From: Rugamonas sp.
GTDB taxonomy: Bacteria > Pseudomonadota > Gammaproteobacteria > Burkholderiales > Burkholderiaceae_D
Length of the DNA: 64,000 bases
Assembly (NCBI RefSeq): GCF_025354735.1
Contig: NZ_JANXMI010000038.1
Coordinates: forward strand, 62,001 to 126,000
Direction: 5' to 3'
Positions 1 to 64,000 of the stretch are shown here, one piece after another. The translations under genes were made by a program, and so were the position numbers. The notes below the pieces were generated by a model. The model was not told the origin of the DNA. It saw only the letters and a list, made by a program, of their open reading frames with translations, and ran no database searches. Numbering within the stretch: the stretch's first letter is position 1; every line of letters starts with the position of its first letter.

Positions 1-294
1 GAGCAGGCAGAAGCCCATGCCGAAGGATGGCAGCAGGTGGCGCAGCAGATGGCTGCGCAGGGTGCCGTCGATGTCGTGCTGGTACATGCCCATGGCGCCC
101 ATGCTGAACATCAGGATGGCGGCGAACAGCAGGGCCGACATGAAGGTGTGCTCGAGCTTGGGCAGGATGAATTCGGCGCCGTCGAACAGGCGCACGCCGG
201 CGCCCGCGTAAAAGGAGCCGAGCAGGATGAAAAATTCCAGCAGCAACAGCCCGCAAACTATCTTGGAGACATAATGATTGGAAATCTTGAGCAT
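1..294 (-). CDS. XrtA/PEP-CTERM-type exopolysaccharide sugar transferase, N-terminal part
   Basis: The reading frame begins at an ATG at 294 and runs off the left edge, giving 98 residues without a stop. The visible part starts MLKISNHYVSKIV, followed by a long hydrophobic segment and a second membrane segment around residues 55-75. This matches the membrane N-terminus of the TIGR03013 family of sugar transferases that start exopolysaccharide synthesis in bacteria with the XrtA/PEP-CTERM system. The catalytic C-terminal bacterial sugar transferase domain lies outside the window, so the family call rests on the N-terminus and on the neighbouring nucleotide-sugar genes. Confidence 0.6.
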   Translation of the reverse strand, partial: MLKISNHYVSKIVCGLLLLEFFILLGSFYAGAGVRLFDGAEFILPKLEHTFMSALLFAAILMFSMGAMGMYQHDIDGTLRSHLLRHLLPSFGMGFCLL

Positions 295-369
295 GGCGAT
301 ACCTGCATTTTTTGGTCTAATTTTGGCCGGCTGGGGCGAGCGCGAGGCGCCGCCGCTCCGGAGATGTTA

Positions 370-1407
370 TTAAGGCGTCTCAAGTAAATGATGGACGTAC
401 CAATCCATCGCCTCATGTAATCCGTCCTTGATGCTGTGGGTGGGCGCGTAGCCGAGCCGCGCGCGTGCCTTGCCGATGTCGGCCTGCGAGTGGCGGATGT
501 CGCCGGCCCGGAAGCCCTGGTATTGCGGGTGGTGCGCCAGCAGGTGCGGGAAACGGTCGCGCAGCAGCTCGTGCATCATCTGGTAGAGCCGGGTCAGCGT
601 GGTGCGTTCGCCCAGCGCCACGTTGTAGACCTGGTCGGTGGCCTCGTCGCTCACGGCCGTGGCCGCCAGCAGATTGGCTTGCACCACATTGTCGATGAAG
701 CAGAAATCGCGGCTGGTCTCGCCGTCGCCGTTGATGAACAGGGGCCGGTTGGCGATCAGCGCCGCCACCCATTGCGGGATCACGGCCGCGTAGGCGCCGT
801 GCGGGTCCTGGCGCGGTCCGAACACATTGAAATAGCGCAGGCCGATGGTGCGCATGCCGTAGCAGCGCCCGAAGACGTTGGCGTACAGCTCGTTGGCGTA
901 TTTGGTGACGGCATAGGGCGACAGCGGATTGCCGATCTGGTCCTCGACCTTGGGCAGGCCGGCGTGGTCGCCATAAGTGGAGCTGGAGGCGGCGTAGACG
1001 AAGCGGCGCACGCCGGCGTCGCGCGCCGCCGTCAGCATGTTGAGGAAGCCGGTGATGTTGGTGTCGTGGGTCGTCAGCGGGTCTTCGACCGAGCGCAGCA
1101 CGGAGCCGATGGCGGCCTCGTGCAGCACGTAATCGACGCCGGCGCAGGCCAGCACGCAGTCGGCCGGGCGGCGGATATCGCCCTCGATGAAGTTGAAATT
1201 GTCCCAGGCGGCGGCGCCGACCAGTTCGCGCACCTGGTCCAGATTGTGCTGGAAGCCGGTGGCGAAATTGTCCAGCCCGCGCACCCGCTGGCCCAGCTGC
1301 AACAGCGTTTGCACCAGGTTCGATCCGATGAAGCCGGCGGCGCCGGTCACCAGCCACAGCCGGGGCGTCGCCCGCAGCTGGTCTTTTACTTCGTCTATCT
1401 TGCTCAC
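370..1407 (-). CDS. tviC: NAD-dependent UDP-hexosamine(uronate) 4-epimerase, TviC/WbpP type
   Basis: This short-chain dehydrogenase/epimerase has the Rossmann motif GAAGFIG near the N-terminus, a SSSTYG segment and the catalytic YAVTK motif (Tyr-X3-Lys). Family members interconvert UDP-GlcNAc/UDP-GalNAc or the corresponding uronic acids for surface polysaccharide. I chose the GTG at 1407 because the residues after it line up one-to-one with my recollection of the WbpP N-terminus, and a GGGG sits about 9 bases upstream. An ATG at 1437 in the same frame would overlap the upstream gene. It lies directly downstream of the TviB-type dehydrogenase, the order expected for a UDP-GalNAcA pathway. Confidence 0.85.
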
Positions 1408-1424
1408 AGCGTCGACCCCGGTTG

Positions 1425-2714
<1,290 letters not shown>

Positions 2715-2965
2715 AAAACTTGTCCTTGATGTTGTTGCAATGCATTAATGATAACCATAACCCAACTTAACGAACTCTGCAATCCCCCCCTTCCGGCATT
2801 TACCCCCTCAAAAAAGCTCACTTTCATAGGAGAATGCGGTGTTTTCGATTAATGTAAAAAAATTACGTTTGTTGGCAAAATAATACATGGAAATTGAAAT
2901 GCACTAGATAGTTGCCTAACATGTCAAACTACGCACCTCGAACCTGAACCTGAGTCGGACCACGC
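2715..2965. promoter_or_regulatory. AT-rich divergent control region between tviB and wecB
   Basis: About 250 bases without a gene separate the two diverging halves of the polysaccharide locus. The stretch is much richer in A and T than its neighbours, with runs of A near 2860-2890 and a C7 tract near 2785. Promoters in both directions are expected here. I see no -35/-10 pair good enough to place them. Confidence 0.5.
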
Positions 2966-4132
2966 ATGCCATTACCTATTTCCACGCCGCCATACCGCGT
3001 CTTGTGCGTCGTCGGCGCCCGCCCCAATTTCATGAAGATCGCGCCCATCCTGGCCGCGCTGGGGCGCCGCGCCGCGTTCACGCCGCAGCTGGTGCACACC
3101 GGCCAGCATTACGACGCGGCCATGAACGAACAATATTTCACGTCGCTGGGCTTGCCGCGGCCGGACTTGAACCTGGAAGTCGGTTCGGCCAGCCACGCGG
3201 CGCAGACGGCGCAGGTGATGCTGCGCTTCGAGGCGGCCATGGAACAACTCGACCCCCACGCCGTGCTGGTGGTCGGCGACGTCAATTCCACGCTGGCCTG
3301 CGCCCTGGTGGCGCGCAAGAAGCTGGTGCCGGTGATCCACGTCGAGGCCGGCCTGCGCAGCGGCGACCGCGACATGCCGGAAGAAATCAACCGGGTGCTG
3401 ACCGACCAGCTGGCCGACCTGCTGTTCACCACCGAGCCGGACTGCGCGGCCAATCTGCTCAGGGAAGGCATAGACGGGCGCCGCATCGCCTTCGTCGGCA
3501 ACGTCATGATCGACACGCTGCGCAGCAACCTGCCGCGCGCGGTGGCGGCGCGCCAGATCGCGCACGACGCCGGCCGCGCCGGCCTGGCCGACGGCGCCCA
3601 CGGCTACGCGCTGCTGACGCTGCACCGGCCGTCGAACGTCGACCACGCCGACACGCTGGCGCCGCTGCTGCGCACGGTGGCCGCCATCAGCGCGCGCACG
3701 CCGGTGCTGTTCCCCATCCACCCGCGCACACTGGCCGCCATTGAACGGCTCGGCCTGCGCCACCTGATCGACCTGCCGTCCATCCTGGCGCTGCCGCCCA
3801 TGGGTTACCTGGAGATGCTGGGCCTGATGCGCGACGCCCGCGTGGTGCTGACCGATTCCGGCGGCGTGCAGGAAGAAACGACGGCGCTGGGCGTGCCCTG
3901 CATCACACTGCGCGACAACACCGAGCGCCCCATCACCATCAGCGAAGGCACCAACGCGCTGGCCGGCACCGATCCGGCGCGCATCATGGCGCTGTACGAA
4001 GACTTGCTGCGCGACGGCGGCAAGGCCGGCCGCGTGCCCGTGTTCTGGGATGGGCTGGCTTCCGAGCGCATCGCCGACCACTTGCTGGAATGGCTGGGCA
4101 ACGGTTGCCGGCTGCCGGCCAGCGCCGGCTGA
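2966..4132 (+). CDS. wecB: UDP-N-acetylglucosamine 2-epimerase (non-hydrolysing)
   Basis: The enzyme interconverts UDP-GlcNAc and UDP-ManNAc in the cytoplasm for surface polysaccharide. Family motifs are clear: VVGARPNFMKIAPI at the N-terminus, HVEAGLRSGD and MPEEINR around residues 125-140, LTLHRPSNVD near 215, and the C-terminal SGGVQEE and DNTERP motifs that bind substrate. The 388-residue length fits the family. It leads a plus-strand group (wecB, small gene, two glycosyltransferases). No UDP-ManNAc dehydrogenase of WecC type is seen next to it. The product may be used as ManNAc, or oxidised by the TviB-type enzyme or by genes outside the window. Confidence 0.92.
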   Translation: MPLPISTPPYRVLCVVGARPNFMKIAPILAALGRRAAFTPQLVHTGQHYDAAMNEQYFTSLGLPRPDLNLEVGSASHAAQTAQVMLRFEAAMEQLDPHAVLVVGDVNSTLACALVARKKLVPVIHVEAGLRSGDRDMPEEINRVLTDQLADLLFTTEPDCAANLLREGIDGRRIAFVGNVMIDTLRSNLPRAVAARQIAHDAGRAGLADGAHGYALLTLHRPSNVDHADTLAPLLRTVAAISARTPVLFPIHPRTLAAIERLGLRHLIDLPSILALPPMGYLEMLGLMRDARVVLTDSGGVQEETTALGVPCITLRDNTERPITISEGTNALAGTDPARIMALYEDLLRDGGKAGRVPVFWDGLASERIADHLLEWLGNGCRLPASAG

Positions 4133-4141
4133 GAGAGCGTC

Positions 4142-4366
4142 ATGGCCTTCATCGAACGGCGTTCGCGCCCGCAACGCACCATGGCCATGATGGTCGAGAT
4201 CGGCATTGAACTGGTCGCCTCGCAGGGCCGCTACACGGCGGCCCAGTTCCTGGAGGACGCCGGCGTGCCGCTGCCGGTGATCTGCCGCGTGATGGATGAA
4301 CAGGGCCGGCGCCGCGTGCAAGCGGCGGCCCCGCCGGATGCGCGCCGCCAGGACCTGCAACCTTGA
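4142..4366 (+). CDS. Small hypothetical protein in the polysaccharide locus
   Basis: A 74-residue reading frame lies 9 bases after wecB. GAGAG sits about 6 bases before its ATG, and its TGA overlaps the possible TTG start of the next gene. The middle part, with TAAQFLEDAGVPLPVICRV, looks like an ordinary folded segment. The ends are rich in Arg and Ala. There is no signal peptide or membrane segment. I do not recognise a family. The spacing and coupling suggest a real small gene, but no function can be assigned. Confidence 0.55.
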   Translation: MAFIERRSRPQRTMAMMVEIGIELVASQGRYTAAQFLEDAGVPLPVICRVMDEQGRRRVQAAAPPDARRQDLQP

Positions 4367-6039
4367 GGATGGCCAGCTTGTCGAATCCACTTTCCCGCGG
4401 CCGCATGGCGAGGTCGGCCCTGGCCGGCTACGCCATCGCCGTGCTGGCCGGCGTGCTGGCCCTGTGCCTGTTCCAGGCTTACCGCGCCGGCTTTTCCGGC
4501 GCCGACGAACCCGCCCACTTCCTGAACGGCTATTTCGTCAGCAACTACCTGCGACACCACCTGGGCAGCAACCCGATGGCCTTCGCCACCGAATATTATC
4601 TGCACTATCCGAAAATTTCGATCGGCCACTGGCCGCCCGCCTACTACGGCATATTGGGCGTGCTGTTCCTCGGCCTGCCGGCGACGCCGGAAATGGCCTT
4701 CGCCATCAACCTGCTGGTGGCCGCGCTGCCGGCCGCCGCCGTCGGCCTGACGCTGGCCTATTTGGCCGGCGTCCGCGCCGCCGTCGCCGGCTGCCTGATC
4801 TACGCCTTCACGCCGCTGGCGCTGGAAGGCCAGCTGTTCTTCATGCTGGACCAGGCGCTCAGCGCCTGCATCGTGGCCGCCGCCATGGTCTGGGTCGCCT
4901 ATGCGCAGCGGCCGTCGTGGCCGCGCGCCTTCGGCTTCGCCGCGCTCAGCGCGCTGGCCGTGCTCATCAAGGGCAACGGCTGGCTGATCGTCTTCGTGCC
5001 GCCGCTGCACATGCTACTGACCCGCGACTGGCGCCCGCTGGCCTCGCCGCGCCTCTACGTCGCGGCGGCCGCGGCCGGCGCCGTCATCGTGCCGTGGTAC
5101 TGGCTCACCTCCAAGATCGCCGCCGACGGCTTCAACTACACGGCCGGCTGGCACTACGCGACGCTGGCGCTGGGCGCCAACCTGCACACGCTGGTGCGCA
5201 ACCTCGGCTATGCCAGCCTGCCGCTGGCGCTGCTGGCCGTGGCGCTGGAATACCGCGCGCGCGCCGCCACGCCGCTGCGCTGGTCGGTGGCCAGCGCCTG
5301 CCTCGGCCTGATCGTGGCGACGCTGGCGCTGCAATCGCTGGTGCCGGTCGACATCGACGACCGCTACCTGGCGCCGGCCCTGCCGGCCCTGGCCGTGCTG
5401 GCCGTGGCCGGCGCGCGCCGGGTCTACGAATGGCTCGGCGCCGGCGCCCGTCCGGCGCTGGCGCTGCCGGCCGCCGTCCTGCTGGCCGCCGCCATGCTGG
5501 CGCCGGGCATGGCCCACCTGGCTGGACGCGGCGCCAAGGTCGACATGCGCATGGCCGCCATTCCCTACAGCGCGCGCGGCGCGCAGGGGGCCGCGCCGCA
5601 GGTGTGGATCATCGACGGCAGCAGCGGCGCCGAGGGCGCCTTCATCGCGCAGATGGCGGTTCGCGATCCGGCCCTCAGCGACTACGCCGTGCGCGCCTCG
5701 AAGCTGCTGGCCGCCAGCAATTTCATGGGCACGCAGTACACGCTCAAATTCCCGGACCCGCGCGGCGTGCTGGCCGAAGTCGAGCGCGTCGGCGCCCAGT
5801 ACGTGGTGCTGGTGCGGCTCAACAACGAGGCGCCCTACCCGCACAGCGGCCAGCTGCAAGCGGCCATGGCGTTGCCGGACTCGCCGTTCCGCCGCGTCGC
5901 CACGCTGGCCCACGGCAACCGCGCCGGCGTCACCGAGGTGTATGAATTCCACGGCGCGGCCCGCGCCAACGTCGACGCGGTGCGTCAGCTGGGCTTGCCG
6001 GCCAAGACCGCCCCCCTGCTTAACCTTCAGCCCAAGTGA
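4363..6039 (+). CDS. Membrane glycosyltransferase of the GT39/PMT-like (ArnT-related) type
   Basis: A polytopic membrane protein of about 558 residues with many hydrophobic helices. Near the N-terminus the motif GADEPAHFLNGYF carries the acidic pair expected in the first periplasmic loop of GT-C enzymes. HWPPAYYG lies in the next loop. Such proteins move sugars from polyprenyl-phosphate donors onto lipid or polymer acceptors at the periplasmic face. The frame begins with TTG at 4363, which has AGGA about 9 bases upstream. An ATG at 4369 is a possible alternative. The neighbouring GT2 protein could supply the lipid-linked sugar donor. Specificity is unknown. Confidence 0.75.
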   Translation: MRMASLSNPLSRGRMARSALAGYAIAVLAGVLALCLFQAYRAGFSGADEPAHFLNGYFVSNYLRHHLGSNPMAFATEYYLHYPKISIGHWPPAYYGILGVLFLGLPATPEMAFAINLLVAALPAAAVGLTLAYLAGVRAAVAGCLIYAFTPLALEGQLFFMLDQALSACIVAAAMVWVAYAQRPSWPRAFGFAALSALAVLIKGNGWLIVFVPPLHMLLTRDWRPLASPRLYVAAAAAGAVIVPWYWLTSKIAADGFNYTAGWHYATLALGANLHTLVRNLGYASLPLALLAVALEYRARAATPLRWSVASACLGLIVATLALQSLVPVDIDDRYLAPALPALAVLAVAGARRVYEWLGAGARPALALPAAVLLAAAMLAPGMAHLAGRGAKVDMRMAAIPYSARGAQGAAPQVWIIDGSSGAEGAFIAQMAVRDPALSDYAVRASKLLAASNFMGTQYTLKFPDPRGVLAEVERVGAQYVVLVRLNNEAPYPHSGQLQAAMALPDSPFRRVATLAHGNRAGVTEVYEFHGAARANVDAVRQLGLPAKTAPLLNLQPK

Positions 6040-6045
6040 GTCGCC

Positions 6046-7017
6046 ATGCAATCGTCCTTCAACCTCGCCGACATGGCGCCCGCCACCACGCCGGCCCAGC
6101 CCACCATCGCCGTCATCCTGCCCTGCTATAACGAGGAGGCCGCGATCGCGCAGGTGGTGCGCGACTTCCGCAACACGCTGCCGAACGCCACCGTCTACGT
6201 CTACGACAACAATTCGCGCGACCAGACGCGCCGGGTCGCGGCCGAGGCCGGCGCCGTGGTGCGCAGCGAGCCGCTGCAGGGCAAGGGCAATGTGGTGCGC
6301 CGCATGTTCGCCGACATCGAGGCCGACGCCTACGTGCTGTGCGACGGCGACGTCACCTACGACGTCGCCAGCGCGCCGGCCATGATCGCGCGTCTGTTCA
6401 ACGAGCGCCTCGACATGGTGGTCGGCTGCCGCATCGACACCCAGACGGCGGCCTACCGCGCCGGCCACCGCTTCGGCAACGCCCTGTTCACCGGCTTCGT
6501 GGCGCGCCTGTTCGGCGACCGCTTCAGCGACATCCTGTCCGGCTACCGGGTGTTTTCGCGGCGCTACGTCAAGTCCTTCCCGTCGCTGTCGCAGGGTTTT
6601 GAAATCGAAACCGAGCTGACCGTCCACGCGCTGGAACTGCGCATGCCGATCGCCGAGGTGGACACGCCCTACGGCGCGCGGCCGGAAGGCTCGCAGAGCA
6701 AGCTGTCGACCTTCCGCGACGGCTACAAGATCATGATGATGATACTCAAGCTGTTCAAGAACGAACGGCCGCTGCAGTTTTTCGCGCTGATCGGCGCGGC
6801 GCTGGCGCTGCTGTCGCTGCTGATCGCGCTGCCCGTCATCGAAACCTATCTGGCGACGGGCCTGGTGCCGCGCCTGCCGACGGCGGTGCTGGCATCCAGC
6901 GTGATGCTGCTGGCCTTCCTCAGCCTGACCTGCGGGCTGGTGCTCGACACCGTCACCCACGGCCGGCGCGAAATCAAGCGCCTGGCCTACCTGACCATAC
7001 CGGCGCCGGGCGCCTGA
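6046..7017 (+). CDS. GT2-family glycosyltransferase, polyprenyl-phosphate sugar synthase type
   Basis: The N-terminal GT-A domain has VILPCYNEEAAI and a DGDVTYD segment holding the metal-binding acidic residues. These features are typical of dolichyl/polyprenyl-phosphate mannose or glucose synthases. The C-terminal third has two hydrophobic segments (about residues 245-265 and 275-300) that would anchor it in the inner membrane. It begins 6 bases after the GT39-like gene. The inferred role is to charge polyprenyl phosphate with a sugar for that neighbour. The exact sugar cannot be told. Confidence 0.8.
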   Translation: MQSSFNLADMAPATTPAQPTIAVILPCYNEEAAIAQVVRDFRNTLPNATVYVYDNNSRDQTRRVAAEAGAVVRSEPLQGKGNVVRRMFADIEADAYVLCDGDVTYDVASAPAMIARLFNERLDMVVGCRIDTQTAAYRAGHRFGNALFTGFVARLFGDRFSDILSGYRVFSRRYVKSFPSLSQGFEIETELTVHALELRMPIAEVDTPYGARPEGSQSKLSTFRDGYKIMMMILKLFKNERPLQFFALIGAALALLSLLIALPVIETYLATGLVPRLPTAVLASSVMLLAFLSLTCGLVLDTVTHGRREIKRLAYLTIPAPGA

Positions 7018-7074
7018 GGCGCACTAGCCAACGTTCCAGATGCGGGAACGGATCGACGTCTACGCCATCCAGCA

Positions 7075-7707
7075 TCAATCTTCTGGCTTCGCATTTCCAC
7101 GTCGCGGCAGAATGACCAAGTCCGCCGCTTCCGCAGCGTCATTGAGGAGCGTTTTGCGCGGCGCGCCCATCTGCGCACGCATGGTCAGACCACGGGAAAG
7201 GTCGAGAACCTGGCTCGCGCGCGCGGCTACGGGAAAGTCAGGCGGGATTTCTCCTGTGCTAATCCCGTCGCAGAAACGGCGCTCCACGAGTGCCACGCCG
7301 GCGGCCACGGCATCGTGCAGGAACTGCCGGACCTCGGCATCGTCGACGAGCGGCGCAACGCACAACAGAAGACACCCGGGGGCTGATCCTTCCGGGGTCG
7401 CACTTTCTACGGCGTGCTTCAGAAAGCCGGCGAGCGAGTCGCGAAGACTCGGCGGCGAGAAAAGCGCCTGCGCAGCGCGAGCGCCCTTCGCTTCAGCATA
7501 CGCCCTGAGGGCGCGCAGGAATATCGTCCGCTTATCCCCGAAGACGGAATACAGGGTTGGCCGTTTCACACCCATACCCGCGACGAGATCGTCGATCGTC
7601 ACACCGTCGTAGCCCTTCGACCGGAACACCTGGGTTGCCTTTTCCAGCGCGTCCTTCTCGTCGAAGCTTCGCGGACGTCCCCGCGGCCTAGTGGTATTTT
7701 GAAACAT
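7075..7707 (-). CDS. TetR/AcrR-family transcriptional regulator
   Basis: This 210-residue protein has a TetR-type helix-turn-helix at residues 15-65, including GYDGVTIDDLVAGMGV and the family-typical PTLYSVFGDK. The C-terminal ligand-binding part is helical, with two cysteines in the segment SAPGCLLLCVAPL. It is transcribed away from the SDR oxidoreductase gene. By analogy with such pairs, it likely represses that gene and itself through the AT-rich spacer. The ligand is unknown. Confidence 0.88.
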   Translation of the reverse strand: MFQNTTRPRGRPRSFDEKDALEKATQVFRSKGYDGVTIDDLVAGMGVKRPTLYSVFGDKRTIFLRALRAYAEAKGARAAQALFSPPSLRDSLAGFLKHAVESATPEGSAPGCLLLCVAPLVDDAEVRQFLHDAVAAGVALVERRFCDGISTGEIPPDFPVAARASQVLDLSRGLTMRAQMGAPRKTLLNDAAEAADLVILPRRGNAKPED

Positions 7708-7832
7708 TTTAGTTCTAAAATCCTTGACTCTACTTTTACGTCAATATAATATAACTGAACAGTTAAAAAATAACAAGGCCACCCTTACCTCGCAGGGACT
7801 CCTTCACCTTATTCTTCACTGCGGATCCGCCC
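7708..7832. promoter_or_regulatory. Divergent tetR/SDR control region
   Basis: An AT-rich spacer of 125 bases between divergent start codons holds the likely operator of the TetR protein. It includes AACAGTTAAAAAATAAC near 7759-7774 and several TATAAT-like runs around 7744-7755. Most of this block recurs in decayed form at 8891-8994. The conserved stretches are GGT-TTTTGAAA, AGTT-TAAAA and AACAGTTAAAAA followed by AACAAGG, and they are candidates for the functional sites. Confidence 0.5.
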
Positions 7833-8807
7833 ATGAAACATTCGATCGCTCTCGTCACCGGCGCCACCTCCGGGCTCGGTTATGCGGCAGCCAGCATTCT
7901 CGCCGCAGAGGGCTGCCGCCAGGTAATCGTCACCGGCCGCAGCTTGGCTCGGGCCCAGGAAACGGCCGCTCAGCTCGCGACTGAAACCGAGACCCAGGTC
8001 TTCACGCCGCTGGAGCTGGAGCTGGAAACGCCGGCCAGCGTTCAGGCCGCCCTCGCCGAGCTCGTCAAGCAAGGCCGGCCGATCGACTTCCTACTCCTCA
8101 ACGCCGGGATGGTCCCTGGCAAGGCGCGCGTGATCACTGCGGCGGGCGTCGAGGCTTCTCAGGCCCCGCTGATCGGCCATCATCAACTGACTGTCGGCTT
8201 ACTTCGCGCCAACCTGCTGAGCCCCAACGCGCGGATTGTTATAGCCGGTGCGGAGCCAGCCCGAGGGGGCGTACCCATGTTCAGCTACACCGACATGCCA
8301 GCCTTCGCGGCCAAGTACCACGGTGGTGATCAAACCGCTGCTGTGGAAGCCCTGGTCCGCAACGGGCCGAACGTGAAGTACGTGCCCAACAATGCGTATG
8401 CCGACGCGAAGCTTAATGTCGCTTGGTGGGTCGCGGCGCTGGCCCGCCGGCTGCCCTCCGACATGGCCGTATACGCCGTGTCGCCCGGTGCCGCGACCGC
8501 TACCAAGGTTTCGCGACAAGCTGGCCTGGCCGTGAAGTATCTGTTTATCCCAATCGCGAACCTCATTCCCGGCATGAATCAGACGCCGGAGACTGCGGCC
8601 CGTCGCTACCTCCAAGCGTCGGAGTTCGGAACCGACGTATCAGGGCAATTCTTCGCCTCGGCTCAAGGGAAGTTCTCAGGCCCAATTGAGGCGCAGCGAC
8701 ACCCACACCTCCACGATCGCGCCAGCCAAGAAGCCGCGTGGCGGGCCGTCGTCAAGGTCTCCGGCGTCGACTTGTCCAAGCCGGCCTCCTTAAGCGCGGC
8801 GTCCTGA
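7833..8807 (+). CDS. Short-chain dehydrogenase/reductase (SDR family)
   Basis: A 324-residue oxidoreductase with the cofactor motif TGATSGLGYAAA at residues 9-20 and an NAG motif near residue 90. The usual catalytic Tyr-X3-Lys appears as YADAKLN near residue 188. The length is longer than the minimal SDR and fits the extended retinol-dehydrogenase-like group. It is divergent from the TetR gene and probably under its control. The substrate is unknown. Confidence 0.85.
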   Translation: MKHSIALVTGATSGLGYAAASILAAEGCRQVIVTGRSLARAQETAAQLATETETQVFTPLELELETPASVQAALAELVKQGRPIDFLLLNAGMVPGKARVITAAGVEASQAPLIGHHQLTVGLLRANLLSPNARIVIAGAEPARGGVPMFSYTDMPAFAAKYHGGDQTAAVEALVRNGPNVKYVPNNAYADAKLNVAWWVAALARRLPSDMAVYAVSPGAATATKVSRQAGLAVKYLFIPIANLIPGMNQTPETAARRYLQASEFGTDVSGQFFASAQGKFSGPIEAQRHPHLHDRASQEAAWRAVVKVSGVDLSKPASLSAAS

Positions 8808-8859
8808 AGGAACGGCGGTCGCGGCGAAATGGTTGCGGTGACCAGAATCAGCAGCGATT

Positions 8860-8994
8860 GCGGAGTTACATGATAAGCCACGGGTCTTACGGTGTTTTGA
8901 AATAAATAGTTTTAAAAAAGATCCCTGATTGCGATCATCGCGTTTATTTTAGTATTAAACAGTTAAAAATAAACAAGGTAACCCTAACTTAGCG
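8860..8994. repeat. Decayed second copy of the tetR/SDR control region with a tetR start remnant
   Basis: The block 8891-8994 resembles 7693-7794 in the same orientation: GGTGTTTTGAAA, AGTTTTAAAA, AAACAGTTAAAAA, AACAAGG and ACCCTAAC match in order. On the minus strand the bases just beyond it read Phe-Gln-Asn-Thr-Val-Arg-Pro-Val-Ala. The first residues of the intact TetR protein are Phe-Gln-Asn-Thr-Thr-Arg-Pro-Arg-Gly, and its ATG is replaced by TTA here. This looks like the remains of a second tetR gene start plus its promoter. The rest of 8808-9118 has no gene I can support. Confidence 0.55.
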
Positions 8995-9118
8995 ACCATC
9001 AATCGCCGTTGGTGTGAAATTAAATTATTGATTGAGTCAAGTAGTATTAATTACAACCTCAATTCCTGCTTCTTTCATTGCATATAGAAAATCTTCTATT
9101 TTGGTGTGCTAAAGCGCG

Positions 9119-9559
9119 CTAAGCCGGCTTGCGCGGCCGCTTGGCCGGCGCTGCCTTCGACGCGTTCAAGGCCACGGCGGCGCGGATCAGCGCCACCAGG
9201 GCCGGCTCGTCGATGGCCTCGTTTTCATGGATGTCGATGGCGCGCCGGGTGTTGCCTTCCAGGCTGGAGTTGAACAGGCCGGCCGGATCGGCCAGCGCCG
9301 CGCCCTTGGCGAACGTCAGCTTGACGACGCTTTTGTAGGTCTCGCCGGTGCACAGTATGCCGCCGTGCTCCCACACCGGCACGTCGCGCCATTTCCAGGT
9401 CTCGACGACATCGGGCTCGGCCTGGTGCACCAGCGCGCGAACCCTGGCCAGCGTCGCGCCGCGCCAGTCGGCCAGCGCCGCGATCTTGGCATCGATCAGG
9501 AGGGACGGCGTGTCCGCGCCCGCTTCCTGGGTGGACTCGCCGGTGCTCGCTTTTTGCAT
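9119..9559 (-). CDS. DUF1801-domain protein
   Basis: A 146-residue protein with the DUF1801 pattern: an N-terminal helical part, then VVETWKWRDVPVWEHGGILCTG, then YKSVVKLTFAKGAAL with ALADPAGLFN after it. The Lys/Arg/Pro/Ala-rich tail (AAPAKRPRKPA) is common in this group. The fold is related to frataxin-like proteins, but the function is not known. It stands alone between unrelated genes. Confidence 0.8.
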   Translation of the reverse strand: MQKASTGESTQEAGADTPSLLIDAKIAALADWRGATLARVRALVHQAEPDVVETWKWRDVPVWEHGGILCTGETYKSVVKLTFAKGAALADPAGLFNSSLEGNTRRAIDIHENEAIDEPALVALIRAAVALNASKAAPAKRPRKPA

Positions 9560-9739
9560 GATGGTGCTCGCTCGTCTGTCGTGTCGGAGAGTCGATTTTA
9601 CATGCCGGCTGGCCGCGAAAACAATCTTTTCACAAACACATCACGGCCACCGCGAGCGGGCCGGCGGGGAGCGCGTCCAGTCCATCCGATCTATAATTGC
9701 GCCACCGTCGCAACGGCGGCTGTAGATAGGATGGTTGTT

Positions 9740-10195
9740 ATGAAATGGAAATCGAACCCGGATGCCGGTAGATGGCTGGGCCAGCTGGCCTTCGCCGCCT
9801 TGACGATGACGACGACGCTGACGGCGTTGCCGGCGGCGGCACAGTTCGATCTCGCGGCACCGCCGCCGCGCGCATCGGCATCGGCCTGCGACGCGGCGCT
9901 GTGCGGCGCCAGCGGCTTGTCGACGCAGGCGCTGAGCGATGTGGCGCGCTCGGAATCGCCCAAGTCGCTGCCGGCCGCGTCCCGGCAAGCCGTCGTGCGC
10001 GACGAGCTGCGTCGCTCCGAACCGCCGCGCGACCCGTGGAACCGCCACATCCCCGTGCGGCCGGACGTGGAAAGCTACGATTGCATCCTGAGCCTTGGCG
10101 TGGGCGGTGAATTGTCCAAGGGCGGCTTCCTCGGCACGCGCGTGCTGGGCCAGACCCAGGTGTGGCGCCAGCCGGACGAGAACCTCAAACCCTGA
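9740..10195 (+). CDS. Small exported protein of unknown function
   Basis: I chose the ATG at 9740 because AGGA lies about 8 bases upstream. An ATG at 9731 is in frame. The 151-residue product starts with a charged stretch, then a hydrophobic core and an AAAQF-type cleavage site, as in a Sec signal peptide. The mature part has a cysteine pair around CDAALCG and a conserved-looking end (HIPVRPDVESYDCILSLGVGGE). It is probably periplasmic or outer-membrane associated. No family was recognised. Confidence 0.65.
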   Translation: MKWKSNPDAGRWLGQLAFAALTMTTTLTALPAAAQFDLAAPPPRASASACDAALCGASGLSTQALSDVARSESPKSLPAASRQAVVRDELRRSEPPRDPWNRHIPVRPDVESYDCILSLGVGGELSKGGFLGTRVLGQTQVWRQPDENLKP

Positions 10196-10258
10196 AGCCG
10201 CCGCGCCCGAGCGCCCGGCCGCGCTGTGGAAACGCGGCGCGGACGCACCGTGCCGCGA

Positions 10259-11236
10259 CTAGTAAGGTCCGCGTACCGCCGCGTGGATGTGCTCGCGATA
10301 CAGCTTGGCCAGACCCTGATGCACTTCCGCCGGCAGCGGCGGCAACGCGGCGGCGGCGGCATTGGCGCTGACCTGCGCCGGCGAGCTGGCGCCGGGAATG
10401 ACGACGGACACCGCGTCCTGGTCGAGCAGCCAGCGCAGCGCCATCTGCGCCATCGTCATCGACGGCGGCACGAAGCCGGCCACCTGTTCGGCCAGCGCCA
10501 CGCCGGTCGCGAATTCGATGCCGGCGAAGGTTTCGCCGACGTTGAATTGCTGGCCGTCGCGGTTGAAGTTGCGGTGGTCGTCGGCGCCGAACACGGTGTC
10601 GCGCGTCATCTTGCCGCTCAACAGGCCGCTCGCCAGCGGCAGCCGCACGATGATGCCCACGCCCTGGGCCCGCGCGCGCGGCAGCAATTCTTCAAGCGGC
10701 TTCTGGCGGAAGATATTGAAGATCACTTGCAGCGAAGTGAGACCTTCTTGTTCCAGGCACAGCAAGCCCTCCTCCACCGTCTCGACGCTGGCGCCGAAGC
10801 GGGCGATCATGCCGTCGTCGCGCATTTCGCGCAGCCAGTCGAAGATCTTCCCTTCGCGCAGCACGGCCGGCGGCACGCAGTGCAGCTGGGTCAGGTCGAG
10901 CTGGCGCACGCCGAGCCGCTCCATCGAGCGTTCGGTGGCGGCGCGCACGCTCTCGCGCGTGTAGCCGTCGGGATAGATGGCGCCGCGACCCACTTTGGTG
11001 GCCACGGTCAGGTCGTCGTGGTTAGCGAGGAACTGGCCGATCGAGCGCTCACTGGCGCCGTCACCGTAGACGTCGGCCGTGTCGATGAAGCGCAGGCCGG
11101 ATTGATAGGCTTGCTCGAGGATGGCCTGCGCCACGTCGTTGTTCCAGTCCTTGCCCCAACCGCCGCCCAGCTGCCAGCAGCCGAGGCCAATTTCCGGCAC
11201 TGTCAAGCCATCGTGTCCTAGTGATCGAGCGTGCAT
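10259..11236 (-). CDS. Aldo/keto reductase
   Basis: A 325-residue (beta/alpha)8 NADPH oxidoreductase. It opens with the AKR signature GLGCWQLGGGWG, and RFIDTADVYGDG carries the catalytic Asp and Tyr. ATKVGRG follows with the catalytic Lys. SVVIPGASSPAQV near the C-terminus is the cofactor phosphate-binding motif. AAGGAGA precedes the ATG. It is transcribed toward the small exported gene and away from nadC. The substrate is unknown. Confidence 0.88.
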   Translation of the reverse strand: MHARSLGHDGLTVPEIGLGCWQLGGGWGKDWNNDVAQAILEQAYQSGLRFIDTADVYGDGASERSIGQFLANHDDLTVATKVGRGAIYPDGYTRESVRAATERSMERLGVRQLDLTQLHCVPPAVLREGKIFDWLREMRDDGMIARFGASVETVEEGLLCLEQEGLTSLQVIFNIFRQKPLEELLPRARAQGVGIIVRLPLASGLLSGKMTRDTVFGADDHRNFNRDGQQFNVGETFAGIEFATGVALAEQVAGFVPPSMTMAQMALRWLLDQDAVSVVIPGASSPAQVSANAAAAALPPLPAEVHQGLAKLYREHIHAAVRGPY

Positions 11237-11288
11237 AAATGTCTCCTTTTATTGTTTTCAGGGTCGTCGGGTGAGGACGGAATCGCAA

Positions 11289-12155
11289 TCAGCCGACGAT
11301 GCGCAGCGAATAATCGGTCGCCCGCACATCCTTGGTCAGGCTGCCGACCGAGATGCGGTCGACGCCCGTTTCGGCGATGGCGCGCACGGTGGCGAAGTTG
11401 ATGCCGCCGGACGCTTCGAGTAGCGCGCGGCCGGCGTTCAGCGCGACGGCCGCGCGCAGCATGGCGAGATCGAAGTTATCGAGCAGCACCGACACCGCGC
11501 CCGCCGCCAGCGCCTCTTCCAGCTCGGCCAGGCTTTCGACTTCGACCTGGATCGACACGCCGGCGTCCAGTTTCGCCGCCGCGGCCAGGGCCGCCGTGAT
11601 GCCGCCGGCCGCCGCGATATGGTTTTCCTTAATCAGGATACCGTCGTACAGCGCCAGGCGCTGGTTCTGGCCACCGCCGACGCGCACCGCATACTTCTGC
11701 GCCAGGCGCAAACCGGGCAGGGTCTTGCGCGTGTCGAGTATCGCGGCCGAAGTGCCGGCCACCAGGTCGACGTAGCGCCGCGTTGCGCTGGCCACGCCCG
11801 ACAGCAGTTGCAGGAAGTTGAGCGCGCCGCGTTCGGCCGTCAGCAGCGCGCGCGCCGGGCCCTGTATGGTGCAGACGACGCTGTCGGCCGTCATCGCGTC
11901 GCCCTCGGCGTAATGCCAGTCGATGGCGATGCCGGCGTGGACGCACAGCATGACGCCCTCGAACCACGGCGCGCCGCACAGCACCGCGTCTTCGCGCACG
12001 ATCACGCGGGCGATGGCGCGGCCTTCCGGCACCAGCTTGCCCGTGACGTCGCCGCTGCCCACGTCTTCCAGCAGCGCCACCAGCAGGTTGGCCTCGAAGG
12101 CGGCCTTCAAGGGCGCGTCGAACGGCGCGAAGGTATTGAGCAGAGTACTCATCAT
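11289..12155 (-). CDS. nadC: Nicotinate-nucleotide pyrophosphorylase (carboxylating)
   Basis: The enzyme condenses quinolinate with PRPP to give nicotinate mononucleotide in de novo NAD synthesis. Family motifs are [10 protein letters not shown] around residue 145, [13 protein letters not shown] with substrate-binding Arg and Lys, IKENHI and SGGIN. The 288-residue length is typical. Its first ATG overlaps the TGA of nadA, so the two are translationally coupled, and quinolinate made by NadA feeds this step. GGGQN stands where GGG-X-NHR is usual, a minor variation. Confidence 0.95.
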
Positions 12156-13285
12156 GCCGGACCGATACCGGTGAACAGTTTTGCTTCCTGCGCCAGGTCG
12201 GGACCCGGCTGCACATGGACTTTTTTCGCGGCCGCGAAATCGAGCATGCGGTTGATCGAGCGCACCGCCGCCTTGCCGGTGTCGGCGTCGACGTGGATTT
12301 CGTTGCCCATGTTTTCCAGCACGTCGGCCAGGTTCTGCAAGCCGTTCATCGCCATCCACGGGCAGTGCGCGCAGCTCTTGCAGGTGGCGCTGTTGCCGGC
12401 CGTCGGCGCTTCGATGAAGCGCTTGGTCGGCGCGGCCGCGCGCATCTTGTGCAGGATGCCGTTGTCGGTGGCGACGATGAAGGTGTCGGCGTCCGATTCG
12501 ACGGCCGCGTTGATGATCTGCGTGGTCGAGCCGACGACGTCGGCCAGCGCCACCACATTGGCCGGCGACTCTGGATGGACCAGCACTTTCGCGTTGGGAT
12601 ATTCGGCCTTCAGCAGCTCGAGTTCCGTGGCCTTGAATTCGTCGTGGACCAGGCAGGAGCCCTGCCACAGCAGCATGTCGGCGCCGGTTTTCTTTTGGAT
12701 GTAGGAGCCCAGGTGCTTGTCCGGCGCCCACAGGATTTTTTTGCCCTGCGCGTGCAGGTGGGCCACGATATCGAGGCCGATCGACGACGTCACCATCCAG
12801 TCGGCGCGCGCCTTGACGGCGGCGCTGGTGTTGGCGTAGACGACCACCGTGCGGTCCGGGTGGGCGTCGCAGAAGGCCGCGAATTCGTCGGCCGGACAGC
12901 CCAGGTCGAGCGAACAGGTAGCGTCCAGGTCGGGCATCAGGATGCGTTTTTCGGGACTAAGGATCTTGGCCGTTTCGCCCATGAAGCGCACGCCGGCGAC
13001 CACCAGGGTCTGGGCCGGATGGTCGCGGCCGAAGCGCGCCATTTCCAGCGAATCGGAGACGCAGCCGCCGGTTTCCTCGGCCAGGTCCTGCAGGTCGGCG
13101 TCGACGTAGTAGTGCGCGACGAGCACCGCTTCGCGCTCCTTGAGCAGGCGTTTGATTTTTTCTTTGAGGGCGGTTTTTTCAGCCGGCGACGGCGTCGCGG
13201 GGGTGCGCGCCCAGGCCAGTGCGGTGCAACTGGCGCCGTCTTGTGGATGTTCGTACTCGACGGGTTTGATCTGTAAGATTTGCAT
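12152..13285 (-). CDS. nadA: Quinolinate synthase A
   Basis: NadA condenses iminoaspartate with dihydroxyacetone phosphate to quinolinate and needs a 4Fe-4S cluster. The 377-residue product has [18 protein letters not shown], a Cys in [24 protein letters not shown], and the late cysteines of CKSCAHCPW. These fit the cluster-binding pattern. It is the upstream gene of the nadA-nadC pair. No nadB is adjacent. The ATG has only a weak ribosome binding site. Confidence 0.95.
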
Positions 13286-13388
13286 GATGTTCGGTGGCGA
13301 AACTACGGAAGCGACACTATCTCATATTGCGGCCATCCTTGCCCGGCGCCGCCGGGGCGCAGGGCAAGGACGCTAGAACCATCGGGAT

Positions 13389-14990
13389 TTAATCGATGCC
13401 CTGGCTGGTCAGGTAGTCTTCATAATTGCCGCGGAAATCGATGATCTCGTTTTCCTTGATTTCGATGATGCGGTTGGCCAGCGACGACACGAACTCGCGG
13501 TCGTGCGACACGAACACCAGGGTGCCCGCGTATTTTTCCAGCGCCACGTTGAGCGACTCGATGGACTCCATGTCCATGTGGTTGGTCGGCTCGTCCATCA
13601 GCAGCACGTTGTGCCGGCCCAGCATCAGCTTACCGTACATCATGCGGCCTTTCTCGCCGCCGGACAGCACCTTGACCGACTTCTTCACCTCGTCGCCGCC
13701 GAACAGCAGACGGCCCAGGATGGAGCGCACGGCCTGGTCGTCGTCGCCCTCCTTGGTCCATTTGCCCATCCACTCGGCCAGCGGAGTATCGGCCGCGAAT
13801 TCCTCGGTCGGATCCTGCGGCATGTAGCCGACGTTGGCGTTTTCCGCCCACTTGATGCGGCCCTGGTCCGGGTGCAGCTTGGCGATGTCGTCGCCGGCGA
13901 TACAGCGCAGCATGGTGGTCTTGCCGACGCCGTTGGCGCCGATGATGGCGATGCGCTCGCCCGCTTCGACCATGATGCTGAAGTTCTTGAACAACGGGCG
14001 GTCGTAGGTTTTCGAGATGTTCTCGACTTCCACGGCCAGGCGGTGCAGCTTCTTCTCGCCGTCGAAACGGACGAAGGGATAGGCGCGCGACGACGGCTTG
14101 ATGTCGTCGACCTTGATCTTCTCGATCTGCTTGGCGCGCGACGTGGCCTGGCGCGCCTTCGATTTGTTGGCGGCGAAGCGGCGCACGAAGTCCTGCAGTT
14201 CGGCGACCTTCTCCTTGGCCTTGGCGTTGTTCGACAGCTGCTGGTTGCGGGCCTGGGTCGACGCGAACATATACTCGTCGTAGTTGCCCGGGTAGATCTT
14301 CAGCGTGCCGTAATCCATGTCGGCGACGTGGGTGCAGACCTGGTTGAGGAAGTGGCGATCGTGCGAAATGATAATCATGGTGGAGTTGCGCTCGTTGAGC
14401 ACATCTTCCAGCCAGCGGATGGTGTTGATGTCGAGGTTGTTGGTCGGCTCGTCGAGCAGCAGGATGTCGGGATTCGAGAACAGCGCCTGCGCCAGCAGCA
14501 CGCGCAGCTTCCAGCCCGGCGACACGTTGCTCATCGGTCCCTGGTGCAGCTCGATGGCCACGCCGGCGCCCAGCAGCAGTTCGCCGGCGCGCGATTCGGC
14601 CGTGTAGCCGTCGTATTCGGAGACCTTGCCTTCGAGTTCGGCGGCGGCCATGTAGTCGTCGTCGGTCGCCTCGGGGTTGGCGTAGATGGCGTCGCGCTGC
14701 TGCATGGCGGCCCACATTTCGGTGTGGCCCATCATGACCACGTCGAGCACGCGCATGTCTTCAAACGCGAACTGGTCCTGGCGCAGCTTGCCGAGCCGTT
14801 CATTGGTGTCGAGCATCACGGTGCCGCCGGACGAATCGAGGTCGCCGCCGAGGATTTTCATGAAGGTCGACTTGCCGCAGCCGTTGGCGCCGATCAGGCC
14901 ATAGCGGTTGCCATCGCCGAATTTGACGGAGATGTTTTCAAACAGCGGCTTGGCGCCGAATTGCATGGTGATGTTTGCTGTACTTAGCAT
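13389..14990 (-). CDS. ybiT: ABC-F family ATPase YbiT
   Basis: This soluble 533-residue protein has two ABC ATPase domains: Walker [10 protein letters not shown] (about 34) and GANGVGKTT (about 352), with [10 protein letters not shown] and [10 protein letters not shown] as Walker B. The first domain has [14 protein letters not shown] in place of a normal signature, which is characteristic of YbiT, and the second has LSGGEKGR. The interdomain linker is rich in Lys and Arg. ABC-F proteins act on the ribosome E site. A GC-rich inverted repeat without a T run follows near 13340-13370. It is the last clear host gene before the prophage. Confidence 0.92.
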
Positions 14991-15142
14991 TTACGATTTC
15001 GATGTATTTAGAGTGAAAACAGGCGCTTGTAGGCGAATTTTCGATTATATCATTCACACACAAAACTACTGTATATGACATACTAAAACAATGACTTAGC
15101 GCTGTATATTAAACGGATCGCACTCTTGCGGGCGCCACTGCC

Positions 15143-15484
15143 ATGCAATTCAAGGCAAAGTTTCTAAGTGCTATGAGGGGTCTAGGCAAACCTCGATATA
15201 CCATGATTGAGCGTATGACTTCCGCTCCGTTACATTGGTCTCTAACCCGGTCATGGTCATCGCGCCCTCCCCGATCCATAGGACCACGGCATCGCGTATC
15301 GGTGGTGCTCAGCGCCGCCGATGCGCATCTATGGCTCGACCACAACTTATCGCCAGCGCAGGCCGAGGAACTGGCCCGCAGTGCGGCGCTGGGCGTCGAT
15401 GAGTTCGACTGGTTCAAGGTGTCGACGGAGGTGAATCGCGCCGGCACCGACGGGCCGCAACTGGTTATGCCGCTACCGGCATAG
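15143..15484 (+). pseudogene. C-terminal fragment of an SRAP (YedK/HMCES-like) protein
   Basis: From about 15290 to the stop, the frame reads as the end of an SOS-response-associated peptidase: a VVLSAADAHLWLD segment, then FDWFKVSTEVN and a GPQLVMPLP ending. The N-terminal catalytic Cys (MCGR) and most of the fold are missing. The residues before 15290 do not look like SRAP. Full proteins cross-link to abasic sites in single-stranded DNA. Its end overlaps the convergent DUF1353 gene by 20 bases. It may be a host gene cut by integration or a decayed phage gene. Confidence 0.5.
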
Positions 15485-15860
15485 GCACTGCCACCGGATC
15501 CGGACCCCAGTGCGAACCGCCGCCGAAGCGCACGGCGACGAAAAATGCTTCGGCCTCGCAGATATCCACGCCGTTCTGCCGCAGCATCTCGCGCAGCACC
15601 TTGTCAGCCGTCTCGCGGTCAACCTCGTGCGAGGTGTACAGCCAGTCGTGGATCGTGCCTGACTTGCGGGCCCGGTTGCCCAGCAGCTCGAAGGCAATCG
15701 GCACGCGCGGCACGCTGCAAAAATCCGTGGTGAAGCCGGCCGGTACCGTCACCACGCGGCCCAGTACCTCGGACATGAAGCCCAGCGGCGCCGTCAGTTG
15801 CCACTTCCCGGACTCATCGTCTTCGATCAGGTCCACCGATAAGTTTCCGATCCAGCTCAT
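15465..15860 (-). CDS. DUF1353-family phage protein
   Basis: The ATG at 15860 has GGGGAG 8 bases upstream, giving 131 residues. The sequence shows the DUF1353 pattern: PAGFTTDFCSVPR, then KSGTIHDWLY with its His-Asp pair, then TADKVLREML. Members are common near lysis or tail genes of temperate phages. The role is unknown. It is the leftmost intact phage gene, at the end of the late operon. Confidence 0.8.
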   Translation of the reverse strand: MSWIGNLSVDLIEDDESGKWQLTAPLGFMSEVLGRVVTVPAGFTTDFCSVPRVPIAFELLGNRARKSGTIHDWLYTSHEVDRETADKVLREMLRQNGVDICEAEAFFVAVRFGGGSHWGPDPVAVPMPVAA

Positions 15861-15908
15861 TTTGACGACTCCCCAAGTAAGGCGCCGCACAGGTCGCGCA
15901 GCGCTGGG

Positions 15909-16080
15909 ATGATTTGCGGATTGCGCAGCGCGGCAGCCCTGAGCGACATCGGCGCGCTGACCAGGCTGGCCAACGGCGCTGCCGAGATCGGCCTCGACCT
16001 GATCAAAGCAACGAAGGACGTCAAGCCGGACGATCAGGCGCCGACGCCGGTGCAGATCCTGATCGGCGTGAAGGACGCAG
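15909..16080 (+). pseudogene. Inverted gene fragment, possibly from a terminase small subunit
   Basis: The plus strand reads smoothly for about 57 codons (segments SDIGALTRLANGAAEIG and KPDDQAPTPVQILIG) before the frame becomes Arg-rich nonsense where it meets the lipoprotein gene. The wording resembles C-terminal parts of some phage small terminase subunits, from memory only. It points opposite to all flanking phage genes and its ends are abrupt. It is therefore most likely a fragment brought in by recombination and not a working gene. Confidence 0.35.
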
Positions 16081-16248
16081 CGCGGCCGCGTACGGCGTGC
16101 CGCAGGCGTCGGCCGTCCAGACGCGAATATTCTCGTCTTCGGCCGCGCGCATGGAGACTGCGGCGGCCGCGGCGTAGCCGTTGACGGCCTGCTGCATGCT
16201 GGCGCAGCCGGTCAAGACGGCCAGCGCCAGGAGTACCAACCGCCTCAT
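16021..16248 (-). CDS. Small phage lipoprotein, probably 3'-truncated
   Basis: The 75-residue product starts MRRLVLLALAVLTGCASM, a lipoprotein signal with the lipobox LTGC. A short Ala-rich helical part follows, then NIRVWTADACGTPYAAALR. After that (from about 16078) it continues as SRRSGSAPASAPDRPA. This tail is antisense to the inverted fragment and looks non-native. The ATG overlaps the TGA of the upstream gene. Its place after the endolysin would suit an outer-membrane spanin (Rz1-like), but no Pro-rich body is seen, so that is only a possibility. Confidence 0.6.
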   Translation of the reverse strand: MRRLVLLALAVLTGCASMQQAVNGYAAAAAVSMRAAEDENIRVWTADACGTPYAAALRPSRRSGSAPASAPDRPA

Positions 16249-16859
16249 GGCGCCGGCCCGGCGGCCATCAACGCGCCGTTGAGCACGATCTGGCCGACGG
16301 TCAAGCCCAGCACGATGCGGTCGTGGTCGGCCGGCGCCAGGCCGGAGCCTTCCACGATCCGCAGCAGCGCCGGCAACGCCGTGCTAGCCAGTGCCTGCAG
16401 ACTGCCCAGGTCGACCGCTGCGCCCGGTACGCACACGGCGCCGACAATCGGCACGGCCCGGCTCAGATCGGCGCCCACGGCTAGCGGCAGGTCTTCGAGC
16501 GCTGCCAGCGATGCTATGGTGATCTGCGCTGCCGGGCAAACTTGGGCGGCCAGTTGCTGCGGCGTCGGGCGCGGCGCGGCGCCGGTGGCGCAGCCGACCA
16601 GCATCACAGCGGCGGCTACCGACGCGAGAATCAGCAGCATGCCGGCATGGGCGAATCCAGCCTGCTTGCCGGCCGTAACCGGCGCGACGGCGCCCGGCGG
16701 GCCGGATGGCGGGAACAGGTCGCGCACGCCGTAACCGAGGAAGCCGCTCACCAGCGCCCAGATGGCGGCCGCGTTCGACGGCGGTGGGAAGTATGAAACG
16801 GCGGCGCCGGCGATGATGGCGAGCATGGAGAAGATTTGCACTGCACTTGGACGGCTCAT
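16245..16859 (-). CDS. Phage membrane protein between endolysin and lipoprotein
   Basis: The ATG at 16859 has AGGTG upstream, giving 204 residues. A GTG at 16868 is in frame. There are two or three hydrophobic segments: residues about 8-28 and 33-50, and a third at 74-95 ending in VMLVGCAT. The rest is soluble, with paired cysteines (VCPAAQ, AVCVPG). It overlaps the lipoprotein start by ATGA. Position suggests a part in lysis or envelope disruption. No family was recognised. Confidence 0.6.
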   Translation of the reverse strand: MSRPSAVQIFSMLAIIAGAAVSYFPPPSNAAAIWALVSGFLGYGVRDLFPPSGPPGAVAPVTAGKQAGFAHAGMLLILASVAAAVMLVGCATGAAPRPTPQQLAAQVCPAAQITIASLAALEDLPLAVGADLSRAVPIVGAVCVPGAAVDLGSLQALASTALPALLRIVEGSGLAPADHDRIVLGLTVGQIVLNGALMAAGPAP

Positions 16860-16868
16860 GGTAATCAC

Positions 16869-17327
16869 CTATGGTTGGTCAAACTGATGGAGGTCATGGG
16901 AATGCATGGTGGCGATGACTTTCACCGCGTAGTCGGGATCGGTGGCGTAGCCGGCGGCGGCCACCGCATGCGTCCAGCCCTCGCCGGTCGATTCTTTCCA
17001 GCAGGCGGCGTAGCGGGGATTAACCGAGAAGAACTTGGCGTGGTCATCGATGCACGCCTGGAAGTCGGGATACATGCGCCAGTTGGCCACCTGGAGCACA
17101 TCCTTGCCGCCGATGTGCTCGGTGCTGGCCATCTGGTAGGTCGGCCCGTGCCATGCTGGATCGGCCTTAATGTTGAACAGGTTGTGCGCCATCAGCGCCG
17201 TGCGCGCCGTGCCCCAACCTGATTCCAGAGCCGCCTGGGCAATCGTGAAGCTGGCCGGGATCTTGGTCAGCGCCGCCGATGCGCGCGCCGCCGACCCGAT
17301 CATGGCGATGAAGGCGGCCGGGCTCAT
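16869..17327 (-). CDS. Phage endolysin, FlgJ-like glucosaminidase (GH73)
   Basis: A 152-residue peptidoglycan hydrolase of the glucosaminidase/FlgJ type. The catalytic glutamate lies in the segment QAALESGWG (Glu35). LFNIKAD and an aromatic WRMYPDFQACIDDHAKF segment follow, as in GH73 enzymes. It has no signal peptide, so it should depend on the holin encoded just upstream. The ATG overlaps the holin stop (ATGA). It degrades the host wall at the end of the lytic cycle. Confidence 0.85.
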   Translation of the reverse strand: MSPAAFIAMIGSAARASAALTKIPASFTIAQAALESGWGTARTALMAHNLFNIKADPAWHGPTYQMASTEHIGGKDVLQVANWRMYPDFQACIDDHAKFFSVNPRYAACWKESTGEGWTHAVAAAGYATDPDYAVKVIATMHSHDLHQFDQP

Positions 17328-17521
17328 TCCTGACCTCGACGGCGATGTTTTTTGAAGCGGTCGATGACCATGAAGATGATCTGCAATGCCACCAGCAGCA
17401 GCGTCAGGATCGTGACCCACTTCTCGATCGGAATGTCCAGTATTCCCGCTACCACGGTGTACACGAGGCCCGGAGATGCATTTGCCGCCACGCTGGCGGC
17501 AGTATCTGGCTGCGGAGTCAT
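17324..17521 (-). CDS. Holin
   Basis: A 65-residue protein with a polar N-terminus, hydrophobic stretches at residues about 19-30 and 34-53, and a basic C-terminal tail (KKHRRR). This is the usual form of small phage holins, which open the inner membrane for the endolysin. It overlaps the endolysin start by ATGA and is preceded by a terminator hairpin that separates it from the tail genes. Confidence 0.75.
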   Translation of the reverse strand: MTPQPDTAASVAANASPGLVYTVVAGILDIPIEKWVTILTLLLVALQIIFMVIDRFKKHRRRGQE

Positions 17522-17560
17522 GCGCCAGCCTCCATTTTATTTTTCATGCGCCTCTTTCAT

Positions 17561-17584
17561 AAAAAAACCCGCCGAAGCGGGTTT
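17561..17584 (-). terminator. Intrinsic terminator between tail and lysis genes
   Basis: Read on the minus strand, an 8-bp stem AAACCCGC/GCGGGTTT with a TTCG loop is followed by a T run. It lies between the last tail gene (ends 17604) and the holin (starts 17521). Lysis genes would need readthrough, antitermination or their own promoter. Confidence 0.8.
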
Positions 17585-17603
17585 GTGGTGGGATGCTGGT
17601 GAA

Positions 17604-17822
17604 TTAGGCGGGGCCTGTCAGCGCCGGCGCGCTGTGAATCAGTTCGCCATCGGCCCAGCTGTAGTCAGGCGCATAGAACCCGTCCGGCAGAGGTGGATCG
17701 ACGATCTCGTACGCGCCGATCACGGTGAACGGCAGGTCGGCGCCGTCGCATACGAGACGGTCATCGAGCATATTGACCGCGGCAAACGGTCCGAACAGGC
17801 CGACAGAGGTTGAGACGATCAT
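17604..17822 (-). CDS. Small protein downstream of the tail fibre
   Basis: A 72-residue frame whose ATG overlaps the tail-fibre stop (ATGA). It contains GAYEIVDPPLPDGFYAPDYSW, a short pattern often found in small proteins after fibre genes, some of which help fibre assembly. There is no membrane segment. The function is inferred only from position. Confidence 0.65.
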   Translation of the reverse strand: MIVSTSVGLFGPFAAVNMLDDRLVCDGADLPFTVIGAYEIVDPPLPDGFYAPDYSWADGELIHSAPALTGPA

Positions 17823-20023
17823 ACGATCCCCACTCGTTGGATGGCGACGGACATCTCCGGCGCCTGGTTGAACGCGAGCCATGCGTTGGTGTCATCGGTG
17901 CCTTTGCAGCAGTGGCGCATGTCGCCGACCAGCGCGATTGGCTTGTTGAGCAACTCGACATAACTGGCAGGCTCGGCCCCGTAGTGGACGCTGAGCTTGC
18001 TGCCATCGGTCATCCCGGCAAAAGAAGTCCGAGGCGTCGTGGCGTACGAGCCAAGATTGTTGCGCGCCGTCTGCACCTTGGGATAGAGCGGGTCGGCCGA
18101 CGACAGCGGCTGCGCATAATTAGCGACGGCGTTCGTTCGGCATTGTCCAAGGATTACCCAGGTGAGCGCACTGATGTACAGCAGCAACGTCCCTGTCGCA
18201 GATGTCACCTGCCAATACATACGCCGGAAAGCATTGCTGCACGCAATAGGAACCGCTGTAGGCGCTGCTGTAAAACCCTTGATAATGTTGCCAGTGCTGT
18301 AGATGGACGGACCAGAACCTGTGTCCGAAAAGGCACTGAATTCGGTGATAAACCTACCGTTGCTGTCGGTTCCGGAAGTGGCGGTATAGATCGGGCTGGC
18401 TGAGAACGCCACGTTGTAATTGCCGGCAGAGACAACCCCTCCAGCGCTGATGGTTGTCACGGCAGTTGACAGCGCGACCTGCGCGCTGAATGCCGGCAAT
18501 GTCCCTGTCATGGTCAGCGATACGCCGACGGCCGTTGTGTTGATGCATACGATGCCCCAAACTGTCGCCCAAAGTTGCGCCATCGAGAAGCTGTCGGTCG
18601 TCGTGCACGCAGTCGAGGCGCTGGATCCCGGGCTTTGCGCGGATCCGGACACTGAGAAGCCTTTCGCGGTGAGGGCTGTGGCACTAATCGTCACGACCGC
18701 GAATGTCGTTGCCGACCAGACGATCAGCGCCGGCGGCCCGACAGTCGTATTCGCCTGCTCTGCGCCGAGGGTCGGTGTCGTCCCAGACACCGTAGCCGCG
18801 ATCGTGCGGATCGACGTGGTGCCGTTCATATAGCCCAGGACGTAGGTGCTTCCCACCACGATCTGCTCCACGATTCGGGCGCAGGTCGCGCCCAGCGTCG
18901 TCGACACCACGCCCCCCGGCGTGATCGTCGTGCCGCTGGTGATCGTCAGCACGACGCTTTGCAGTGCCGTAGTGCCGTCCTGAATCGACTGAACCAGAAC
19001 CTTGCCGGAACTGACAAGCACCCCGGCGACGGTGGCGTCCACACCGGTCGTCGACAGGGTGGCGCGCAGCAGAACTGGCGCACCGAACGTATTGGCGCCG
19101 GCGTCATAGACGACAGCGTGCAGCGATGTGCCGTAGATCAGCAGCAGGGTGTGAGTCGAATCCAGCGTGATCGCACGGATCCAGGTACCGCCACTGCCGC
19201 CGCATGCTGAGGCCAGGGTGACCGAGCCAAGTGCGAGCGTGCCCACCGGTTGGAGGCCGCTGACGGCCCATGAGCCGGCCAAGGTTGAGTTGTCCAGCAG
19301 CCCCACCAGAGCGGTCGTGAAAGGCTGCAAGAAACCGAGGTTTGCCCCGGTCTTGTTTTGAATCTGGATGTCGTAACCGGAGGACCCGTTATTTTTGATC
19401 TGCTGCTGATAGGGGCCGACCAGCAGCGTCGTGGCGTCAGGCTCGACAACGGCGAGGCCCGACAGGCCGGGATCCAGCGACAGCAGGTGGGGGCTGGCGT
19501 TCGTCAGCACCAAGTTGGCGGACATACCAGAGGTATACGAACCACCGAGGCTGCCCGGCACGTAGGCGGGGCCGGACACGCTCACCGTCCAGGCCGCGCT
19601 GGTGCCCGAACCTTGGGTCATCGTGACGCTGATCGTCAGGTCGCCAGTGGTGGAATTGTAGGCCGTGATGTCGCCAAACATCCAGTTCGATGCCGACGCC
19701 GTGATAGCCGCTTTGACGCTGGCGCCAACGGCGAAAGACTTACCAGTCTGCACATTGAGCGTGACAGATCCAGTTGCGATCGGCGCGCTCGTTGTACTGG
19801 AGGCGCTCGTGCCCGGCGCCGACAGCGCCGTGGCGGCGGCGGCGGCGGCGGCCGTCGACGAAGCGGCGGCCCCTTGCGATGCAATTAGGCCGATATTGAC
19901 GTCATGCATCACGTCGCTCAGCATAGGTAATAATCGCGTCTGGAAGCCGCCGTTGCCCATGCCCGTGCTCGGGTCATCGTCGTCCGTGTACGTGTCGCCA
20001 TTTGCGATGACGGTAGTGGTCAT
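17819..20023 (-). CDS. Tail fibre / receptor-binding protein
   Basis: A 734-residue protein at the distal end of the tail module. The N-terminus (residues 1-80) is polar and then turns into an Ala/Ser/Thr-rich helical linker. The remainder is Ser/Thr/Gly/Val-rich beta-type sequence, as in trimeric fibres. Parts around residues 210-330 suggest a propeller-like or beta-sandwich body. It overlaps the genes on both sides by ATGA. It probably decides host range. No catalytic motif was seen. Confidence 0.7.
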   Translation of the reverse strand: MTTTVIANGDTYTDDDDPSTGMGNGGFQTRLLPMLSDVMHDVNIGLIASQGAAASSTAAAAAAATALSAPGTSASSTTSAPIATGSVTLNVQTGKSFAVGASVKAAITASASNWMFGDITAYNSTTGDLTISVTMTQGSGTSAAWTVSVSGPAYVPGSLGGSYTSGMSANLVLTNASPHLLSLDPGLSGLAVVEPDATTLLVGPYQQQIKNNGSSGYDIQIQNKTGANLGFLQPFTTALVGLLDNSTLAGSWAVSGLQPVGTLALGSVTLASACGGSGGTWIRAITLDSTHTLLLIYGTSLHAVVYDAGANTFGAPVLLRATLSTTGVDATVAGVLVSSGKVLVQSIQDGTTALQSVVLTITSGTTITPGGVVSTTLGATCARIVEQIVVGSTYVLGYMNGTTSIRTIAATVSGTTPTLGAEQANTTVGPPALIVWSATTFAVVTISATALTAKGFSVSGSAQSPGSSASTACTTTDSFSMAQLWATVWGIVCINTTAVGVSLTMTGTLPAFSAQVALSTAVTTISAGGVVSAGNYNVAFSASPIYTATSGTDSNGRFITEFSAFSDTGSGPSIYSTGNIIKGFTAAPTAVPIACSNAFRRMYWQVTSATGTLLLYISALTWVILGQCRTNAVANYAQPLSSADPLYPKVQTARNNLGSYATTPRTSFAGMTDGSKLSVHYGAEPASYVELLNKPIALVGDMRHCCKGTDDTNAWLAFNQAPEMSVAIQRVGIV

Positions 20024-20877
20024 TGAAGTTCCTTGATCTCGTAGGCTTTGGTGGTGGTATTGAATACGGGGAGTTGCAGCGGATTGAGCACTTGGAAGCG
20101 GCCAAGGTATTGGCGGCGCTGCGCGTGGACGGTATCATCGGGGTCGTGGACCCAAAACACTTCCTGATCGATGCCTGCCTGGCGATCCATATCAAAGGCA
20201 GATGCGAAGCCCTCGTCTTCGCTCATGTAGTCGATCGTGAATTTCGTCACGCGGTACGGCACGCGGCGACCAAAGTATTCGGCGCCGCCGAGCGCGGCCT
20301 GCACGTCGGTCTTGGTTTCCCATCCAATCGACAGGCCGAACGATGGATTCGTGGCCGGCTGCCACGCTGGACCGATGAAGACGCGGCCGGCTTGGATGAA
20401 ACCTGCCGGATTCCCGCCGTCGTCGATTTCAAGGCGCCAATATTGAGCGACTACCGTCTGCGGCAGGATGACCGTGAGCGTCGCGTATTGGCCCGCCAAC
20501 TGGTCGAGGCTGTTGCGACCAGACCACCAGCGGGAGTCCTCCCATGGCAAGGTGCCGTACGGGTAGATGGCAGGCCACACGCGCACCCAGCCGGTATCGA
20601 ACAGCGTCGTTGCATAGCCAGGGTCGTTGCTGCAGCGAAGGCGATATTTCCCGTAGATCGTGATGTTGTGATTTGGTAGCGCGAAGACCCGTGCGGATAC
20701 CTGTTTCGGGAATGCGATATCGAAACGCGTGCTGCTCAAGTTCAGATTGGTGCTGCGCGCAACCTCCCCTAGCGAGCGAGTTTGAAGGTTAGCCAGCGGA
20801 AGCGTTGCGACGAACGAGCCGCCAGTGATGGCGGCCGTGTCAATTCGGTTAGGAAAACCGATCATGCAATTTGCCAT
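20020..20877 (-). CDS. Phage tail tip protein
   Basis: A 285-residue protein just before the fibre. It begins MANCMIGFPNRIDTAAITGG and includes a YWRLEIDDGGNP segment like those in carbohydrate-binding beta-sandwich (discoidin-like) modules. Proteins of this type sit in the tail tip of many betaproteobacterial siphophages in place of lambda L/K/I. A structural role is inferred from place and length. Confidence 0.65.
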   Translation of the reverse strand: MANCMIGFPNRIDTAAITGGSFVATLPLANLQTRSLGEVARSTNLNLSSTRFDIAFPKQVSARVFALPNHNITIYGKYRLRCSNDPGYATTLFDTGWVRVWPAIYPYGTLPWEDSRWWSGRNSLDQLAGQYATLTVILPQTVVAQYWRLEIDDGGNPAGFIQAGRVFIGPAWQPATNPSFGLSIGWETKTDVQAALGGAEYFGRRVPYRVTKFTIDYMSEDEGFASAFDMDRQAGIDQEVFWVHDPDDTVHAQRRQYLGRFQVLNPLQLPVFNTTTKAYEIKELQ

Positions 20878-20878
20878 C

Positions 20879-22447
20879 TTATCCCCAGACAGTCAGAATG
20901 ATTTGGCGGGTGGCCAGCTGATATGTGATGCCGATCAGACGGAACAATTTCCCGCCATTGAGTCCAAAACGGTTGACCGTCAACTGGATGACGTCGAGGA
21001 AAACCAGCGGCGTTGCCGGCATCTGGTCGACTGAGATCGGCACGTCAAAGATGTCGCGGCGGACCTTTTGCAGAGCCAGCTGTCGCGATGCCTCAGTGGT
21101 GGCCGCAGCCTGGTCGACGAGCAGGCCGTCGACAACGATCTCGGTGGCCAGTTTGAATTGCTGCTTGATCGTCGCGTCCAACTGAATGGCGGTCGCGTTC
21201 GGGAGCGCCAGACGGCTTACCGTTGCCGCCGGCACTGAACCGGCGAGATCGGTCTGTACCGTCCAGATTTTTGCGTAGTTGGTCGTGACCTTCCAGGCTG
21301 GAATATTGCTGTCGCGCGCGGCGCGGCGCTCGATGTTCTCGCTGAAGTCGTAATCAAACAAGCTCAGCTTTGGCACGCCTGAAGGATTCGTCAGCACGCC
21401 CATGCGGAGCACGCCGGCCGGGTCGAAGCCGTACCATGCGCCGATGCTGGCCGAGACCTGATCCATGACCGACTGGAACGTCGTAGTGCCGTCGATGAAC
21501 ACGCCGACGGTGGCGCTGTTGATTGCGTCCATCGCGGCGACGTCGGTAGAAGATATCTCGACCGAAGTAAGGCCGGCAGCGACTCCGAGAAGCGCGAGGA
21601 TCTGCGCGACAGTGCGCTTGGCGATGGTGGCGCCCTGCACTACGTCGGCCGTGACCGTCCCAGCAGGTTGCGATCCGGTTTGAAAATAGCCTAGCGCCAG
21701 GCAGGTATTATAAGTACCTGCCGTGGGGCCGCTGAACTGCAAGGAATCGACGGTCGCATAGTCTGCGCCGAACGTAAGCAGTGAGCCGCGGTCATAGACA
21801 GCATTGATCGCCGAGACCGGCCCATCGCTCACCTGATAAGTGAAGAACGACGTGTTGACCAACTTCGGCGAGATCGAGAACACGCTGCCGAAAATCTTCG
21901 GCTTGACCTGTCCCATCAAGTCGGCCGGTACACCCTCGACTCCGCGCGGCAGCGCGTTGTTACCGAGATAGGTATTGGTCAGCACCGGCTGCGTAAACAT
22001 GAACTGCTTGTCGCGCAGCTTCAGGATCAACGTCTTCCAGTTCGCGTCGATGTTCTCGATTGTTCCCGAGAACAGCAACTTGAAGCCGGCCGGGTATGCG
22101 GCGCCGGGCTGGCCATTGCGAATCACCACTGGGCGACCATCGAAACCGTAATTCAACCAGCTATCGAATTGACCATCGGTGTTCGCCAGCGATATCTCGC
22201 CGACCTGCAGCTGGCCCTCGCCGCCGGTCGTGCCACCGCCGGAACTACCGCCGCCGGCCAATGGCGTCGTCGTCGACAGGTTCGCGTAAGCACTCACACC
22301 CAAGCTACCAGGATCGAGCAAGGCTGGCACGAATGAAATGTGCGCCGGCGTGTCGGCCGGACCAGTGGTGAAAGCGCCCTCGCTCACATAAAAGGTGCGC
22401 AGAGTGCCCGCCGCGTCGATAGCGGCCGTCAATTCAAGGACGATCAT
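20879..22447 (-). CDS. Phage tail protein, hub/tip component
   Basis: A 522-residue protein downstream of the tape measure, overlapping it by ATGA. A Gly/Ser/Thr linker at residues about 65-80 separates a short N-terminal domain from a large body rich in beta structure. The C-terminal part (FLDVIQLTVNRFGLNGGKLFR) resembles baseplate hub or tail-tip domains that attach to the last tail-tube ring. No enzymatic motif was seen. The call rests on gene order. Confidence 0.65.
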   Translation of the reverse strand: MIVLELTAAIDAAGTLRTFYVSEGAFTTGPADTPAHISFVPALLDPGSLGVSAYANLSTTTPLAGGGSSGGGTTGGEGQLQVGEISLANTDGQFDSWLNYGFDGRPVVIRNGQPGAAYPAGFKLLFSGTIENIDANWKTLILKLRDKQFMFTQPVLTNTYLGNNALPRGVEGVPADLMGQVKPKIFGSVFSISPKLVNTSFFTYQVSDGPVSAINAVYDRGSLLTFGADYATVDSLQFSGPTAGTYNTCLALGYFQTGSQPAGTVTADVVQGATIAKRTVAQILALLGVAAGLTSVEISSTDVAAMDAINSATVGVFIDGTTTFQSVMDQVSASIGAWYGFDPAGVLRMGVLTNPSGVPKLSLFDYDFSENIERRAARDSNIPAWKVTTNYAKIWTVQTDLAGSVPAATVSRLALPNATAIQLDATIKQQFKLATEIVVDGLLVDQAAATTEASRQLALQKVRRDIFDVPISVDQMPATPLVFLDVIQLTVNRFGLNGGKLFRLIGITYQLATRQIILTVWG

Positions 22448-25400
22448 TGGCGCACCCGCATTGCGCGATCGATCTTTGCCTGCGCAGTCAACATGGCATC
22501 GCCCTGCTCCGCCATTTGGGCCGCCAAGGCCGCGATTTGGATCTTGTCGGCCTTCGAGCTTTCGAGCAGTTGGCTCAGAAGCTTGACGACAGCGGGATCG
22601 GTCGCTGACGACTTCGGCGTGAACATGCCGGCCGTCTGCGCGGCAGGATAAACCTGAGCTGGCTGCGCGAAGTCGATGAGCTCGGGACCATTCTCACCGA
22701 CCAGCGATGGTCCGCTGGCCGTACCGCCGTTTGCGTGCGAATGCATCGCCAAATATTCAGGAGAGTTCATGAAGTACTGCGCCAAGCTAGCCGTACTGGC
22801 GCCGCCGTTGATGGCATTCTCATAAAAGGCCAGGCCGTCAGCATCTGGTGCGCGGTTGAGATATTGCTGATACAGCGACGTAATGACGCTGTCCTCGGCG
22901 CCCTTCGACGGTAACCCGGTCGGCGCCGTGCCGGCCTTCGTTGCAGCGGCCGTTTGCACCGCCGTGCTTAAGTCGAGAATGGCCTGCTGCAGTTTGGCGA
23001 AACCATCGTCCAGGGTGGTATTAATGGTGATCAGACCCGTTACCTGTGCCGTCATCTTGTCGAGCTGCTGCTGCTCGACATCGATCTGCTGGCCGGTGGC
23101 GTTATAGAGGCGCGTCAGGTCGCCCTGCACTTTCGCTGCATCAGCGGCGTATTGCGCATTCGTCGCGTTATAGGCCTTGTCGGCCGTCAGGTAAGCCGTC
23201 GCCACCTGGCTGAGCTGGCCCTGCGCCGTCGTGTCGCCACCATTCGCTGCAGCGAGCGTCGAATCGTAGGTCGCCTTTGCCGCCGCCAGCTTGGCCGCCG
23301 GCGACAGCGTCGACAGATCGCCCTGCGTAAGCGAGGTTTTCAGGTCAGTGATATTTTGCTGGAACGACTTCAGGCCATTGATTACGCCTTGCATCGCACT
23401 CTCTTGGCTTTGATAGGCGGACGTCAGCGCATTCTGCTTGGAGGTGACATCAGCGGCTGCTTGCGCGGCCCACAGCTGCTTGGTCAGATCCTGCATGGCT
23501 GGGCTCAGCAGTTGCAGGGCAGCAAGGTGTTGCTGTTCCAGAACAGCTGCCGCGCCGGCTGCGTTACCCGTTGCGGCGTACAGTTGAGCCTGGAGGGATA
23601 GCATATTATTCGAGGCGGTCGCGGCCGCCTGCGCATTCCAGGTGGCCTGAGTTGCAGCGGCGAGTGCCGGCGAGAGGCCGGCAAGTGCTGCAGCGTGCTG
23701 CTGTTGAAGGACGGCGGCCGCGCCGGCTGCGTCGCCCGTGGCGGCGTAGAGTTGGCCTTGCTGGTCAAGAATTGCGCTGGCTTCGGCGGTGGCTTTCGAC
23801 TGGGCGTCAGCGGCAGCTTGCGCGGCCCACAGTTGCTGCGTCAGCGCCGCCGTCGCCGGCGAAAGACTTTGCAGGGCAATCAGGTGCTGCTTTTGGAGGA
23901 CCGTCGCTGCGCCGGCCGCATCGCCAGTCGCAGCATAAATCTGCGATTGCAGATCCAGCTGGTTGTTCATGTCGGTCATGTCGCCGTAGGCCTGAACAAA
24001 TGCCGGCGCCAGTTGCATGAGCGAAGCGTAGGTTTGCTGACCCGACAGCGTCGTCAAGTTCAGGCTATCGACGATCTTCTCAAAGCCCGCCTTGGTATCA
24101 ACCCCGGTATAGCCCAGTGACGCCATCGCTTTATCGACGGCTGTGACCACTGGCGCCAATTGCTGAGCTTGCGACTGGAAGTTCTGGACGTAGAACGTGG
24201 TGTTGGTATTAAGCTGGCTCAAGCCGCCCGACAGCGTAATCAGCTGCGCGCGCGTTGCCTCCGATGCTAGGCCGACGGCTCCGAACGCTGTCGTGGCATC
24301 CTTCCCCATCGATTCGGCCACGGCATTCGTGCTGGTAAATTCAGAAGTCACGCGCGCCAGCGCCGCGCTAGTTGCCTCGGTGGGCTGCTTCAATGCTGCC
24401 AGATCTTCAAGCGTGACCTGCGCGCCGAAGACGGCCACGCTGGACGTTTGCAGCGCGGTACGGAATTTAAGCAGTTGCTCGACCTCCGTGGCCAACTGGT
24501 CTTGCGTGCCGACGAAACCGGCTTCGAGCTTGGACAGACCGGGTTGCACGGCGTCGAGAATCGTGTTGATGTGGTCCTTGAAGACCGCATCCAACTGTCC
24601 GCTGGCGTTCTGGTCCGTGCCTTCAGCGCCAAGGCTTGCGGTCGTGTAGACGTGCCCTTGCAGCGCGCCTTTCACATTCGCTTTCTCGCCGGTGGTCAAC
24701 AGGCTTGCAATGGCATCATCCGAGGTCGCCACGTTCGTCATCAGCGAGGTGACCGCCGCCGAATCCGCCGGCGACCAGAAGCTGGCGGACACGCCGAACG
24801 TGCCAAGCGCCGATGTCGCACCAGCGCCGTTCGCGCCAGGGCTGCCGGCTGCCGAGTTCAAATACGCCGTGCCGCTCTGTCCCTGATTACCACGCCCATT
24901 GATGTTGATGTTTCCGGGCGTGTTGTCGTCGGCGAAGGTCAGGCCGGTGTTTTGCTCGGGTCCGGCGCCGCCCATAAGGAAGCTGCCGATCAGGATAGCG
25001 GCAGCAGCAACCCAGCCGTAAGGACCCATTGTCGAGGCATCGGCTGCGGCGGCATCAGCGCCGCCTTCCGCTGCACCGCCGGCAAGAGCGGCGCCACCTT
25101 CCGCAGCGCCTCCAGCAAGTACAGCGCCGCCGGCGGCCTCCCCACCAGCCACGCCGGCGGCGGCTGCCTCACCACCCAACGTCGCAGCCGAGCCGGCGGC
25201 CGCCGAGCTACCAACTGTCGCAGCTCCCGTCGACCAACCTTGTGACGCGATCAGCGCACCGAGAGAATCGCCGCCGGACAAGCCCACAATATTCGCCGCC
25301 GCCACCGAAGTCGGAGCGACCGCCGTGGTACCAGCCAACCAGGCGCCAATGCTCCCCGAGCCTGTCGCGGTTAGCGCAGCATACGCCGACTTCGCAGTGT

Positions 25401-28224
25401 TCGCGGCGCTGATTAGGCTACTGATTCCGCCGAGGGTCGAGCCAGCTGATGCGCTCGCCTGCGGTGCGGAAGGATTCAGAATCGATGCGACGGTACTGGC
25501 AATTGGCTGCAGGATCGGCTGCAGGACCATTTTCGCGAAAGCCGTCTCCATGTCGGTGACGAGCTTCTTCCAGCCCTTGCCGCCGCCGTCGATGATCGCC
25601 GACGTGAGGTCGCTGGAAATTTCGGTCGAGACGTGTTTCCAGGCGTCGGATGCTTTTTTTGCGGCATCCGCGTTGGCCTGAGTTACGGCGTTCGATGCCA
25701 TGACCGTGCCGAGCTGCTGCTGGGCCGCGATCTGGGCAAGAAGGTCTACATAAATTTTTTCGTAAATGGCATGTACATCGCTCAAAGGGTCGATCTGATC
25801 GAGAATCGCATTCAGTTCCTTTGCCTGCTCTTGAAGAGCGACCTCCCCTTGATCGGCTTGTGACGCTTTCAGCTGGTCAACTTGCTCCTTGGTTTTGCCG
25901 ATTTCCAGGCCGCGCTGCTGTTCTTTGGCGATCTGGTCAGTGATGCTCTGGAGGTTGGTATCGTCAGCCTTCTGGATGGCGTCCATCATCGCTTGGTTGT
26001 CGGCGTGGTTGTCGACCGTTACCGCGTTGGCGCCCTGCTGCAAGGCCACTTTGATTTCATCCTTCAACTGCCCCATGCGGTCAATGTGATCCTGTTTCTG
26101 CTGTGCCGTGAGCCCTGCCATACCGGCGAGACGCGCTTGGTCGGCCGCTTTCGACTCCAGATCATTGACCTTGATGTTGGTGGCCTGCTCGTCGTACTGC
26201 TGCTTTGAAATCTGGCCCAGCTTCTGCATCGTCGCAATCTGGTCGAGTGCCGCGCTCGATCCAATGTTGTTGAGCGCCTCCTGATTGCTGATCTGCTCCG
26301 AGGTAGCTGCGCGCTGGTCGGCGCTGAGGCCGGCGTAGGCGGCTTGCAATTGCTTGGCCAACTCAATGCCGCGCTGCGTTTTCTCGTCGGAGTCAGGCGC
26401 TGATTTCAGCACTGTCTGCTCATCTTTGATGTTTTGGATCTGTGTCAACTGGGATTTGTTGACCTCCTTGATCGCAGCGTTTTTCTTGTCAGCAACCACT
26501 TGCGCTGCGGCGCCTTCCGCCACAGTGGCTGCCGTCGATTCTTTTTGCGTCTTGATGTAGTTTGCAAGGTCGGCCTCATCTGCCTTCGTATCGAAGCCGT
26601 CCGCCTTGCGCTCGTCGATATGATCCTGCAGCGCATTGACGGTTTTCTCATACGGGCTCATCGTTCCCGACAGATTTTTTTTCAGCTGGTCCCATACACG
26701 CGACAAGGACGCTGCCAACGTGTTGTTGGCAGCGGCCAGATCTGTAGTATTTTTTGTTTGATCCGGCAAAAATGCGCTCAACTTTTGGGCCAGCTCCAGC
26801 TGGGCCTGCTGCTTCTGGCCGAGATTCACCAGCGTAGCAATATGGTCGATATCGGCCTGAGTCAGGAAGTGCATCGACTTGTTCAGCTCCTCCGCCCCTT
26901 GCAATGGATCCGCGAACAAGCTCACGAGCACCGGCGCAATATCACCGATATCCTGCTTGGTCGATTTGGCGAAATTGTTGGCGAGTCCAGCCACCACGCC
27001 CAATGCCTGGCCTCCGATTTGCCCGGACGACACAAGCGCAGTGACGATCTGTTCGGACATGCCGATGGTGACCTGGCCTGTTTTCGTCAACTCCTGTTCG
27101 AGTAAGACAATGCTTTCGCGTGTTTGACCCGAGTAGTTGTTCGTCGCCAGCATGGCGTTGTTCAGGTTTGCGAAATCTTGCTGGCCTGCGGACAGTGTTG
27201 CGGCGGCGGCGCCAATGGCCACGACCCCCAACGTAATTGGATTGAGCAGCAACTCCAAAGCGTTCGCGCGCTGCGCAAGAAGCAGGAAGCTGCCCGGCAT
27301 ACGCGAGAAATTTCCGCTCAGCGCCTCCCGGCCCAACACGATCAGCTCGCGCGTCGCGCCGGCCGAAGCAAGCGAGAATCCGGATGCGGATTTGCCGGAT
27401 TTTTCAAAGCCATCGACGCCGGCCGTCTCCATCAGCTTGCCGGTCTTGCTGATCTCGTCTTCGAGTCCCTGAAATGCTTTGATAGCAGCCGGCGACACCG
27501 AATTGCCCATCGATTTTTGTAAATTGGCCAGGTCGGACTGCAACGAGCGCATCTTCGTGCCGAGAGGGTCGTACTTGTCGAGGATTTTTTGCGTGTCAGC
27601 CGACAGCGCGACGGCAGCGCCGCCAGCGCCCTTCATCGATGCATCGACGCCGGCCATGTTCTGCTGCCAGTTGCGTGACGCAGCGGTGTTTTGCGCGATG
27701 GAGTTACCCAAGCGGGTTTGCGCCGCCGTGCCTACGTTGGCGGCCACAGCCACCTCCTCGATGGCAGCCGCTTCAGCCTGCGATGCTGCGACCATGTCTC
27801 GGATGCGGGCGGTAGCCGATGCTTCCGCGTCCGCAAGTTGCGTGATAGCGGCAGCCTGCGCGCGAGTGGCGCTGGATCCGACGTCAAACGAGCTAGTTAT
27901 AGCCTCTTGAGCGCTGCGCATGGCGTTGAGGCGCGCTACCAAGGCGTCCGCCTCAGAGCCAACGCCGTTCAAGGTCGCCTTATGCAGCAACAGCTCCTGA
28001 CTCGTCATGCCGAACGTGGCGATTTCATCCTGCAACGATTTAATAAGGCGAGCGCCTGCATCGGTTGCTTGGGCCGTACCAGCAGTGACACCGGCCCAGG
28101 AATTGATTATTGTCTGCGCCGAGCTTTGCACCGCGCCGGCGGCTTCGCTCATATTCGCTTTCAAGCCATCCGTGTTCGCAGATAGATTGATGACGAGCTG
28201 GCCGGCTGTTACGGTACTTGGCAT
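22444..28224 (-). CDS. Tail length tape measure protein with C-terminal DUF4214-like segment
   Basis: The longest gene here (1926 residues) sets tail length and helps DNA entry. The N-terminal half is helical and Ala/Gln-rich, with a lambda-type tape-measure stretch (ANNTLAASLSRVWDQLKKN near 515). Around residues 910-1090 is an Ala/Gly-rich hydrophobic region that may insert into membrane. Residues about 1420-1600 hold three copies of a 60-residue unit containing IYAATGDAAGAA. The C-terminus has a DUF4214-like segment with YLNRAPDADGLAFYE. AGGAAAA precedes the ATG. It follows the gpG/gpGT chaperones as usual. Confidence 0.9.
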   Translation of the reverse strand: MPSTVTAGQLVINLSANTDGLKANMSEAAGAVQSSAQTIINSWAGVTAGTAQATDAGARLIKSLQDEIATFGMTSQELLLHKATLNGVGSEADALVARLNAMRSAQEAITSSFDVGSSATRAQAAAITQLADAEASATARIRDMVAASQAEAAAIEEVAVAANVGTAAQTRLGNSIAQNTAASRNWQQNMAGVDASMKGAGGAAVALSADTQKILDKYDPLGTKMRSLQSDLANLQKSMGNSVSPAAIKAFQGLEDEISKTGKLMETAGVDGFEKSGKSASGFSLASAGATRELIVLGREALSGNFSRMPGSFLLLAQRANALELLLNPITLGVVAIGAAAATLSAGQQDFANLNNAMLATNNYSGQTRESIVLLEQELTKTGQVTIGMSEQIVTALVSSGQIGGQALGVVAGLANNFAKSTKQDIGDIAPVLVSLFADPLQGAEELNKSMHFLTQADIDHIATLVNLGQKQQAQLELAQKLSAFLPDQTKNTTDLAAANNTLAASLSRVWDQLKKNLSGTMSPYEKTVNALQDHIDERKADGFDTKADEADLANYIKTQKESTAATVAEGAAAQVVADKKNAAIKEVNKSQLTQIQNIKDEQTVLKSAPDSDEKTQRGIELAKQLQAAYAGLSADQRAATSEQISNQEALNNIGSSAALDQIATMQKLGQISKQQYDEQATNIKVNDLESKAADQARLAGMAGLTAQQKQDHIDRMGQLKDEIKVALQQGANAVTVDNHADNQAMMDAIQKADDTNLQSITDQIAKEQQRGLEIGKTKEQVDQLKASQADQGEVALQEQAKELNAILDQIDPLSDVHAIYEKIYVDLLAQIAAQQQLGTVMASNAVTQANADAAKKASDAWKHVSTEISSDLTSAIIDGGGKGWKKLVTDMETAFAKMVLQPILQPIASTVASILNPSAPQASASAGSTLGGISSLISAANTAKSAYAALTATGSGSIGAWLAGTTAVAPTSVAAANIVGLSGGDSLGALIASQGWSTGAATVGSSAAAGSAATLGGEAAAAGVAGGEAAGGAVLAGGAAEGGAALAGGAAEGGADAAAADASTMGPYGWVAAAAILIGSFLMGGAGPEQNTGLTFADDNTPGNININGRGNQGQSGTAYLNSAAGSPGANGAGATSALGTFGVSASFWSPADSAAVTSLMTNVATSDDAIASLLTTGEKANVKGALQGHVYTTASLGAEGTDQNASGQLDAVFKDHINTILDAVQPGLSKLEAGFVGTQDQLATEVEQLLKFRTALQTSSVAVFGAQVTLEDLAALKQPTEATSAALARVTSEFTSTNAVAESMGKDATTAFGAVGLASEATRAQLITLSGGLSQLNTNTTFYVQNFQSQAQQLAPVVTAVDKAMASLGYTGVDTKAGFEKIVDSLNLTTLSGQQTYASLMQLAPAFVQAYGDMTDMNNQLDLQSQIYAATGDAAGAATVLQKQHLIALQSLSPATAALTQQLWAAQAAADAQSKATAEASAILDQQGQLYAATGDAAGAAAVLQQQHAAALAGLSPALAAATQATWNAQAAATASNNMLSLQAQLYAATGNAAGAAAVLEQQHLAALQLLSPAMQDLTKQLWAAQAAADVTSKQNALTSAYQSQESAMQGVINGLKSFQQNITDLKTSLTQGDLSTLSPAAKLAAAKATYDSTLAAANGGDTTAQGQLSQVATAYLTADKAYNATNAQYAADAAKVQGDLTRLYNATGQQIDVEQQQLDKMTAQVTGLITINTTLDDGFAKLQQAILDLSTAVQTAAATKAGTAPTGLPSKGAEDSVITSLYQQYLNRAPDADGLAFYENAINGGASTASLAQYFMNSPEYLAMHSHANGGTASGPSLVGENGPELIDFAQPAQVYPAAQTAGMFTPKSSATDPAVVKLLSQLLESSKADKIQIAALAAQMAEQGDAMLTAQAKIDRAMRVRQ
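23430..23965 (-). repeat. Threefold internal repeat in the tape measure gene
   Basis: Three consecutive units of about 58-62 residues share LYAATGxAAGAAxVLxxQHxxALxxLSPAxxxxTQxxWxAQAAA (x varies). They begin near 23960, 23775 and 23600 on the minus strand. The unit is a helical hairpin-like block. Copy number could alter tape length in steps. Confidence 0.75.
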
Positions 28225-28242
28225 GAGATTTTCCTAACGTCT

Positions 28243-29006
28243 CTATTCAGAGACCTTGTTGGGGTTATTCCAGACTGCGAGCGACGCACGCTCCATGGAC
28301 TGGACGTCGACGATGATGTCGCGCCTGTTTTTTTTCTTGATACCGACAGCCTCAAAGGCGATCGGGAAAGCGCCGTATTCGAGGCCTTCCCTCCGCGACG
28401 TCATGCCGCCAGTCCAGCGCCATTGCGTGGCCATTGATAGAAATACCAATAAGGCTTTCCAGTTCTCTTGGTAGACCTCGAATTTCTGGGGCTCGCTGTC
28501 GGCGATATCGACCCAGCCCTCTGCATCACCGATATCGATGCCGAAGGCTGCAAGGTCGCTGACAGCCGCTGCGCCATCATCTTTACCGCCGCGCGCCCAA
28601 AACGCGGCGGCATCTTTCAGTTTTTTGCGCGTGCGCCCGTCGCGATCTCGTTCAGGGCAGTATTGAGTGCGCGCAGCAAGGCGAAGCCGTTTGGTCCGCG
28701 CGCGCCGGCCAGCAGGTTTTCGCGAGTGAACTCGATGGGCTGCTTGTCCTCGTCGACGACGGATTTCCAGCCGGTCATCATCTTCATGATGTTGTCGACG
28801 GAGGCGGCTTTCCAGGCGTTCGGGCCTGGCGTCGAGTCCTCCGTAGGGATCGCAGCGTCGGCGATCAGCGCCTCGCGCTCGTCATCACTGAGGCGCTTGA
28901 AAATGCCAGAGAATTCGAATTGGGTAATCTTGCCGTTGTTGGTCGGAACATCGACCTTGACCGGCCAGGTGATGGTTTTATCTGCTTCGGATTTGAGGAT
29001 GAACAT
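28243..29006 (-). CDS. Tail assembly chaperone gpGT analogue, made by -1 frameshift
   Basis: The first 129 codons are the gpG analogue. At A AAA AAC (28626 to 28620) a -1 slip would join it to a 125-residue second frame ending at 28243, giving about 254 residues. The second frame begins Leu-Lys-Asp-Ala-Ala-Ala-Phe-Trp directly after the slip and stays open to the tape measure gene. It has no good start of its own at that point. This is the classic arrangement of lambda G/GT and many siphophages, where both products guide tail-tube polymerisation round the tape measure. Confidence 0.85.
28617..29006 (-). CDS. Tail assembly chaperone gpG analogue
   Basis: A 129-residue soluble protein between the tail tube and the tape measure. 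It begins MFILKSEADKTITWPVKV, contains FSGIFKRLSDDEREAL, and ends in ATGARAKN right at the slippery heptamer. In the lambda scheme it is the more abundant of the two chaperone products. A large stem-loop at 29044-29080 lies just upstream of its start. Confidence 0.85.
   Translation of the reverse strand: MFILKSEADKTITWPVKVDVPTNNGKITQFEFSGIFKRLSDDEREALIADAAIPTEDSTPGPNAWKAASVDNIMKMMTGWKSVVDEDKQPIEFTRENLLAGARGPNGFALLRALNTALNEIATGARAKN
28620..28626 (-). promoter_or_regulatory. Slippery heptamer A AAA AAC for -1 ribosomal frameshifting
   Basis: In the zero frame the codons are GCA AAA AAC TGA. The heptamer A AAA AAC fits the X XXY YYZ rule and sits immediately before the stop of gpG. A slip of one base back continues as CTG AAA GAT through 125 more codons. 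Confidence 0.85.
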
Positions 29007-29043
29007 GGTGTTACCTTTCGCGGGATTAAAAACATGCCCGTGT

Positions 29044-29080
29044 CTGGTCCGCCGGCCCCGCGAAGGGCGGGGCGGACCAG
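29044..29080 (-). terminator. Large stem-loop after the tail tube gene
   Basis: An outer stem of 10 bp (CTGGTCCGCC pairing with GGCGGACCAG) encloses a CCCCGC/GCGGGG inner stem. No T run follows directly, so this may slow RNA decay or reduce readthrough instead of ending transcription outright. It lies between the tail tube stop and the gpG start. Confidence 0.55.
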
Positions 29081-29110
29081 ATCGGTGCGAGGGATGGCTT
29101 GCGCCAGATA

Positions 29111-30271
29111 TCAGAGGAAGGAAATCGTCATTTCATCATTGCCGTTGGCGGGGATCATGTCGGCCTTGGTGGTCAGCATCGTGATGCCGTCCTTGTCCGC
29201 GTAGGCCGGCGTGGTCAGCTGTACGCTCGGCGCGTCGATCTTCACTTTGTTGCCGGTCACCGTGCCTTGCGTGACCGAGAACGGGCCCAGCACCACGTTT
29301 TTGATCTGGGTCCACCAGTCCTTGGCGCTCACGGTTGTAGCTTCCATGGTGATCGAGCCACTGACCTTGCGGTCCGTGATAATCACGCTTTCAGTGCCGC
29401 CGACCAGCGACCGGAACACGACGTTGTTGCCGAAGTCGAACGACATGTCGCTGCCGACGGCGCCGGCGAAGCCCGCCACCACCAAACCGGTCGTATTGCG
29501 GTTGTTGACGGCCAGTGGCGCTTTGAAGCCCGTCAGCGTGACGCCCGGCGAGCTGCCGTCGGCCACATCGACATACAGGCCCGAGAACGTGAAGCTAAAC
29601 ATCGGGATCGCCTGGGCGGTCATCTTGATTTGCACGGTCCCGCGGGCGCCCAGCAGCTTGTGGACGACGGTATCAACGACGCAGGTGATCGTGGTGGATT
29701 CGTAGCCGATGGAGATCGGCTGGTACACCACCTGCGCCGGGATCGAGTAGGTCGTCGTGACGTCGGCGGCGACAGCCAGGGGCGCGGTGAAGGTGGCAAC
29801 CTTGGTCGCGCCGACGTACGTCGCGATCACGGGGCTGGCGCCGCTGTCGGCGCCGCCGGTCAGATTGATCGTCATCCCGTTGTAAGCACCGTCGATGGCC
29901 GAGGCGGACACGCCCAGCGTGATGCTGGAGATGCTGCCGGCCGTGGCCGTGCCGGTGGATGCGGTCGCCAGAATGGTCTCGGACAAGCCGCAGGCGCGCA
30001 ACAGTGGGCCGTAAGCCGGCGCGGTACCGGCAGTACCGGAGCCGGCCATTTCAACGTCGAAGGCCAGCTTCGCGTAGATTGCCGCGAGCACCGATGGGTT
30101 GTTGCCCAGATAGGATTTGATGTTATTACGCTCGACGAGCGTCATTTCCATCGGCGAGACGGTCAGGTTGCTCATCAGGATGGCGTTGGCGCCGCCGGTC
30201 GGCGTTGCGTCCGTGCCGTAGGTCGTTTCGATTTTCGCCAAAATGGCGCGCTTGCGGGTCAAAAGAGGCAT
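29111..30271 (-). CDS. Major tail tube protein
   Basis: A 386-residue structural protein, beginning MPLLTRKRAILAKIETTYGTD, a form common to siphophage tube proteins. A central part with SIGYESTTITCVVD and a C-terminal ITMEATTVSAKDWWTQI segment fit the tube fold. An Ig-like or extra beta module is likely between residues 95 and 190, rich in Thr, Gly and Val. It lies between the tail terminator gene and the gpG/gpGT chaperones, as in lambda (V, G, T order). Hairpins stand on both sides. Confidence 0.85.
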   Translation of the reverse strand: MPLLTRKRAILAKIETTYGTDATPTGGANAILMSNLTVSPMEMTLVERNNIKSYLGNNPSVLAAIYAKLAFDVEMAGSGTAGTAPAYGPLLRACGLSETILATASTGTATAGSISSITLGVSASAIDGAYNGMTINLTGGADSGASPVIATYVGATKVATFTAPLAVAADVTTTYSIPAQVVYQPISIGYESTTITCVVDTVVHKLLGARGTVQIKMTAQAIPMFSFTFSGLYVDVADGSSPGVTLTGFKAPLAVNNRNTTGLVVAGFAGAVGSDMSFDFGNNVVFRSLVGGTESVIITDRKVSGSITMEATTVSAKDWWTQIKNVVLGPFSVTQGTVTGNKVKIDAPSVQLTTPAYADKDGITMLTTKADMIPANGNDEMTISFL

Positions 30272-30273
30272 GA

Positions 30274-30465
30274 TTACTCCGTGGTGGTGGTGGGTTTGTC
30301 AGCCGGCGCAACCGACTCAACAGGCGTAAAAAAACCCGCCGTAGCGGGTTGGTTCGGTGCGTCTGACGCGGGCGGCGCGTAGTCAGTTCTGGAAATGAGC
30401 TTGCGTTCGCCGGTCGCCGGATCGATGGCGTAGCTGCCGCCGACACCACTATTTAAGTCGTTCAT
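30274..30465 (-). CDS. Small phage protein upstream of the tail tube
   Basis: A 63-residue frame that starts within a few bases of the previous gene and ends 2 bases before the tail tube. It has an ordinary N-terminus (YAIDPATGERKLISRTDY) and a Pro/Ala/Thr-rich end. A complete intrinsic terminator lies inside the coding sequence and encodes part of its Pro-Ala-Thr-Ala-Gly-Phe-Phe stretch. No function is known. Confidence 0.6.
   Translation of the reverse strand: MNDLNSGVGGSYAIDPATGERKLISRTDYAPPASDAPNQPATAGFFTPVESVAPADKPTTTTE
30328..30350 (-). terminator. Intrinsic terminator ahead of the tail tube gene
   Basis: On the minus strand, stem AACCCGC/GCGGGTT with loop TACG is followed by a T run. 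It is inside the 63-residue gene and about 57 bases before the tail tube start. It would separate tube expression from the head-completion genes unless antiterminated. Confidence 0.75.
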
Positions 30466-30875
30466 GCCGTGCTCTCCTGGACGCGATATTTGATTTGGTA
30501 GGCCACGCGGGTGATGCCGGCGGCAGGGTTTTCAACGTCGATGGCGCGCTGAATTTGCTTCACGTTCAAGTCGACAACGAAATCGGACAGGCCGAGCTGG
30601 CGGTCCGCGTACAGCGCTTCGTGCGCGGCCTTGCGCGTCGGCTCAGGCGCCAACTTAGGGTTCTCGCCGTCGGCACCAATCAGTAGGTCGAAATTGAGGT
30701 TCCAGTAAATGAAGCCCTGGCCGAACACGTTGTCTGCCAATTCGTCACCGATATCGATCACGATGCATGGCTTGTTCTCGAATCCGTACAGCGAGTCGGT
30801 GTCGTCGCGGACCGTAAGGCCGGCGGCGGCGAGGATGGCCTCAATGCGCGCCGCGATGATTTCGGTCTGAGTCAT
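30462..30875 (-). CDS. Tail terminator / minor tail protein (gpU-like)
   Basis: The ATG at 30875 directly follows the upstream gene's TGA (TGATG), giving 137 residues. The sequence has an N-terminal helix with RIEAILAAAGL, then NFDLLIGADGENP and ADRQLGLSD. The place between the DUF3168 protein and the tail tube matches tail terminators that cap the finished tube. The family match is by pattern and order only. Confidence 0.7.
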   Translation of the reverse strand: MTQTEIIAARIEAILAAAGLTVRDDTDSLYGFENKPCIVIDIGDELADNVFGQGFIYWNLNFDLLIGADGENPKLAPEPTRKAAHEALYADRQLGLSDFVVDLNVKQIQRAIDVENPAAGITRVAYQIKYRVQESTA

Positions 30876-31270
30876 CAAGTTTCCCGGTAGTGAATTTTGA
30901 ATTTCGAATGCGTGAAGTAGATGCGCGTCTCGCTGTCGTAGCTGTCCGCGTTGTTCAGGCCGAAGCAGTCGTCTACCTGGATGCCGTTCACCGTCACGTT
31001 GCGAGTGCGGTCAAGCGCACGCGAAACGGCAAGGACAATGGCCGCCGCCTCCAGGCGCGTCCGCGACCAGGTCGAAACCTGCAATATCGCCCAGCAAATA
31101 CCTGGATTCGATGTCGATCCGACGCTGTTGCCGTCATCGACCTTTTGGTACGTCACCGACGGATAGGTCGGGTTGTCCGGCATCACATCCTGATAAAGCC
31201 GCCCGGCAATCAGCGTGGTCAGCGCGGTCGACCGCGACAGCAGGCCGCGCACCGCGATGTATTCGTTCAT
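30875..31270 (-). CDS. DUF3168-type tail completion protein
   Basis: A 131-residue protein that starts by ATGA overlap with the gp10-like gene. It shows the DUF3168 layout: a short helix with LLSRSTALTTLIAGRLYQD, then PDNPTYPSVTYQKVDD and QVSTWSRTRLEAAAI. Members complete the head-tail joint or the tail end in siphophages. Gene order supports this. Confidence 0.8.
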   Translation of the reverse strand: MNEYIAVRGLLSRSTALTTLIAGRLYQDVMPDNPTYPSVTYQKVDDGNSVGSTSNPGICWAILQVSTWSRTRLEAAAIVLAVSRALDRTRNVTVNGIQVDDCFGLNNADSYDSETRIYFTHSKFKIHYRET

Positions 31271-31776
31271 GCGAGGTCCGATTCGAGATTGGCACTGATG
31301 GTGGCGACGACCATGTCGATGGCGTCCTGCGCGCGCTCGCGCAACGCTGGCGCCATGTATGGGTATGCCGGCGTGTTGCTGGTCGATGCCGCGCGCTGTG
31401 CAGCGCGACTGCGGCGGCCGCCTTTGAGCGCTTCGCCAAGTTTGCGGTTGATGTGTCCCTGTTCCACCCACAATGCGTAAAAGGCCGATTGAGCGCCGAA
31501 CTTGTCCGACTGCTTGGCTGTAAGTGAGCCGGCCACCACATTAAAGACGACGCGTGTTGGCGAGCCGCGACGCGACGTCGTGCGGATCGATGCCTTCAGT
31601 GCGCCCGTCAACTCATTCGGGCCGCCGGCCCCTTCGAAGTTCGCCCGGGCCTGGTCACGGATCAGGTTGGCGCCTTGTCGTAGCCCCGACCGGAGGCTGC
31701 CGATCACCAGCCGCTCCGGTAACGCGTTGAGGCGCCCGATCACTTCGTTGAGGCCGTCAAGCTTCAAGTCAGCCAT
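31267..31776 (-). CDS. HK97 gp10-family tail-completion protein
   Basis: A 169-residue protein with the gp10 pattern: GLNEVIGRLNALPERL at the N-terminus, ANLIRDQARANF in the middle, and YPYMAPALRERAQDA near the end. It is part of the neck between head and tail. It follows the head closure gene and overlaps the DUF3168 gene. Confidence 0.85.
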   Translation of the reverse strand: MADLKLDGLNEVIGRLNALPERLVIGSLRSGLRQGANLIRDQARANFEGAGGPNELTGALKASIRTTSRRGSPTRVVFNVVAGSLTAKQSDKFGAQSAFYALWVEQGHINRKLGEALKGGRRSRAAQRAASTSNTPAYPYMAPALRERAQDAIDMVVATISANLESDLA

Positions 31777-32113
31777 TATTCATCCCCTCCGAGCACGACA
31801 ATTGCAGCGATTCATGCCGCTCGTCGGCATCGATCGAGGCATGAATATTGAACACCCGCGCGCCGTAAAGGATGCGGTTCTTAGTCATCGCCAACGGATC
31901 GGCGAACTGAGCTTGGTAGCGGATCAGCACCAGGTGCGTCACCTCGTGCAGGGTGGCCTGCGCCTTGATGCGCTCGCGGCCCGATAGCGAGCCGACGTCG
32001 GCCCACACCGTGGCGATGGTCGACCAGTCGGCGGGATCGGGCTGGCCCAGCGCGTCCTGCGTTCCCGCTGGCGCCTGTATCTGCACGCGATGACGCATTC
32101 CACCGGCGCGCAT
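31769..32113 (-). CDS. Head closure / head-tail joining protein (SPP1 gp16-like)
   Basis: The ATG at 32113 overlaps the upstream TAA (TAATG), giving 114 residues. It begins MRAGGMRHRVQIQAP, then has WADVGSLSGRE and the conserved-looking RYQAQFADPLAM. This is the layout of the Phage_H_T_join family that seals the connector after packaging. Confidence 0.8.
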   Translation of the reverse strand: MRAGGMRHRVQIQAPAGTQDALGQPDPADWSTIATVWADVGSLSGRERIKAQATLHEVTHLVLIRYQAQFADPLAMTKNRILYGARVFNIHASIDADERHESLQLSCSEGMNNG

Positions 32114-32964
32114 TAGTAGATGTCCGAGATGTACGGGTCGAGCAAGCCATCGACGTACGGCAGCGCCTCGATCTTGCCGCGCGCCAGAATCGCCACCTCT
32201 TCCCGATTTTCGAAGATCGACCCGAGCCGCAGCAGCATCCACGAGCGGATGCCCTCGGGCACGATGCCGATGTAGCCGCGACCTGTGCCGGCATCAGCGA
32301 AGGCCACTGCGGCGCCCGTCGCGTCCAGCAACGTGTACTGGCCTGCGCTGGGCGTGCTGTCAATCGTATAGATCGCTTCGGGGTTGAGTGCGACCGGCAG
32401 CGCGCCGCCCGAGTTATAGAACTGAACTTGCGCGCCCGGCAGCCAAGTGACCGGGCCGGTCACGCTGAATTGAGCGCCGCTGACAGGGAAAGTGACAGGT
32501 GACGCGAAGCCGACATCGTAGGTCACGAATACAGAGGCGATCTGCGGCATTGCGATGGGCCACACCTTGCCGAATGCAGGGGTAATGATCGCCGGCGTCA
32601 GCGCCGCGTTCACCACATAATCCGCTGGCGAGACCGTCTGCATGGTGCCGGCCATGTCGATGTACTGGATCGCGATGATATCGACCAGCGGTGAGCGCGG
32701 GAGGACGATGGCACTTGACGGCACGGCGCCGCGCGTGGACAGACTGGAGTTCCAGCAGTCCGAGCCGGGGAACGCGTTCAGCACCAGCTTGTAGCGCGCG
32801 TGCAGGAGTTGCAACTTGGTGCGCATCTCGGCAGCCTGGCGCGCCGCCGATATCAGCAGCCTCAGCTTGGCGTCGTCGTCGGTGTAGTCGATGCGCCGAT
32901 CAAGGCGCGCCTCGGCGACATTGATGCACTCGCCCACCGGGGGAATAAGGCAGATTTCTGGCAC
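32113..32964 (-). CDS. Head-tail connector (gp6-like) with an extra beta domain
   Basis: I chose the GTG at 32964 because GGAG lies 6 bases upstream. A GTG at 32988 is also in frame. The N-terminal helical part (DAKLRLLISAARQAAE) and the C-terminal ILARGKIEALPY segment fit gp6-like connectors. Between them, about residues 150-225, is a Val/Gly/Pro-rich beta insert not present in the minimal family. The protein joins portal and head closure ring. Confidence 0.75.
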   Translation of the reverse strand: MPEICLIPPVGECINVAEARLDRRIDYTDDDAKLRLLISAARQAAEMRTKLQLLHARYKLVLNAFPGSDCWNSSLSTRGAVPSSAIVLPRSPLVDIIAIQYIDMAGTMQTVSPADYVVNAALTPAIITPAFGKVWPIAMPQIASVFVTYDVGFASPVTFPVSGAQFSVTGPVTWLPGAQVQFYNSGGALPVALNPEAIYTIDSTPSAGQYTLLDATGAAVAFADAGTGRGYIGIVPEGIRSWMLLRLGSIFENREEVAILARGKIEALPYVDGLLDPYISDIY

Positions 32965-33006
32965 GCTGGCTCCCGAGTAGCCCGGCACGTGGCCGGGCCG
33001 GATTAC

Positions 33007-33468
33007 TTAAACCGCCTGGGTGACGGCGACCGGATTGAACGTGCCGGCCGGTGCATAGCGGGCGTTGTTGCCGAACAGCTCGGCCGACAACAGGGACGCC
33101 GCGTTACCGACCGTGACCGACAGCGCCACGAAGCCGAAGCCATTGTTCACATCCAGATCCTCACCGCGCGCCTCAATGGACACCAGCGTGTTGCTGCCGG
33201 CGGCGGCCAGCACCTGGGCGATAGCCTTGCCGGCGATATCCTTGGCGCCGGTGCCGGTGGCATCCTGTGCCTGGCGCAGCTTGGCGTCGATGGTGCCGGT
33301 AGCGGTCATCGCGCCAATGTTGATGAAGGCTGCGATGGAATGGAAGCTCGCCAACGGGAACCAGTTGACGGCGCCGGCGGCGGCCAGCACGGTGCTAGCG
33401 GCGGTGCTGGCCGGCGGGATCGCGGCGAGACGGGCGATGCGTTCGTTCAGTTTGATATTGGTATTCAT
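33007..33468 (-). CDS. Small head-region phage protein
   Basis: A 153-residue Ala-rich protein between the capsid and connector genes. It includes a helical N-terminus (NERIARLAAIP) and a segment GFVALSVTVGNAASLLSAELFG. The place would suit a head decoration or stabilising protein, but no family was recognised. Confidence 0.6.
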   Translation of the reverse strand: MNTNIKLNERIARLAAIPPASTAASTVLAAAGAVNWFPLASFHSIAAFINIGAMTATGTIDAKLRQAQDATGTGAKDIAGKAIAQVLAAAGSNTLVSIEARGEDLDVNNGFGFVALSVTVGNAASLLSAELFGNNARYAPAGTFNPVAVTQAV

Positions 33469-33491
33469 GGGTGACTTTCTGAATGAGGTAG

Positions 33492-33515
33492 AAAAACCGG
33501 CGCGACGTGCGCCGG
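33492..33515 (-). terminator. Intrinsic terminator after the capsid gene
   Basis: On the minus strand, stem CCGGCGC/GCGCCGG with loop ACGTC is followed by TTTTT. It lies 26 bases after the capsid stop and just before the next gene. Confidence 0.8.
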
Positions 33516-33540
33516 ATTTGCAGGCGTCAGTCGCGCTCGA

Positions 33541-34842
33541 TTAGCGCGCGCCCAGCAGCACGAACGGCGACAGCTTGTTGGCGCTCTTGGCGGGCGTGAT
33601 CGGCGTCAGGATCTTGCTTTCGCCGTCCATGCGGAACGTGGTGCGGAACGCGGTGGCGTCGGCGTCGAAGTACAAGTGCATCGACGTCGCCAGTTCCATG
33701 CCGGCCGCCTTGGTGATGGTCTGGTAGTAGCTCAGATCGACCAGCATCACGTCGCCGGCGGAGCTGAACGCGTTGGCGTGCTGCGACACCATGATTGGAC
33801 GGCCCAGCAGCGTGCCGTACGGGTTTCCCTGGATGCCACCGGTGAGGCCGCCCGATGGGATGTAGATCGGGTAATTACCCAGCGTCAGGGTGAACAATGC
33901 CGGCAACACGTCGTTGTTGATGATCCACACCGAGTTCGGGAAGGAGCCGGGCGGCAGGCGAGCGATCATATTCGCGAGGTTGAGCGCGGTGAGTGTGTTG
34001 GTCGATTGGCCCGTGTCTTTCGGCACGGTGACGGCGGCATTGCCGGCCAGGGCACCCAGCGGGACGCCGGCGCCGGAGCCGAACAGGATTGCTTCATTTG
34101 CTTTCCACATGACGGACATGCCGATTTTCTTCGGCAGGTACGAGGCCATCGCATTGCTGTCATCGAGCATTTCGTCGCTGACAGGGACGAGCGCCATCAG
34201 CTTTTTGAGGCGGAGGTTAGTCACGCCGAATACGGGCTTCGTTTGCTGACCCGCCGCTGCTTCATTTTGCCAGTAAGCGCGCACGCCATTGGTGCCCCAT
34301 GGCGTGGTCTCATCTTTCGGGAAGGCCATGCCGTTGCCGCTCACGTTGACGTTGTCGGTCAGCGGCAGCAGTGCAGTGTCGGTCAGCGACAGTTGGAAAA
34401 TCTCCTTGCCGAATTCCGGCGGGATCAGAAAGCCGCCGTCGGCGCCGTTGCTTTCATTTGCATAAGTTCCTGGGGCTGCGGCGTCGACGGTGAGCCGCTT
34501 ATCGATGGCGTGGCCGTTCTGCTTTGCCGACTGGGCGCCGCGCACCGCCTTCATGAACTCGCCGGACGACTTGAAGCCGCCCCGCGGATCTTCGGAGCTG
34601 TTTTCCGAAACGCTCATGCGACCGTCGCCTGGGACGACAACGCCGGCAGCGACATCGGCCGCTTCCAGTTCCTCAGCGCGGCGGATACGGGCATCGAAGC
34701 CGCGCGCCTCAGCCATGTGGGCGTCGTATTGGACGCTTTCTTCAGCAGTCAGGTCGCGGCCGGCGGCCTCGGCGGCAGCATTCAATGCCGATGCTTTGCC
34801 GATGACGGCGGCTTTCTGTTGTTGCAGGAGACGTTTGTTCAT
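33541..34842 (-). CDS. Major capsid protein, HK97 family
   Basis: The ATG at 34842 has GAGAGAG upstream, giving 433 residues. The first 110 residues are helical (delta/scaffold-like region). The mature capsid fold then begins near GGFLIPPEFGKEIFQLS. Further HK97-type landmarks are MALVPVSDEMLDDS, ANEAILFGSGAG and a C-terminal TTFRMDGESKILTP. The S49 protease just upstream should remove the N-terminal part. Terminator hairpins lie on both sides. Confidence 0.92.
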   Translation of the reverse strand: MNKRLLQQQKAAVIGKASALNAAAEAAGRDLTAEESVQYDAHMAEARGFDARIRRAEELEAADVAAGVVVPGDGRMSVSENSSEDPRGGFKSSGEFMKAVRGAQSAKQNGHAIDKRLTVDAAAPGTYANESNGADGGFLIPPEFGKEIFQLSLTDTALLPLTDNVNVSGNGMAFPKDETTPWGTNGVRAYWQNEAAAGQQTKPVFGVTNLRLKKLMALVPVSDEMLDDSNAMASYLPKKIGMSVMWKANEAILFGSGAGVPLGALAGNAAVTVPKDTGQSTNTLTALNLANMIARLPPGSFPNSVWIINNDVLPALFTLTLGNYPIYIPSGGLTGGIQGNPYGTLLGRPIMVSQHANAFSSAGDVMLVDLSYYQTITKAAGMELATSMHLYFDADATAFRTTFRMDGESKILTPITPAKSANKLSPFVLLGAR

Positions 34843-34861
34843 TTTTTCTCTCTCGGAAATG

Positions 34862-34884
34862 AAAAAACCGCCACGAGGGCGGTT
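34862..34884 (-). terminator. Intrinsic terminator ahead of the capsid gene
   Basis: On the minus strand, stem AACCGCC/GGCGGTT is followed by a T run. It ends about 20 bases before the capsid start and 100 bases after the protease stop. Confidence 0.75.
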
Positions 34885-34985
34885 CGGAATTGCTGCTGGG
34901 TGCACATTCGACCGTTGGGCCGGGACGGCGACGACTCGAAGGAGCGGCTCCGGCGGGCCTGTGCAGGCCCAATTCGATGGATGAT

Positions 34986-36011
34986 TTAGATGGATGCCAT
35001 TTCGAGCTGACGGCGGCGGGCGGCGGCGCGGCGCGCGAAGTCATTGACTGGCTGCTGCGCCAGCAAGGCGGCAGCTTCCAGTTCCAATGACTCAGCCGGC
35101 TCGGCTGCGGAAAATTCGGTGAGTGATTCAGCCTTGGCGCCGGCGCCGGACTTGATCGCCTTTTTCATTTTCCCGACAACGTCGTCGAAGGAGCAGACGC
35201 CGTCGACCATGCCGGCCGCCAGCGCATCTGAGGCCAGCAGGCAGCGGCCCTGCCCCATGCCGTCGCGCACCGACGCAATCGCCGCGCCGCGACCCTTGGC
35301 GACAGCTTGCGTGAACGATGCGTAGTAGGCATCGACCTGGCTCTGGAGGAACGCCTGGCCTTCGGCGTCGAGCGGGCCCAGGCTATTGCCTTCGACCTTG
35401 TACTTGCCGGCCGAGACGAACGAGCACTTGTAGCCCTCCATCTCCAGCGCCGCCGACTCGTCGACATGCTGCATGTACACGCCGATGGAGCCGGCCTGGC
35501 CACCCGGCGTCATGAACAGCTGTGCGCACTGCGAGCCGGTCCAATAGGCTGCCGACGCACACAGTGAGTTGACGTAGCCGTAGATCGGCTTCGTCGAACG
35601 TGCCGAGAAGATGGCCGACGCCAGCTCGGCGGTGCCGAAGACGGAACCGCCAGGACTATCGATGTCGATGATGATGCCGGCGACACTGTCATCGGCCAGC
35701 GCTGCGTTGAGGGCGGAGGTAAATGCCTGCGTCGACGTGCCACCGCTACCGGAAATATCGTCTGCCATCGATGCCCGCTGCGACATCACGCCGTACAGGG
35801 GCAGCACGGCAATGTTGCCGCCGGCGGCGCTGGAAGACTTGGCGCGCGCGGCGCGGGCAGCCTGCGCGGCCTGAACGTCGGCCATGACCTCCGGAGTCGC
35901 GGCGGCGCCGGCCGACCAGCGGCGCAGCACGCCGGCGAATGTGGCCAGGTGCTGTTGGTCCATCGCCCAAGGCGTGTTGGCGAACGCCGCCAACAAAAGT
36001 GATCGTTTCAT
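34986..36011 (-). CDS. Prohead protease, S49/SppA-like serine peptidase
   Basis: The ATG at 36011 has GAGAG 7 bases upstream, giving 341 residues. The S49 fold is clear: IDSPGGSV, then SLCASAAYW with the catalytic Ser, the conserved AGSIGVY, and FVSAGKYKVEGNS with the candidate catalytic Lys. Such enzymes mature the capsid and scaffold in HK97-like heads. The C-terminal Ala/Glu/Arg-rich tail may act as scaffold. The usual portal-protease adjacency is broken here by the SGNH gene. Confidence 0.85.
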   Translation of the reverse strand: MKRSLLLAAFANTPWAMDQQHLATFAGVLRRWSAGAAATPEVMADVQAAQAARAARAKSSSAAGGNIAVLPLYGVMSQRASMADDISGSGGTSTQAFTSALNAALADDSVAGIIIDIDSPGGSVFGTAELASAIFSARSTKPIYGYVNSLCASAAYWTGSQCAQLFMTPGGQAGSIGVYMQHVDESAALEMEGYKCSFVSAGKYKVEGNSLGPLDAEGQAFLQSQVDAYYASFTQAVAKGRGAAIASVRDGMGQGRCLLASDALAAGMVDGVCSFDDVVGKMKKAIKSGAGAKAESLTEFSAAEPAESLELEAAALLAQQPVNDFARRAAARRRQLEMASI

Positions 36012-36052
36012 GTCACATCTCTCTTGGTCAAAAATCAAATGGGTAGCGCTCG

Positions 36053-38053
36053 TTATGCGCCGATGGAGGCCAGATAGAGTTGGAAGTCGGCGCTGGCGGC
36101 CTGATGTCCGAGGTAGGCTGGGTGGATACCTTCGGGCGTAAATACCTCGTACACGTCGACCATATCTCCTGCCGACGGCAACACCGTCAAGCCGCGCAGC
36201 GCTACACCCGTGAGGGTTGTGCTGCCGCTTGCATACAACGTGACCGAACTGGTGGTGTTTGGAGTTCCGCAGGAGATGATTGCGGTCTGGCCAATCGCCG
36301 CGCCGCTCGTGACTTTGATCGCGTGTACTGCCACACCTCGATCACTGTTGGACGGCACTGTGAACGGCGCCGTAGAGAACGAAAGAGCGGTTGCAGAGGG
36401 ACTGCCGGTCAGCACCAGGCCGGCATATCGGGGGGCGACTGGGGCGCGGAAATAGCCGCCGTCCCGGGTCGGCACGTTATTCACATCGACCTCCAGCGAA
36501 TTGGCGAGGTCGTAATAGCCGCTGATATACGGGCTGGGCGCCCCACCAGCGAGCACCGGCGCGCCTGTCGCGTCGACTTGCGCGCCATTGCGCAGCCAAG
36601 CGTTGTAGCTTTTTCTGACGAGATCGAGAGCCCAAGGCGTCTGGTTGCCTGCTGTAGTGAAGCAATCCGTCGAGCTCGGGCGCGGGATGAGGGTTGTTGG
36701 CGTGGCCAAGGTGCCGCATGCGGCGACCGCCGCAGCCCACAGGAGAGTATCGGCAGCGATTTGCGGCCAAGTGCGGCCGGCGCCAGCGTCGTTCGTTCCT
36801 TGGTTGGACACTACCCGGTCCGCAAATTTCCGCTTTTCGGCGCGGCCACGCACGACATGCGTGCCATCATTGAACCAGTTCCGCTGGGAACCGCTGATCG
36901 AGTAGTTGTAAAATCCCAAGCCGCGAGCAATGAGGGCCGAAACAAACCAGTTGCCATACGAAGCAGACAGCGAGCCCACGAAGTTGCCGCTCGTCTGGAT
37001 GCCGACGCCGGCGCCAATTGAGTCATGTTCACCGCCGAACGTTGGCGCCACGGTGCCGCCAGCGACGATCAAGTCAGCGCCAGGAACGAAGCCGCCAAGC
37101 GGGCCGACCACATTATTGATCTGCCCTGGAACTCCCGTAACGTCGGTGCCGGGGCCGCTCAAATACTGAGTGGTGGTGCTGTTACCGGAAAGCAGGCCGT
37201 CAATCTTCGCCTTCAGCGTCAACTGTGCAGCCGGGGGATTGATGGTCGTATTGACGGCATCAAAACCATAGTCGATGTAGCTTTGAAGCTTGGCGGACAC
37301 TTCGGCGAGCAACTGCTTGGTGCCGCCTGACGTCGCACTGCGATAGATTCTTACCGTGTCGCCGTACACCGGTGCAGTCCAAGAGTGAGCAAGCGCAAGC
37401 GTACCGGATGCACCGGTAGTACCGCTGTATTCACTGGACGGACCCGACTCAACCCCCAAGTCCACGGTGGTCTGGACGTAGTAAAAGGTCGTCGCGGCGG
37501 CTAAGGCACCGGCGGCCACGGCAGTGATCGATTGAGCGCCTGGTGCCTTCGGGACGCGGACAAAAACTCGAATGGCGGCGGAAATGCCCGCCTTCAGGGT
37601 AATACCAAGGTCATCGGTAAGCACCTGACTGGCGCCAGGTCGGCTCACCCAGCTGGTAGCGCCGGCGACAGAAAAACGTACCACTGGCTGGCCGAGAGGA
37701 TATTCAAGGGTTGCCGAATAAATGACGGGAGAAACCTGTTGTTTCTCACCGCCGGCCACGGTGGCGGAGGCGCTGCCCGATTCAAATACCAATTGGGGAT
37801 TTGCAACGTTATCCCTGGGGGTGAATTGAGCTCGCGTGGTTGCCGAAAAATCGGTGCCGGGCGTCAGATTGGTGAAATTGCAAATATTCGCACCAACGAC
37901 CCGCTTCCGCATGCCTGACAAAATCGGGACTGACGACCCGTCCCCTGCCACCATATTGACCGCCGTGAACGCGGCAGTGCGCGGCTTCAGCAAGCCGATA
38001 TCGACGTTGTCGAACGCAGCCGGCACCGGGGTATTTATCGTGAATTTGTCCAT
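36053..38053 (-). CDS. SGNH/GDSL-type hydrolase domain protein inserted in the head module
   Basis: A 666-residue protein. Residues 1-300 are Thr/Ser/Val-rich beta-type sequence (possible fibre or adaptor part). From about 345 on, an SGNH hydrolase pattern appears: EHDSIGAG with the nucleophile Ser, SISGSQRN (block II Gly), QGTNDAG (block III Gly-X-Asn-Asp), and EGIHPAYLGHQ with the catalytic His near the C-terminus. Such enzymes deacetylate or de-esterify sugars. AAGGATAAAA precedes the ATG. Its place between portal and protease is unusual. It could be a virion enzyme acting on host polysaccharide. Confidence 0.7.
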   Translation of the reverse strand: MDKFTINTPVPAAFDNVDIGLLKPRTAAFTAVNMVAGDGSSVPILSGMRKRVVGANICNFTNLTPGTDFSATTRAQFTPRDNVANPQLVFESGSASATVAGGEKQQVSPVIYSATLEYPLGQPVVRFSVAGATSWVSRPGASQVLTDDLGITLKAGISAAIRVFVRVPKAPGAQSITAVAAGALAAATTFYYVQTTVDLGVESGPSSEYSGTTGASGTLALAHSWTAPVYGDTVRIYRSATSGGTKQLLAEVSAKLQSYIDYGFDAVNTTINPPAAQLTLKAKIDGLLSGNSTTTQYLSGPGTDVTGVPGQINNVVGPLGGFVPGADLIVAGGTVAPTFGGEHDSIGAGVGIQTSGNFVGSLSASYGNWFVSALIARGLGFYNYSISGSQRNWFNDGTHVVRGRAEKRKFADRVVSNQGTNDAGAGRTWPQIAADTLLWAAAVAACGTLATPTTLIPRPSSTDCFTTAGNQTPWALDLVRKSYNAWLRNGAQVDATGAPVLAGGAPSPYISGYYDLANSLEVDVNNVPTRDGGYFRAPVAPRYAGLVLTGSPSATALSFSTAPFTVPSNSDRGVAVHAIKVTSGAAIGQTAIISCGTPNTTSSVTLYASGSTTLTGVALRGLTVLPSAGDMVDVYEVFTPEGIHPAYLGHQAASADFQLYLASIGA

Positions 38054-38055
38054 TT

Positions 38056-39639
38056 TTATCCTTGAATTGCAAGGCGCTCAAGCTTGGAGCGCACGATGTC
38101 GGAAAATTCCTCAGGGGAGTCGACGGCGAATACTTGGGCTAGCTCAATTTGCTCCGCGCAATAAGCCTGGGCAGATGCCATCGAAACACTCAGCGCAGCC
38201 GAGACGAACGCTGCGTGCCGCTCGTACACAGCAATCAACTGCGCGCCCTGCTGGTCATTCGGAAATTTGAGGGCCTTCGCCACCGCTTCGACTTCTTTAC
38301 GCGCGACGCGCTCAGAGGCTGCTACCGACAGTGCCAACAGCCGGGCATCACCCTTATCGGGCTGAGCTGGCGCCGGCGCCGGCGGAACGTTGGGCGTAAC
38401 ATTCGGAGGAAGCGCGGTGGTGGCTTCGATTTCCTGATCTTCTTCTTCGGCCGCCGTGTCGGCGATCATGTTGAGCGGCCGCAGCGGCTCATCCAGACCT
38501 TCGATGCGGTTCAACCCCTCAGCCGCCCGGGCCTCGTTGCGAGTCAGCCAGCCGCCGAGGGTGCCGTTGTTGTAATAGGTCGAGCGGGCTGCTGCATCGC
38601 CGCGCAACAAAGCAGTCGTCGAGAATTCGCAACTGATCGTCAGGTCGTCCGGATCGAGGAAGTTATAGGCCAGCGCGGACGCCCAGCGGTTCAAGCGCGG
38701 CTCCAGCGCGTTGTTCACGAAGTCGATGCTCTGCTGCTCGATGTTCGAGAACGTCGCTTTCGACAGGTCGCCGATCATGTGTGGCGGCACGCCCCACATC
38801 GTCGCGATTTCCGAGCGGGTGTACTGCCGCGACTCTAGAAACTGGGCGTCGGTGTTCTTGACCGTGATGCCAGGCGAATATTTCATTCCATATTCGAGTA
38901 CCGCGATCTTTCCCTTATTGCGGCCGCCCTGCTGCTCTTGCCAAGCTTCACGCCAGCGGTCGCGTGTTTCCTTATCCTTGAAATTGGTCGGGTGCTCCAG
39001 CACGCCGCCCGTCGGAGATGCGTCGTTCTCGAAGAAGCGTAGGCCATAGTCCTGTGCGGCCAGGCCGGAACCGATCGCCTTGGCCGCCAACTGGATCGGC
39101 GAGTAGCCCATAATCCCATTACCGGACATACCCTTGATGTGCAGCATATCGGTGCGCGCCAGCACCAGGTCGTCGGCGTTCGCCAGCTTGATCCGGTAGC
39201 GCCAATTCATGTCGGTGTCCGACCGCAGCACCTCGACGGTCACCATGTCCGGATGGATCGGCAGCAACGCTGTGACTTCACCCTTACCGTTGGCGATGAT
39301 CTGCGCGAACGCATTTCCGCGCAGCTCCAGGTGACCAGTCATCATTTCCCGAAATTCCATCGGGTTCTGGAAGTCGTTCGGGCGGCTGGCGATCAAGCGA
39401 TAGAGCCAGTGTGTTTTGATTTCTTTGCGCGAACCGTCGGGCGCTGTCTTGTACACCTTGAAGGGCGCCGAGCTCACCGCATCGGCAATGACACGTACGC
39501 ATGCATAGACAGCCGTCAGCTGCAACGCCTTGTCGCCGCGCGCATCGGCCGCGCCAAAGCGCGATGGCGTCGGGCCGAACCAGAAATTTCCATAGGGCGA
39601 GCGGTCGCCGTTATCGGCCTTCGGTGAACACAGGAACAT
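38056..39639 (-). CDS. Portal protein, HK97 family
   Basis: A 527-residue portal. Landmarks include AVYACVRVIADAVSSAPFKVY, THWLYRLIASRPN, MEFREMMTGHLELRGNAF, and GVPPHMIGDLSKATFSNIEQQ with its downstream helix. The C-terminal tail after residue 410 is Pro/Ala-rich and then helical. The portal forms the dodecameric DNA gate at one vertex. AAGGAATAA lies just before the ATG. Confidence 0.9.
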   Translation of the reverse strand: MFLCSPKADNGDRSPYGNFWFGPTPSRFGAADARGDKALQLTAVYACVRVIADAVSSAPFKVYKTAPDGSRKEIKTHWLYRLIASRPNDFQNPMEFREMMTGHLELRGNAFAQIIANGKGEVTALLPIHPDMVTVEVLRSDTDMNWRYRIKLANADDLVLARTDMLHIKGMSGNGIMGYSPIQLAAKAIGSGLAAQDYGLRFFENDASPTGGVLEHPTNFKDKETRDRWREAWQEQQGGRNKGKIAVLEYGMKYSPGITVKNTDAQFLESRQYTRSEIATMWGVPPHMIGDLSKATFSNIEQQSIDFVNNALEPRLNRWASALAYNFLDPDDLTISCEFSTTALLRGDAAARSTYYNNGTLGGWLTRNEARAAEGLNRIEGLDEPLRPLNMIADTAAEEEDQEIEATTALPPNVTPNVPPAPAPAQPDKGDARLLALSVAASERVARKEVEAVAKALKFPNDQQGAQLIAVYERHAAFVSAALSVSMASAQAYCAEQIELAQVFAVDSPEEFSDIVRSKLERLAIQG

Positions 39640-39846
39640 TTATTCCTTCCCGCCGAAGCCAACCGTCATGTGCAGCGTCAGGACAATCAGGAGCGCACCG
39701 GTGCAGATAAGCGAAGCGGCCGCGCCGAGTAGCATCCCTACGCCGGCGGCGATCATCGTGATGCCACCCAGGATGCACAGGTTATAGACCAGCACAGGGG
39801 TAACAACGTCACCGATAAATTGAAGGGCCAGCACCAGTTTTTTCAT
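39640..39846 (-). CDS. Small two-helix membrane protein between terminase and portal
   Basis: The ATG at 39846 overlaps the terminase stop. A GTG at 39849 is also in frame. The 68-residue product is largely hydrophobic, with segments at about residues 5-40 and 42-60. Small membrane proteins occur at this place in some phages, but their role is unknown. Superinfection exclusion is one possibility. Confidence 0.6.
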   Translation of the reverse strand: MKKLVLALQFIGDVVTPVLVYNLCILGGITMIAAGVGMLLGAAASLICTGALLIVLTLHMTVGFGGKE

Positions 39847-41546
39847 CACACCACCAAAAGTTCGTAGTCGTCCGGCATGCCGCCGGCCTCTGTTTGCATC
39901 GCGCGACCAATGCCCATAATCCCCGCCACGATGCCATCGATCTTTTGTTCTGGCTTCTCTTTGCGCGGGTAGACGTTGTCTTTTGCATCCAATTTCGCCA
40001 CCACGTTCGATGCCATCCAGGTCAGCACGGGGTTGCCGTCGTGGTGAAGCCGGCCTGCCTTGACCGCACTTTCAAATTCTTTCATCGGCAGACTCATGTT
40101 CTGGACTGTTTGGCGGAATTCAACAAGTTCAGCGCCATCTTTCATCAGCTGCTGCGCCATGTGCGCCGCGCGCCACGGGTCGAAGGCCACCTCGTTCGGC
40201 TGGTATGTTGTCAACTGGACCTCGGTGTGCTCACGGATTAGGTCGTAATCGATTTCGGCGCCGTCGTGCTGCTCAAGGAATCCTTCAATCACCCATTTTC
40301 GGTACGCGTCGCGATTTTTCGGGTCGTTCTCAATCGCATTTTCCGGGAGGAAGTATTTGCCAAAAAGGTAGTAATGGTCCTTGCCGTCGATGCGCTTTTT
40401 GAATACCTGCATGACCACGCACACGTCAGACGTACTGGCCAAGTCGAGGGTGAGCCAGTTCTCGCAGCCAGCGAATTGCTCGGGGCGCAGCGTGTAGTCC
40501 GCGCAGCGATTCCAGTCCAGGATGTTTAGCCAAGCCGATTTCGCCGAGCACCAAACGTTCAGGTGCTTGGTCTTGAAGCGAGTCTGCTTGGCGGCGCTAT
40601 TCACAGCCTGGCGCTGCTGGCTCAGCAGGTACTCGGCGTCGACTGACACGCCCATGTTCGGGTTTGCCTTGCGCAGCGCTTTTGGATCATCCCAAGCATC
40701 GCCGTCGTCGATCGAGTACATGATGGCGAACAGCTCATCCTCAATCATCACGCCCTGCAGTACTTTCTTGCAGTCCATCTCTTGGTCGTAGCACGGCCCG
40801 GCGATGTTAAATCCGGCCGTGGTGATCTCGACCATTAGCGGTTGGTCGCGGGAGCCCATGCCGGTCTCCATGGTGTCAACCAGGTCGGACGTGTCGTGCT
40901 CGTGGTATTCGTCCACTATCGCGCATGACGGAGAAGATCCGTCGCCAGGCTTGCCGATGACCGGCTCGAAGCGACTACCATCCTCCGGGGTGAGTAGCAT
41001 CTTCGCCCAAACCTCAGCGCCGATCAGATCGCGCAGTTCCTGAGTACGCTCGATCATCTGCTTGGCCGGCCGGAACACTTCCCATGCCTGCTTCTCGGTG
41101 GTCGCGCCAGAATAGACCTCGGCGCCGAACTCGCCGTCAGCGGCGAACATATACAGGCCAATGCCGGCGGCGATGATCGACTTGCCGTTCTTGCGCGGTA
41201 CGGCGATGTAAGCTTTGCGGAACCGGCGGCAGCCGAATTTCGTCTTTTTTACGCGGTGCTTCCAGCCAAATAACGTGCAAAAAATGAATGACTGCCAGGG
41301 CTGCAGCACGATCAGTTCTTTTTTCTGCCCCCACTTGCCCTTTGTGTGCGGCAGCATCTCCAGGAACTGGCAGACCATCTCAGCCGCATCGGCGTCGTAG
41401 ATGAACTTGGATTTTTGCGCCTTGTTCGCAATCAGGTCGTTCAGGTGTCGCTCGCAAGCCAGCTTTACCCATGTGCAAGCCAGAATCTTGCCTGCGACGA
41501 TATCTCGCGCGTATTTGTTGGCCGCATTGACATGAGGATGTTCCAT
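39846..41546 (-). CDS. Terminase large subunit (Terminase_1/HK97-like)
   Basis: A 566-residue packaging motor. The ATPase domain has the Walker A-like AVPRKNGKS (residues 115-123) and Walker B CAIVDEYHE (about 208-216). The nuclease domain begins at WLTLDLASTSD, with its acidic metal ligand, and continues to DGIVAGIMGIGRA. It overlaps the small membrane gene and follows the small subunit. Confidence 0.92.
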   Translation of the reverse strand: MEHPHVNAANKYARDIVAGKILACTWVKLACERHLNDLIANKAQKSKFIYDADAAEMVCQFLEMLPHTKGKWGQKKELIVLQPWQSFIFCTLFGWKHRVKKTKFGCRRFRKAYIAVPRKNGKSIIAAGIGLYMFAADGEFGAEVYSGATTEKQAWEVFRPAKQMIERTQELRDLIGAEVWAKMLLTPEDGSRFEPVIGKPGDGSSPSCAIVDEYHEHDTSDLVDTMETGMGSRDQPLMVEITTAGFNIAGPCYDQEMDCKKVLQGVMIEDELFAIMYSIDDGDAWDDPKALRKANPNMGVSVDAEYLLSQQRQAVNSAAKQTRFKTKHLNVWCSAKSAWLNILDWNRCADYTLRPEQFAGCENWLTLDLASTSDVCVVMQVFKKRIDGKDHYYLFGKYFLPENAIENDPKNRDAYRKWVIEGFLEQHDGAEIDYDLIREHTEVQLTTYQPNEVAFDPWRAAHMAQQLMKDGAELVEFRQTVQNMSLPMKEFESAVKAGRLHHDGNPVLTWMASNVVAKLDAKDNVYPRKEKPEQKIDGIVAGIMGIGRAMQTEAGGMPDDYELLVV

Positions 41547-41551
41547 CTATT

Positions 41552-41956
41552 TCATGCAGCGCCCTTCTTCTTGATCAGCTTCGCGAAGGGGTTTGCAGGC
41601 TCCTCTTTCTTGGCGCCGGCGACCTTTGAGCGATCAGACGGAGTCATGCCGAAGCGCGCCAGCAGGGAGTCCAGTCGAGCCAATTTGGCCGCCGGCATTT
41701 CAATTGGGTTTGCCCGGAAGTTCGCCAGCAAAACTGCGGCGATCTCCACCGCGATGCCATCGGCGTGACACAGCACGCCAGCATGGCACTGCGACGTAAT
41801 TACGTTCCAGGCGCCAGCTTGCTCCGGCGTGAAATAGTCCGGCGCTGGCCCGATACCGGCCGCGACATCCGGCTCGTCGTCGCGTTTGCGCTGAGGATTT
41901 TTCTTGTAGGCGCCGCGCAACTCAAGGACGTTGGTCGGGGTGCGCGGTCTTGCCAT
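41552..41956 (-). CDS. Terminase small subunit, P27 family
   Basis: The ATG at 41956 has AAGGTG 7 bases upstream, giving 134 residues. It begins MARPRTPTNVLELRGAYKKNP, a P27-type start, and ends in a basic tail (FAKLIKKKGAA). It recognises the packaging site, possibly in the gene-free stretch just upstream. P27 terminases often occur with an HNH nuclease, as here. Confidence 0.85.
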   Translation of the reverse strand: MARPRTPTNVLELRGAYKKNPQRKRDDEPDVAAGIGPAPDYFTPEQAGAWNVITSQCHAGVLCHADGIAVEIAAVLLANFRANPIEMPAAKLARLDSLLARFGMTPSDRSKVAGAKKEEPANPFAKLIKKKGAA

Positions 41957-42258
41957 ATAGACACCTTTTGGAAACACGAATTTTGTGGAAATAAAAAAAA
42001 GGCTGCATGGCCGGTCTTTAGGGTCGTCGGCCGTAGGGATTGGACGCCCCCTACCCCTGCGCCGATCCATTCCAGTCGCACCAGAACGCTTACCAACATG
42101 CGATACTGAGCTATCCCTGCACTTCGCACACCAACAAACGAAAGACGCTCAAAACTCATTCTGGCGCATCTGAAGGCAACAAATATCAGACGCGCCGCGT
42201 GACGCTTTCTAAGTCCATTTGCCCGTCACAACTCCAATTACGCCGCGTTTGCATGGCT
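41957..42258. other. Gene-free stretch before the terminase genes; candidate cos/packaging site
   Basis: About 300 bases without a supportable gene between the kinase gene and terminase small. It holds an A8 tract near 41993-42000, a C-rich run (CCCCCTACCCC near 42048-42058), and three ACGCT motifs at 42086, 42145 and 42202. In HK97-like phages cos lies in this position. Nothing here proves the cut site. Confidence 0.35.
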
Positions 42259-42816
42259 CTAGTGACCACAATCGGTCGTTACCAACGCGTCATCACGTGC
42301 CTGCACGAACTGAGACCACCAGCTCTTTGCCGCCAGTAGGGAGCGCTCCATGCGGTCACCCCTGCGCGTTTTGATGATGCGGTTTGTGCAGACGCCCACG
42401 CTGGCGAGCACGACGAAGTGAGCGGACGGTTGCAGGACATTTCGCCACCACTCACGCTCGCTTGACGCGGCTGCAGAGACAATAAACCATGCGCCTGGGG
42501 CATCTGAGGTCGCGAGCTCCCGTAGCCGAGTGTTTCTTACACCAAGGGAGCGGATCATAGCGGCGGCGCTCCAGTCGCTCTCGCTTATCTCAAGTTGTGC
42601 GCGAATAGCGTCAAGGTCGATGATGGTGTCGCCGGGTTTGGCATGCTGAGCGACATAGGTCGACTTGCCACCGCCGGCCGGGCCAAACACGATTGTCAGA
42701 TTAGGACGTGAAGGCTGTAAGTCAGGCGGGCGCAGCAGCTGATCGATGTGGGGGTCCATGTCATGGACCTTCTGCGCGCGACTCGGAGGTAATGGTTGGT
42801 GTTGTTTGGTAGCCAT
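42259..42816 (-). CDS. P-loop kinase-like ATPase, paralogue of the neighbouring HNH-fusion
   Basis: A 185-residue protein. Walker A is FGPAGGGKST, and TIIDLDAIRAQL is a likely Walker B or substrate Asp region as in polynucleotide- or nucleotide-kinase-like enzymes. WFIVSAAASSEREWWR follows, and then an Arg/Trp-rich lid region. It matches the C-terminal domain of the next gene segment by segment. The function is unknown. Nucleic-acid end kinase is an inference. Confidence 0.7.
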   Translation of the reverse strand: MATKQHQPLPPSRAQKVHDMDPHIDQLLRPPDLQPSRPNLTIVFGPAGGGKSTYVAQHAKPGDTIIDLDAIRAQLEISESDWSAAAMIRSLGVRNTRLRELATSDAPGAWFIVSAAASSEREWWRNVLQPSAHFVVLASVGVCTNRIIKTRRGDRMERSLLAAKSWWSQFVQARDDALVTTDCGH

Positions 42817-42830
42817 GATGCGACCCTTAA

Positions 42831-43571
42831 TTAAGTGCCGGTCGCATCGAATACCTGATCCTGGTGCTCAGGGTCATAGCTCAGCCACCACTTCTTCACG
42901 GCTCGGATTGACCGGTCGGCATGGTCCCCCTTACGTGTTGCGTTGATCCGGTCGATGCACGTGCGTGCGCTGGCCAGCACTACTACAAGGGCGATAGGTC
43001 GCAGCGCCTCGCGCCACCAATCCCGTTCCGTCGCAGTTGGCGCTGATACGATGAACCAGGCAGCTGGACCGGGTGACGACGCCAGCGCGGCTAGCTTTTC
43101 ATTGCGGCGCATCAGGCATTGCTCAAGGGCCGCGCTGGACCATGTGTCTTCGGGAATGCCCAGTTCGGTGCGGATAATGTCCATGTCGATCACGGTATCG
43201 TCGGGGCCGGCGTGGCGAGCGATGTAGGTATTCTTTCCAGCTCCTGCCGCGCCACACACAATGGTGAGCGGCACCTGCGAAGCTTCCAGCCCCGCCGGCT
43301 TGAGCAGCGCCCCGACTTTGTCATTCAGCAACGCAGTTAATGGCTGACGGCGGGATCTGTTTTGATTGGCATAATGCTGCTCGCACAATGATTCAAGATT
43401 GGATTCATCGCGTCCATTCGAAACATAGTCGTCTTCATCCTGATCGATGCTGATAGGCATGATGGATAACGGGACTATGTGATCAACTTTTATCGCGGCG
43501 CGCGTTAAGCCATCTCGCTTGCAGCGCTTGCACAGGGGATTCTTGCGAAGATAAATTGTATCGTTTTGCAT
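42831..43571 (-). CDS. HNH endonuclease fused to a P-loop kinase-like domain
   Basis: A 246-residue fusion. Residues 1-75 form an HNH nuclease: PLCKRCKRDG (zinc Cys pair), KVDHIVPLS with the catalytic His, and NLESLCEQHYANQN. Residues 95-240 are a P-loop domain with CGAAGAGKNT and TVIDMDIIRTELG, paralogous to the gene at 42259-42816. HNH proteins beside terminase assist packaging in some cos phages. The fused kinase domain could handle the DNA ends, but that is inference. Confidence 0.75.
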   Translation of the reverse strand: MQNDTIYLRKNPLCKRCKRDGLTRAAIKVDHIVPLSIMPISIDQDEDDYVSNGRDESNLESLCEQHYANQNRSRRQPLTALLNDKVGALLKPAGLEASQVPLTIVCGAAGAGKNTYIARHAGPDDTVIDMDIIRTELGIPEDTWSSAALEQCLMRRNEKLAALASSPGPAAWFIVSAPTATERDWWREALRPIALVVVLASARTCIDRINATRKGDHADRSIRAVKKWWLSYDPEHQDQVFDATGT

Positions 43572-43658
43572 GTTTCAAACCTTCGATATCGATGATAATG
43601 CCGCCCACGCTGCCGTCGGCCAATGCCGAAACACGCTCAAATCTCGTTTAATCGATTC

Positions 43659-44072
43659 CTATCGATGCCTGCTTGCCGCTCTCTCTTCGGCCTGCTTAAC
43701 GCTGTCATGGCATGGCTTGCACAGCGACTGCCAGTTGTTCTCGCTATCCCAGAACAGCTCACGCGCTCGGGTGATGCGTGCTTCATCGCCGCTATCGATT
43801 GCTTCCTTCAGACGGTGAGCGATGATGTGGTCGGCCACGTTGGCGGCTTGAAGCCTACCGCTGCGCTTGCAGTACACGCACAGTGGGTGCTTACGCAGAT
43901 AGTGCGAGCGTGCCTTTGTCCAGGCGCTGGTGTAGCCGCGCTCCTGTGCTGTGCCACGCTGTGCATCCTCATCCTTGCGTTTGGCCTTGAGGTGCTTGAC
44001 GCAATAGCCTGGTGCATCAACCAGTGCGCCGCAACCAGCCTGTCGACATATCGACTTCGGACGTTTCGGCAT
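43659..44072 (-). CDS. HNH endonuclease
   Basis: The ATG at 44072 gives 137 residues. An upstream ATG at 44117 is in frame. The N-terminus has a Cys/His set (CRQAGCGALVDAPGYCVKH). The HNH core follows: PLCVYCKRSG, VADHIIAHR, and NNWQSLCKPCHDSVK with both zinc CxxC pairs. It is of the type found beside terminases. A second HNH domain lies in the next gene. Confidence 0.85.
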   Translation of the reverse strand: MPKRPKSICRQAGCGALVDAPGYCVKHLKAKRKDEDAQRGTAQERGYTSAWTKARSHYLRKHPLCVYCKRSGRLQAANVADHIIAHRLKEAIDSGDEARITRARELFWDSENNWQSLCKPCHDSVKQAEERAASRHR

Positions 44073-44210
44073 GATGTATGTGTGTGAGGTTGCGGCCGCC
44101 TGCGGCGAGTAAGGCATGCGATGTTCTGCACGAAGGATCGTCGCCCTTTGCTCATCGACCGCTGCGACCGCTATTGATCACGCCGCTGGATCGCGCTGGC
44201 GCTGATTGCG

Positions 44211-44675
44211 TTACGAGGTGCTGACGATTGGGTCGGTGCTGGCCACGATTGCGTCAGGCACGTCGGAGGTGATCTCGCCGGAGACGATCGGCAGTGGTGC
44301 GATGACCAGGTCCGCGGTGATGGTGACGCCGTCGGCGGTCGCGGTGATGGTCGCGGTGCCGGACTGGCCGGACAGCGTGGCGACAGCGGTCAGACCGTCG
44401 ACGGAGACTTCCAGCGCGGCCAGTGGCGATGCGTCGACGGTGCCGGGCACGGTGACGGACCAGGCGGCCGGCGACAGCGGCGCTTCGACTTCGCCGTCGG
44501 CGGCCTTGAACGTGGCGCGCAGGTTGATCGGGCCGTGGTTGCGGGTGACGTTGATGCTCATGGTGGATACCTTTGCAGGAGTGCCGTCACAGTCGACAGC
44601 GAAGTGGAAGTCGCACAGTGGTTCGACGTGCGAGCAGAAGAAGCGGTTGAGGATTGCGGTGATGGGGTTGCGCAT
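44211..44675 (-). CDS. Phage protein with an Ig-like domain
   Basis: The frame starting at ATG 44675 directly follows the upstream stop (TGATATG). A second ATG at 44561, with AAGG upstream, would give only the C-terminal part. The 154-residue product has a Cys-containing N-terminus (FCSHVEPLCDFHF) and a BIG/Ig-like body of Val/Thr/Ala strands (GLTAVATLSGQSGTATITA). Such domains decorate virions. The exact role is unknown. Confidence 0.6.
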   Translation of the reverse strand: MRNPITAILNRFFCSHVEPLCDFHFAVDCDGTPAKVSTMSINVTRNHGPINLRATFKAADGEVEAPLSPAAWSVTVPGTVDASPLAALEVSVDGLTAVATLSGQSGTATITATADGVTITADLVIAPLPIVSGEITSDVPDAIVASTDPIVSTS

Positions 44676-44676
44676 A

Positions 44677-44877
44677 TCAGTGACCGTAGGCGATGCCGCC
44701 GGCTGCGTGGCCAGCCATGTACTCGGCATGGGCGCGGTCGATACGCTGACGCATCCATGCATCGAAGCCGATTTTATTTATGTGCTCGGCGCGGCGCTCA
44801 GCTTTCTCTTTAACCTCGCGCGCATATGCCGCAGCATCGCGCCGCAAAATTTCAAGGTCGACGAAAAAATGCGGCAT
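44677..44877 (-). CDS. Small phage protein, first gene of the late run
   Basis: A 66-residue helical protein (LEILRRDAAAYAREVKEKAE) ending just before the Ig-like gene. No family was recognised. It lies immediately after a strong terminator-like hairpin. Confidence 0.6.
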   Translation of the reverse strand: MPHFFVDLEILRRDAAAYAREVKEKAERRAEHINKIGFDAWMRQRIDRAHAEYMAGHAAGGIAYGH

Positions 44878-44885
44878 CTATGCCT

Positions 44886-44923
44886 CAAATAAAAAGCCGC
44901 CAGCGCAGTGATGCGGAGGCGGC
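44886..44923 (-). terminator. Intrinsic terminator upstream of the late run
   Basis: On the minus strand, GCCGCC/GGCGGC encloses CCGCA-TCAC-TGCG and is followed by TTTTTATTT. It lies just before the gene starting at 44877. It is a candidate site of late antitermination. Confidence 0.75.
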
Positions 44924-45020
44924 GAAGGCGCAACGGGAGATGCGGTTTTAATTCCGTCGAATTCGAGGGAATTAGAATTGTTGCCGCTCTACGCTCTCAT
45001 CCGTTGCCGTGGCGTCGGGA

Positions 45021-45185
45021 CTACCGCAGATGTGGCGAATTGGGTGCCGCGTGACAGCGTTTCGCGGCAATCGGTTTAGCTTGCGCCAGCACGCCCGCAG
45101 GCGCCCGATTTAGTGTTTTTGCAAGGTGATCGGTCGAGGCTACTTCATGGCGCACCTCCGTTGCTGGGCGGCGCGGTGTACTCAC
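45021..45185 (-). CDS. Possible small protein with GTG start
   Basis: A 54-codon frame in the otherwise gene-free stretch 44924-45212 (segments RRPATEVRHEVASTDHLAKT and AQAKPIAAKR). It has no clear ribosome binding site and I recognise no family. Without this frame the stretch holds nothing else I can support. Confidence 0.25.
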   Translation of the reverse strand: MSTPRRPATEVRHEVASTDHLAKTLNRAPAGVLAQAKPIAAKRCHAAPNSPHLR

Positions 45186-45212
45186 GCGGCCGGCCAGTTC
45201 AACACCAGTCTG

Positions 45213-45410
45213 TTACTTGGCGACCTCGGCATAGATTTCGCCGAAGGCCGGGTGTAGCAAAGTAAACTTGTTACTATCATCATTCCGGATGAATTCAACC
45301 GGGATCAGGTCACCCATCGAGTTCTTCACGAAAACGCGAACGACCGCTCCTTTGGCTAGGTAGTCGAGCGCGTCAAGCGTGATTAAGGCGGCGGGTGAAA
45401 TCCAATTCAT
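45213..45410 (-). CDS. Small hypothetical phage protein
   Basis: A 65-residue product beginning MNWISPAALITLDALDYLAKG, with a compact beta-type body (VVRVFVKNSMGDLIPVEFI) and a short acidic end. It could be a small DNA- or RNA-binding fold, but no family is recognised. It diverges from the gene at 45433. Confidence 0.55.
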   Translation of the reverse strand: MNWISPAALITLDALDYLAKGAVVRVFVKNSMGDLIPVEFIRNDDSNKFTLLHPAFGEIYAEVAK

Positions 45411-45432
45411 TTTTGACTCCAGAAAGAACTAC

Positions 45433-45624
45433 ATGAGCATTCCTGCATTCGAACCCGCAAGAAAAGCAATGGCGGCACTTGATCTTTACAGCGACTTCTA
45501 TGCCAGTAGCGCTCCATTTCAGGAGGAGAAGCAACGGATCATCACGATCCTGCGCGCCACAGCAGCGAATACTCCAGCAGACAGATTTCTGCCTGCCTTT
45601 GCTGATGCTTTAGAGAAGATGTAG
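45433..45624 (+). CDS. Small hypothetical protein on the plus strand
   Basis: A 63-residue helical product (AFEPARKAMAALDLYSDFY and EEKQRIITILRATA). AGAAAG lies upstream of the ATG. It runs against the surrounding genes and ends 13 bases before the stop of the convergent gene. No function is known. Confidence 0.5.
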   Translation: MSIPAFEPARKAMAALDLYSDFYASSAPFQEEKQRIITILRATAANTPADRFLPAFADALEKM

Positions 45625-45637
45625 TCGCTCGGCCGGG

Positions 45638-45805
45638 TCAATCTTCATCTGGTTGGTCTGGCCCTCGGTTCTCCGGCAGAAGATACCAACCCAACTGGCG
45701 CCGGATTTCTTCCATGCTCGGCGGCGGTTCCTCGGCGTGAGTGCGGCTATCCATCCATTCCCGGACCGACTGCTTTGCAGGCTTGGTCGTGCGAGGGAAT
45801 TTCAT
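45638..45805 (-). CDS. Small phage protein (55 aa)
   Basis: Read directly on the minus strand. GAGG lies 6 bases before the ATG at 45805. The product begins MKFPRTTKPAKQSVREWMD and ends in PENRGPDQPDED. The short helical part MEEIRRQLGW is followed by an acidic tail. It lies just after the bidirectional terminator. No family was recognised. Confidence 0.5.
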   Translation of the reverse strand: MKFPRTTKPAKQSVREWMDSRTHAEEPPPSMEEIRRQLGWYLLPENRGPDQPDED

Positions 45806-45833
45806 GGCCGCCTCGGAATGTGGCGCGGAAAAG

Positions 45834-45858
45834 AAAAAACCACCGCAAGGGTGGTTTT
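45834..45858 (-). terminator. Bidirectional terminator after the late promoter region
   Basis: Stem AAACCACC/GGTGGTTT with a 5-base loop has a T run on both strands (TTTTTTC on the minus strand, TTTTAT on the plus). It lies about 210 bases downstream of the candidate late promoter, a layout like lambda tR'. Confidence 0.8.
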
Positions 45859-46122
45859 ATGTGCTCCCACGACAATCCGCGTGGTGAGCGATTCACAGAC
45901 TTTTTGCGCGAGCGCTTCCACCAAGGGCGAAAACAACTCGCAAATTTCCGCTATCGGTGCCGCCGGATTGTGGCGATCATTACGAGTGAAGAAAGTCTGT
46001 GATGTGCTGGTTATTTCATGTCAAGTTCCGATTGGCTGCTTGTCGATAAATATGTGCCATGCACAATGTAGCGATCACAATACACGAAGTGAGCGGGGTT
46101 TACAACTGAATTTTCAGCGGTG
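45859..46122 (-). promoter_or_regulatory. Candidate late promoter region after the Q-like gene
   Basis: The gene-free stretch below the Q candidate holds, on the minus strand, TTGTAA (46105-46100) and TATTGT (46082-46077) with a 17-base gap, a fair promoter. A TTGACA also occurs at 46024-46019, without a matching -10. The minus strand is open as a frame for some 60 codons below this but has no start codon. In lambda-like phages the late promoter and a terminator follow Q directly. Confidence 0.45.
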
Positions 46123-46653
46123 TCAGCACTCAGCACGCAAGCGACCAGATGCGCGCGAATTGTGCGAAATCATCACGTTCTGCAATTCGCCGATCATGTC
46201 CAAAATTCTCTCGCGCTCAAATCCGCCTGCGAACACGTCGGCTTGGCCCGATCCCTTACAAGTAGGGCACAGTCGGCGCTCGCGGGTGACGCCGGCGCCG
46301 CGGCAGTCATCGCAGTGCCCAGCCAGCCAGTGTGCAAGCGAGCGCTCAGCGACGCGCCGGTAGAGCGCTTGAGCTGCGGCAGCATCCCATGCCGTCCCCT
46401 CTTTCACCCATTTGCGCTCGCGGCCCTTCTTGATCACTTCCAGCGTCCAGATGCGCACCAGCTGCGCCAGGTTGTTCGAATTGCCTTCGAATAGTTTGCT
46501 GACGGTGCCGTCGGCATACTTGACACGGGAAAGCAGCGAGCCTAAGTCGCCGGCCAGCGCCGCCGCCGCGATAGCGTCCAAATCGTGGTGGAATGCGTCG
46601 TCCCGCAGGTCGTGCGAGGTCAGCGAGCGAACGAAGCGATCAGCAAATCCCAT
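46123..46653 (-). CDS. Candidate late antiterminator (Q-like) with DnaJ-type zinc finger
   Basis: A 176-residue protein with two CxxCxGxG motifs (CDDCRGAG and CPTCKGSG at about 120-140), as in Q proteins of the 82/21 type and in DnaJ. The N-terminal part is helical and includes RIWTLEVIKKGRERKW. The place, last before the late promoter and the packaging genes, favours Q. A 16-base LexA-like palindrome lies just upstream of its ATG. The family call is from memory of the Cys pattern. Confidence 0.5.
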   Translation of the reverse strand: MGFADRFVRSLTSHDLRDDAFHHDLDAIAAAALAGDLGSLLSRVKYADGTVSKLFEGNSNNLAQLVRIWTLEVIKKGRERKWVKEGTAWDAAAAQALYRRVAERSLAHWLAGHCDDCRGAGVTRERRLCPTCKGSGQADVFAGGFERERILDMIGELQNVMISHNSRASGRLRAEC

Positions 46654-46662
46654 GATAGACCC

Positions 46663-46678
46663 CTGTTTGTAAACACAG
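46663..46678. promoter_or_regulatory. LexA-box-like palindrome upstream of the Q candidate
   Basis: CTGTTTGTAAACACAG has the exact CTGT-N8-ACAG form of the SOS box. It lies 10 bases before the ATG at 46653 and is extended by one G/C pair on each side. Confidence 0.45.
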
Positions 46679-46744
46679 GGATTTTAGCATGAGGAAAGTA
46701 ATTTCCTATCGGAATATGGGCGATGCAGTGTCGCGTTGGCGCGA

Positions 46745-47131
46745 CTATGGTTCGACGTGGTATTTATCGCGGAACTTAGTGCGCATCATGTCGCACGTAC
46801 CGCGGACGAAACGTCTCGTGCTTAACTCCTGCAATTGATCAGCAGCTAATTTGTCGCATTGATCTATAACTTGTCGTGCACGCTGCTTCTCTTTGAACTC
46901 CGGGTCATCACCCATCTGCGACCCAATAAACAAAATAAATGCGACGAAACCGACGAAAGCGAGAGCGCAGTATCCTATAATTTTCATAACACTAGCGCCT
47001 ACTTTGTGTGTGTTATGAGCCTCGCTAGCAACGGCCGACTCAACTGAGGCCAACGGTGCGCCACATGCCGGGCACGCAGCAGCCAATGAGCTAACAGGGT
47101 TGCCACATTCAACACAAGGCGAAAGCGCCAT
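46745..47131 (-). CDS. Zinc-ribbon membrane protein
   Basis: The ATG at 47131 has GGAG upstream, giving 128 residues. The N-terminus has two CxxC pairs (CVECGNP and CPACGAP), forming a zinc ribbon. One membrane helix follows at about residues 49-73 (MKIIGYCALAFVGFVAF). The rest is a charged soluble tail with two cysteines. Similar small proteins occur in phages and hosts without a known role. Lysogen surface or exclusion functions are possible. Confidence 0.65.
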   Translation of the reverse strand: MALSPCVECGNPVSSLAAACPACGAPLASVESAVASEAHNTHKVGASVMKIIGYCALAFVGFVAFILFIGSQMGDDPEFKEKQRARQVIDQCDKLAADQLQELSTRRFVRGTCDMMRTKFRDKYHVEP

Positions 47132-47184
47132 ATCATCTCCAGAAAAAGTTTCTGGAAATGATACACGCAGCATTGCAATAAAGG

Positions 47185-48024
47185 CTAGTATTTCAGCGTA
47201 GCTTGCTTGCCTTGAACTCCGCCAGCCGGCGATGAAGAGATCATGATCGAAAGTTTCGTCAGGCCGCGCTTCGTGATGCGAACCTGCTCGTTGACTTTGC
47301 GCTCACCAGTTTCAGGGTCTTCGTAGTTGCCAAGCTTGTGCCAGAGGTACCCCGCATCCTGCTTGTCTTGATAGGCAACGTAGCCCGGTTTCCCGATGCG
47401 ATGATAGATCCACTTCGACAGCAGCAAAAACTCTGTGAGTTTATGCGGTTTCATTTGCAACAACTTGGCGGCATCGCGAATGCAAGATGTGCCATCCGAG
47501 TTGGCGATCAGATCAAAGCCAGCCACGGCCGGCGCCTGTTCGGCAACTTGGTGCTCCAGCTGTACTGCTTTGGCCGTAGCCTGCCGCTGCAAATCGAGAG
47601 CATCAGCCCACGCGCGCGCAGCTGCAACCGGGTCGGCGAAGTTTGGGAGCGCCGGCCCAGACAATGCACGCCGTTCGCACTCGATGAAATATTGACGCGC
47701 TTGCTTACCCTGCGCGTTGCGCTCGACCATCGAAAGCTCCTTGGCCATGTCGAGAGTCAGCGCGTATTCGACGCGAGCCCCGCGATTTCCCGCTCCCCCG
47801 TTTTGGGGAGCGGAATCGACAGCGACAAAGTCTGAATTTTCCACAAAATCGAACTGTTCGATCCTGCCTTTAATCCACGTGGAGAAATCCTTGCCGACCT
47901 TGAGAAATGAATGCAGATCGCGCGCGCTGGTGGTCTGCATCAATGTACCGCCGATTGCTGATTGGCACGTTGGGATTAATGCAGCCGCTTGTTGCAATAT
48001 TTCATATGGTTGACGCGCACTCAT
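47185..48024 (-). CDS. Antirepressor, AntA/AntB plus KilAC domains
   Basis: A 279-residue protein with AAGGAGG before its ATG. The N-terminal domain (residues 15-110) is AntA-like: TTSARDLHSFLKVGKDFSTW, VEYALTLDMAKELSMVE and GKQARQYFIECER. The C-terminal half is KilAC-like (RDAAKLLQMKPHKLTEFL and YQDKQDAGYLWHK). Antirepressors of this form disable phage repressors. It is the distal gene of the arc-led unit, as in P22 immI. Confidence 0.85.
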   Translation of the reverse strand: MSARQPYEILQQAAALIPTCQSAIGGTLMQTTSARDLHSFLKVGKDFSTWIKGRIEQFDFVENSDFVAVDSAPQNGGAGNRGARVEYALTLDMAKELSMVERNAQGKQARQYFIECERRALSGPALPNFADPVAAARAWADALDLQRQATAKAVQLEHQVAEQAPAVAGFDLIANSDGTSCIRDAAKLLQMKPHKLTEFLLLSKWIYHRIGKPGYVAYQDKQDAGYLWHKLGNYEDPETGERKVNEQVRITKRGLTKLSIMISSSPAGGVQGKQATLKY

Positions 48025-48341
48025 TGTGAGCCTCCTTTTGGTTTCATATCCCTGATGATGTCGATCATTGCGGCATTGCCACCGACACAACGAACTATCT
48101 CGGCACTCATTTGGATCGCGCGGTCCGAGCGCTCACCGTTACTCATGATAGTTATAAAAATGTCAGACTGAGTGAATCCGCCCGCGCTAGCCCTGAGCAA
48201 TATCGAATCTACGATTTTACGCAAGCTCGGCGCTGGTAACTCGGTATGATCATAAGCATAGACGGATAGCATCATGAACGATCCTGCGGCACTCATGTCG
48301 TAGCCACCCCCATTCCGGACGAAGTGATCCCGCATGCTCAC
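48021..48341 (-). CDS. Hypothetical protein ahead of the antirepressor
   Basis: A 106-residue product starting at GTG 48341 (overlaps the upstream TGA) or ATG 48335. Its end overlaps the antirepressor start by ATGA. It includes SVYAYDHTELPAPSLRKIVD and SDIFITIMSNGERSDRAIQ. There is no signal or membrane segment. No family was recognised. Confidence 0.55.
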   Translation of the reverse strand: MSMRDHFVRNGGGYDMSAAGSFMMLSVYAYDHTELPAPSLRKIVDSILLRASAGGFTQSDIFITIMSNGERSDRAIQMSAEIVRCVGGNAAMIDIIRDMKPKGGSQ

Positions 48342-48763
48342 GCAAACCGCCCGGTTTTAACGGCTGGGCGATTGCTGCTCTTCCAGGCGACGGTGCTGAG
48401 ATAATCCTGCGGCAGGGTGATGCCGGCGGCGCGAACGATGGTGCGGGAGGACATGGCGCCCTCGGTAACAAGGTCGTACATCTGCGACATGGCCTTTTTA
48501 TCAAAGGCGCTGAATTCTTTGTCGTGCGCCGCGAACCAGTCGCGCTGGAGTTCCATAATAAGGCACAGGTGCTTCAACGTGTCTTCAAGATACGCCAAGC
48601 GGTCGAATGGCGGCTGCTCCATGTCAGCGGTCGAGTCCGGTGCGGCGGCGAAAGCGGCCAGAGGGATAGCAGTAGCAAGTGCAGCTGCGGACCGCATAAA
48701 GTTGCGGCGGCTGGGCTCGACAACTGCTAGTTGATTCTGCTCGGATTTTGATGTAGCATTCAT
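48338..48763 (-). CDS. Phage protein with a Tat-like export signal
   Basis: The ATG at 48763 has AAGGA 6-7 bases upstream, giving 141 residues. Residues 18-40 read as a twin-arginine signal: PSRRNFMRSAAALATA, then a hydrophobic stretch and an AFAAAP cleavage site. The mature part is helical (FDRLAYLEDTLKHLCLIMEL) with no recognised domain. An exported protein inside the second immunity region is unexpected. Confidence 0.6.
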   Translation of the reverse strand: MNATSKSEQNQLAVVEPSRRNFMRSAAALATAIPLAAFAAAPDSTADMEQPPFDRLAYLEDTLKHLCLIMELQRDWFAAHDKEFSAFDKKAMSQMYDLVTEGAMSSRTIVRAAGITLPQDYLSTVAWKSSNRPAVKTGRFA

Positions 48764-48792
48764 TGCAATTTCCTTCATCTGGTTGGGAATTT

Positions 48793-48829
48793 AAGCCCCG
48801 AACCCATCCGCCAAGATTGTTCGGGGCTT
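48793..48829 (+). terminator. Stem-loop below the Arc-type gene
   Basis: An 11-bp stem AAGCCCCGAAC/GTTCGGGGCTT with a 15-base loop is followed by TTTT on the plus strand. On the minus strand (the direction of the operon) only AAATT follows, so it would act mainly against plus-strand transcription or as an attenuator. Confidence 0.5.
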
Positions 48830-48834
48830 TTCAT

Positions 48835-48990
48835 TTACTGATTCAAATTTTTCTTCGCCTCTTCCATCAATCCCCTGAGGAAGGCGACCATCTGCCCGTT
48901 CATCGAACGGTCACGGCTTTTCGATTCTGCCTTTAACCAATCGCGCACATCAACGGGAAGGCGAAGTTGCAGCTTGACTTCTTGCGACAT
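48835..48990 (-). CDS. Arc-type ribbon-helix-helix repressor
   Basis: A 51-residue protein read directly on the minus strand. GGAGG lies just upstream of the ATG at 48990. It begins MSQEVKLQLRLPVDVRDWL, the beta strand and first helix of an Arc/Mnt protein. SRDRSMNGQMVAFLRGLM then makes up the second helix. This is the size of P22 Arc. It diverges from the second RHH gene, with two palindromes between, and leads the unit that ends in the antirepressor. Confidence 0.8.
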   Translation of the reverse strand: MSQEVKLQLRLPVDVRDWLKAESKSRDRSMNGQMVAFLRGLMEEAKKNLNQ

Positions 48991-49007
48991 TTTCCACCTC
49001 CGAAGCG

Positions 49008-49057
49008 CCTTTAAATTGAAGGCATAAATGAAATATACTCCGCCTTCAATTTGAAGG
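49008..49057. promoter_or_regulatory. Paired palindromic operators between the two Arc-type genes
   Basis: CCTTTAAATTGAAGG (49008-49022) and CCTTCAATTTGAAGG (49043-49057) are near-palindromes 35 bases apart. A TATACT (49034-49039) between them could be the -10 of the plus-strand gene. They are probably bound by one or both RHH proteins. Confidence 0.7.
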
Positions 49058-49107
49058 TAAGCTTTATTTTAGTGGCAGTTTTTGCACCCGATGTGTACCA
49101 TCTCGGC

Positions 49108-49626
49108 ATGGCTACCCAAGACGACTACATCAAAACCGCTTTACGGCTCCCCCGTGATCTACATAGTCGCCTCCTTCACTCTGCCGAGGCAAAGGGGCGC
49201 TCGCTGAATGCGGAGCTGATAGATCGACTGCAAGGAGAAGACGCCCCCTCAGCTTTAGTCGAAGTTATAGCGCGACAAAACGCCCAAATCGCCGAACGCG
49301 ACCTCGAACTGCATGCGCAGCGCCTGGAAATTACAGGTCTCGCGTCCACGCTGCGACTTGCGTCTAAGCTCATTCTGAATAATGCTCAATGGACCAAGGA
49401 AGATTTGACAAAATTTTCGCGGAGCGCAAGCGATTTGATCAAGCACATCCCCGAGAGTGTTGATGACCTACTGGAAGATGGCGAGAAAAAAATGAAGCAA
49501 TTTGTCGATGCTAATGAAAAATTTTCAAGCATTATCAAACAGTCCCATTGGCCGCTGAGTGAAGCGGAGAGCACCCGCGCTGTCAAGCGAATTCTCCGCA
49601 CGCCTTTAAAAAAAACAGCAAAGTAA
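49108..49626 (+). CDS. Mnt/Arc-type ribbon-helix-helix repressor with a long helical extension
   Basis: The ATG at 49108 gives 172 residues. An ATG at 49051 in frame would start inside the operator. Residues 8-45 form an RHH domain (TALRLPRDLHSRLLHSAE and SLNAELIDRL). After that a coiled-coil-like helix and a helical tail follow. It points away from the Arc-type gene, the arrangement of mnt against arc-ant in P22. It should repress one or both promoters in the spacer. Confidence 0.75.
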   Translation: MATQDDYIKTALRLPRDLHSRLLHSAEAKGRSLNAELIDRLQGEDAPSALVEVIARQNAQIAERDLELHAQRLEITGLASTLRLASKLILNNAQWTKEDLTKFSRSASDLIKHIPESVDDLLEDGEKKMKQFVDANEKFSSIIKQSHWPLSEAESTRAVKRILRTPLKKTAK

Positions 49627-49869
49627 TTTATTTATTGTACTTTTGCTGCAAAAGGGTCTCCCGAAATGAAGGACCCTTCCCTCACCTCCATTTTTTATTC
49701 GGCCTCGGCGCCTTCGCCTTCCGCACCTTCGGCTTTTATCACCAGCCAGCTCAACACTCTGCGCCGGGTCACGATAGCTGGCCGCCGACAGCGCCCTACT
49801 CCGCTCCGGCGACAGGCGCGCGCCGGCGGTCATGATCGCCAGCAGCTCCTCTCTCGTCAGCGCGCTCAT
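49606..49869 (-). CDS. Small phage protein, convergent with the RHH gene
   Basis: The ATG at 49869 overlaps the stop of the previous gene (ATGA). The first 35 residues (SALTREELLAIMTAGARLSP) look natural. The Arg-rich end runs into the tail of the convergent RHH gene by 21 bases. The natural end may have been lost. No function is known. Confidence 0.5.
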   Translation of the reverse strand: MSALTREELLAIMTAGARLSPERSRALSAASYRDPAQSVELAGDKSRRCGRRRRRGRIKNGGEGRVLHFGRPFCSKSTINKLLCCFF

Positions 49870-50285
49870 ACCCGCAGCGCTCCGGTTCGATTGAACTCCG
49901 CCACGGCGGCGCGCGCGGCACGGTCGATGGCAACGTTCGGCACGCCGCGCAAGTAATCCATCGTGCGGCCGACGCCCACGCGCAGCGCACGAAACTCGTC
50001 GCCAGTGACCATGAGCTTGCCGTGCGCGGCGGCGCGTTCCTGAATTGCCGCTATCGCTTCGACCATCAGCTGGGCCACCGGCAAAATCTCGTGACAATCC
50101 GGCGCGATCCGGCGAACCATGTCGGCGTTGCTGAGCAGGTCGTAGACGTGCTGCTCGCAGAAATGCGGTTGGCCGAGCGCCAGGCTGGCGATGTAGCCAG
50201 GCATCTCCATGCTGACCGCCTTGCGCATGCCGAGCGGCAGAACGCAGGGCTTTGGCTTGTACTTTTTGGTGCGTGGCTTTTTCAT
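49866..50285 (-). CDS. Hypothetical phage protein downstream of replication genes
   Basis: The ATG at 50285 has GAGG upstream, giving 139 residues. It begins MKKPRTKKYKPKPCVLPLGM (basic) and continues as a helical protein (HEILPVAQLMVEAIAAIQE and LRVGVGRTMDYLRGVPN). Proteins like this are frequent after phage replication genes. No role is established. Confidence 0.6.
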   Translation of the reverse strand: MKKPRTKKYKPKPCVLPLGMRKAVSMEMPGYIASLALGQPHFCEQHVYDLLSNADMVRRIAPDCHEILPVAQLMVEAIAAIQERAAAHGKLMVTGDEFRALRVGVGRTMDYLRGVPNVAIDRAARAAVAEFNRTGALRV

Positions 50286-50293
50286 TTCCGGCC

Positions 50294-51117
50294 TCACAAG
50301 CGATTATTTTTTATTGGTTGATGTGCTGGTAGCGGGCGTGTTGCGTTCGTGGCGTGGCGGGTCTGTGGTGAAGCCGGAGAAGCATTCGGCATCGACACGC
50401 CATGCTGCTTTGCGTATTCCGCCACCCGTTGCTCGCGGTTTGCCCGTTCCGCAGCTTCGGTCGCCATGCGCTCGTCGTAGGCAGCATCGAGTCGGGCCTG
50501 GCGCGCAGCGTCGCCATCGGCCAGCAGCTGCTTGATCGCCGCCAGCTGTGCACGGGCATTGTCGTCAAGCGGCGCGGCAGGCGGCCCGGCCAGCAACGCG
50601 CGCGCCGGCGCCGGCAGCAGGCCGGCCACGGCGGCACGACTCAGCGCAGCATCCCGGGCGCCAGCATCCCAGCCGATTGAAGCAGCCCAGGAGGCCGGCC
50701 GGCATTCGGCGCGCGCCTCGGCAACCTTCCGCGTGTAAGCCTCCTTGAATGCCATGCGCGCGCCAACCTCGTCGCCCAGAGCCAGGATCGGGCTGGCCAA
50801 CGCAAACGCTTCGGCGCATTCAACGGTCCAGACGACCGTATCCGCCTCGTTGCGGCTGCGCAGCGCGATGGCCCAAGCCTCCTCGGCACCCGGCCGGCCG
50901 TCGAGCAGCTTGCAGCGCATGGCAATGCCGGCCGGCACCGGCGCGAACTCGCCGTTCTGGTCACGGTAGGCCTGCATGGCGGCGCGCACCACCGGCATCG
51001 GGAACGGCGCCAGATTCGACAGCCAGGCCTTGACCATCGCGGCCTCGGGCAGCGGCTTGCCGTAGGCTGCCAGCGTTTCGGCGAGCAGTTGGCCGAACTC
51101 AGGCTTGTCGGCGGGCG

Positions 51118-51121
<4 letters not shown>
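50294..51121 (-). CDS. Second replication-region protein, possible helicase loader (P-like place)
   Basis: The GTG at 51121 overlaps the TGA of the O-like gene. The 275-residue product has a helical N-terminus (FGQLLAETLAAYGKPLPE), then FAPVPAGIAMRCKLLDGRP and EAWAIALRSRNEADTVVW. Its Ala/Gln-rich C-terminus is loosely folded. It sits where lambda P would be, directly after the O-like gene. That is the only basis for the helicase loader idea. Confidence 0.6.
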
Positions 51122-52048
<927 letters not shown>

Positions 52049-52056
<8 letters not shown>

Positions 52057-52228
52057 GGCGTACCCCTGCCGAATACTTCGTGCGCCCAGTCAGCGCATCT
52101 CGCACCGTGGATTCGGCCACGCCGAACCGGCGAGCCAGTGCACGGTAGCCGGCGCCGCGCACGCCAGGCTGGTGCTGGGCGCGGATGTCGCGGACCTGTT
52201 GGTCGGTGAGGACGCGGCGGCGGGTCAT
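52049..52228 (-). CDS. Small helix-turn-helix protein
   Basis: Read directly: 59 residues with ATGA overlap to the methyltransferase gene above and overlap with the O-like start below. It begins MTRRRVLTDQQVRDIRAQH and holds ALARRFGVAESTVRDALTG, a clear resolvase/HNH-linked type HTH. It may bind DNA for early regulation. The function is unknown. Confidence 0.7.
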
Positions 52229-52989
52229 GATTGGACCTCGGCAAACATGCCAATCTGCTCTTGGCGAATTGGCTCGGGTGCGAATAGTCGCCCCTGACTA
52301 AAGGCCTGCTCGATCCGCCGGCACGCGATTTCGAAATATTTTGGGTCGCGCTCAATACCGATGAATTTACGCCCCGTCTGGATGGCGGCCACACCGGTTG
52401 TTCCACTGCCCATATATGGATCAAGGATGGTGATGTCCGGCGGCAAAAATTCACAGCACCACACCATCAACGAAATTGGCTTCTGGGTCGGGTGCTGTTT
52501 ATTTGGTGTGCCGCGCGTGGCGCTGACGCGGTAGAGCGCTGCCGGGCGGTTGAGGGAAGTCCACGCAAGCTCGACCTGAGAGAAATTCGGCCATGGTTGT
52601 TCTTTGTCCCATGCGAGGATCGCGCGCGCTGGCGGCAGAGGAAAGTAATTGCCGCCCCAAATAATTTGCACATCAGACATGGCGCGCAACTGGTCGAACA
52701 TTTCAGGCGTGGGTGGAATATCCCATTGCACGTCGGACTTGTTGAGGATGCGATTTTTCAGCGTGCCGGAACCTTGCTGGCGCGGCGACTTGCGGACTGC
52801 GCTGGTCGATCCCGCGCCATCGAGGTTCAATATTCCGTAAGGCGGATCGGTAACTACAGCGTCCACGCGACCAAGCGTCGGCAACACTTGCTCGCTACTG
52901 CCAAGATAAAGCGCGGCATTGCCGATAATAAATGGCACAGGCGCGGCGCTGTCAAGGCACTCTTGCTCGTTGCTACTATATGAACTCAT
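52225..52989 (-). CDS. DNA (adenine-N6 or cytosine-N4) methyltransferase
   Basis: The ATG at 52989 has GGA upstream, giving 254 residues. A TTG at 53004 is also in frame. Motif IV is TDPPYG (about 47-52) and motif I is DPYMGSGTTG, in the order IV before I. This is the beta-class arrangement, seen for N4-cytosine and N6-adenine enzymes. No cognate nuclease is nearby, so protection of phage DNA is the likely use. It lies in an overlapping run with NinG and the PAPS-reductase-like gene. Confidence 0.88.
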   Translation of the reverse strand: MSSYSSNEQECLDSAAPVPFIIGNAALYLGSSEQVLPTLGRVDAVVTDPPYGILNLDGAGSTSAVRKSPRQQGSGTLKNRILNKSDVQWDIPPTPEMFDQLRAMSDVQIIWGGNYFPLPPARAILAWDKEQPWPNFSQVELAWTSLNRPAALYRVSATRGTPNKQHPTQKPISLMVWCCEFLPPDITILDPYMGSGTTGVAAIQTGRKFIGIERDPKYFEIACRRIEQAFSQGRLFAPEPIRQEQIGMFAEVQS

Positions 52990-53021
52990 GTCGATTCCGT
53001 TCAAAGGTTATGCCGGTGCCG

Positions 53022-53696
53022 TCAAGCGGCAGCGGCTTTTAAATCTTTCAATTTTTTCTTGTAGTGCGCTTCGATAGCCTGGAAATCGGGAATTTTGTAG
53101 TGGCGCTCATCGTTGTCAGCCATCAGACCGTCGACCATCGCATCGCCCTCGCGCAGCCGTAGCCGTCGCTCGTACTCGCGCTCGTTGCCGTGCAGTCGGT
53201 CATTGCAGTATTTGCATTGGCCCCACACGTTGCGCGGATCGAATTCCAGGTGTTTCGCTGATCCGACTGTGCGCAGGTGGCCGGCATCGTAGTCACCGCC
53301 GATGCGGCCGATTCGCACCAGGATCGTGTCGCAGGAGCAGCACTGCTTTCCCTCGTCCCGCGTGCGGACGTATAGGTGCATGGCCTTCTTGGCCTTGGCC
53401 AGCCACCATTTACGCGGTTTGAGCTTTATGAGGCCCACCTGCCGCTCCTTGCGGTCGGTGCGCGCCTTTTCAAGCCGCACCAGCTCTTGGGCGCATTCCG
53501 GCCCGCAAGCCTTGTGCGAGATCGAGCGCGGCGGGAACGCCTTGCGGCAGGCCTTCACCGCGCACTTGCGCATGCGCTGCTTCGGCTCCTTGACGGCCAG
53601 CTTCGTGACCTCACGGGCCTCGATGCGGTCGGCGCGAGCGAACGCAGTGCGCTTCATGGGCGTGATGCCGGGCTTCATGGGGGCGCGGCGCATCAT
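53022..53696 (-). CDS. ninG: NinG/Rap recombination protein
   Basis: The ATG at 53696 overlaps the upstream TGA, giving 224 residues. NinG marks are clear: a CxxC zinc set (CAVKACRKAF and CGPECAQELV), then KPRKWWLAKAKKAMHLYVRTRD, QCCSC, GGDYDAGHLRTVGS and NVWGQCKYCNDRLHGN. Lambda NinG (Rap) is a structure-specific nuclease that helps phage recombination. Confidence 0.9.
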   Translation of the reverse strand: MMRRAPMKPGITPMKRTAFARADRIEAREVTKLAVKEPKQRMRKCAVKACRKAFPPRSISHKACGPECAQELVRLEKARTDRKERQVGLIKLKPRKWWLAKAKKAMHLYVRTRDEGKQCCSCDTILVRIGRIGGDYDAGHLRTVGSAKHLEFDPRNVWGQCKYCNDRLHGNEREYERRLRLREGDAMVDGLMADNDERHYKIPDFQAIEAHYKKKLKDLKAAAA

Positions 53697-54772
53697 TCGC
53701 AAAGCCCGTACGACGAAGCGCATGCAGTCGGCTCATCTAGTGCCGTCAACAGCGAGAACTGCTTTCCGCCGCGCGATGTATTCGCCCATTCGATGACGGC
53801 ATAGATATCGTTGGCAGCCGCGTGCGCCGGCGCGTTCTGGACGAACTTGCCGCCATTCTCGGCTGGTATGAACGTCGCACCGCCGCGTTTGCTGGCCGCC
53901 AGCACGCGAGCCTCCCACCCAGATATCCGCGAGATATGCTCAGGGAAGCGCTGCCCAATCTGCTTGAGTTCGGGCTTGTTGGCGTTGATGCACGGCATGC
54001 AACCTACCCGCCCCATACCTTGTGTGTACAGCGGATTGGGCTTGATACCCTTGCTTGCGCAATAGGCGAACACATCCGCAGCCGACCACTCGACAAGCGG
54101 CCGGTAAATATGCAGGCCGCCGCCGACAGCCTCATATTTCTTGGCGTTGCGGCGGTTTAGCGATTCGTCTCGACGGACGCCTTGCCAGCTAACCACGGAA
54201 TGCCCTCTCTCGATCAACCCAAGTTGGTACTCGACGGCCATGTTGCGCTTGAGCTCTTCAGTGCAAAATTGTGCTTTGCGCGATGGGAAGCACCCCTTCC
54301 ACAAGCACAGATCGAGGAATGGATTACCGCTCGGATGCAGCACCGCCAGAGCGCGGCGCTTTGCCTTGTTGGTCCAACGCACGCGCTCGCCGCCGCCGAC
54401 TTTGATGGTTTTCTGTATCGGCTTACCCTTCTTGTCGAGTGCGATGTTGCCGCGGCCATCGCGTTTTGGAACTGCCTGGCCGGCCGCGTCGAACACTGGT
54501 TGGGTGGCGTACTTGCGCCGGGTGCGCTGGTCGCGCGCAATAAATACCCGCTTACTGGCGATCTCATTTTGGAAGTTGGCGCGCAACGTAGCGATGACAA
54601 CACCGGTGGCCTGCTCGAGATAGTGCAGGTACTCATACACGGCCTGGTGTTCGTTGCCGGTATCGCAGAAGATGCCGCGCACACGGTCGGTGCCGAAGCG
54701 CTCGATTGCCAGTAACAATGTCGCCGCACTGTCCTTGCCGCCAGAAACGGATACCACGTGAATAATGCTCAT
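53693..54772 (-). CDS. PAPS-reductase/ATP-pyrophosphatase-like phage protein
   Basis: A 359-residue protein with the PP-loop SVSGGKDSAATLLLA (8-22) and CDTGNEH typical of the PAPS reductase/sulfotransferase family. Later cysteines (WKGCFPSRKAQFCTEE and GRVGCMPCINANKPE) could bind a metal cluster, as in DndC/IscS-linked enzymes. Phage members are widespread. Proposed roles include DNA or tRNA sulfur modification, but none is proved. It lies between a winged-helix gene and NinG/methyltransferase. Confidence 0.8.
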   Translation of the reverse strand: MSIIHVVSVSGGKDSAATLLLAIERFGTDRVRGIFCDTGNEHQAVYEYLHYLEQATGVVIATLRANFQNEIASKRVFIARDQRTRRKYATQPVFDAAGQAVPKRDGRGNIALDKKGKPIQKTIKVGGGERVRWTNKAKRRALAVLHPSGNPFLDLCLWKGCFPSRKAQFCTEELKRNMAVEYQLGLIERGHSVVSWQGVRRDESLNRRNAKKYEAVGGGLHIYRPLVEWSAADVFAYCASKGIKPNPLYTQGMGRVGCMPCINANKPELKQIGQRFPEHISRISGWEARVLAASKRGGATFIPAENGGKFVQNAPAHAAANDIYAVIEWANTSRGGKQFSLLTALDEPTACASSYGLCE

Positions 54773-55245
54773 GGCTGCCCCCCACTCGCCAGCGCCGGAC
54801 CAAACAACGCCTCAAACAGCGGATCGCGCGCCGGCACGATGCGCGCCAGACGCACTGCATAATGCGTGTCGTCGCCAATGATGTGAACGCTGCGCCCCGG
54901 CACGCTCGGCGGCGCGGGCTTGACCGGCTTGTACTGCTTGCGCGTCGGCGCCCGCGATGGCTGGTCGATCTCGGCCAGTAGCGCGGCGATCTTCGCCTCG
55001 TCGAGCGTCAGCTTATAGATGACCTTGCCCAGGTACGTCGCCGTGCTGTCGATATGGCGCGCGACCTCGATGATGCGGTCTTCGCGCAATTCGCGGACGT
55101 ACTTGCGCGCGCCGGATGGTGAGAATTTCAGAAGGTCGCAGATATCAGCAGCCTCCATCTGGCGCGCGCCGAATGCGTCGATCAAGCAGCGCAGGTTTTC
55201 GAGGCGACGGCGGGTGTTGAGCGTGTCGCGGGTTCTAGGCGTCAT
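54769..55245 (-). CDS. Winged-helix DNA-binding protein
   Basis: A 158-residue protein that overlaps its neighbours by ATGA on both sides. The N-terminal half is a winged helix (RQMEAADICDLLKFSPSGA, then KYVRELREDRIIEVARHI). The C-terminal half is Pro-rich and less ordered. It may control the early operon. No family name is certain. Confidence 0.65.
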   Translation of the reverse strand: MTPRTRDTLNTRRRLENLRCLIDAFGARQMEAADICDLLKFSPSGARKYVRELREDRIIEVARHIDSTATYLGKVIYKLTLDEAKIAALLAEIDQPSRAPTRKQYKPVKPAPPSVPGRSVHIIGDDTHYAVRLARIVPARDPLFEALFGPALASGGQP

Positions 55246-55583
55246 GGCTGCGCCCCGCTATCGACAACTTCCAATCCTAGCGCCGCCGCAATGTGATGCT
55301 CCAGGGTTGCGCCACGCGATTTCTGCCATCCTGGCAGCATGAAGATACGGTCGCAAGTCATCAATTGCGTGATGTCCTTGCGCATGCAGGTTTGCCAGTG
55401 TGCAGCCATCTGCGCAACATCCATCTGTGCGCAGGCGGCCAGTTCGTCGGCGCCGCCGTTGATTTCGGCTGGATTGATGACCTCGTGGCCGGCAGCGCGT
55501 TGTCCGGCGGCCGCTGCGTGGAAGGCGGGGAAATTGAGGTCGATGTGGCCGGTCATTGGGCCGGCGATGTAGGTGCGCGTCAC
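55242..55583 (-). CDS. DUF4406-domain protein
   Basis: A GTG start overlaps the upstream TGA, giving 113 residues. It begins MTRTYIAGPMTGHIDLNFPA and has GHEVINPAEING and RIFMLPGWQKSRGATLEHHIA. These are DUF4406 features of a nucleoside 2-deoxyribosyltransferase-like fold. Such phage proteins may act on nucleotides. No direct evidence here. Confidence 0.8.
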   Translation of the reverse strand: MTRTYIAGPMTGHIDLNFPAFHAAAAGQRAAGHEVINPAEINGGADELAACAQMDVAQMAAHWQTCMRKDITQLMTCDRIFMLPGWQKSRGATLEHHIAAALGLEVVDSGAQP

Positions 55584-56641
55584 GATTCATCCTCCATCGC
55601 GCGACGCACGCCCGGAGCATCTAGGCCGGCCATCTTGCAACCGTCTTTAGTGGCGTGGAAGTAGGACTGCTTGTCGCTCTCATGGCCGGCGGACATGAAG
55701 CCGGCGGCAACAAGGCGGCGCATTGCCAACTCGACCGCCCCGCCGCGCCCAGCGCAGAAGTAGTTGCGCAGTCCCCAAGTACGTTTTGGACGATGCTGAA
55801 CGGCGCCCACGGCGTGCCTGAGCTTGTCGAGGTCGCCCAGCTCCAGCGTCGCCACGCGGTCGGCCAGCTGGCAGGCGACGCATTTACCATGTATAACGTC
55901 AGTCATAAATTGATACGTCTTTACGCTGTTTTCAGAGCCGCTACCGGCGCGCTGGGCGATGGCGCGCATCACTTCGCGCACAACCATCGTAGCGTTATCA
56001 CCGGTCTGGTCGTCCGCGAAACCTTGGATCATTTCGTGGACGGCCGGCAGGTCGCAAACGCGCTGTGCTTCCCGCCACTCGCCATCGCGCTTCTGGTCAG
56101 GAAAGCGCGCAGCATCCTCGACGTCGGCACGATCCAGCGCAGCATTAATATCCTGCTGGGCCGCTGGCTGTACTGGCGCCGCCAGGAATGCGATTTTCCG
56201 GATGCGCTGGACCGCATCAAGCAAGACGTCAAGACCCTCTACATTGGCGAAGGAGATCACGGCCAGCGTCTCGTCTGGTTTGGCGCATCGGTTCAACACT
56301 TGCGTGACACCCATGCCGAGGCCGTCCCGACCTATCCACAGGCCAGGCAATCGTTTATCGTGAACACAGTCGCCGAGGCGCACTTGGCCATGACCAAGGT
56401 GGATGATGGTGAACGGTGAGACGGTTCCATCTGGTGGATAAACGACGGCGCCAGTCAAGCGCAATGCGGCGTTCTCAGCCTCCAAATCAGCTACGCGCGC
56501 CGCCAGCGCAGCATTCGATGTGGCCCTGGCCTGCGGATAGGACCAGGCTTCGCCGGCGCGCTCCATGACAGCCTCTTTTTCATCCGGCTGAAGCGCAGCA
56601 ATGCCGATCTGTGCGACGCCGATATGATGATGTGATAGCAT
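55580..56641 (-). CDS. Large hypothetical phage protein of the early operon
   Basis: The ATG at 56641 has GAGGA upstream, giving 353 residues. It has a short coiled segment (RVADLEAENAALRL) near residue 50 and a middle part that looks like a small beta domain (FTIIHLGHGQVRLGD). A C-terminal helical domain carries CVACQLADRVATLELGD. It could be a composite of short phage modules. No function was recognised. Confidence 0.6.
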   Translation of the reverse strand: MLSHHHIGVAQIGIAALQPDEKEAVMERAGEAWSYPQARATSNAALAARVADLEAENAALRLTGAVVYPPDGTVSPFTIIHLGHGQVRLGDCVHDKRLPGLWIGRDGLGMGVTQVLNRCAKPDETLAVISFANVEGLDVLLDAVQRIRKIAFLAAPVQPAAQQDINAALDRADVEDAARFPDQKRDGEWREAQRVCDLPAVHEMIQGFADDQTGDNATMVVREVMRAIAQRAGSGSENSVKTYQFMTDVIHGKCVACQLADRVATLELGDLDKLRHAVGAVQHRPKRTWGLRNYFCAGRGGAVELAMRRLVAAGFMSAGHESDKQSYFHATKDGCKMAGLDAPGVRRAMEDES

Positions 56642-56667
56642 AGATTCCTCTGTTCTGCGTTTTTGGG

Positions 56668-56692
56668 AAGCCCGGCTGCAACCGGGCTTTTT
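56668..56692 (+). terminator. Stem-loop between early genes
   Basis: Stem AAGCCCGG/CCGGGCTT with a 6-base loop is followed by TTTTTC on the plus strand. On the minus strand CCCAAAA follows, so it points mainly against the operon. Confidence 0.55.
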
Positions 56693-56733
56693 CTTTGGCG
56701 CCACGATGCACGCATTTTTAAATTGCTGAAGTA

Positions 56734-57360
56734 TTAAATTGGGAATCTGCGGAAGGCGCGGCCGGCGCCGACAAACGACTTGCGGAAGTAGTCCTGGGTG
56801 CCATCGCCGAAGTTCTGGCACCATGCGCTGGCCGAATCGTCGGCGCGCTGCGTGCTCGACCAGTGCCAATCATCAGGAAACGCATCAGCGCCGCCCTCGC
56901 GAAAATTTTCCGCGATGGTCTGCAACGGGAAGTCTTTGGTATATGCCTCGCCGACCGGCAGGCTGCTAGGGTTGATACCGTTGTCGCGGTCGTCCCAGTT
57001 CTTGCGCGCGGTCGGCTTGAACGCGCAGTACTGCATGTCCTGCTCATCTTTCGCCGGAAGGCCCCAGTCATCGAATCCGCCGATACGCAGGGCCAGCGCA
57101 TCCTGCGCCAGCTTGCTGCCGGCCGCGGCCATGGCCACGGTGTTCGCCAGGCCGTCGCAACGGCTGGAGGCGCCGGCAACCTTCGCCATCGAGTCGTTCC
57201 ATGTGCCACGCAGCGCGCCCTCGACGCCGGCCGTAATCAGCGCAAAGCGCTGGCCATTGATCTGGTAGATGCCAGTGAAGAAGCCGCCGCCCAGCGGCGT
57301 GCCGATCGGTGGCGGAGTGAAGGTGTTAGCGGATGGCGCAGCTGCGAGTACTTGGTTCAT
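56734..57360 (-). CDS. DUF1566/Lcl-like phage protein
   Basis: The ATG at 57360 has GGAG upstream, giving 208 residues. The C-terminal part has DWHWSSTQRADDSASAWCQ, FGDGTQDYFRK and GAGRAFRRFPI, a pattern of DUF1566 (Lcl) and C-type-lectin-like folds. Phage proteins of this type lie in early operons with unknown roles. No signal peptide is seen. Confidence 0.7.
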   Translation of the reverse strand: MNQVLAAAPSANTFTPPPIGTPLGGGFFTGIYQINGQRFALITAGVEGALRGTWNDSMAKVAGASSRCDGLANTVAMAAAGSKLAQDALALRIGGFDDWGLPAKDEQDMQYCAFKPTARKNWDDRDNGINPSSLPVGEAYTKDFPLQTIAENFREGGADAFPDDWHWSSTQRADDSASAWCQNFGDGTQDYFRKSFVGAGRAFRRFPI

Positions 57361-57384
57361 GTGAGACTCCATTCAAAGTCGAAA

Positions 57385-57537
57385 TTAGGACTGCTCGGAT
57401 TGGTGCTGCTCGATCTGGCGCTCGGCCAGCATCGCTTCGTAGTGCTGCCGCGTGCGGACATGGCCGGGGTCGACCTGCAGCGCGCGGTCGATCTGCTGTT
57501 GCAGGCGGTCGCGGTCGATTTGTTCTTGTGGGGTCAA
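57385..57537 (-). CDS. Small helical phage protein with TTG start
   Basis: Read directly: a TTG at 57537 overlaps the stop of the HTH gene (TTGA), giving 50 residues. It is helical and charged (QEQIDRDRLQQQIDRALQVD, then RQHYEAMLAERQIEQ). No function is known. Confidence 0.5.
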   Translation of the reverse strand: MTPQEQIDRDRLQQQIDRALQVDPGHVRTRQHYEAMLAERQIEQHQSEQS

Positions 57538-57776
57538 GAGGCAACTCCCGCGGCCAATGCGCGGATGTCGTGGATCGGCATGTCGAACGCATCATGGATG
57601 CGCAGGATCATTGAGGCGCCGAGCCTGAGAATGCCGCTGCGCAGCTTGGAAATGACCGGCGGCATGACTTCGAGATCACGCGAGAGCGCAGCATCGTTTT
57701 TCAGGTCGCCGAGCTGCAAGAGCTTGTCGAGCAGCGCGTTGACGCCGACGGTGGTGAATGTTGGTGGTTTGGTCAT
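57534..57776 (-). CDS. Small XRE-like DNA-binding protein
   Basis: The ATG at 57776 overlaps the pentapeptide gene's stop. The 80 residues read as a short HTH domain (LLDKLLQLGDLKNDAALSRD, then VMPPVISKLRSGILRLG). It could be an early regulator of the cII or Cro kind. Its neighbours give no more detail. Confidence 0.6.
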   Translation of the reverse strand: MTKPPTFTTVGVNALLDKLLQLGDLKNDAALSRDLEVMPPVISKLRSGILRLGASMILRIHDAFDMPIHDIRALAAGVAS

Positions 57777-58363
57777 ACCGTCACCTCGACGGCGCCTTGG
57801 AACGCAGCCTGCATCGTTGCAAGCCATTCCGCCGACCAAACCAGTGCCAGCGCTGAAAATTGCGATGTCTCTGGCGTATCGCCTTTGCGAATACCCATGA
57901 AAAACCGTTCGGCCGGGCGGCTACTGTTTGGCTTTAAGCTGCCAAGCGCATGGACATCAGCACCGCGAGCGCGACCGAGCGTGCCAACCAGGCAGGAGCA
58001 ATCGCCGTGATATGTCGAGCCGTCCACATTACCTGCCTTCAGCGCTTCGATCAGTGCCGGGACTTCGCGCGGTGCTGACGACAGCACGGCCCAGATATCG
58101 TCGCGAACCAGCAGGAGATTCGCGCCGCTCAGGTCGCTGCCGCTCAGGTCGCTGCCGCTCAGGTCGCTGCCGCTCAGGTCGCTGCCGCGCAGGTTGCTGC
58201 CGCTCAGGTCGCTGCCGCTCAGGTTGCTGCCGCGCAGGTTGCTGTCGCGCAGGTCGCTGTCGGTCGCGCGTGCCGCGCTGACAGTGATAGCCATCGAATT
58301 GTCTGCAACGTCATGCGAAAAAATGACGTTTCCACTCCAGCGATTTTTGATCTCGATTTTCAT
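57773..58363 (-). CDS. Pentapeptide repeat protein
   Basis: A 196-residue protein with about eleven consecutive A/S-D/N-L-R/S-G-type pentapeptides between residues 33 and 85 (SDLRDSNLRGSNLSGSDLSG pattern). They form a right-handed square beta helix. The C-terminal half is different (PALIEALKAGNVDGSTYHGD, then KPNSSRPAERFFMG) and may be a separate domain. Some such proteins mimic DNA and block gyrase. A phage use is not known. Confidence 0.8.
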   Translation of the reverse strand: MKIEIKNRWSGNVIFSHDVADNSMAITVSAARATDSDLRDSNLRGSNLSGSDLSGSNLRGSDLSGSDLSGSDLSGSDLSGANLLLVRDDIWAVLSSAPREVPALIEALKAGNVDGSTYHGDCSCLVGTLGRARGADVHALGSLKPNSSRPAERFFMGIRKGDTPETSQFSALALVWSAEWLATMQAAFQGAVEVTV

Positions 58364-58442
58364 TTTCAGGCCCTAGTGTTTTCGGTTAAAACTGTCGCGC
58401 GGATCGGTGCGCGACTGCCCGGTTATTTGTTGGCCGGCGCCG

Positions 58443-58625
58443 TCATGGCGGCAAGCCTCTTACTGCCTTTTCCAAATTCTTCCCGCTCTCGTATTCATCG
58501 AGCGCGGCCAGGCTCTTTTCTTGCGGTGTGCGAGCGCGCCGTCGACGATCTCTGGCGCCGACGTGCGCCTTGGCGTAGTGCACAACCTGGGCTTCCTTTG
58601 TGCCCTGCCCTGTCTTTTCCTGCAT
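58443..58625 (-). CDS. Small hypothetical phage protein
   Basis: A 60-residue basic product with a strong AAGGAG just before its ATG. The segments VVHYAKAHVGARDRRRR and SLAALDEYESGKNLEKAV are helical. It is likely DNA-binding or unstructured. No family was recognised. Confidence 0.55.
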   Translation of the reverse strand: MQEKTGQGTKEAQVVHYAKAHVGARDRRRRARTPQEKSLAALDEYESGKNLEKAVRGLPP

Positions 58626-58674
58626 CGCCTCTCCTTATCGATTTATTGGTATTTCGCTGAGCAACCGGAAGCCC

Positions 58675-58980
58675 TTAAAGCAAGCGCTTCGGCGTTCGAG
58701 AACCGAAGGCATTCCGGCCCGGCAGGTTCACGCGGCGGGCGCGCTGGCAGATGCCGCTGACGCCATGCGAGGCACGACTGGACACCGGCGCATCCCGGCA
58801 AGGTAGGGATTCCACTTTCGGATCGCCGGCCGTACCATTGAACTCAATGAAGTGCAGCATCGAGAAGCGGGCGAAGACGGACCGGGCAAGGCCGGCGGCG
58901 AGACAGTGGGCTTCGATGCGGGATTTCTCGGCATCGCTGAGGGGGACTTCTAAGCAGTTGTGGCGGGTGTTCGTTTTCAT
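58675..58980 (-). CDS. Small hypothetical phage protein, possible RHH-like start
   Basis: A 101-residue product with AGGAG upstream of the ATG. The first half (CLEVPLSDAEKSRIEAHCLA and GLARSVFARFSMLHFI) resembles ribbon-helix-helix or MobC-like starts. The second half is Arg/Ser/Pro-rich and possibly not native. No function is known. Confidence 0.5.
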   Translation of the reverse strand: MKTNTRHNCLEVPLSDAEKSRIEAHCLAAGLARSVFARFSMLHFIEFNGTAGDPKVESLPCRDAPVSSRASHGVSGICQRARRVNLPGRNAFGSRTPKRLL

Positions 58981-59118
58981 GCTGTGGCTCCTGTGGTTCG
59001 GACTACTAGGATGGGAATCGGAAGGTGCTTTGGTGCGGTGCTACGGTAAAAATCTGGCGGGAGATTCCAGCGTGTTAAATTGCTAATTCCACTCAACAAC
59101 ATTACGAAGGAATCGCCC

Positions 59119-59331
59119 ATGGACTCGAAAATCAATTCCAATAAAATAGAAATCGAATCTTTTACTTCCGAACAACACGTTCGATTTGAGGTTGAAGCGA
59201 TAACAGGAAATCGGACAGAGCTCGTATCTGTGAATGTGAGAGTTCCCACGGTACCGACACAGACCATGATGGAAATCCACCTGGCTGCGATTCAGAGGGC
59301 GGTCGAGATACTTCGATCAACGTACTCGTGA
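59119..59331 (+). CDS. Small plus-strand protein convergent with the early operon
   Basis: The ATG at 59119 has AAGGA 7 bases upstream, giving 70 residues. The sequence (HVRFEVEAITGNRTELVSVN and TMMEIHLAAIQRAVEILRS) looks like a folded beta-alpha protein. Its whole 3' part is antisense to the end of the gene at 59162-59617. No family was recognised. Confidence 0.5.
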   Translation: MDSKINSNKIEIESFTSEQHVRFEVEAITGNRTELVSVNVRVPTVPTQTMMEIHLAAIQRAVEILRSTYS

Positions 59332-59617
59332 GGCCAATCAATTTTTTTGACGCAGTGCGCACGGTCATTTTCTCGAAAGCGATGCGCTTATCGGCGTTGC
59401 CCTGACCGCTCGAACCATCTGCGCCAACAGCATCCTGGCCTGTGGCAGTCGTCGCCGCGATCCGTGCTGCTCGAAGAGATTGAATCGCCTCACTCGCGGC
59501 TATCATCGCGTTGGCAAAAGGCTGGATCAATTCGGCTGAACGCATCACATCGCTACCCGCGAAGACTGTGTTGGCGAATGTTTTCAGGGCTTCGATAGCG
59601 TGAGTGTCCGAGTTCAT
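59162..59617 (-). CDS. Early gene downstream of cro
   Basis: The ATG at 59617 overlaps the cro stop (ATGA), giving 151 residues. The first part is helical (HAIEALKTFANTVFAGSD and ELIQPFANAMIAASEAIQS). The C-terminal third overlaps the plus-strand gene antisense, so either the true end is earlier or both genes are real. The place is that of cII or other early regulators. No HTH was recognised. Confidence 0.5.
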   Translation of the reverse strand: MNSDTHAIEALKTFANTVFAGSDVMRSAELIQPFANAMIAASEAIQSLRAARIAATTATGQDAVGADGSSGQGNADKRIAFEKMTVRTASKKLIGLTSTLIEVSRPPSESQPGGFPSWSVSVPWELSHSQIRALSDFLLSLQPQIERVVRK

Positions 59618-59856
59618 ACGCCCTCCCCGACAGCAGATTTGTCCGTGGTGGCGGGGGTGGGGGCGGGGGAAGATGGGGATTCCAACGCAGCGAACACTTC
59701 GGGCCGAGCCAAGCGCAGGTACTTGATCTGCGCCTTTGGGATACCTTTGTGGCGCCATTCAGAGACCGATGGCGGCTGTATGTCGCACATGCGCGCGACC
59801 TCCGACGTTCCACCCAGAGCGTCAATAACTTTGTCAGGCGAGAGGTTTTTATCCAT
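59614..59856 (-). CDS. cro: Cro/YdaS-type repressor
   Basis: An 80-residue protein divergent from cI. The HTH is clear (DALGGTSEVARMCDIQPPSV followed by SEWRHKGIPKAQIKYLRLAR), the form of YdaS/Cro proteins. A Pro/Ser/Thr-rich tail follows. Its start lies beside the operator array. It should repress the cI promoter and tune the early operon in the lytic choice. Confidence 0.8.
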   Translation of the reverse strand: MDKNLSPDKVIDALGGTSEVARMCDIQPPSVSEWRHKGIPKAQIKYLRLARPEVFAALESPSSPAPTPATTDKSAVGEGV

Positions 59857-59863
59857 GCCGTAT

Positions 59864-59938
59864 TTTAGGCATGCCTAAAGTGTTTAGGCAAGCACAATTT
59901 AGGCATGCCGCAATTTAATTTTGTTAGGCTTACCTAAT
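59864..59938. promoter_or_regulatory. cI/cro operator array
   Basis: Four related sites lie within 75 bases: TTTAGGCATGCCTAAA (59864-59879, perfect palindrome), TTTAGGCAAGCACAA (59883-59897), TTTAGGCATGCCGCAA (59898-59913) and TTAGGCTTACCTAA (59924-59937). The last overlaps the cI start codon. A TTTAAT at 59914-59919 could be the cI -10. TTGCCT with TAAAAT at the left could serve cro. Confidence 0.8.
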
Positions 59939-60635
59939 GACATGGCACAAACGACTAACGCACGCGCGCGAGACGCGCGGCATAAAAAAATCTCATTTCG
60001 CGACGATGGTGGGAGTCAAGCCGTCCAGCGTGACCGATTGGGAAAACGGCGACACCAAGATGCTGGCCGGAGAAAATTTAATGCGAGTGTGCGAAACGCT
60101 AAGAATTGCTCCGACCTGGCTACTTGAAGGTCTTGGAGATATGGACGCGCTGACAGGGGTGGAGGATGGGATTGCTCTTGGAGCTATGCCTGTTGTAATC
60201 GCTGACGATTCGAGTGAATTCTATCAGATTGCGAAAGTCCAACTTAGTCTTCGTGCGGGCATCACCGGCTTCAAAACGGAACCGGATCGACGTGACGGCG
60301 GAACGCGCGGCGTGGCGCGTAGTTGGGTGGATCGCAATGGTTTTGATCCGGCACGCCTGTTAGCTATTGAAGTTACTGGCGACAGTATGGAGCCGCGACT
60401 CTACCAAGGCGATCTAGTCATCATCAACACCGCCGACACTATGAAAAAGGACGGCGAGGTATTCGCGTTCAACTATGATGGTGAGGCAGTCGTAAAGCGA
60501 TTGGTGAAGGAGCGTGGCGAGTGGTGGCTTTTCTCTGACAATGCCGATCAATCGCGCCATCGACCGAAGAGCTGCCGTGAAAATGAGTGCATCATAATTG
60601 GTCGAGTAGTAAAAAAAGAGAGTGATCGCATTTAA
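59937..60635 (+). CDS. cI: CI-type repressor with S24 (LexA-like) peptidase domain
   Basis: A 232-residue repressor. An XRE HTH occupies residues 1-60 (FATMVGVKPSSVTDWENGDT). The S24 domain has the Ala107-Gly108 cleavage pair in LRAGITG, the nucleophile Ser150 in GDSM, and Lys187 in AVVKRLV. It should hold the prophage silent and be cleaved when RecA is activated. Its start codon lies within the fourth operator, and only a weak AGG precedes it. Confidence 0.9.
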   Translation: MTWHKRLTHARETRGIKKSHFATMVGVKPSSVTDWENGDTKMLAGENLMRVCETLRIAPTWLLEGLGDMDALTGVEDGIALGAMPVVIADDSSEFYQIAKVQLSLRAGITGFKTEPDRRDGGTRGVARSWVDRNGFDPARLLAIEVTGDSMEPRLYQGDLVIINTADTMKKDGEVFAFNYDGEAVVKRLVKERGEWWLFSDNADQSRHRPKSCRENECIIIGRVVKKESDRI

Positions 60636-60657
60636 CAAACCTGAATAGTAAAAGAAT

Positions 60658-61344
60658 ATGAAAATACTGATCTTAATTTTGCTAATGAGTTCATCTTCTT
60701 ACTCTTCAGCATCTGATGTTGATATTCTCAAGGAGGCATGTGTTTCACTAAAGACACCTGCGAAAAGAATCGAGTGTTTGGACGCTATCGGCAGAGTTAA
60801 TTTCACCACAAAGAAAGACGCCATTCACCCTCTACCCGCTCCTGCGGAGAAGGCATTTCCTGAATTGGCTCACGAAGACTGGGCGAAATTAGTAAGTGTA
60901 AAAAACGACTCTTTTTCCAAGGATATACAGTTCAGCGGAATATCGAAAAACGAGGGGAAAACATTCGGCTCGCCCGAATATAGTTGGAAGGCAAATGCCT
61001 TCCTGGGCAAGACGTCAGGACTGGACACGTATATGATTTCTTTTAACGATCTATACGTGGCAGCGAAATGGAAAATGTGGACTTGGGCAAGCAGCGATCG
61101 GGCGGAAGACTTAAAGATACTACAGGGCCACCGCGACGTTTCATCCTGCGGTGCCGGCACATGCCTGTTCTCTGAACCGCTAGGAATTATGGTTGATCGT
61201 AAATTCATGATCGACGCTGCCAATCAAGGGATTTGGATTAAATTAAAGTCCCAGACAGGCGAAGAATTTTCGCTAAAGGTATCGAGTGAGGATGCTTCCG
61301 CACTGCTTAGCGCGGTTGCGGAGTGTAAGCTCAACTTGTGCTGA
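60658..61344 (+). CDS. Exported moron protein next to cI
   Basis: A 228-residue protein with a signal peptide (MKILILILLMSSSSYSSAS) and then a Cys pair motif (EACVSLKTPAKRIECLDAIG) seen in small envelope-associated proteins. Base composition is AT-richer than the phage average. It follows cI in the same direction, so it should be expressed in the lysogen. A role in exclusion or lysogen fitness is likely but not shown. A stem-loop (CCCGCGCA/TGCGCGGG) follows near 61359-61384. Confidence 0.7.
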   Translation: MKILILILLMSSSSYSSASDVDILKEACVSLKTPAKRIECLDAIGRVNFTTKKDAIHPLPAPAEKAFPELAHEDWAKLVSVKNDSFSKDIQFSGISKNEGKTFGSPEYSWKANAFLGKTSGLDTYMISFNDLYVAAKWKMWTWASSDRAEDLKILQGHRDVSSCGAGTCLFSEPLGIMVDRKFMIDAANQGIWIKLKSQTGEEFSLKVSSEDASALLSAVAECKLNLC

Positions 61345-61452
61345 GCTACGGAATGAAATAGCCCGCGCACCATCCGATGCGCGGGTCGAACTGGCATGGC
61401 GATCAGCCCGACCGGGGGGGCAAGGGCCTATTTTTCCAGGGCCCTGCCACCC

Positions 61453-62490
61453 TTAAATAACGCTCGCTAAGTAGGCAATCTCTCGCTGATATCGGGTCAC
61501 ACTCTCATTTACCTGAAGCCGCTTCCCGTCGACACTATGGAACTGTCCAATTTTAAGTTTGGAAATAGGAATGCTTTTTGCTCCACTTATTTGCCCGCTA
61601 GATACAAAATCATCAGTGATAACAAAGGCGTCGCTGAGCTGGCCATGATCAAAGAGGGATGGATACTTCTCCGCTATTTTTAACGCACGCTCAATATACA
61701 TTTGACTGGCCCGGCCAGGCGTAGACGCAAGGCGACCTTTCGACCCAGCCATAGTCATTACGATTGCAGCGACCTTCGGCGAACTAATATTGCCTCCCCT
61801 CACATTCCAAACGCCGAAATCTTTTTTGGCGTTACTCATCATATCCAGTGTGAGCGACAAAGAATCGATCGAGTGCTCGTCGACCCGCACTGGAATTATA
61901 ATCGCGTCCGAAGCGCACCATGCCAAGTGCGTACCACCGGCATAGAATGGGCTGGTATCCATCAGCAGATGGTTGCAGCCTTTATCCGCCGCCTCAGCAT
62001 CTAAAATTTCACGCAGGCTGAATAGTAAGCGCTTCACCGCTTGAGGATCGGCACGAGAAAGGCCGACCTGTAATTGCTGGTAGAGCGTAGAGGGGAAGGC
62101 GAACATTTCGGCGTCCCCTGGTAATACGTAGCATGCCTTCCCACCCTTGAAATCCTCGCAGTGATTGCTGACGCGGTAAGACACATCCTGGAGCAAATCG
62201 CCAAACGCTGGACCAAGCAGTTTTGGCAGGAGCGCTTTGGCCACGGTGACGTCAGGGGATGCGCCTCGCATTAGCGTTTCGGTCAAATTTCCCTGTGGGC
62301 ACAGATCGGCTACTAACAATGTATTTTTTCGCGAAATCTCATAGGAGAGATTAAACGACATAGTTGATTTGCCAACGCCTCCGCGCAAATTGGAGACTGC
62401 GTAGCTGCGATAACGCAACCCTCCGGGCATGGTAACGCCGTTCTCGACTACGTCTGAATAACGCTCGAGAACCTGCTCGACTGTAGACAT
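61453..62490 (-). CDS. Lone ParA-family ATPase
   Basis: A 345-residue protein with the deviant Walker A LRGGVGKST (35-43), a Walker A' DLCPQGNLTE (about 61-70) and a later LLMDTSPFYAGG. It fits ParA/Soj-like ATPases. There is no N-terminal HTH of the P1 ParA type, and no ParB gene is beside it. GGAGA lies 7 bases before the ATG. Upstream is an array of five GCAGG motifs at 19-bp spacing that overlaps its likely promoter. A role in keeping the phage DNA (plasmid-like state) or positioning is inferred. Confidence 0.8.
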   Translation of the reverse strand: MSTVEQVLERYSDVVENGVTMPGGLRYRSYAVSNLRGGVGKSTMSFNLSYEISRKNTLLVADLCPQGNLTETLMRGASPDVTVAKALLPKLLGPAFGDLLQDVSYRVSNHCEDFKGGKACYVLPGDAEMFAFPSTLYQQLQVGLSRADPQAVKRLLFSLREILDAEAADKGCNHLLMDTSPFYAGGTHLAWCASDAIIIPVRVDEHSIDSLSLTLDMMSNAKKDFGVWNVRGGNISSPKVAAIVMTMAGSKGRLASTPGRASQMYIERALKIAEKYPSLFDHGQLSDAFVITDDFVSSGQISGAKSIPISKLKIGQFHSVDGKRLQVNESVTRYQREIAYLASVI

Positions 62491-62510
62491 ATTTCTCTCC
62501 TTTGGTGGGT

Positions 62511-62605
62511 GCAGGCGAAAGCATATACCGCAGGAGATGCAAAAACAAGCAGGGATAACAAATAAGTGCAGGCTCTACTAAAATATGCAGGAGATTGCTT
62601 TTCCC
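62511..62605. repeat. Five GCAGG motifs at exact 19-bp period upstream of parA
   Basis: GCAGG starts at 62511, 62530, 62549, 62568 and 62587, each exactly 19 bases apart. The bases between are AT-rich and vary. The array covers the parA -10 and -35 region. It may be an operator or a centromere-like site for the ParA system. Confidence 0.75.
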
Positions 62606-62811
62606 ATACGATACAGGTTGCCCAGCGACGACTATTGCATCCCCATGTGCCGCACCACGATGACGCTAGCCAGTCACTGCTGATCCACATCGATCTGCCG
62701 ATGCTTGCCATCGACGGCGCCGTTGCGCCAGCCATGCCAGTAGGAGCGGCTGAACGCGCTACCAGGCTCATCGGCGCCCTCCCCGCTGGCTTCACAGAAG
62801 CCTTGATGCTC

Positions 62812-62836
62812 AGCCCGCCCAGCGCGGGCTTTTTTA
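62812..62836 (+). terminator. Strong plus-direction terminator
   Basis: Stem AGCCCGC/GCGGGCT with a 5-base loop is followed by TTTTTA on the plus strand. No plus-strand gene I support ends here. A small RNA from the parA upstream region is one explanation. Confidence 0.65.
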
Positions 62837-62888
62837 TGCCTAGTGCCGGCTGCGCGCCAGGCGCTGCGCGGGCAGGCCTGGCGCCAGC

Positions 62889-63203
62889 TTAGGTCGCCAT
62901 TTCCAGCGTCAGCATGCCGTCGATCACATCGATGACGTCGGCGGCGCCGTACACGCTGCGCTGAACATCGCCCACCTTGAACAGCGCATTTAGCGCGGTG
63001 CGCTCCTTGCGCTTGATCGCGGCGATCTCGTTCCGGATCTCATTCAGCAACCGCCATTGTGGATGACTATACCCTGGCGCCCGCCCTGCCTTGGGCCAGA
63101 TCACCTTTTCAAGAGCGAGGCGCTGCTTGTTTAGCTGTGTGCGCTTTGCGCGCAGGGCGTGCCACTGCATGGTGGCATGAATGAGTTCGCGATCGTGGTT
63201 CAT
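62889..63203 (-). CDS. Hypothetical phage protein
   Basis: A 104-residue basic helical protein (IHATMQWHALRAKRTQLNKQ, then LLNEIRNEIAAIKRKERTAL) ending in an acidic DVIDVIDGML tail. It follows the Rha-type gene closely. No family was recognised. Confidence 0.55.
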   Translation of the reverse strand: MNHDRELIHATMQWHALRAKRTQLNKQRLALEKVIWPKAGRAPGYSHPQWRLLNEIRNEIAAIKRKERTALNALFKVGDVQRSVYGAADVIDVIDGMLTLEMAT

Positions 63204-63206
63204 GAC

Positions 63207-63992
63207 CTACCCCATGTCAAGTTGTCCCTGCGTACCTGCGGCGGCGCCCTTCGGCCGAACCAGCTCACCAATACGCGCAACGCCGGCGGCGTTGTAGCGG
63301 AAGCTCGGCATCTGCTTGTCCGAGCTGCGTGACTTGTCCAGCATGAACTCGCCGTACTGTGGAATTTTCAGGCCGTGCTCGTTTGCCAGCTTGCCGACGG
63401 CATTTTTGCTGATCCCGTGAATTTTGCCGACCTCGGTCGCCGAGATCATCTTTTCTATGGTTGGTAGCGGCATTACGTCTTGGCCGGCCACAGTGTTGAC
63501 AAGCGCGGCGTAGATTCCCTGCTGCGCTGGCAAGCCGAGCGCCGGGAACTTCGCGCACAACTCGGCCGCGACGCGCGTGGTGATCTCTAGTGCGCGGGCC
63601 TGACGGAATGAGTCAAGGGATGGATTGGCGCTCCGGCGCGTCTGCTGGACGGGAAGCATACCCGACTCCAGCTCGACCAGGCGGTCATAGACCTTCGTCT
63701 GCACCGCGAGCGATTCCGACATCACCATCAGCTCTGATTCCCGCTTCGGCAGGTGATAGCACTTGCTTTGCCGCGACGATCCGTTTGGCCCCGGCACTTG
63801 AACGTGGCCTAAGAATTTAGGCGACGTTATCCCAGGGTGCTTTTCAATTTTCACCATGAAATTATCGTGTCGCAGCTCGGCTGAGCCCGGCTCTCGCATT
63901 TCATTGATGATATCGACCAGCTCGATGCTGGACATCGTGACCGCCTGTGCGGCGGCGGCCTTCAACAACTCATATTTGACGCGATCATTCAT
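63207..63992 (-). CDS. Rha-family phage regulatory protein
   Basis: A 261-residue protein starting near the window edge (ATG 63992, a second ATG at 63935). The N-terminal half shows the Rha pattern: SSIELVDIINEMREPG, RHDNFMVKIEKHPG, KCYHLPKRESELMVMSES and AVQTKVYDRLVELE. The second half has an HTH-like stretch (SATEVGKIHGISKNAVGKLA). Rha proteins regulate phage growth. It is the last gene visible. Confidence 0.75.
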   Translation of the reverse strand: MNDRVKYELLKAAAAQAVTMSSIELVDIINEMREPGSAELRHDNFMVKIEKHPGITSPKFLGHVQVPGPNGSSRQSKCYHLPKRESELMVMSESLAVQTKVYDRLVELESGMLPVQQTRRSANPSLDSFRQARALEITTRVAAELCAKFPALGLPAQQGIYAALVNTVAGQDVMPLPTIEKMISATEVGKIHGISKNAVGKLANEHGLKIPQYGEFMLDKSRSSDKQMPSFRYNAAGVARIGELVRPKGAAAGTQGQLDMG

Positions 63993-64000
63993 AGCAATCC

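Follow-up and report, generated by a model that had tools for sequence, protein, structure and literature searches.

A conserved 19/9-bp CCTGC array precedes a lone parA gene in a Rugamonas prophage: a candidate binding site in a probable self-contained cassette

ATPases of the ParA/MinD P-loop group have a deviant Walker A motif with a signature lysine, KGGxGK[ST]. In a 64,000-nucleotide stretch of DNA from Rugamonas sp., called here the window, a preliminary description pointed to a parA gene in a prophage, standing without a partner and directly preceded by five GCAGG motifs without one base of drift. The locus raises the question of what a periodic array does in front of such a gene, and whether it belongs to a partition system, a regulator or something else. 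The positions and spacing were confirmed: GCAGG on the plus strand (CCTGC on the parA strand) starts at 62511, 62530, 62549, 62568 and 62587, in steps of exactly 19 bp, with the nearest site starting 25 bp from the parA ATG (Table 1). The CI and Rha-type regulators reported nearby were also found, although the antirepressor reached Pfam Phage_pRha at only 0.041, below the cut-off. RecT, RecE, a RusA-like resolvase and an integrase follow past the end of the window, and because these genes together surround parA, we place it in a prophage; the prophage on this contig has integrase, RecE and RecT genes. The terminator-like hairpin is weak evidence by itself, since three such sites were found in that stretch against 1.6 expected.

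Table 1 Features of the parA locus, with positions in the window
Feature	Position	Strand	Description
Terminator-like hairpin, downstream of parA	61362..61385	-	10 pairs, 8 G-C
parA, lone ParA-family ATPase, 345 aa	61453..62490	-	AAA_31 1.7e-14; phrog_164 ParA-like 2.7e-41
Ribosome-binding-site-like AAGGAG	62497..62502	-	6 nt before parA ATG, from sequence
Five-copy iteron array	62511..62591	-	CCTGC units 19 bp apart, spacers variable
CI-type repressor, same prophage	59937..60635	+	HTH_3 and Peptidase S24; convergent with parA
228-aa ORF after cI	60658..61344	+	no Pfam/NCBIfam family; weak PHROG match, function unknown, E 0.02
104-aa ORF upstream of array	62889..63203	-	no family
Rha/Ant-type antirepressor	63207..63992	-	phrog_1726 anti-repressor 1.1e-34

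GCAGG alone is common, with 256 copies in the window. When the window was simulated 60 times with a first-order Markov model, no 5-mer reached five copies at any fixed spacing of 8-40 bp, and in the real window the other runs of at least five copies detected by the same procedure all lay within a 15-bp array at 58120-58259. Three CCTGC words at 19-bp spacing were unique to the parA array in the 5.76 Mb genome (three overlapping matches). These results, the common register of the relatives and the controls with 20-bp spacing and reversed motif described below rule out chance periodicity. The 15-bp tandem array (9.4 copies, 92%) lies inside a 196-aa minus-strand ORF (57773-58363), whose repeated SDLSG-type residues resemble, by eye, those of a pentapeptide-repeat protein.

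The scans gave 50 relatives of the window ParA, 17 from genome contigs and 33 from viral ones, with 50-71% identity in the best segment. Arrays were counted in 46 of these 50, four partial matches (L017, L018, L019 and L050) being left out and near-identical copies kept. CCTGC sites were present in 44 of the 46 within 250 bp upstream of parA, in one register of 19 or 9 bp, which disposes of the objection raised with the preliminary description that related prophages might lack the periodicity. At least two CCTGC pairs at exactly 19 bp occurred in 39 of the 46, and five relatives (L005, L006, L007, L033 and L051) use 9, 19 or 28 bp. Over all relatives the pairs numbered 163 at 19 bp, 33 at 9, 49 at 28 and 109 at 38, and one each at 18 and 20. 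The exact 19-bp step is thus true of the window array and, as a general rule, has to be replaced by a 19/9-bp register of which it is one form. The array-bearing relatives span proteobacteria, a myxobacterium and actinobacteria; among the named hosts of the relatives are Rahnella, Stenotrophomonas, Bordetella, Mesorhizobium, Microvirga, a Myxococcales bacterium, Mycobacterium and Cellulosimicrobium. A full-length homologue at 50% identity (L015) had no CCTGC within 250 bp, and L010 had no CCTGC pairs and different DNA before a parA devoid of its N-terminus. Periodicity of another motif in L015 is not claimed, as lag 19 ranked first yet weakly (35%).

The form of the array (pure 19 bp or 9/19 bp, labelled by hand) followed the phylogeny of the protein: on a tree of 38 ParAs, from which 9 of 47 rows (eight near-copies and L010) had been left out, it changed 5 times, against a mean of 13.8 for shuffled labels, and none of 200 shuffles gave so low a number. 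Such tracking could come from shared ancestry alone. The dinucleotide before CCTGC also varied by clade, the commonest being CT in the enteric clade (27/45), CA in the alpha/actino clade (32/55) and GA in clade II (28/57); the clade of the window ParA itself was mixed, with CT at 12 and AA at 11 of 39 sites.

By sequence family and fold the parA product belongs with the ParA proteins. AAA_31 and CbiA of Pfam scored above the cut-off, and the AF2 model (pLDDT 89.9, pTM 0.91) has a Soj/McdA-like fold, matched in Foldseek by McdA, Soj and pSM19035 delta with E values from 8e-12 to 1e-9. The Walker A motif reads NLRGGVGKST, with R36 in place of the signature lysine; the arginine was invariant in all 32 aligned ParAs (LRGG[VI]GKST), the rest of the motif being intact. 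The model has no N-terminal HTH of the type Ia kind, because only a single helix (residues 3-17) precedes the first strand (29-32).

No ORF of at least 28 aa within about 1.5 kb of parA was common to more than 5 of the 33 loci used for ORF clustering (14 of 47 were left out), and a search at 60 aa, in which a fourth cluster apparently mixed with antisense ORFs was not used, gave no recurring ORF either. The claim that this parA lacks a partner is borne out over that range, with the best small ORF present in 5 of 33 loci; a centromere-binding gene elsewhere is possible. Upstream of parA the longest ORF, not necessarily the true neighbour, belonged to the phrog_4 repressor family in 9 of 36 loci and to antitermination Q in 4 of 36, and in single loci it matched a transporter, transposases or an isocitrate-dehydrogenase-type enzyme. 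In one relative (L004) the array and gene lie among metabolic genes, and in the Mycobacterium relative on a 6.56 Mb scaffold. Since the neighbours vary and no ORF recurs, the array and parA look, from gene order, like an independent cassette.

A sister family of ParAs, with about 30-33% identity to the window ParA mostly over the full length, lacks the CCTGC array over the upstream DNA that was read. It resembles the window ParA in having a conserved word before the start codon and differs from it in the word itself: AAAACTAA stands just before the sister parA in 3 of 3 Aeromonas plasmid loci (L168, L169 and L192) and 4 of 4 genome loci (L188-L191), and forms one arm of an inverted repeat in 4 of these 7, as identified by script. 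Six sister ParAs carry the Walker motif NLRGGIGKT, again with arginine for the signature lysine, and L192 gave none; no further members were found in the viral contigs searched. Two of the Aeromonas plasmids encode a separate 214-aa ParA beside a short ORF (5198-5842 in L168 and 7826-8470 in L169), which makes the 345-aa ParA of either plasmid an unlikely partition motor. More distantly, phrog_164 "ParA-like partition proteins" of Pseudomonas phage phi297 and Klebsiella phage ST11-VIM1phi8.2 are encoded shortly after a CI gene; they show 22-27% identity to the window ParA, and no CCTGC array was found within the 400 bp read. A distant ParA (22.7% identity) is carried by many small plasmids, such as L170 and similar ones of Klebsiella; in L170, whose upstream DNA was read over 400 bp, there is no CCTGC array.

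The preliminary description had placed the array over the likely -10 and -35 elements of a promoter. This was not upheld, as no consensus promoter was found on the minus strand over the window array and hexamer scores hardly exceeded those of shuffled DNA: over 36 upstream regions the mean was 7.68 against 7.42, and scores of at least 9 were obtained in 2 of 36 regions against 6.1% of shuffles. TTGNNCCTGC occurred in 15 of the 36 regions against 3.2 expected, but TTG is itself part of the enteric repeat. A promoter inside the array, suggested by eye because a TTG-type and an AT-rich hexamer stand 17 bp apart, was dropped because its scoring barely beat the shuffles. For these reasons an operator function of the array is argued from its position. 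RNA folding of eight arrays gave z values from -1.21 to +1.73, with no signal of structure, and the spacers vary while CCTGC stays; the array is therefore likely to work as DNA rather than as RNA, as far as such comparisons can indicate.

Arrays of this kind also occur apart from parA. The strict pattern CCTGCA-N13-CCTGCA-N13-CCTGCA, which the window array itself would not match, was found in 112 stretches of viral contigs; the same pattern with 20-bp spacing gave 11, and the reversed motif 3. Eighty of the 112 were read. A ParA of the window family lay beside the array in 16 and no full-length relative was found in 64, from which five low-complexity loci (L088, L114, L119, L129 and L130) were set aside. 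The remaining 59, in which L117 and L134 (identical spacers, maybe plain tandem repeats), L109 and L094 were kept, have no full-length ParA of the window family in the DNA read, a ParA elsewhere in the contigs being possible; the window ParA had no match in 57 of them, a 26% relative nearby in L094 and a remnant in L109. By their flanks the 64 loci fell into 28 clusters, the largest of 25 loci; one named record related to this cluster annotates the gene as EaA. Outside it, the units ending in GCT or ACT (30/79) give the consensus CCTGCACTTTttcGcTgCT, near that of the enteric parA arrays, CCTGCAcTTTTTcgTtgCT, and 9-bp neighbours are present in array-only loci too. A CI-like gene was present in the DNA read in 16 of the 59 array-only loci (within about 1.1 kb in six) and in 9 of the 16 parA loci.

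In L056 the array encodes 24 in-frame residues where an early gene of Klebsiella phage MK416014 has 3; it sits between a 311-bp flank at 99.4% identity and an identical stretch of 28 bp, beyond which the genes differ, so that insertion and mosaic exchange would both be possible origins. L109 (6749-6905) has kept an array of three sites but lacks most of parA, of which the C-terminal end alone follows directly. Ten phage regions from named records, chosen by flank similarity that often covered a short part, had an array in L186 only. Seven CCTGC sites, five of which keep the 19-bp spacing, lie near 9578 in the phage contig L061, where no ParA match was found.

Among 372 genomes of one family, presumed to be Enterobacteriaceae, the strict motif was found in 5 and the reversed control in none; ParA (E 1e-30) was found in one, beside its array, leaving 4 array-bearing genomes without a ParA match. 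In three of these (L203, L205 and L206) the array comes after a CI-like gene, recognised by eye, with its follower genes, whereas the fourth (L204) has it inside an ORF. Of 398 genomes of the phylum, one contained the strict motif, there a simple tandem repeat, and one was matched by the reversed control, four times; ParA at E below 1e-30 was present in 5, of which four were of the sister type without an array. A megablast search of E. coli genomes gave no near match to one enteric parA with its array or to two array-only stretches. Full-text searches of the literature, partial in coverage and weak as evidence, returned nothing that we recognised as the array or the cassette.

Judged by the features tested in sequence, the array is real and conserved, its cassette is not a partition system, and it is a variant among ParA-type modules. 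The reading we prefer, to which we give about an even chance, is that the array, the lone parA and the terminator-like hairpin would form a self-contained prophage accessory cassette, in which the CCTGC array is predicted to be the DNA sequence specifically recognised by ParA itself or by a complex containing it. ParA would load cooperatively on the 19/9-bp register and, in the manner of a repressor at its operator, probably keep the expression of its own gene low. Autorepression is proposed because the array lies directly before the start codon, and ParA is the simplest candidate for the binder because the array has no other recurring neighbour gene and because, in the sister ParAs, all 7 loci read carry a different word in that position. 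We infer further that the effect of binding is repression, and that the role of the cassette lies in phage competition rather than partition. The single-ATPase regulator suggested in the preliminary description comes close to this autorepression reading. To our knowledge, no ParA without an HTH binds a specific site, which counts against ParA as the binder, and a host-encoded protein could possibly take its place. The arrays without parA are unexplained by autorepression and count against it as well.

These array-only loci, which outnumber those with parA (59 against 16 of 80) and have a consensus nearly equal to that of the enteric parA arrays, would suit an array bound by a different and widespread DNA-binding protein that has parA as only one of its targets. 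We regard that as quite unlikely, since the array variants track ParA clades across phyla and the strict motif, in the 398 genomes, is rare and no more frequent than its reversed control. A type I partition module, with the array as centromere, ParA as motor and ParB supplied from elsewhere, would fit the ParA fold, the iterons beside parA and the distant relatives on small plasmids. The missing recurrent partner ORF in 33 loci, the chromosomal location here and in other hosts and the separate 214-aa ParA of two Aeromonas plasmids with the sister gene speak against it and make it improbable, and plasmid partition is unlikely because several cassette copies lie in chromosomes. The earlier proposal of a plasmid-like maintenance module is not supported: the cassette lies in an integrated prophage here and on the large Mycobacterium scaffold, and no gene for a centromere-binding protein was found to accompany it. 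The position of tandem repeats just ahead of a gene also recalls the RNA repeats upstream of a toxic gene in type III toxin-antitoxin systems, yet structured repeat RNA and an endoRNase toxin, by which such systems are recognised, are both lacking, for the product has a ParA fold, the spacers vary with CCTGC kept and the eight folded arrays gave no structure signal; we consider this scarcely credible.

Phage exclusion of the BstA-aba kind is entertained as a tentative possibility: ParA would block competing phages, and the array, whether present in cis or picked up by others, would titrate or switch off ParA and make the DNA bearing it immune. The array-only loci would be most readily explained by a benefit of the array to the DNA bearing it, such as an immunity element of this kind would, by analogy, confer. 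Arrays without a full-length ParA in 59 of the 80 phage loci read, the four array-bearing genomes of the 372 without a ParA match at E 1e-30, the in-frame insert of L056 and the parA remnant of L109 point the same way, as does the phrog_4 repressor family upstream of parA in 9 of 36 loci, which puts some copies after cI, in the rex/bstA position. Against exclusion, no such phenotype is known for the array-parA cassette, only one of the 372 genomes has ParA whereas five have the array, so that selection by ParA would need to be patchy, and ParA may lie in the phage contigs outside the DNA read. PADLOC gave no match, and in profile searches, which did not compare BstA directly, only P-loop/ParA-type families matched the window protein, so that the two share no family match. 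Slightly more doubtful is the fuller proposal that a ParB-less ParA reading the 19/9-bp array acts in prophage exclusion, with the array as a transferable immunity badge taken up by unrelated phages, in early genes and in the slot downstream of cI, to escape it.

If, as in the preferred reading, ParA recognises its own DNA site without ParB, the view that ParA-family ATPases need an adaptor for specificity would change. Should the array turn out to be an immunity tag, DNA-encoded self-immunity would gain a further case, unrelated to BstA-aba, and the spread of this element to other phages could be counted directly from sequence.

Among known systems, the type I partition ATPases (Soj/ParA, McdA and pSM19035 delta) have the P-loop ATPase fold in common with the window ParA, which differs from them in its 345 aa, the arginine for the signature lysine, the lack of a recurring partner gene and its integrated location. 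With ParABS the cassette shares a repeat array in cis, whose centromere role would be putative, whereas no recurring centromere-binding partner was found within about 1.5 kb of parA in 33 loci. For BstA-aba of prophage BTP1, a short DNA element is described at the 5' end of the gene (PMC8585504), with direct repeats that are required and variants by clade. The window cassette resembles it in being a prophage accessory gene, some copies of which lie after cI, with a 5' direct-repeat DNA element and clade variants; it differs in its protein family, unrelated by the searches run, and in its periodic multi-site array, which also occurs alone in other phages.
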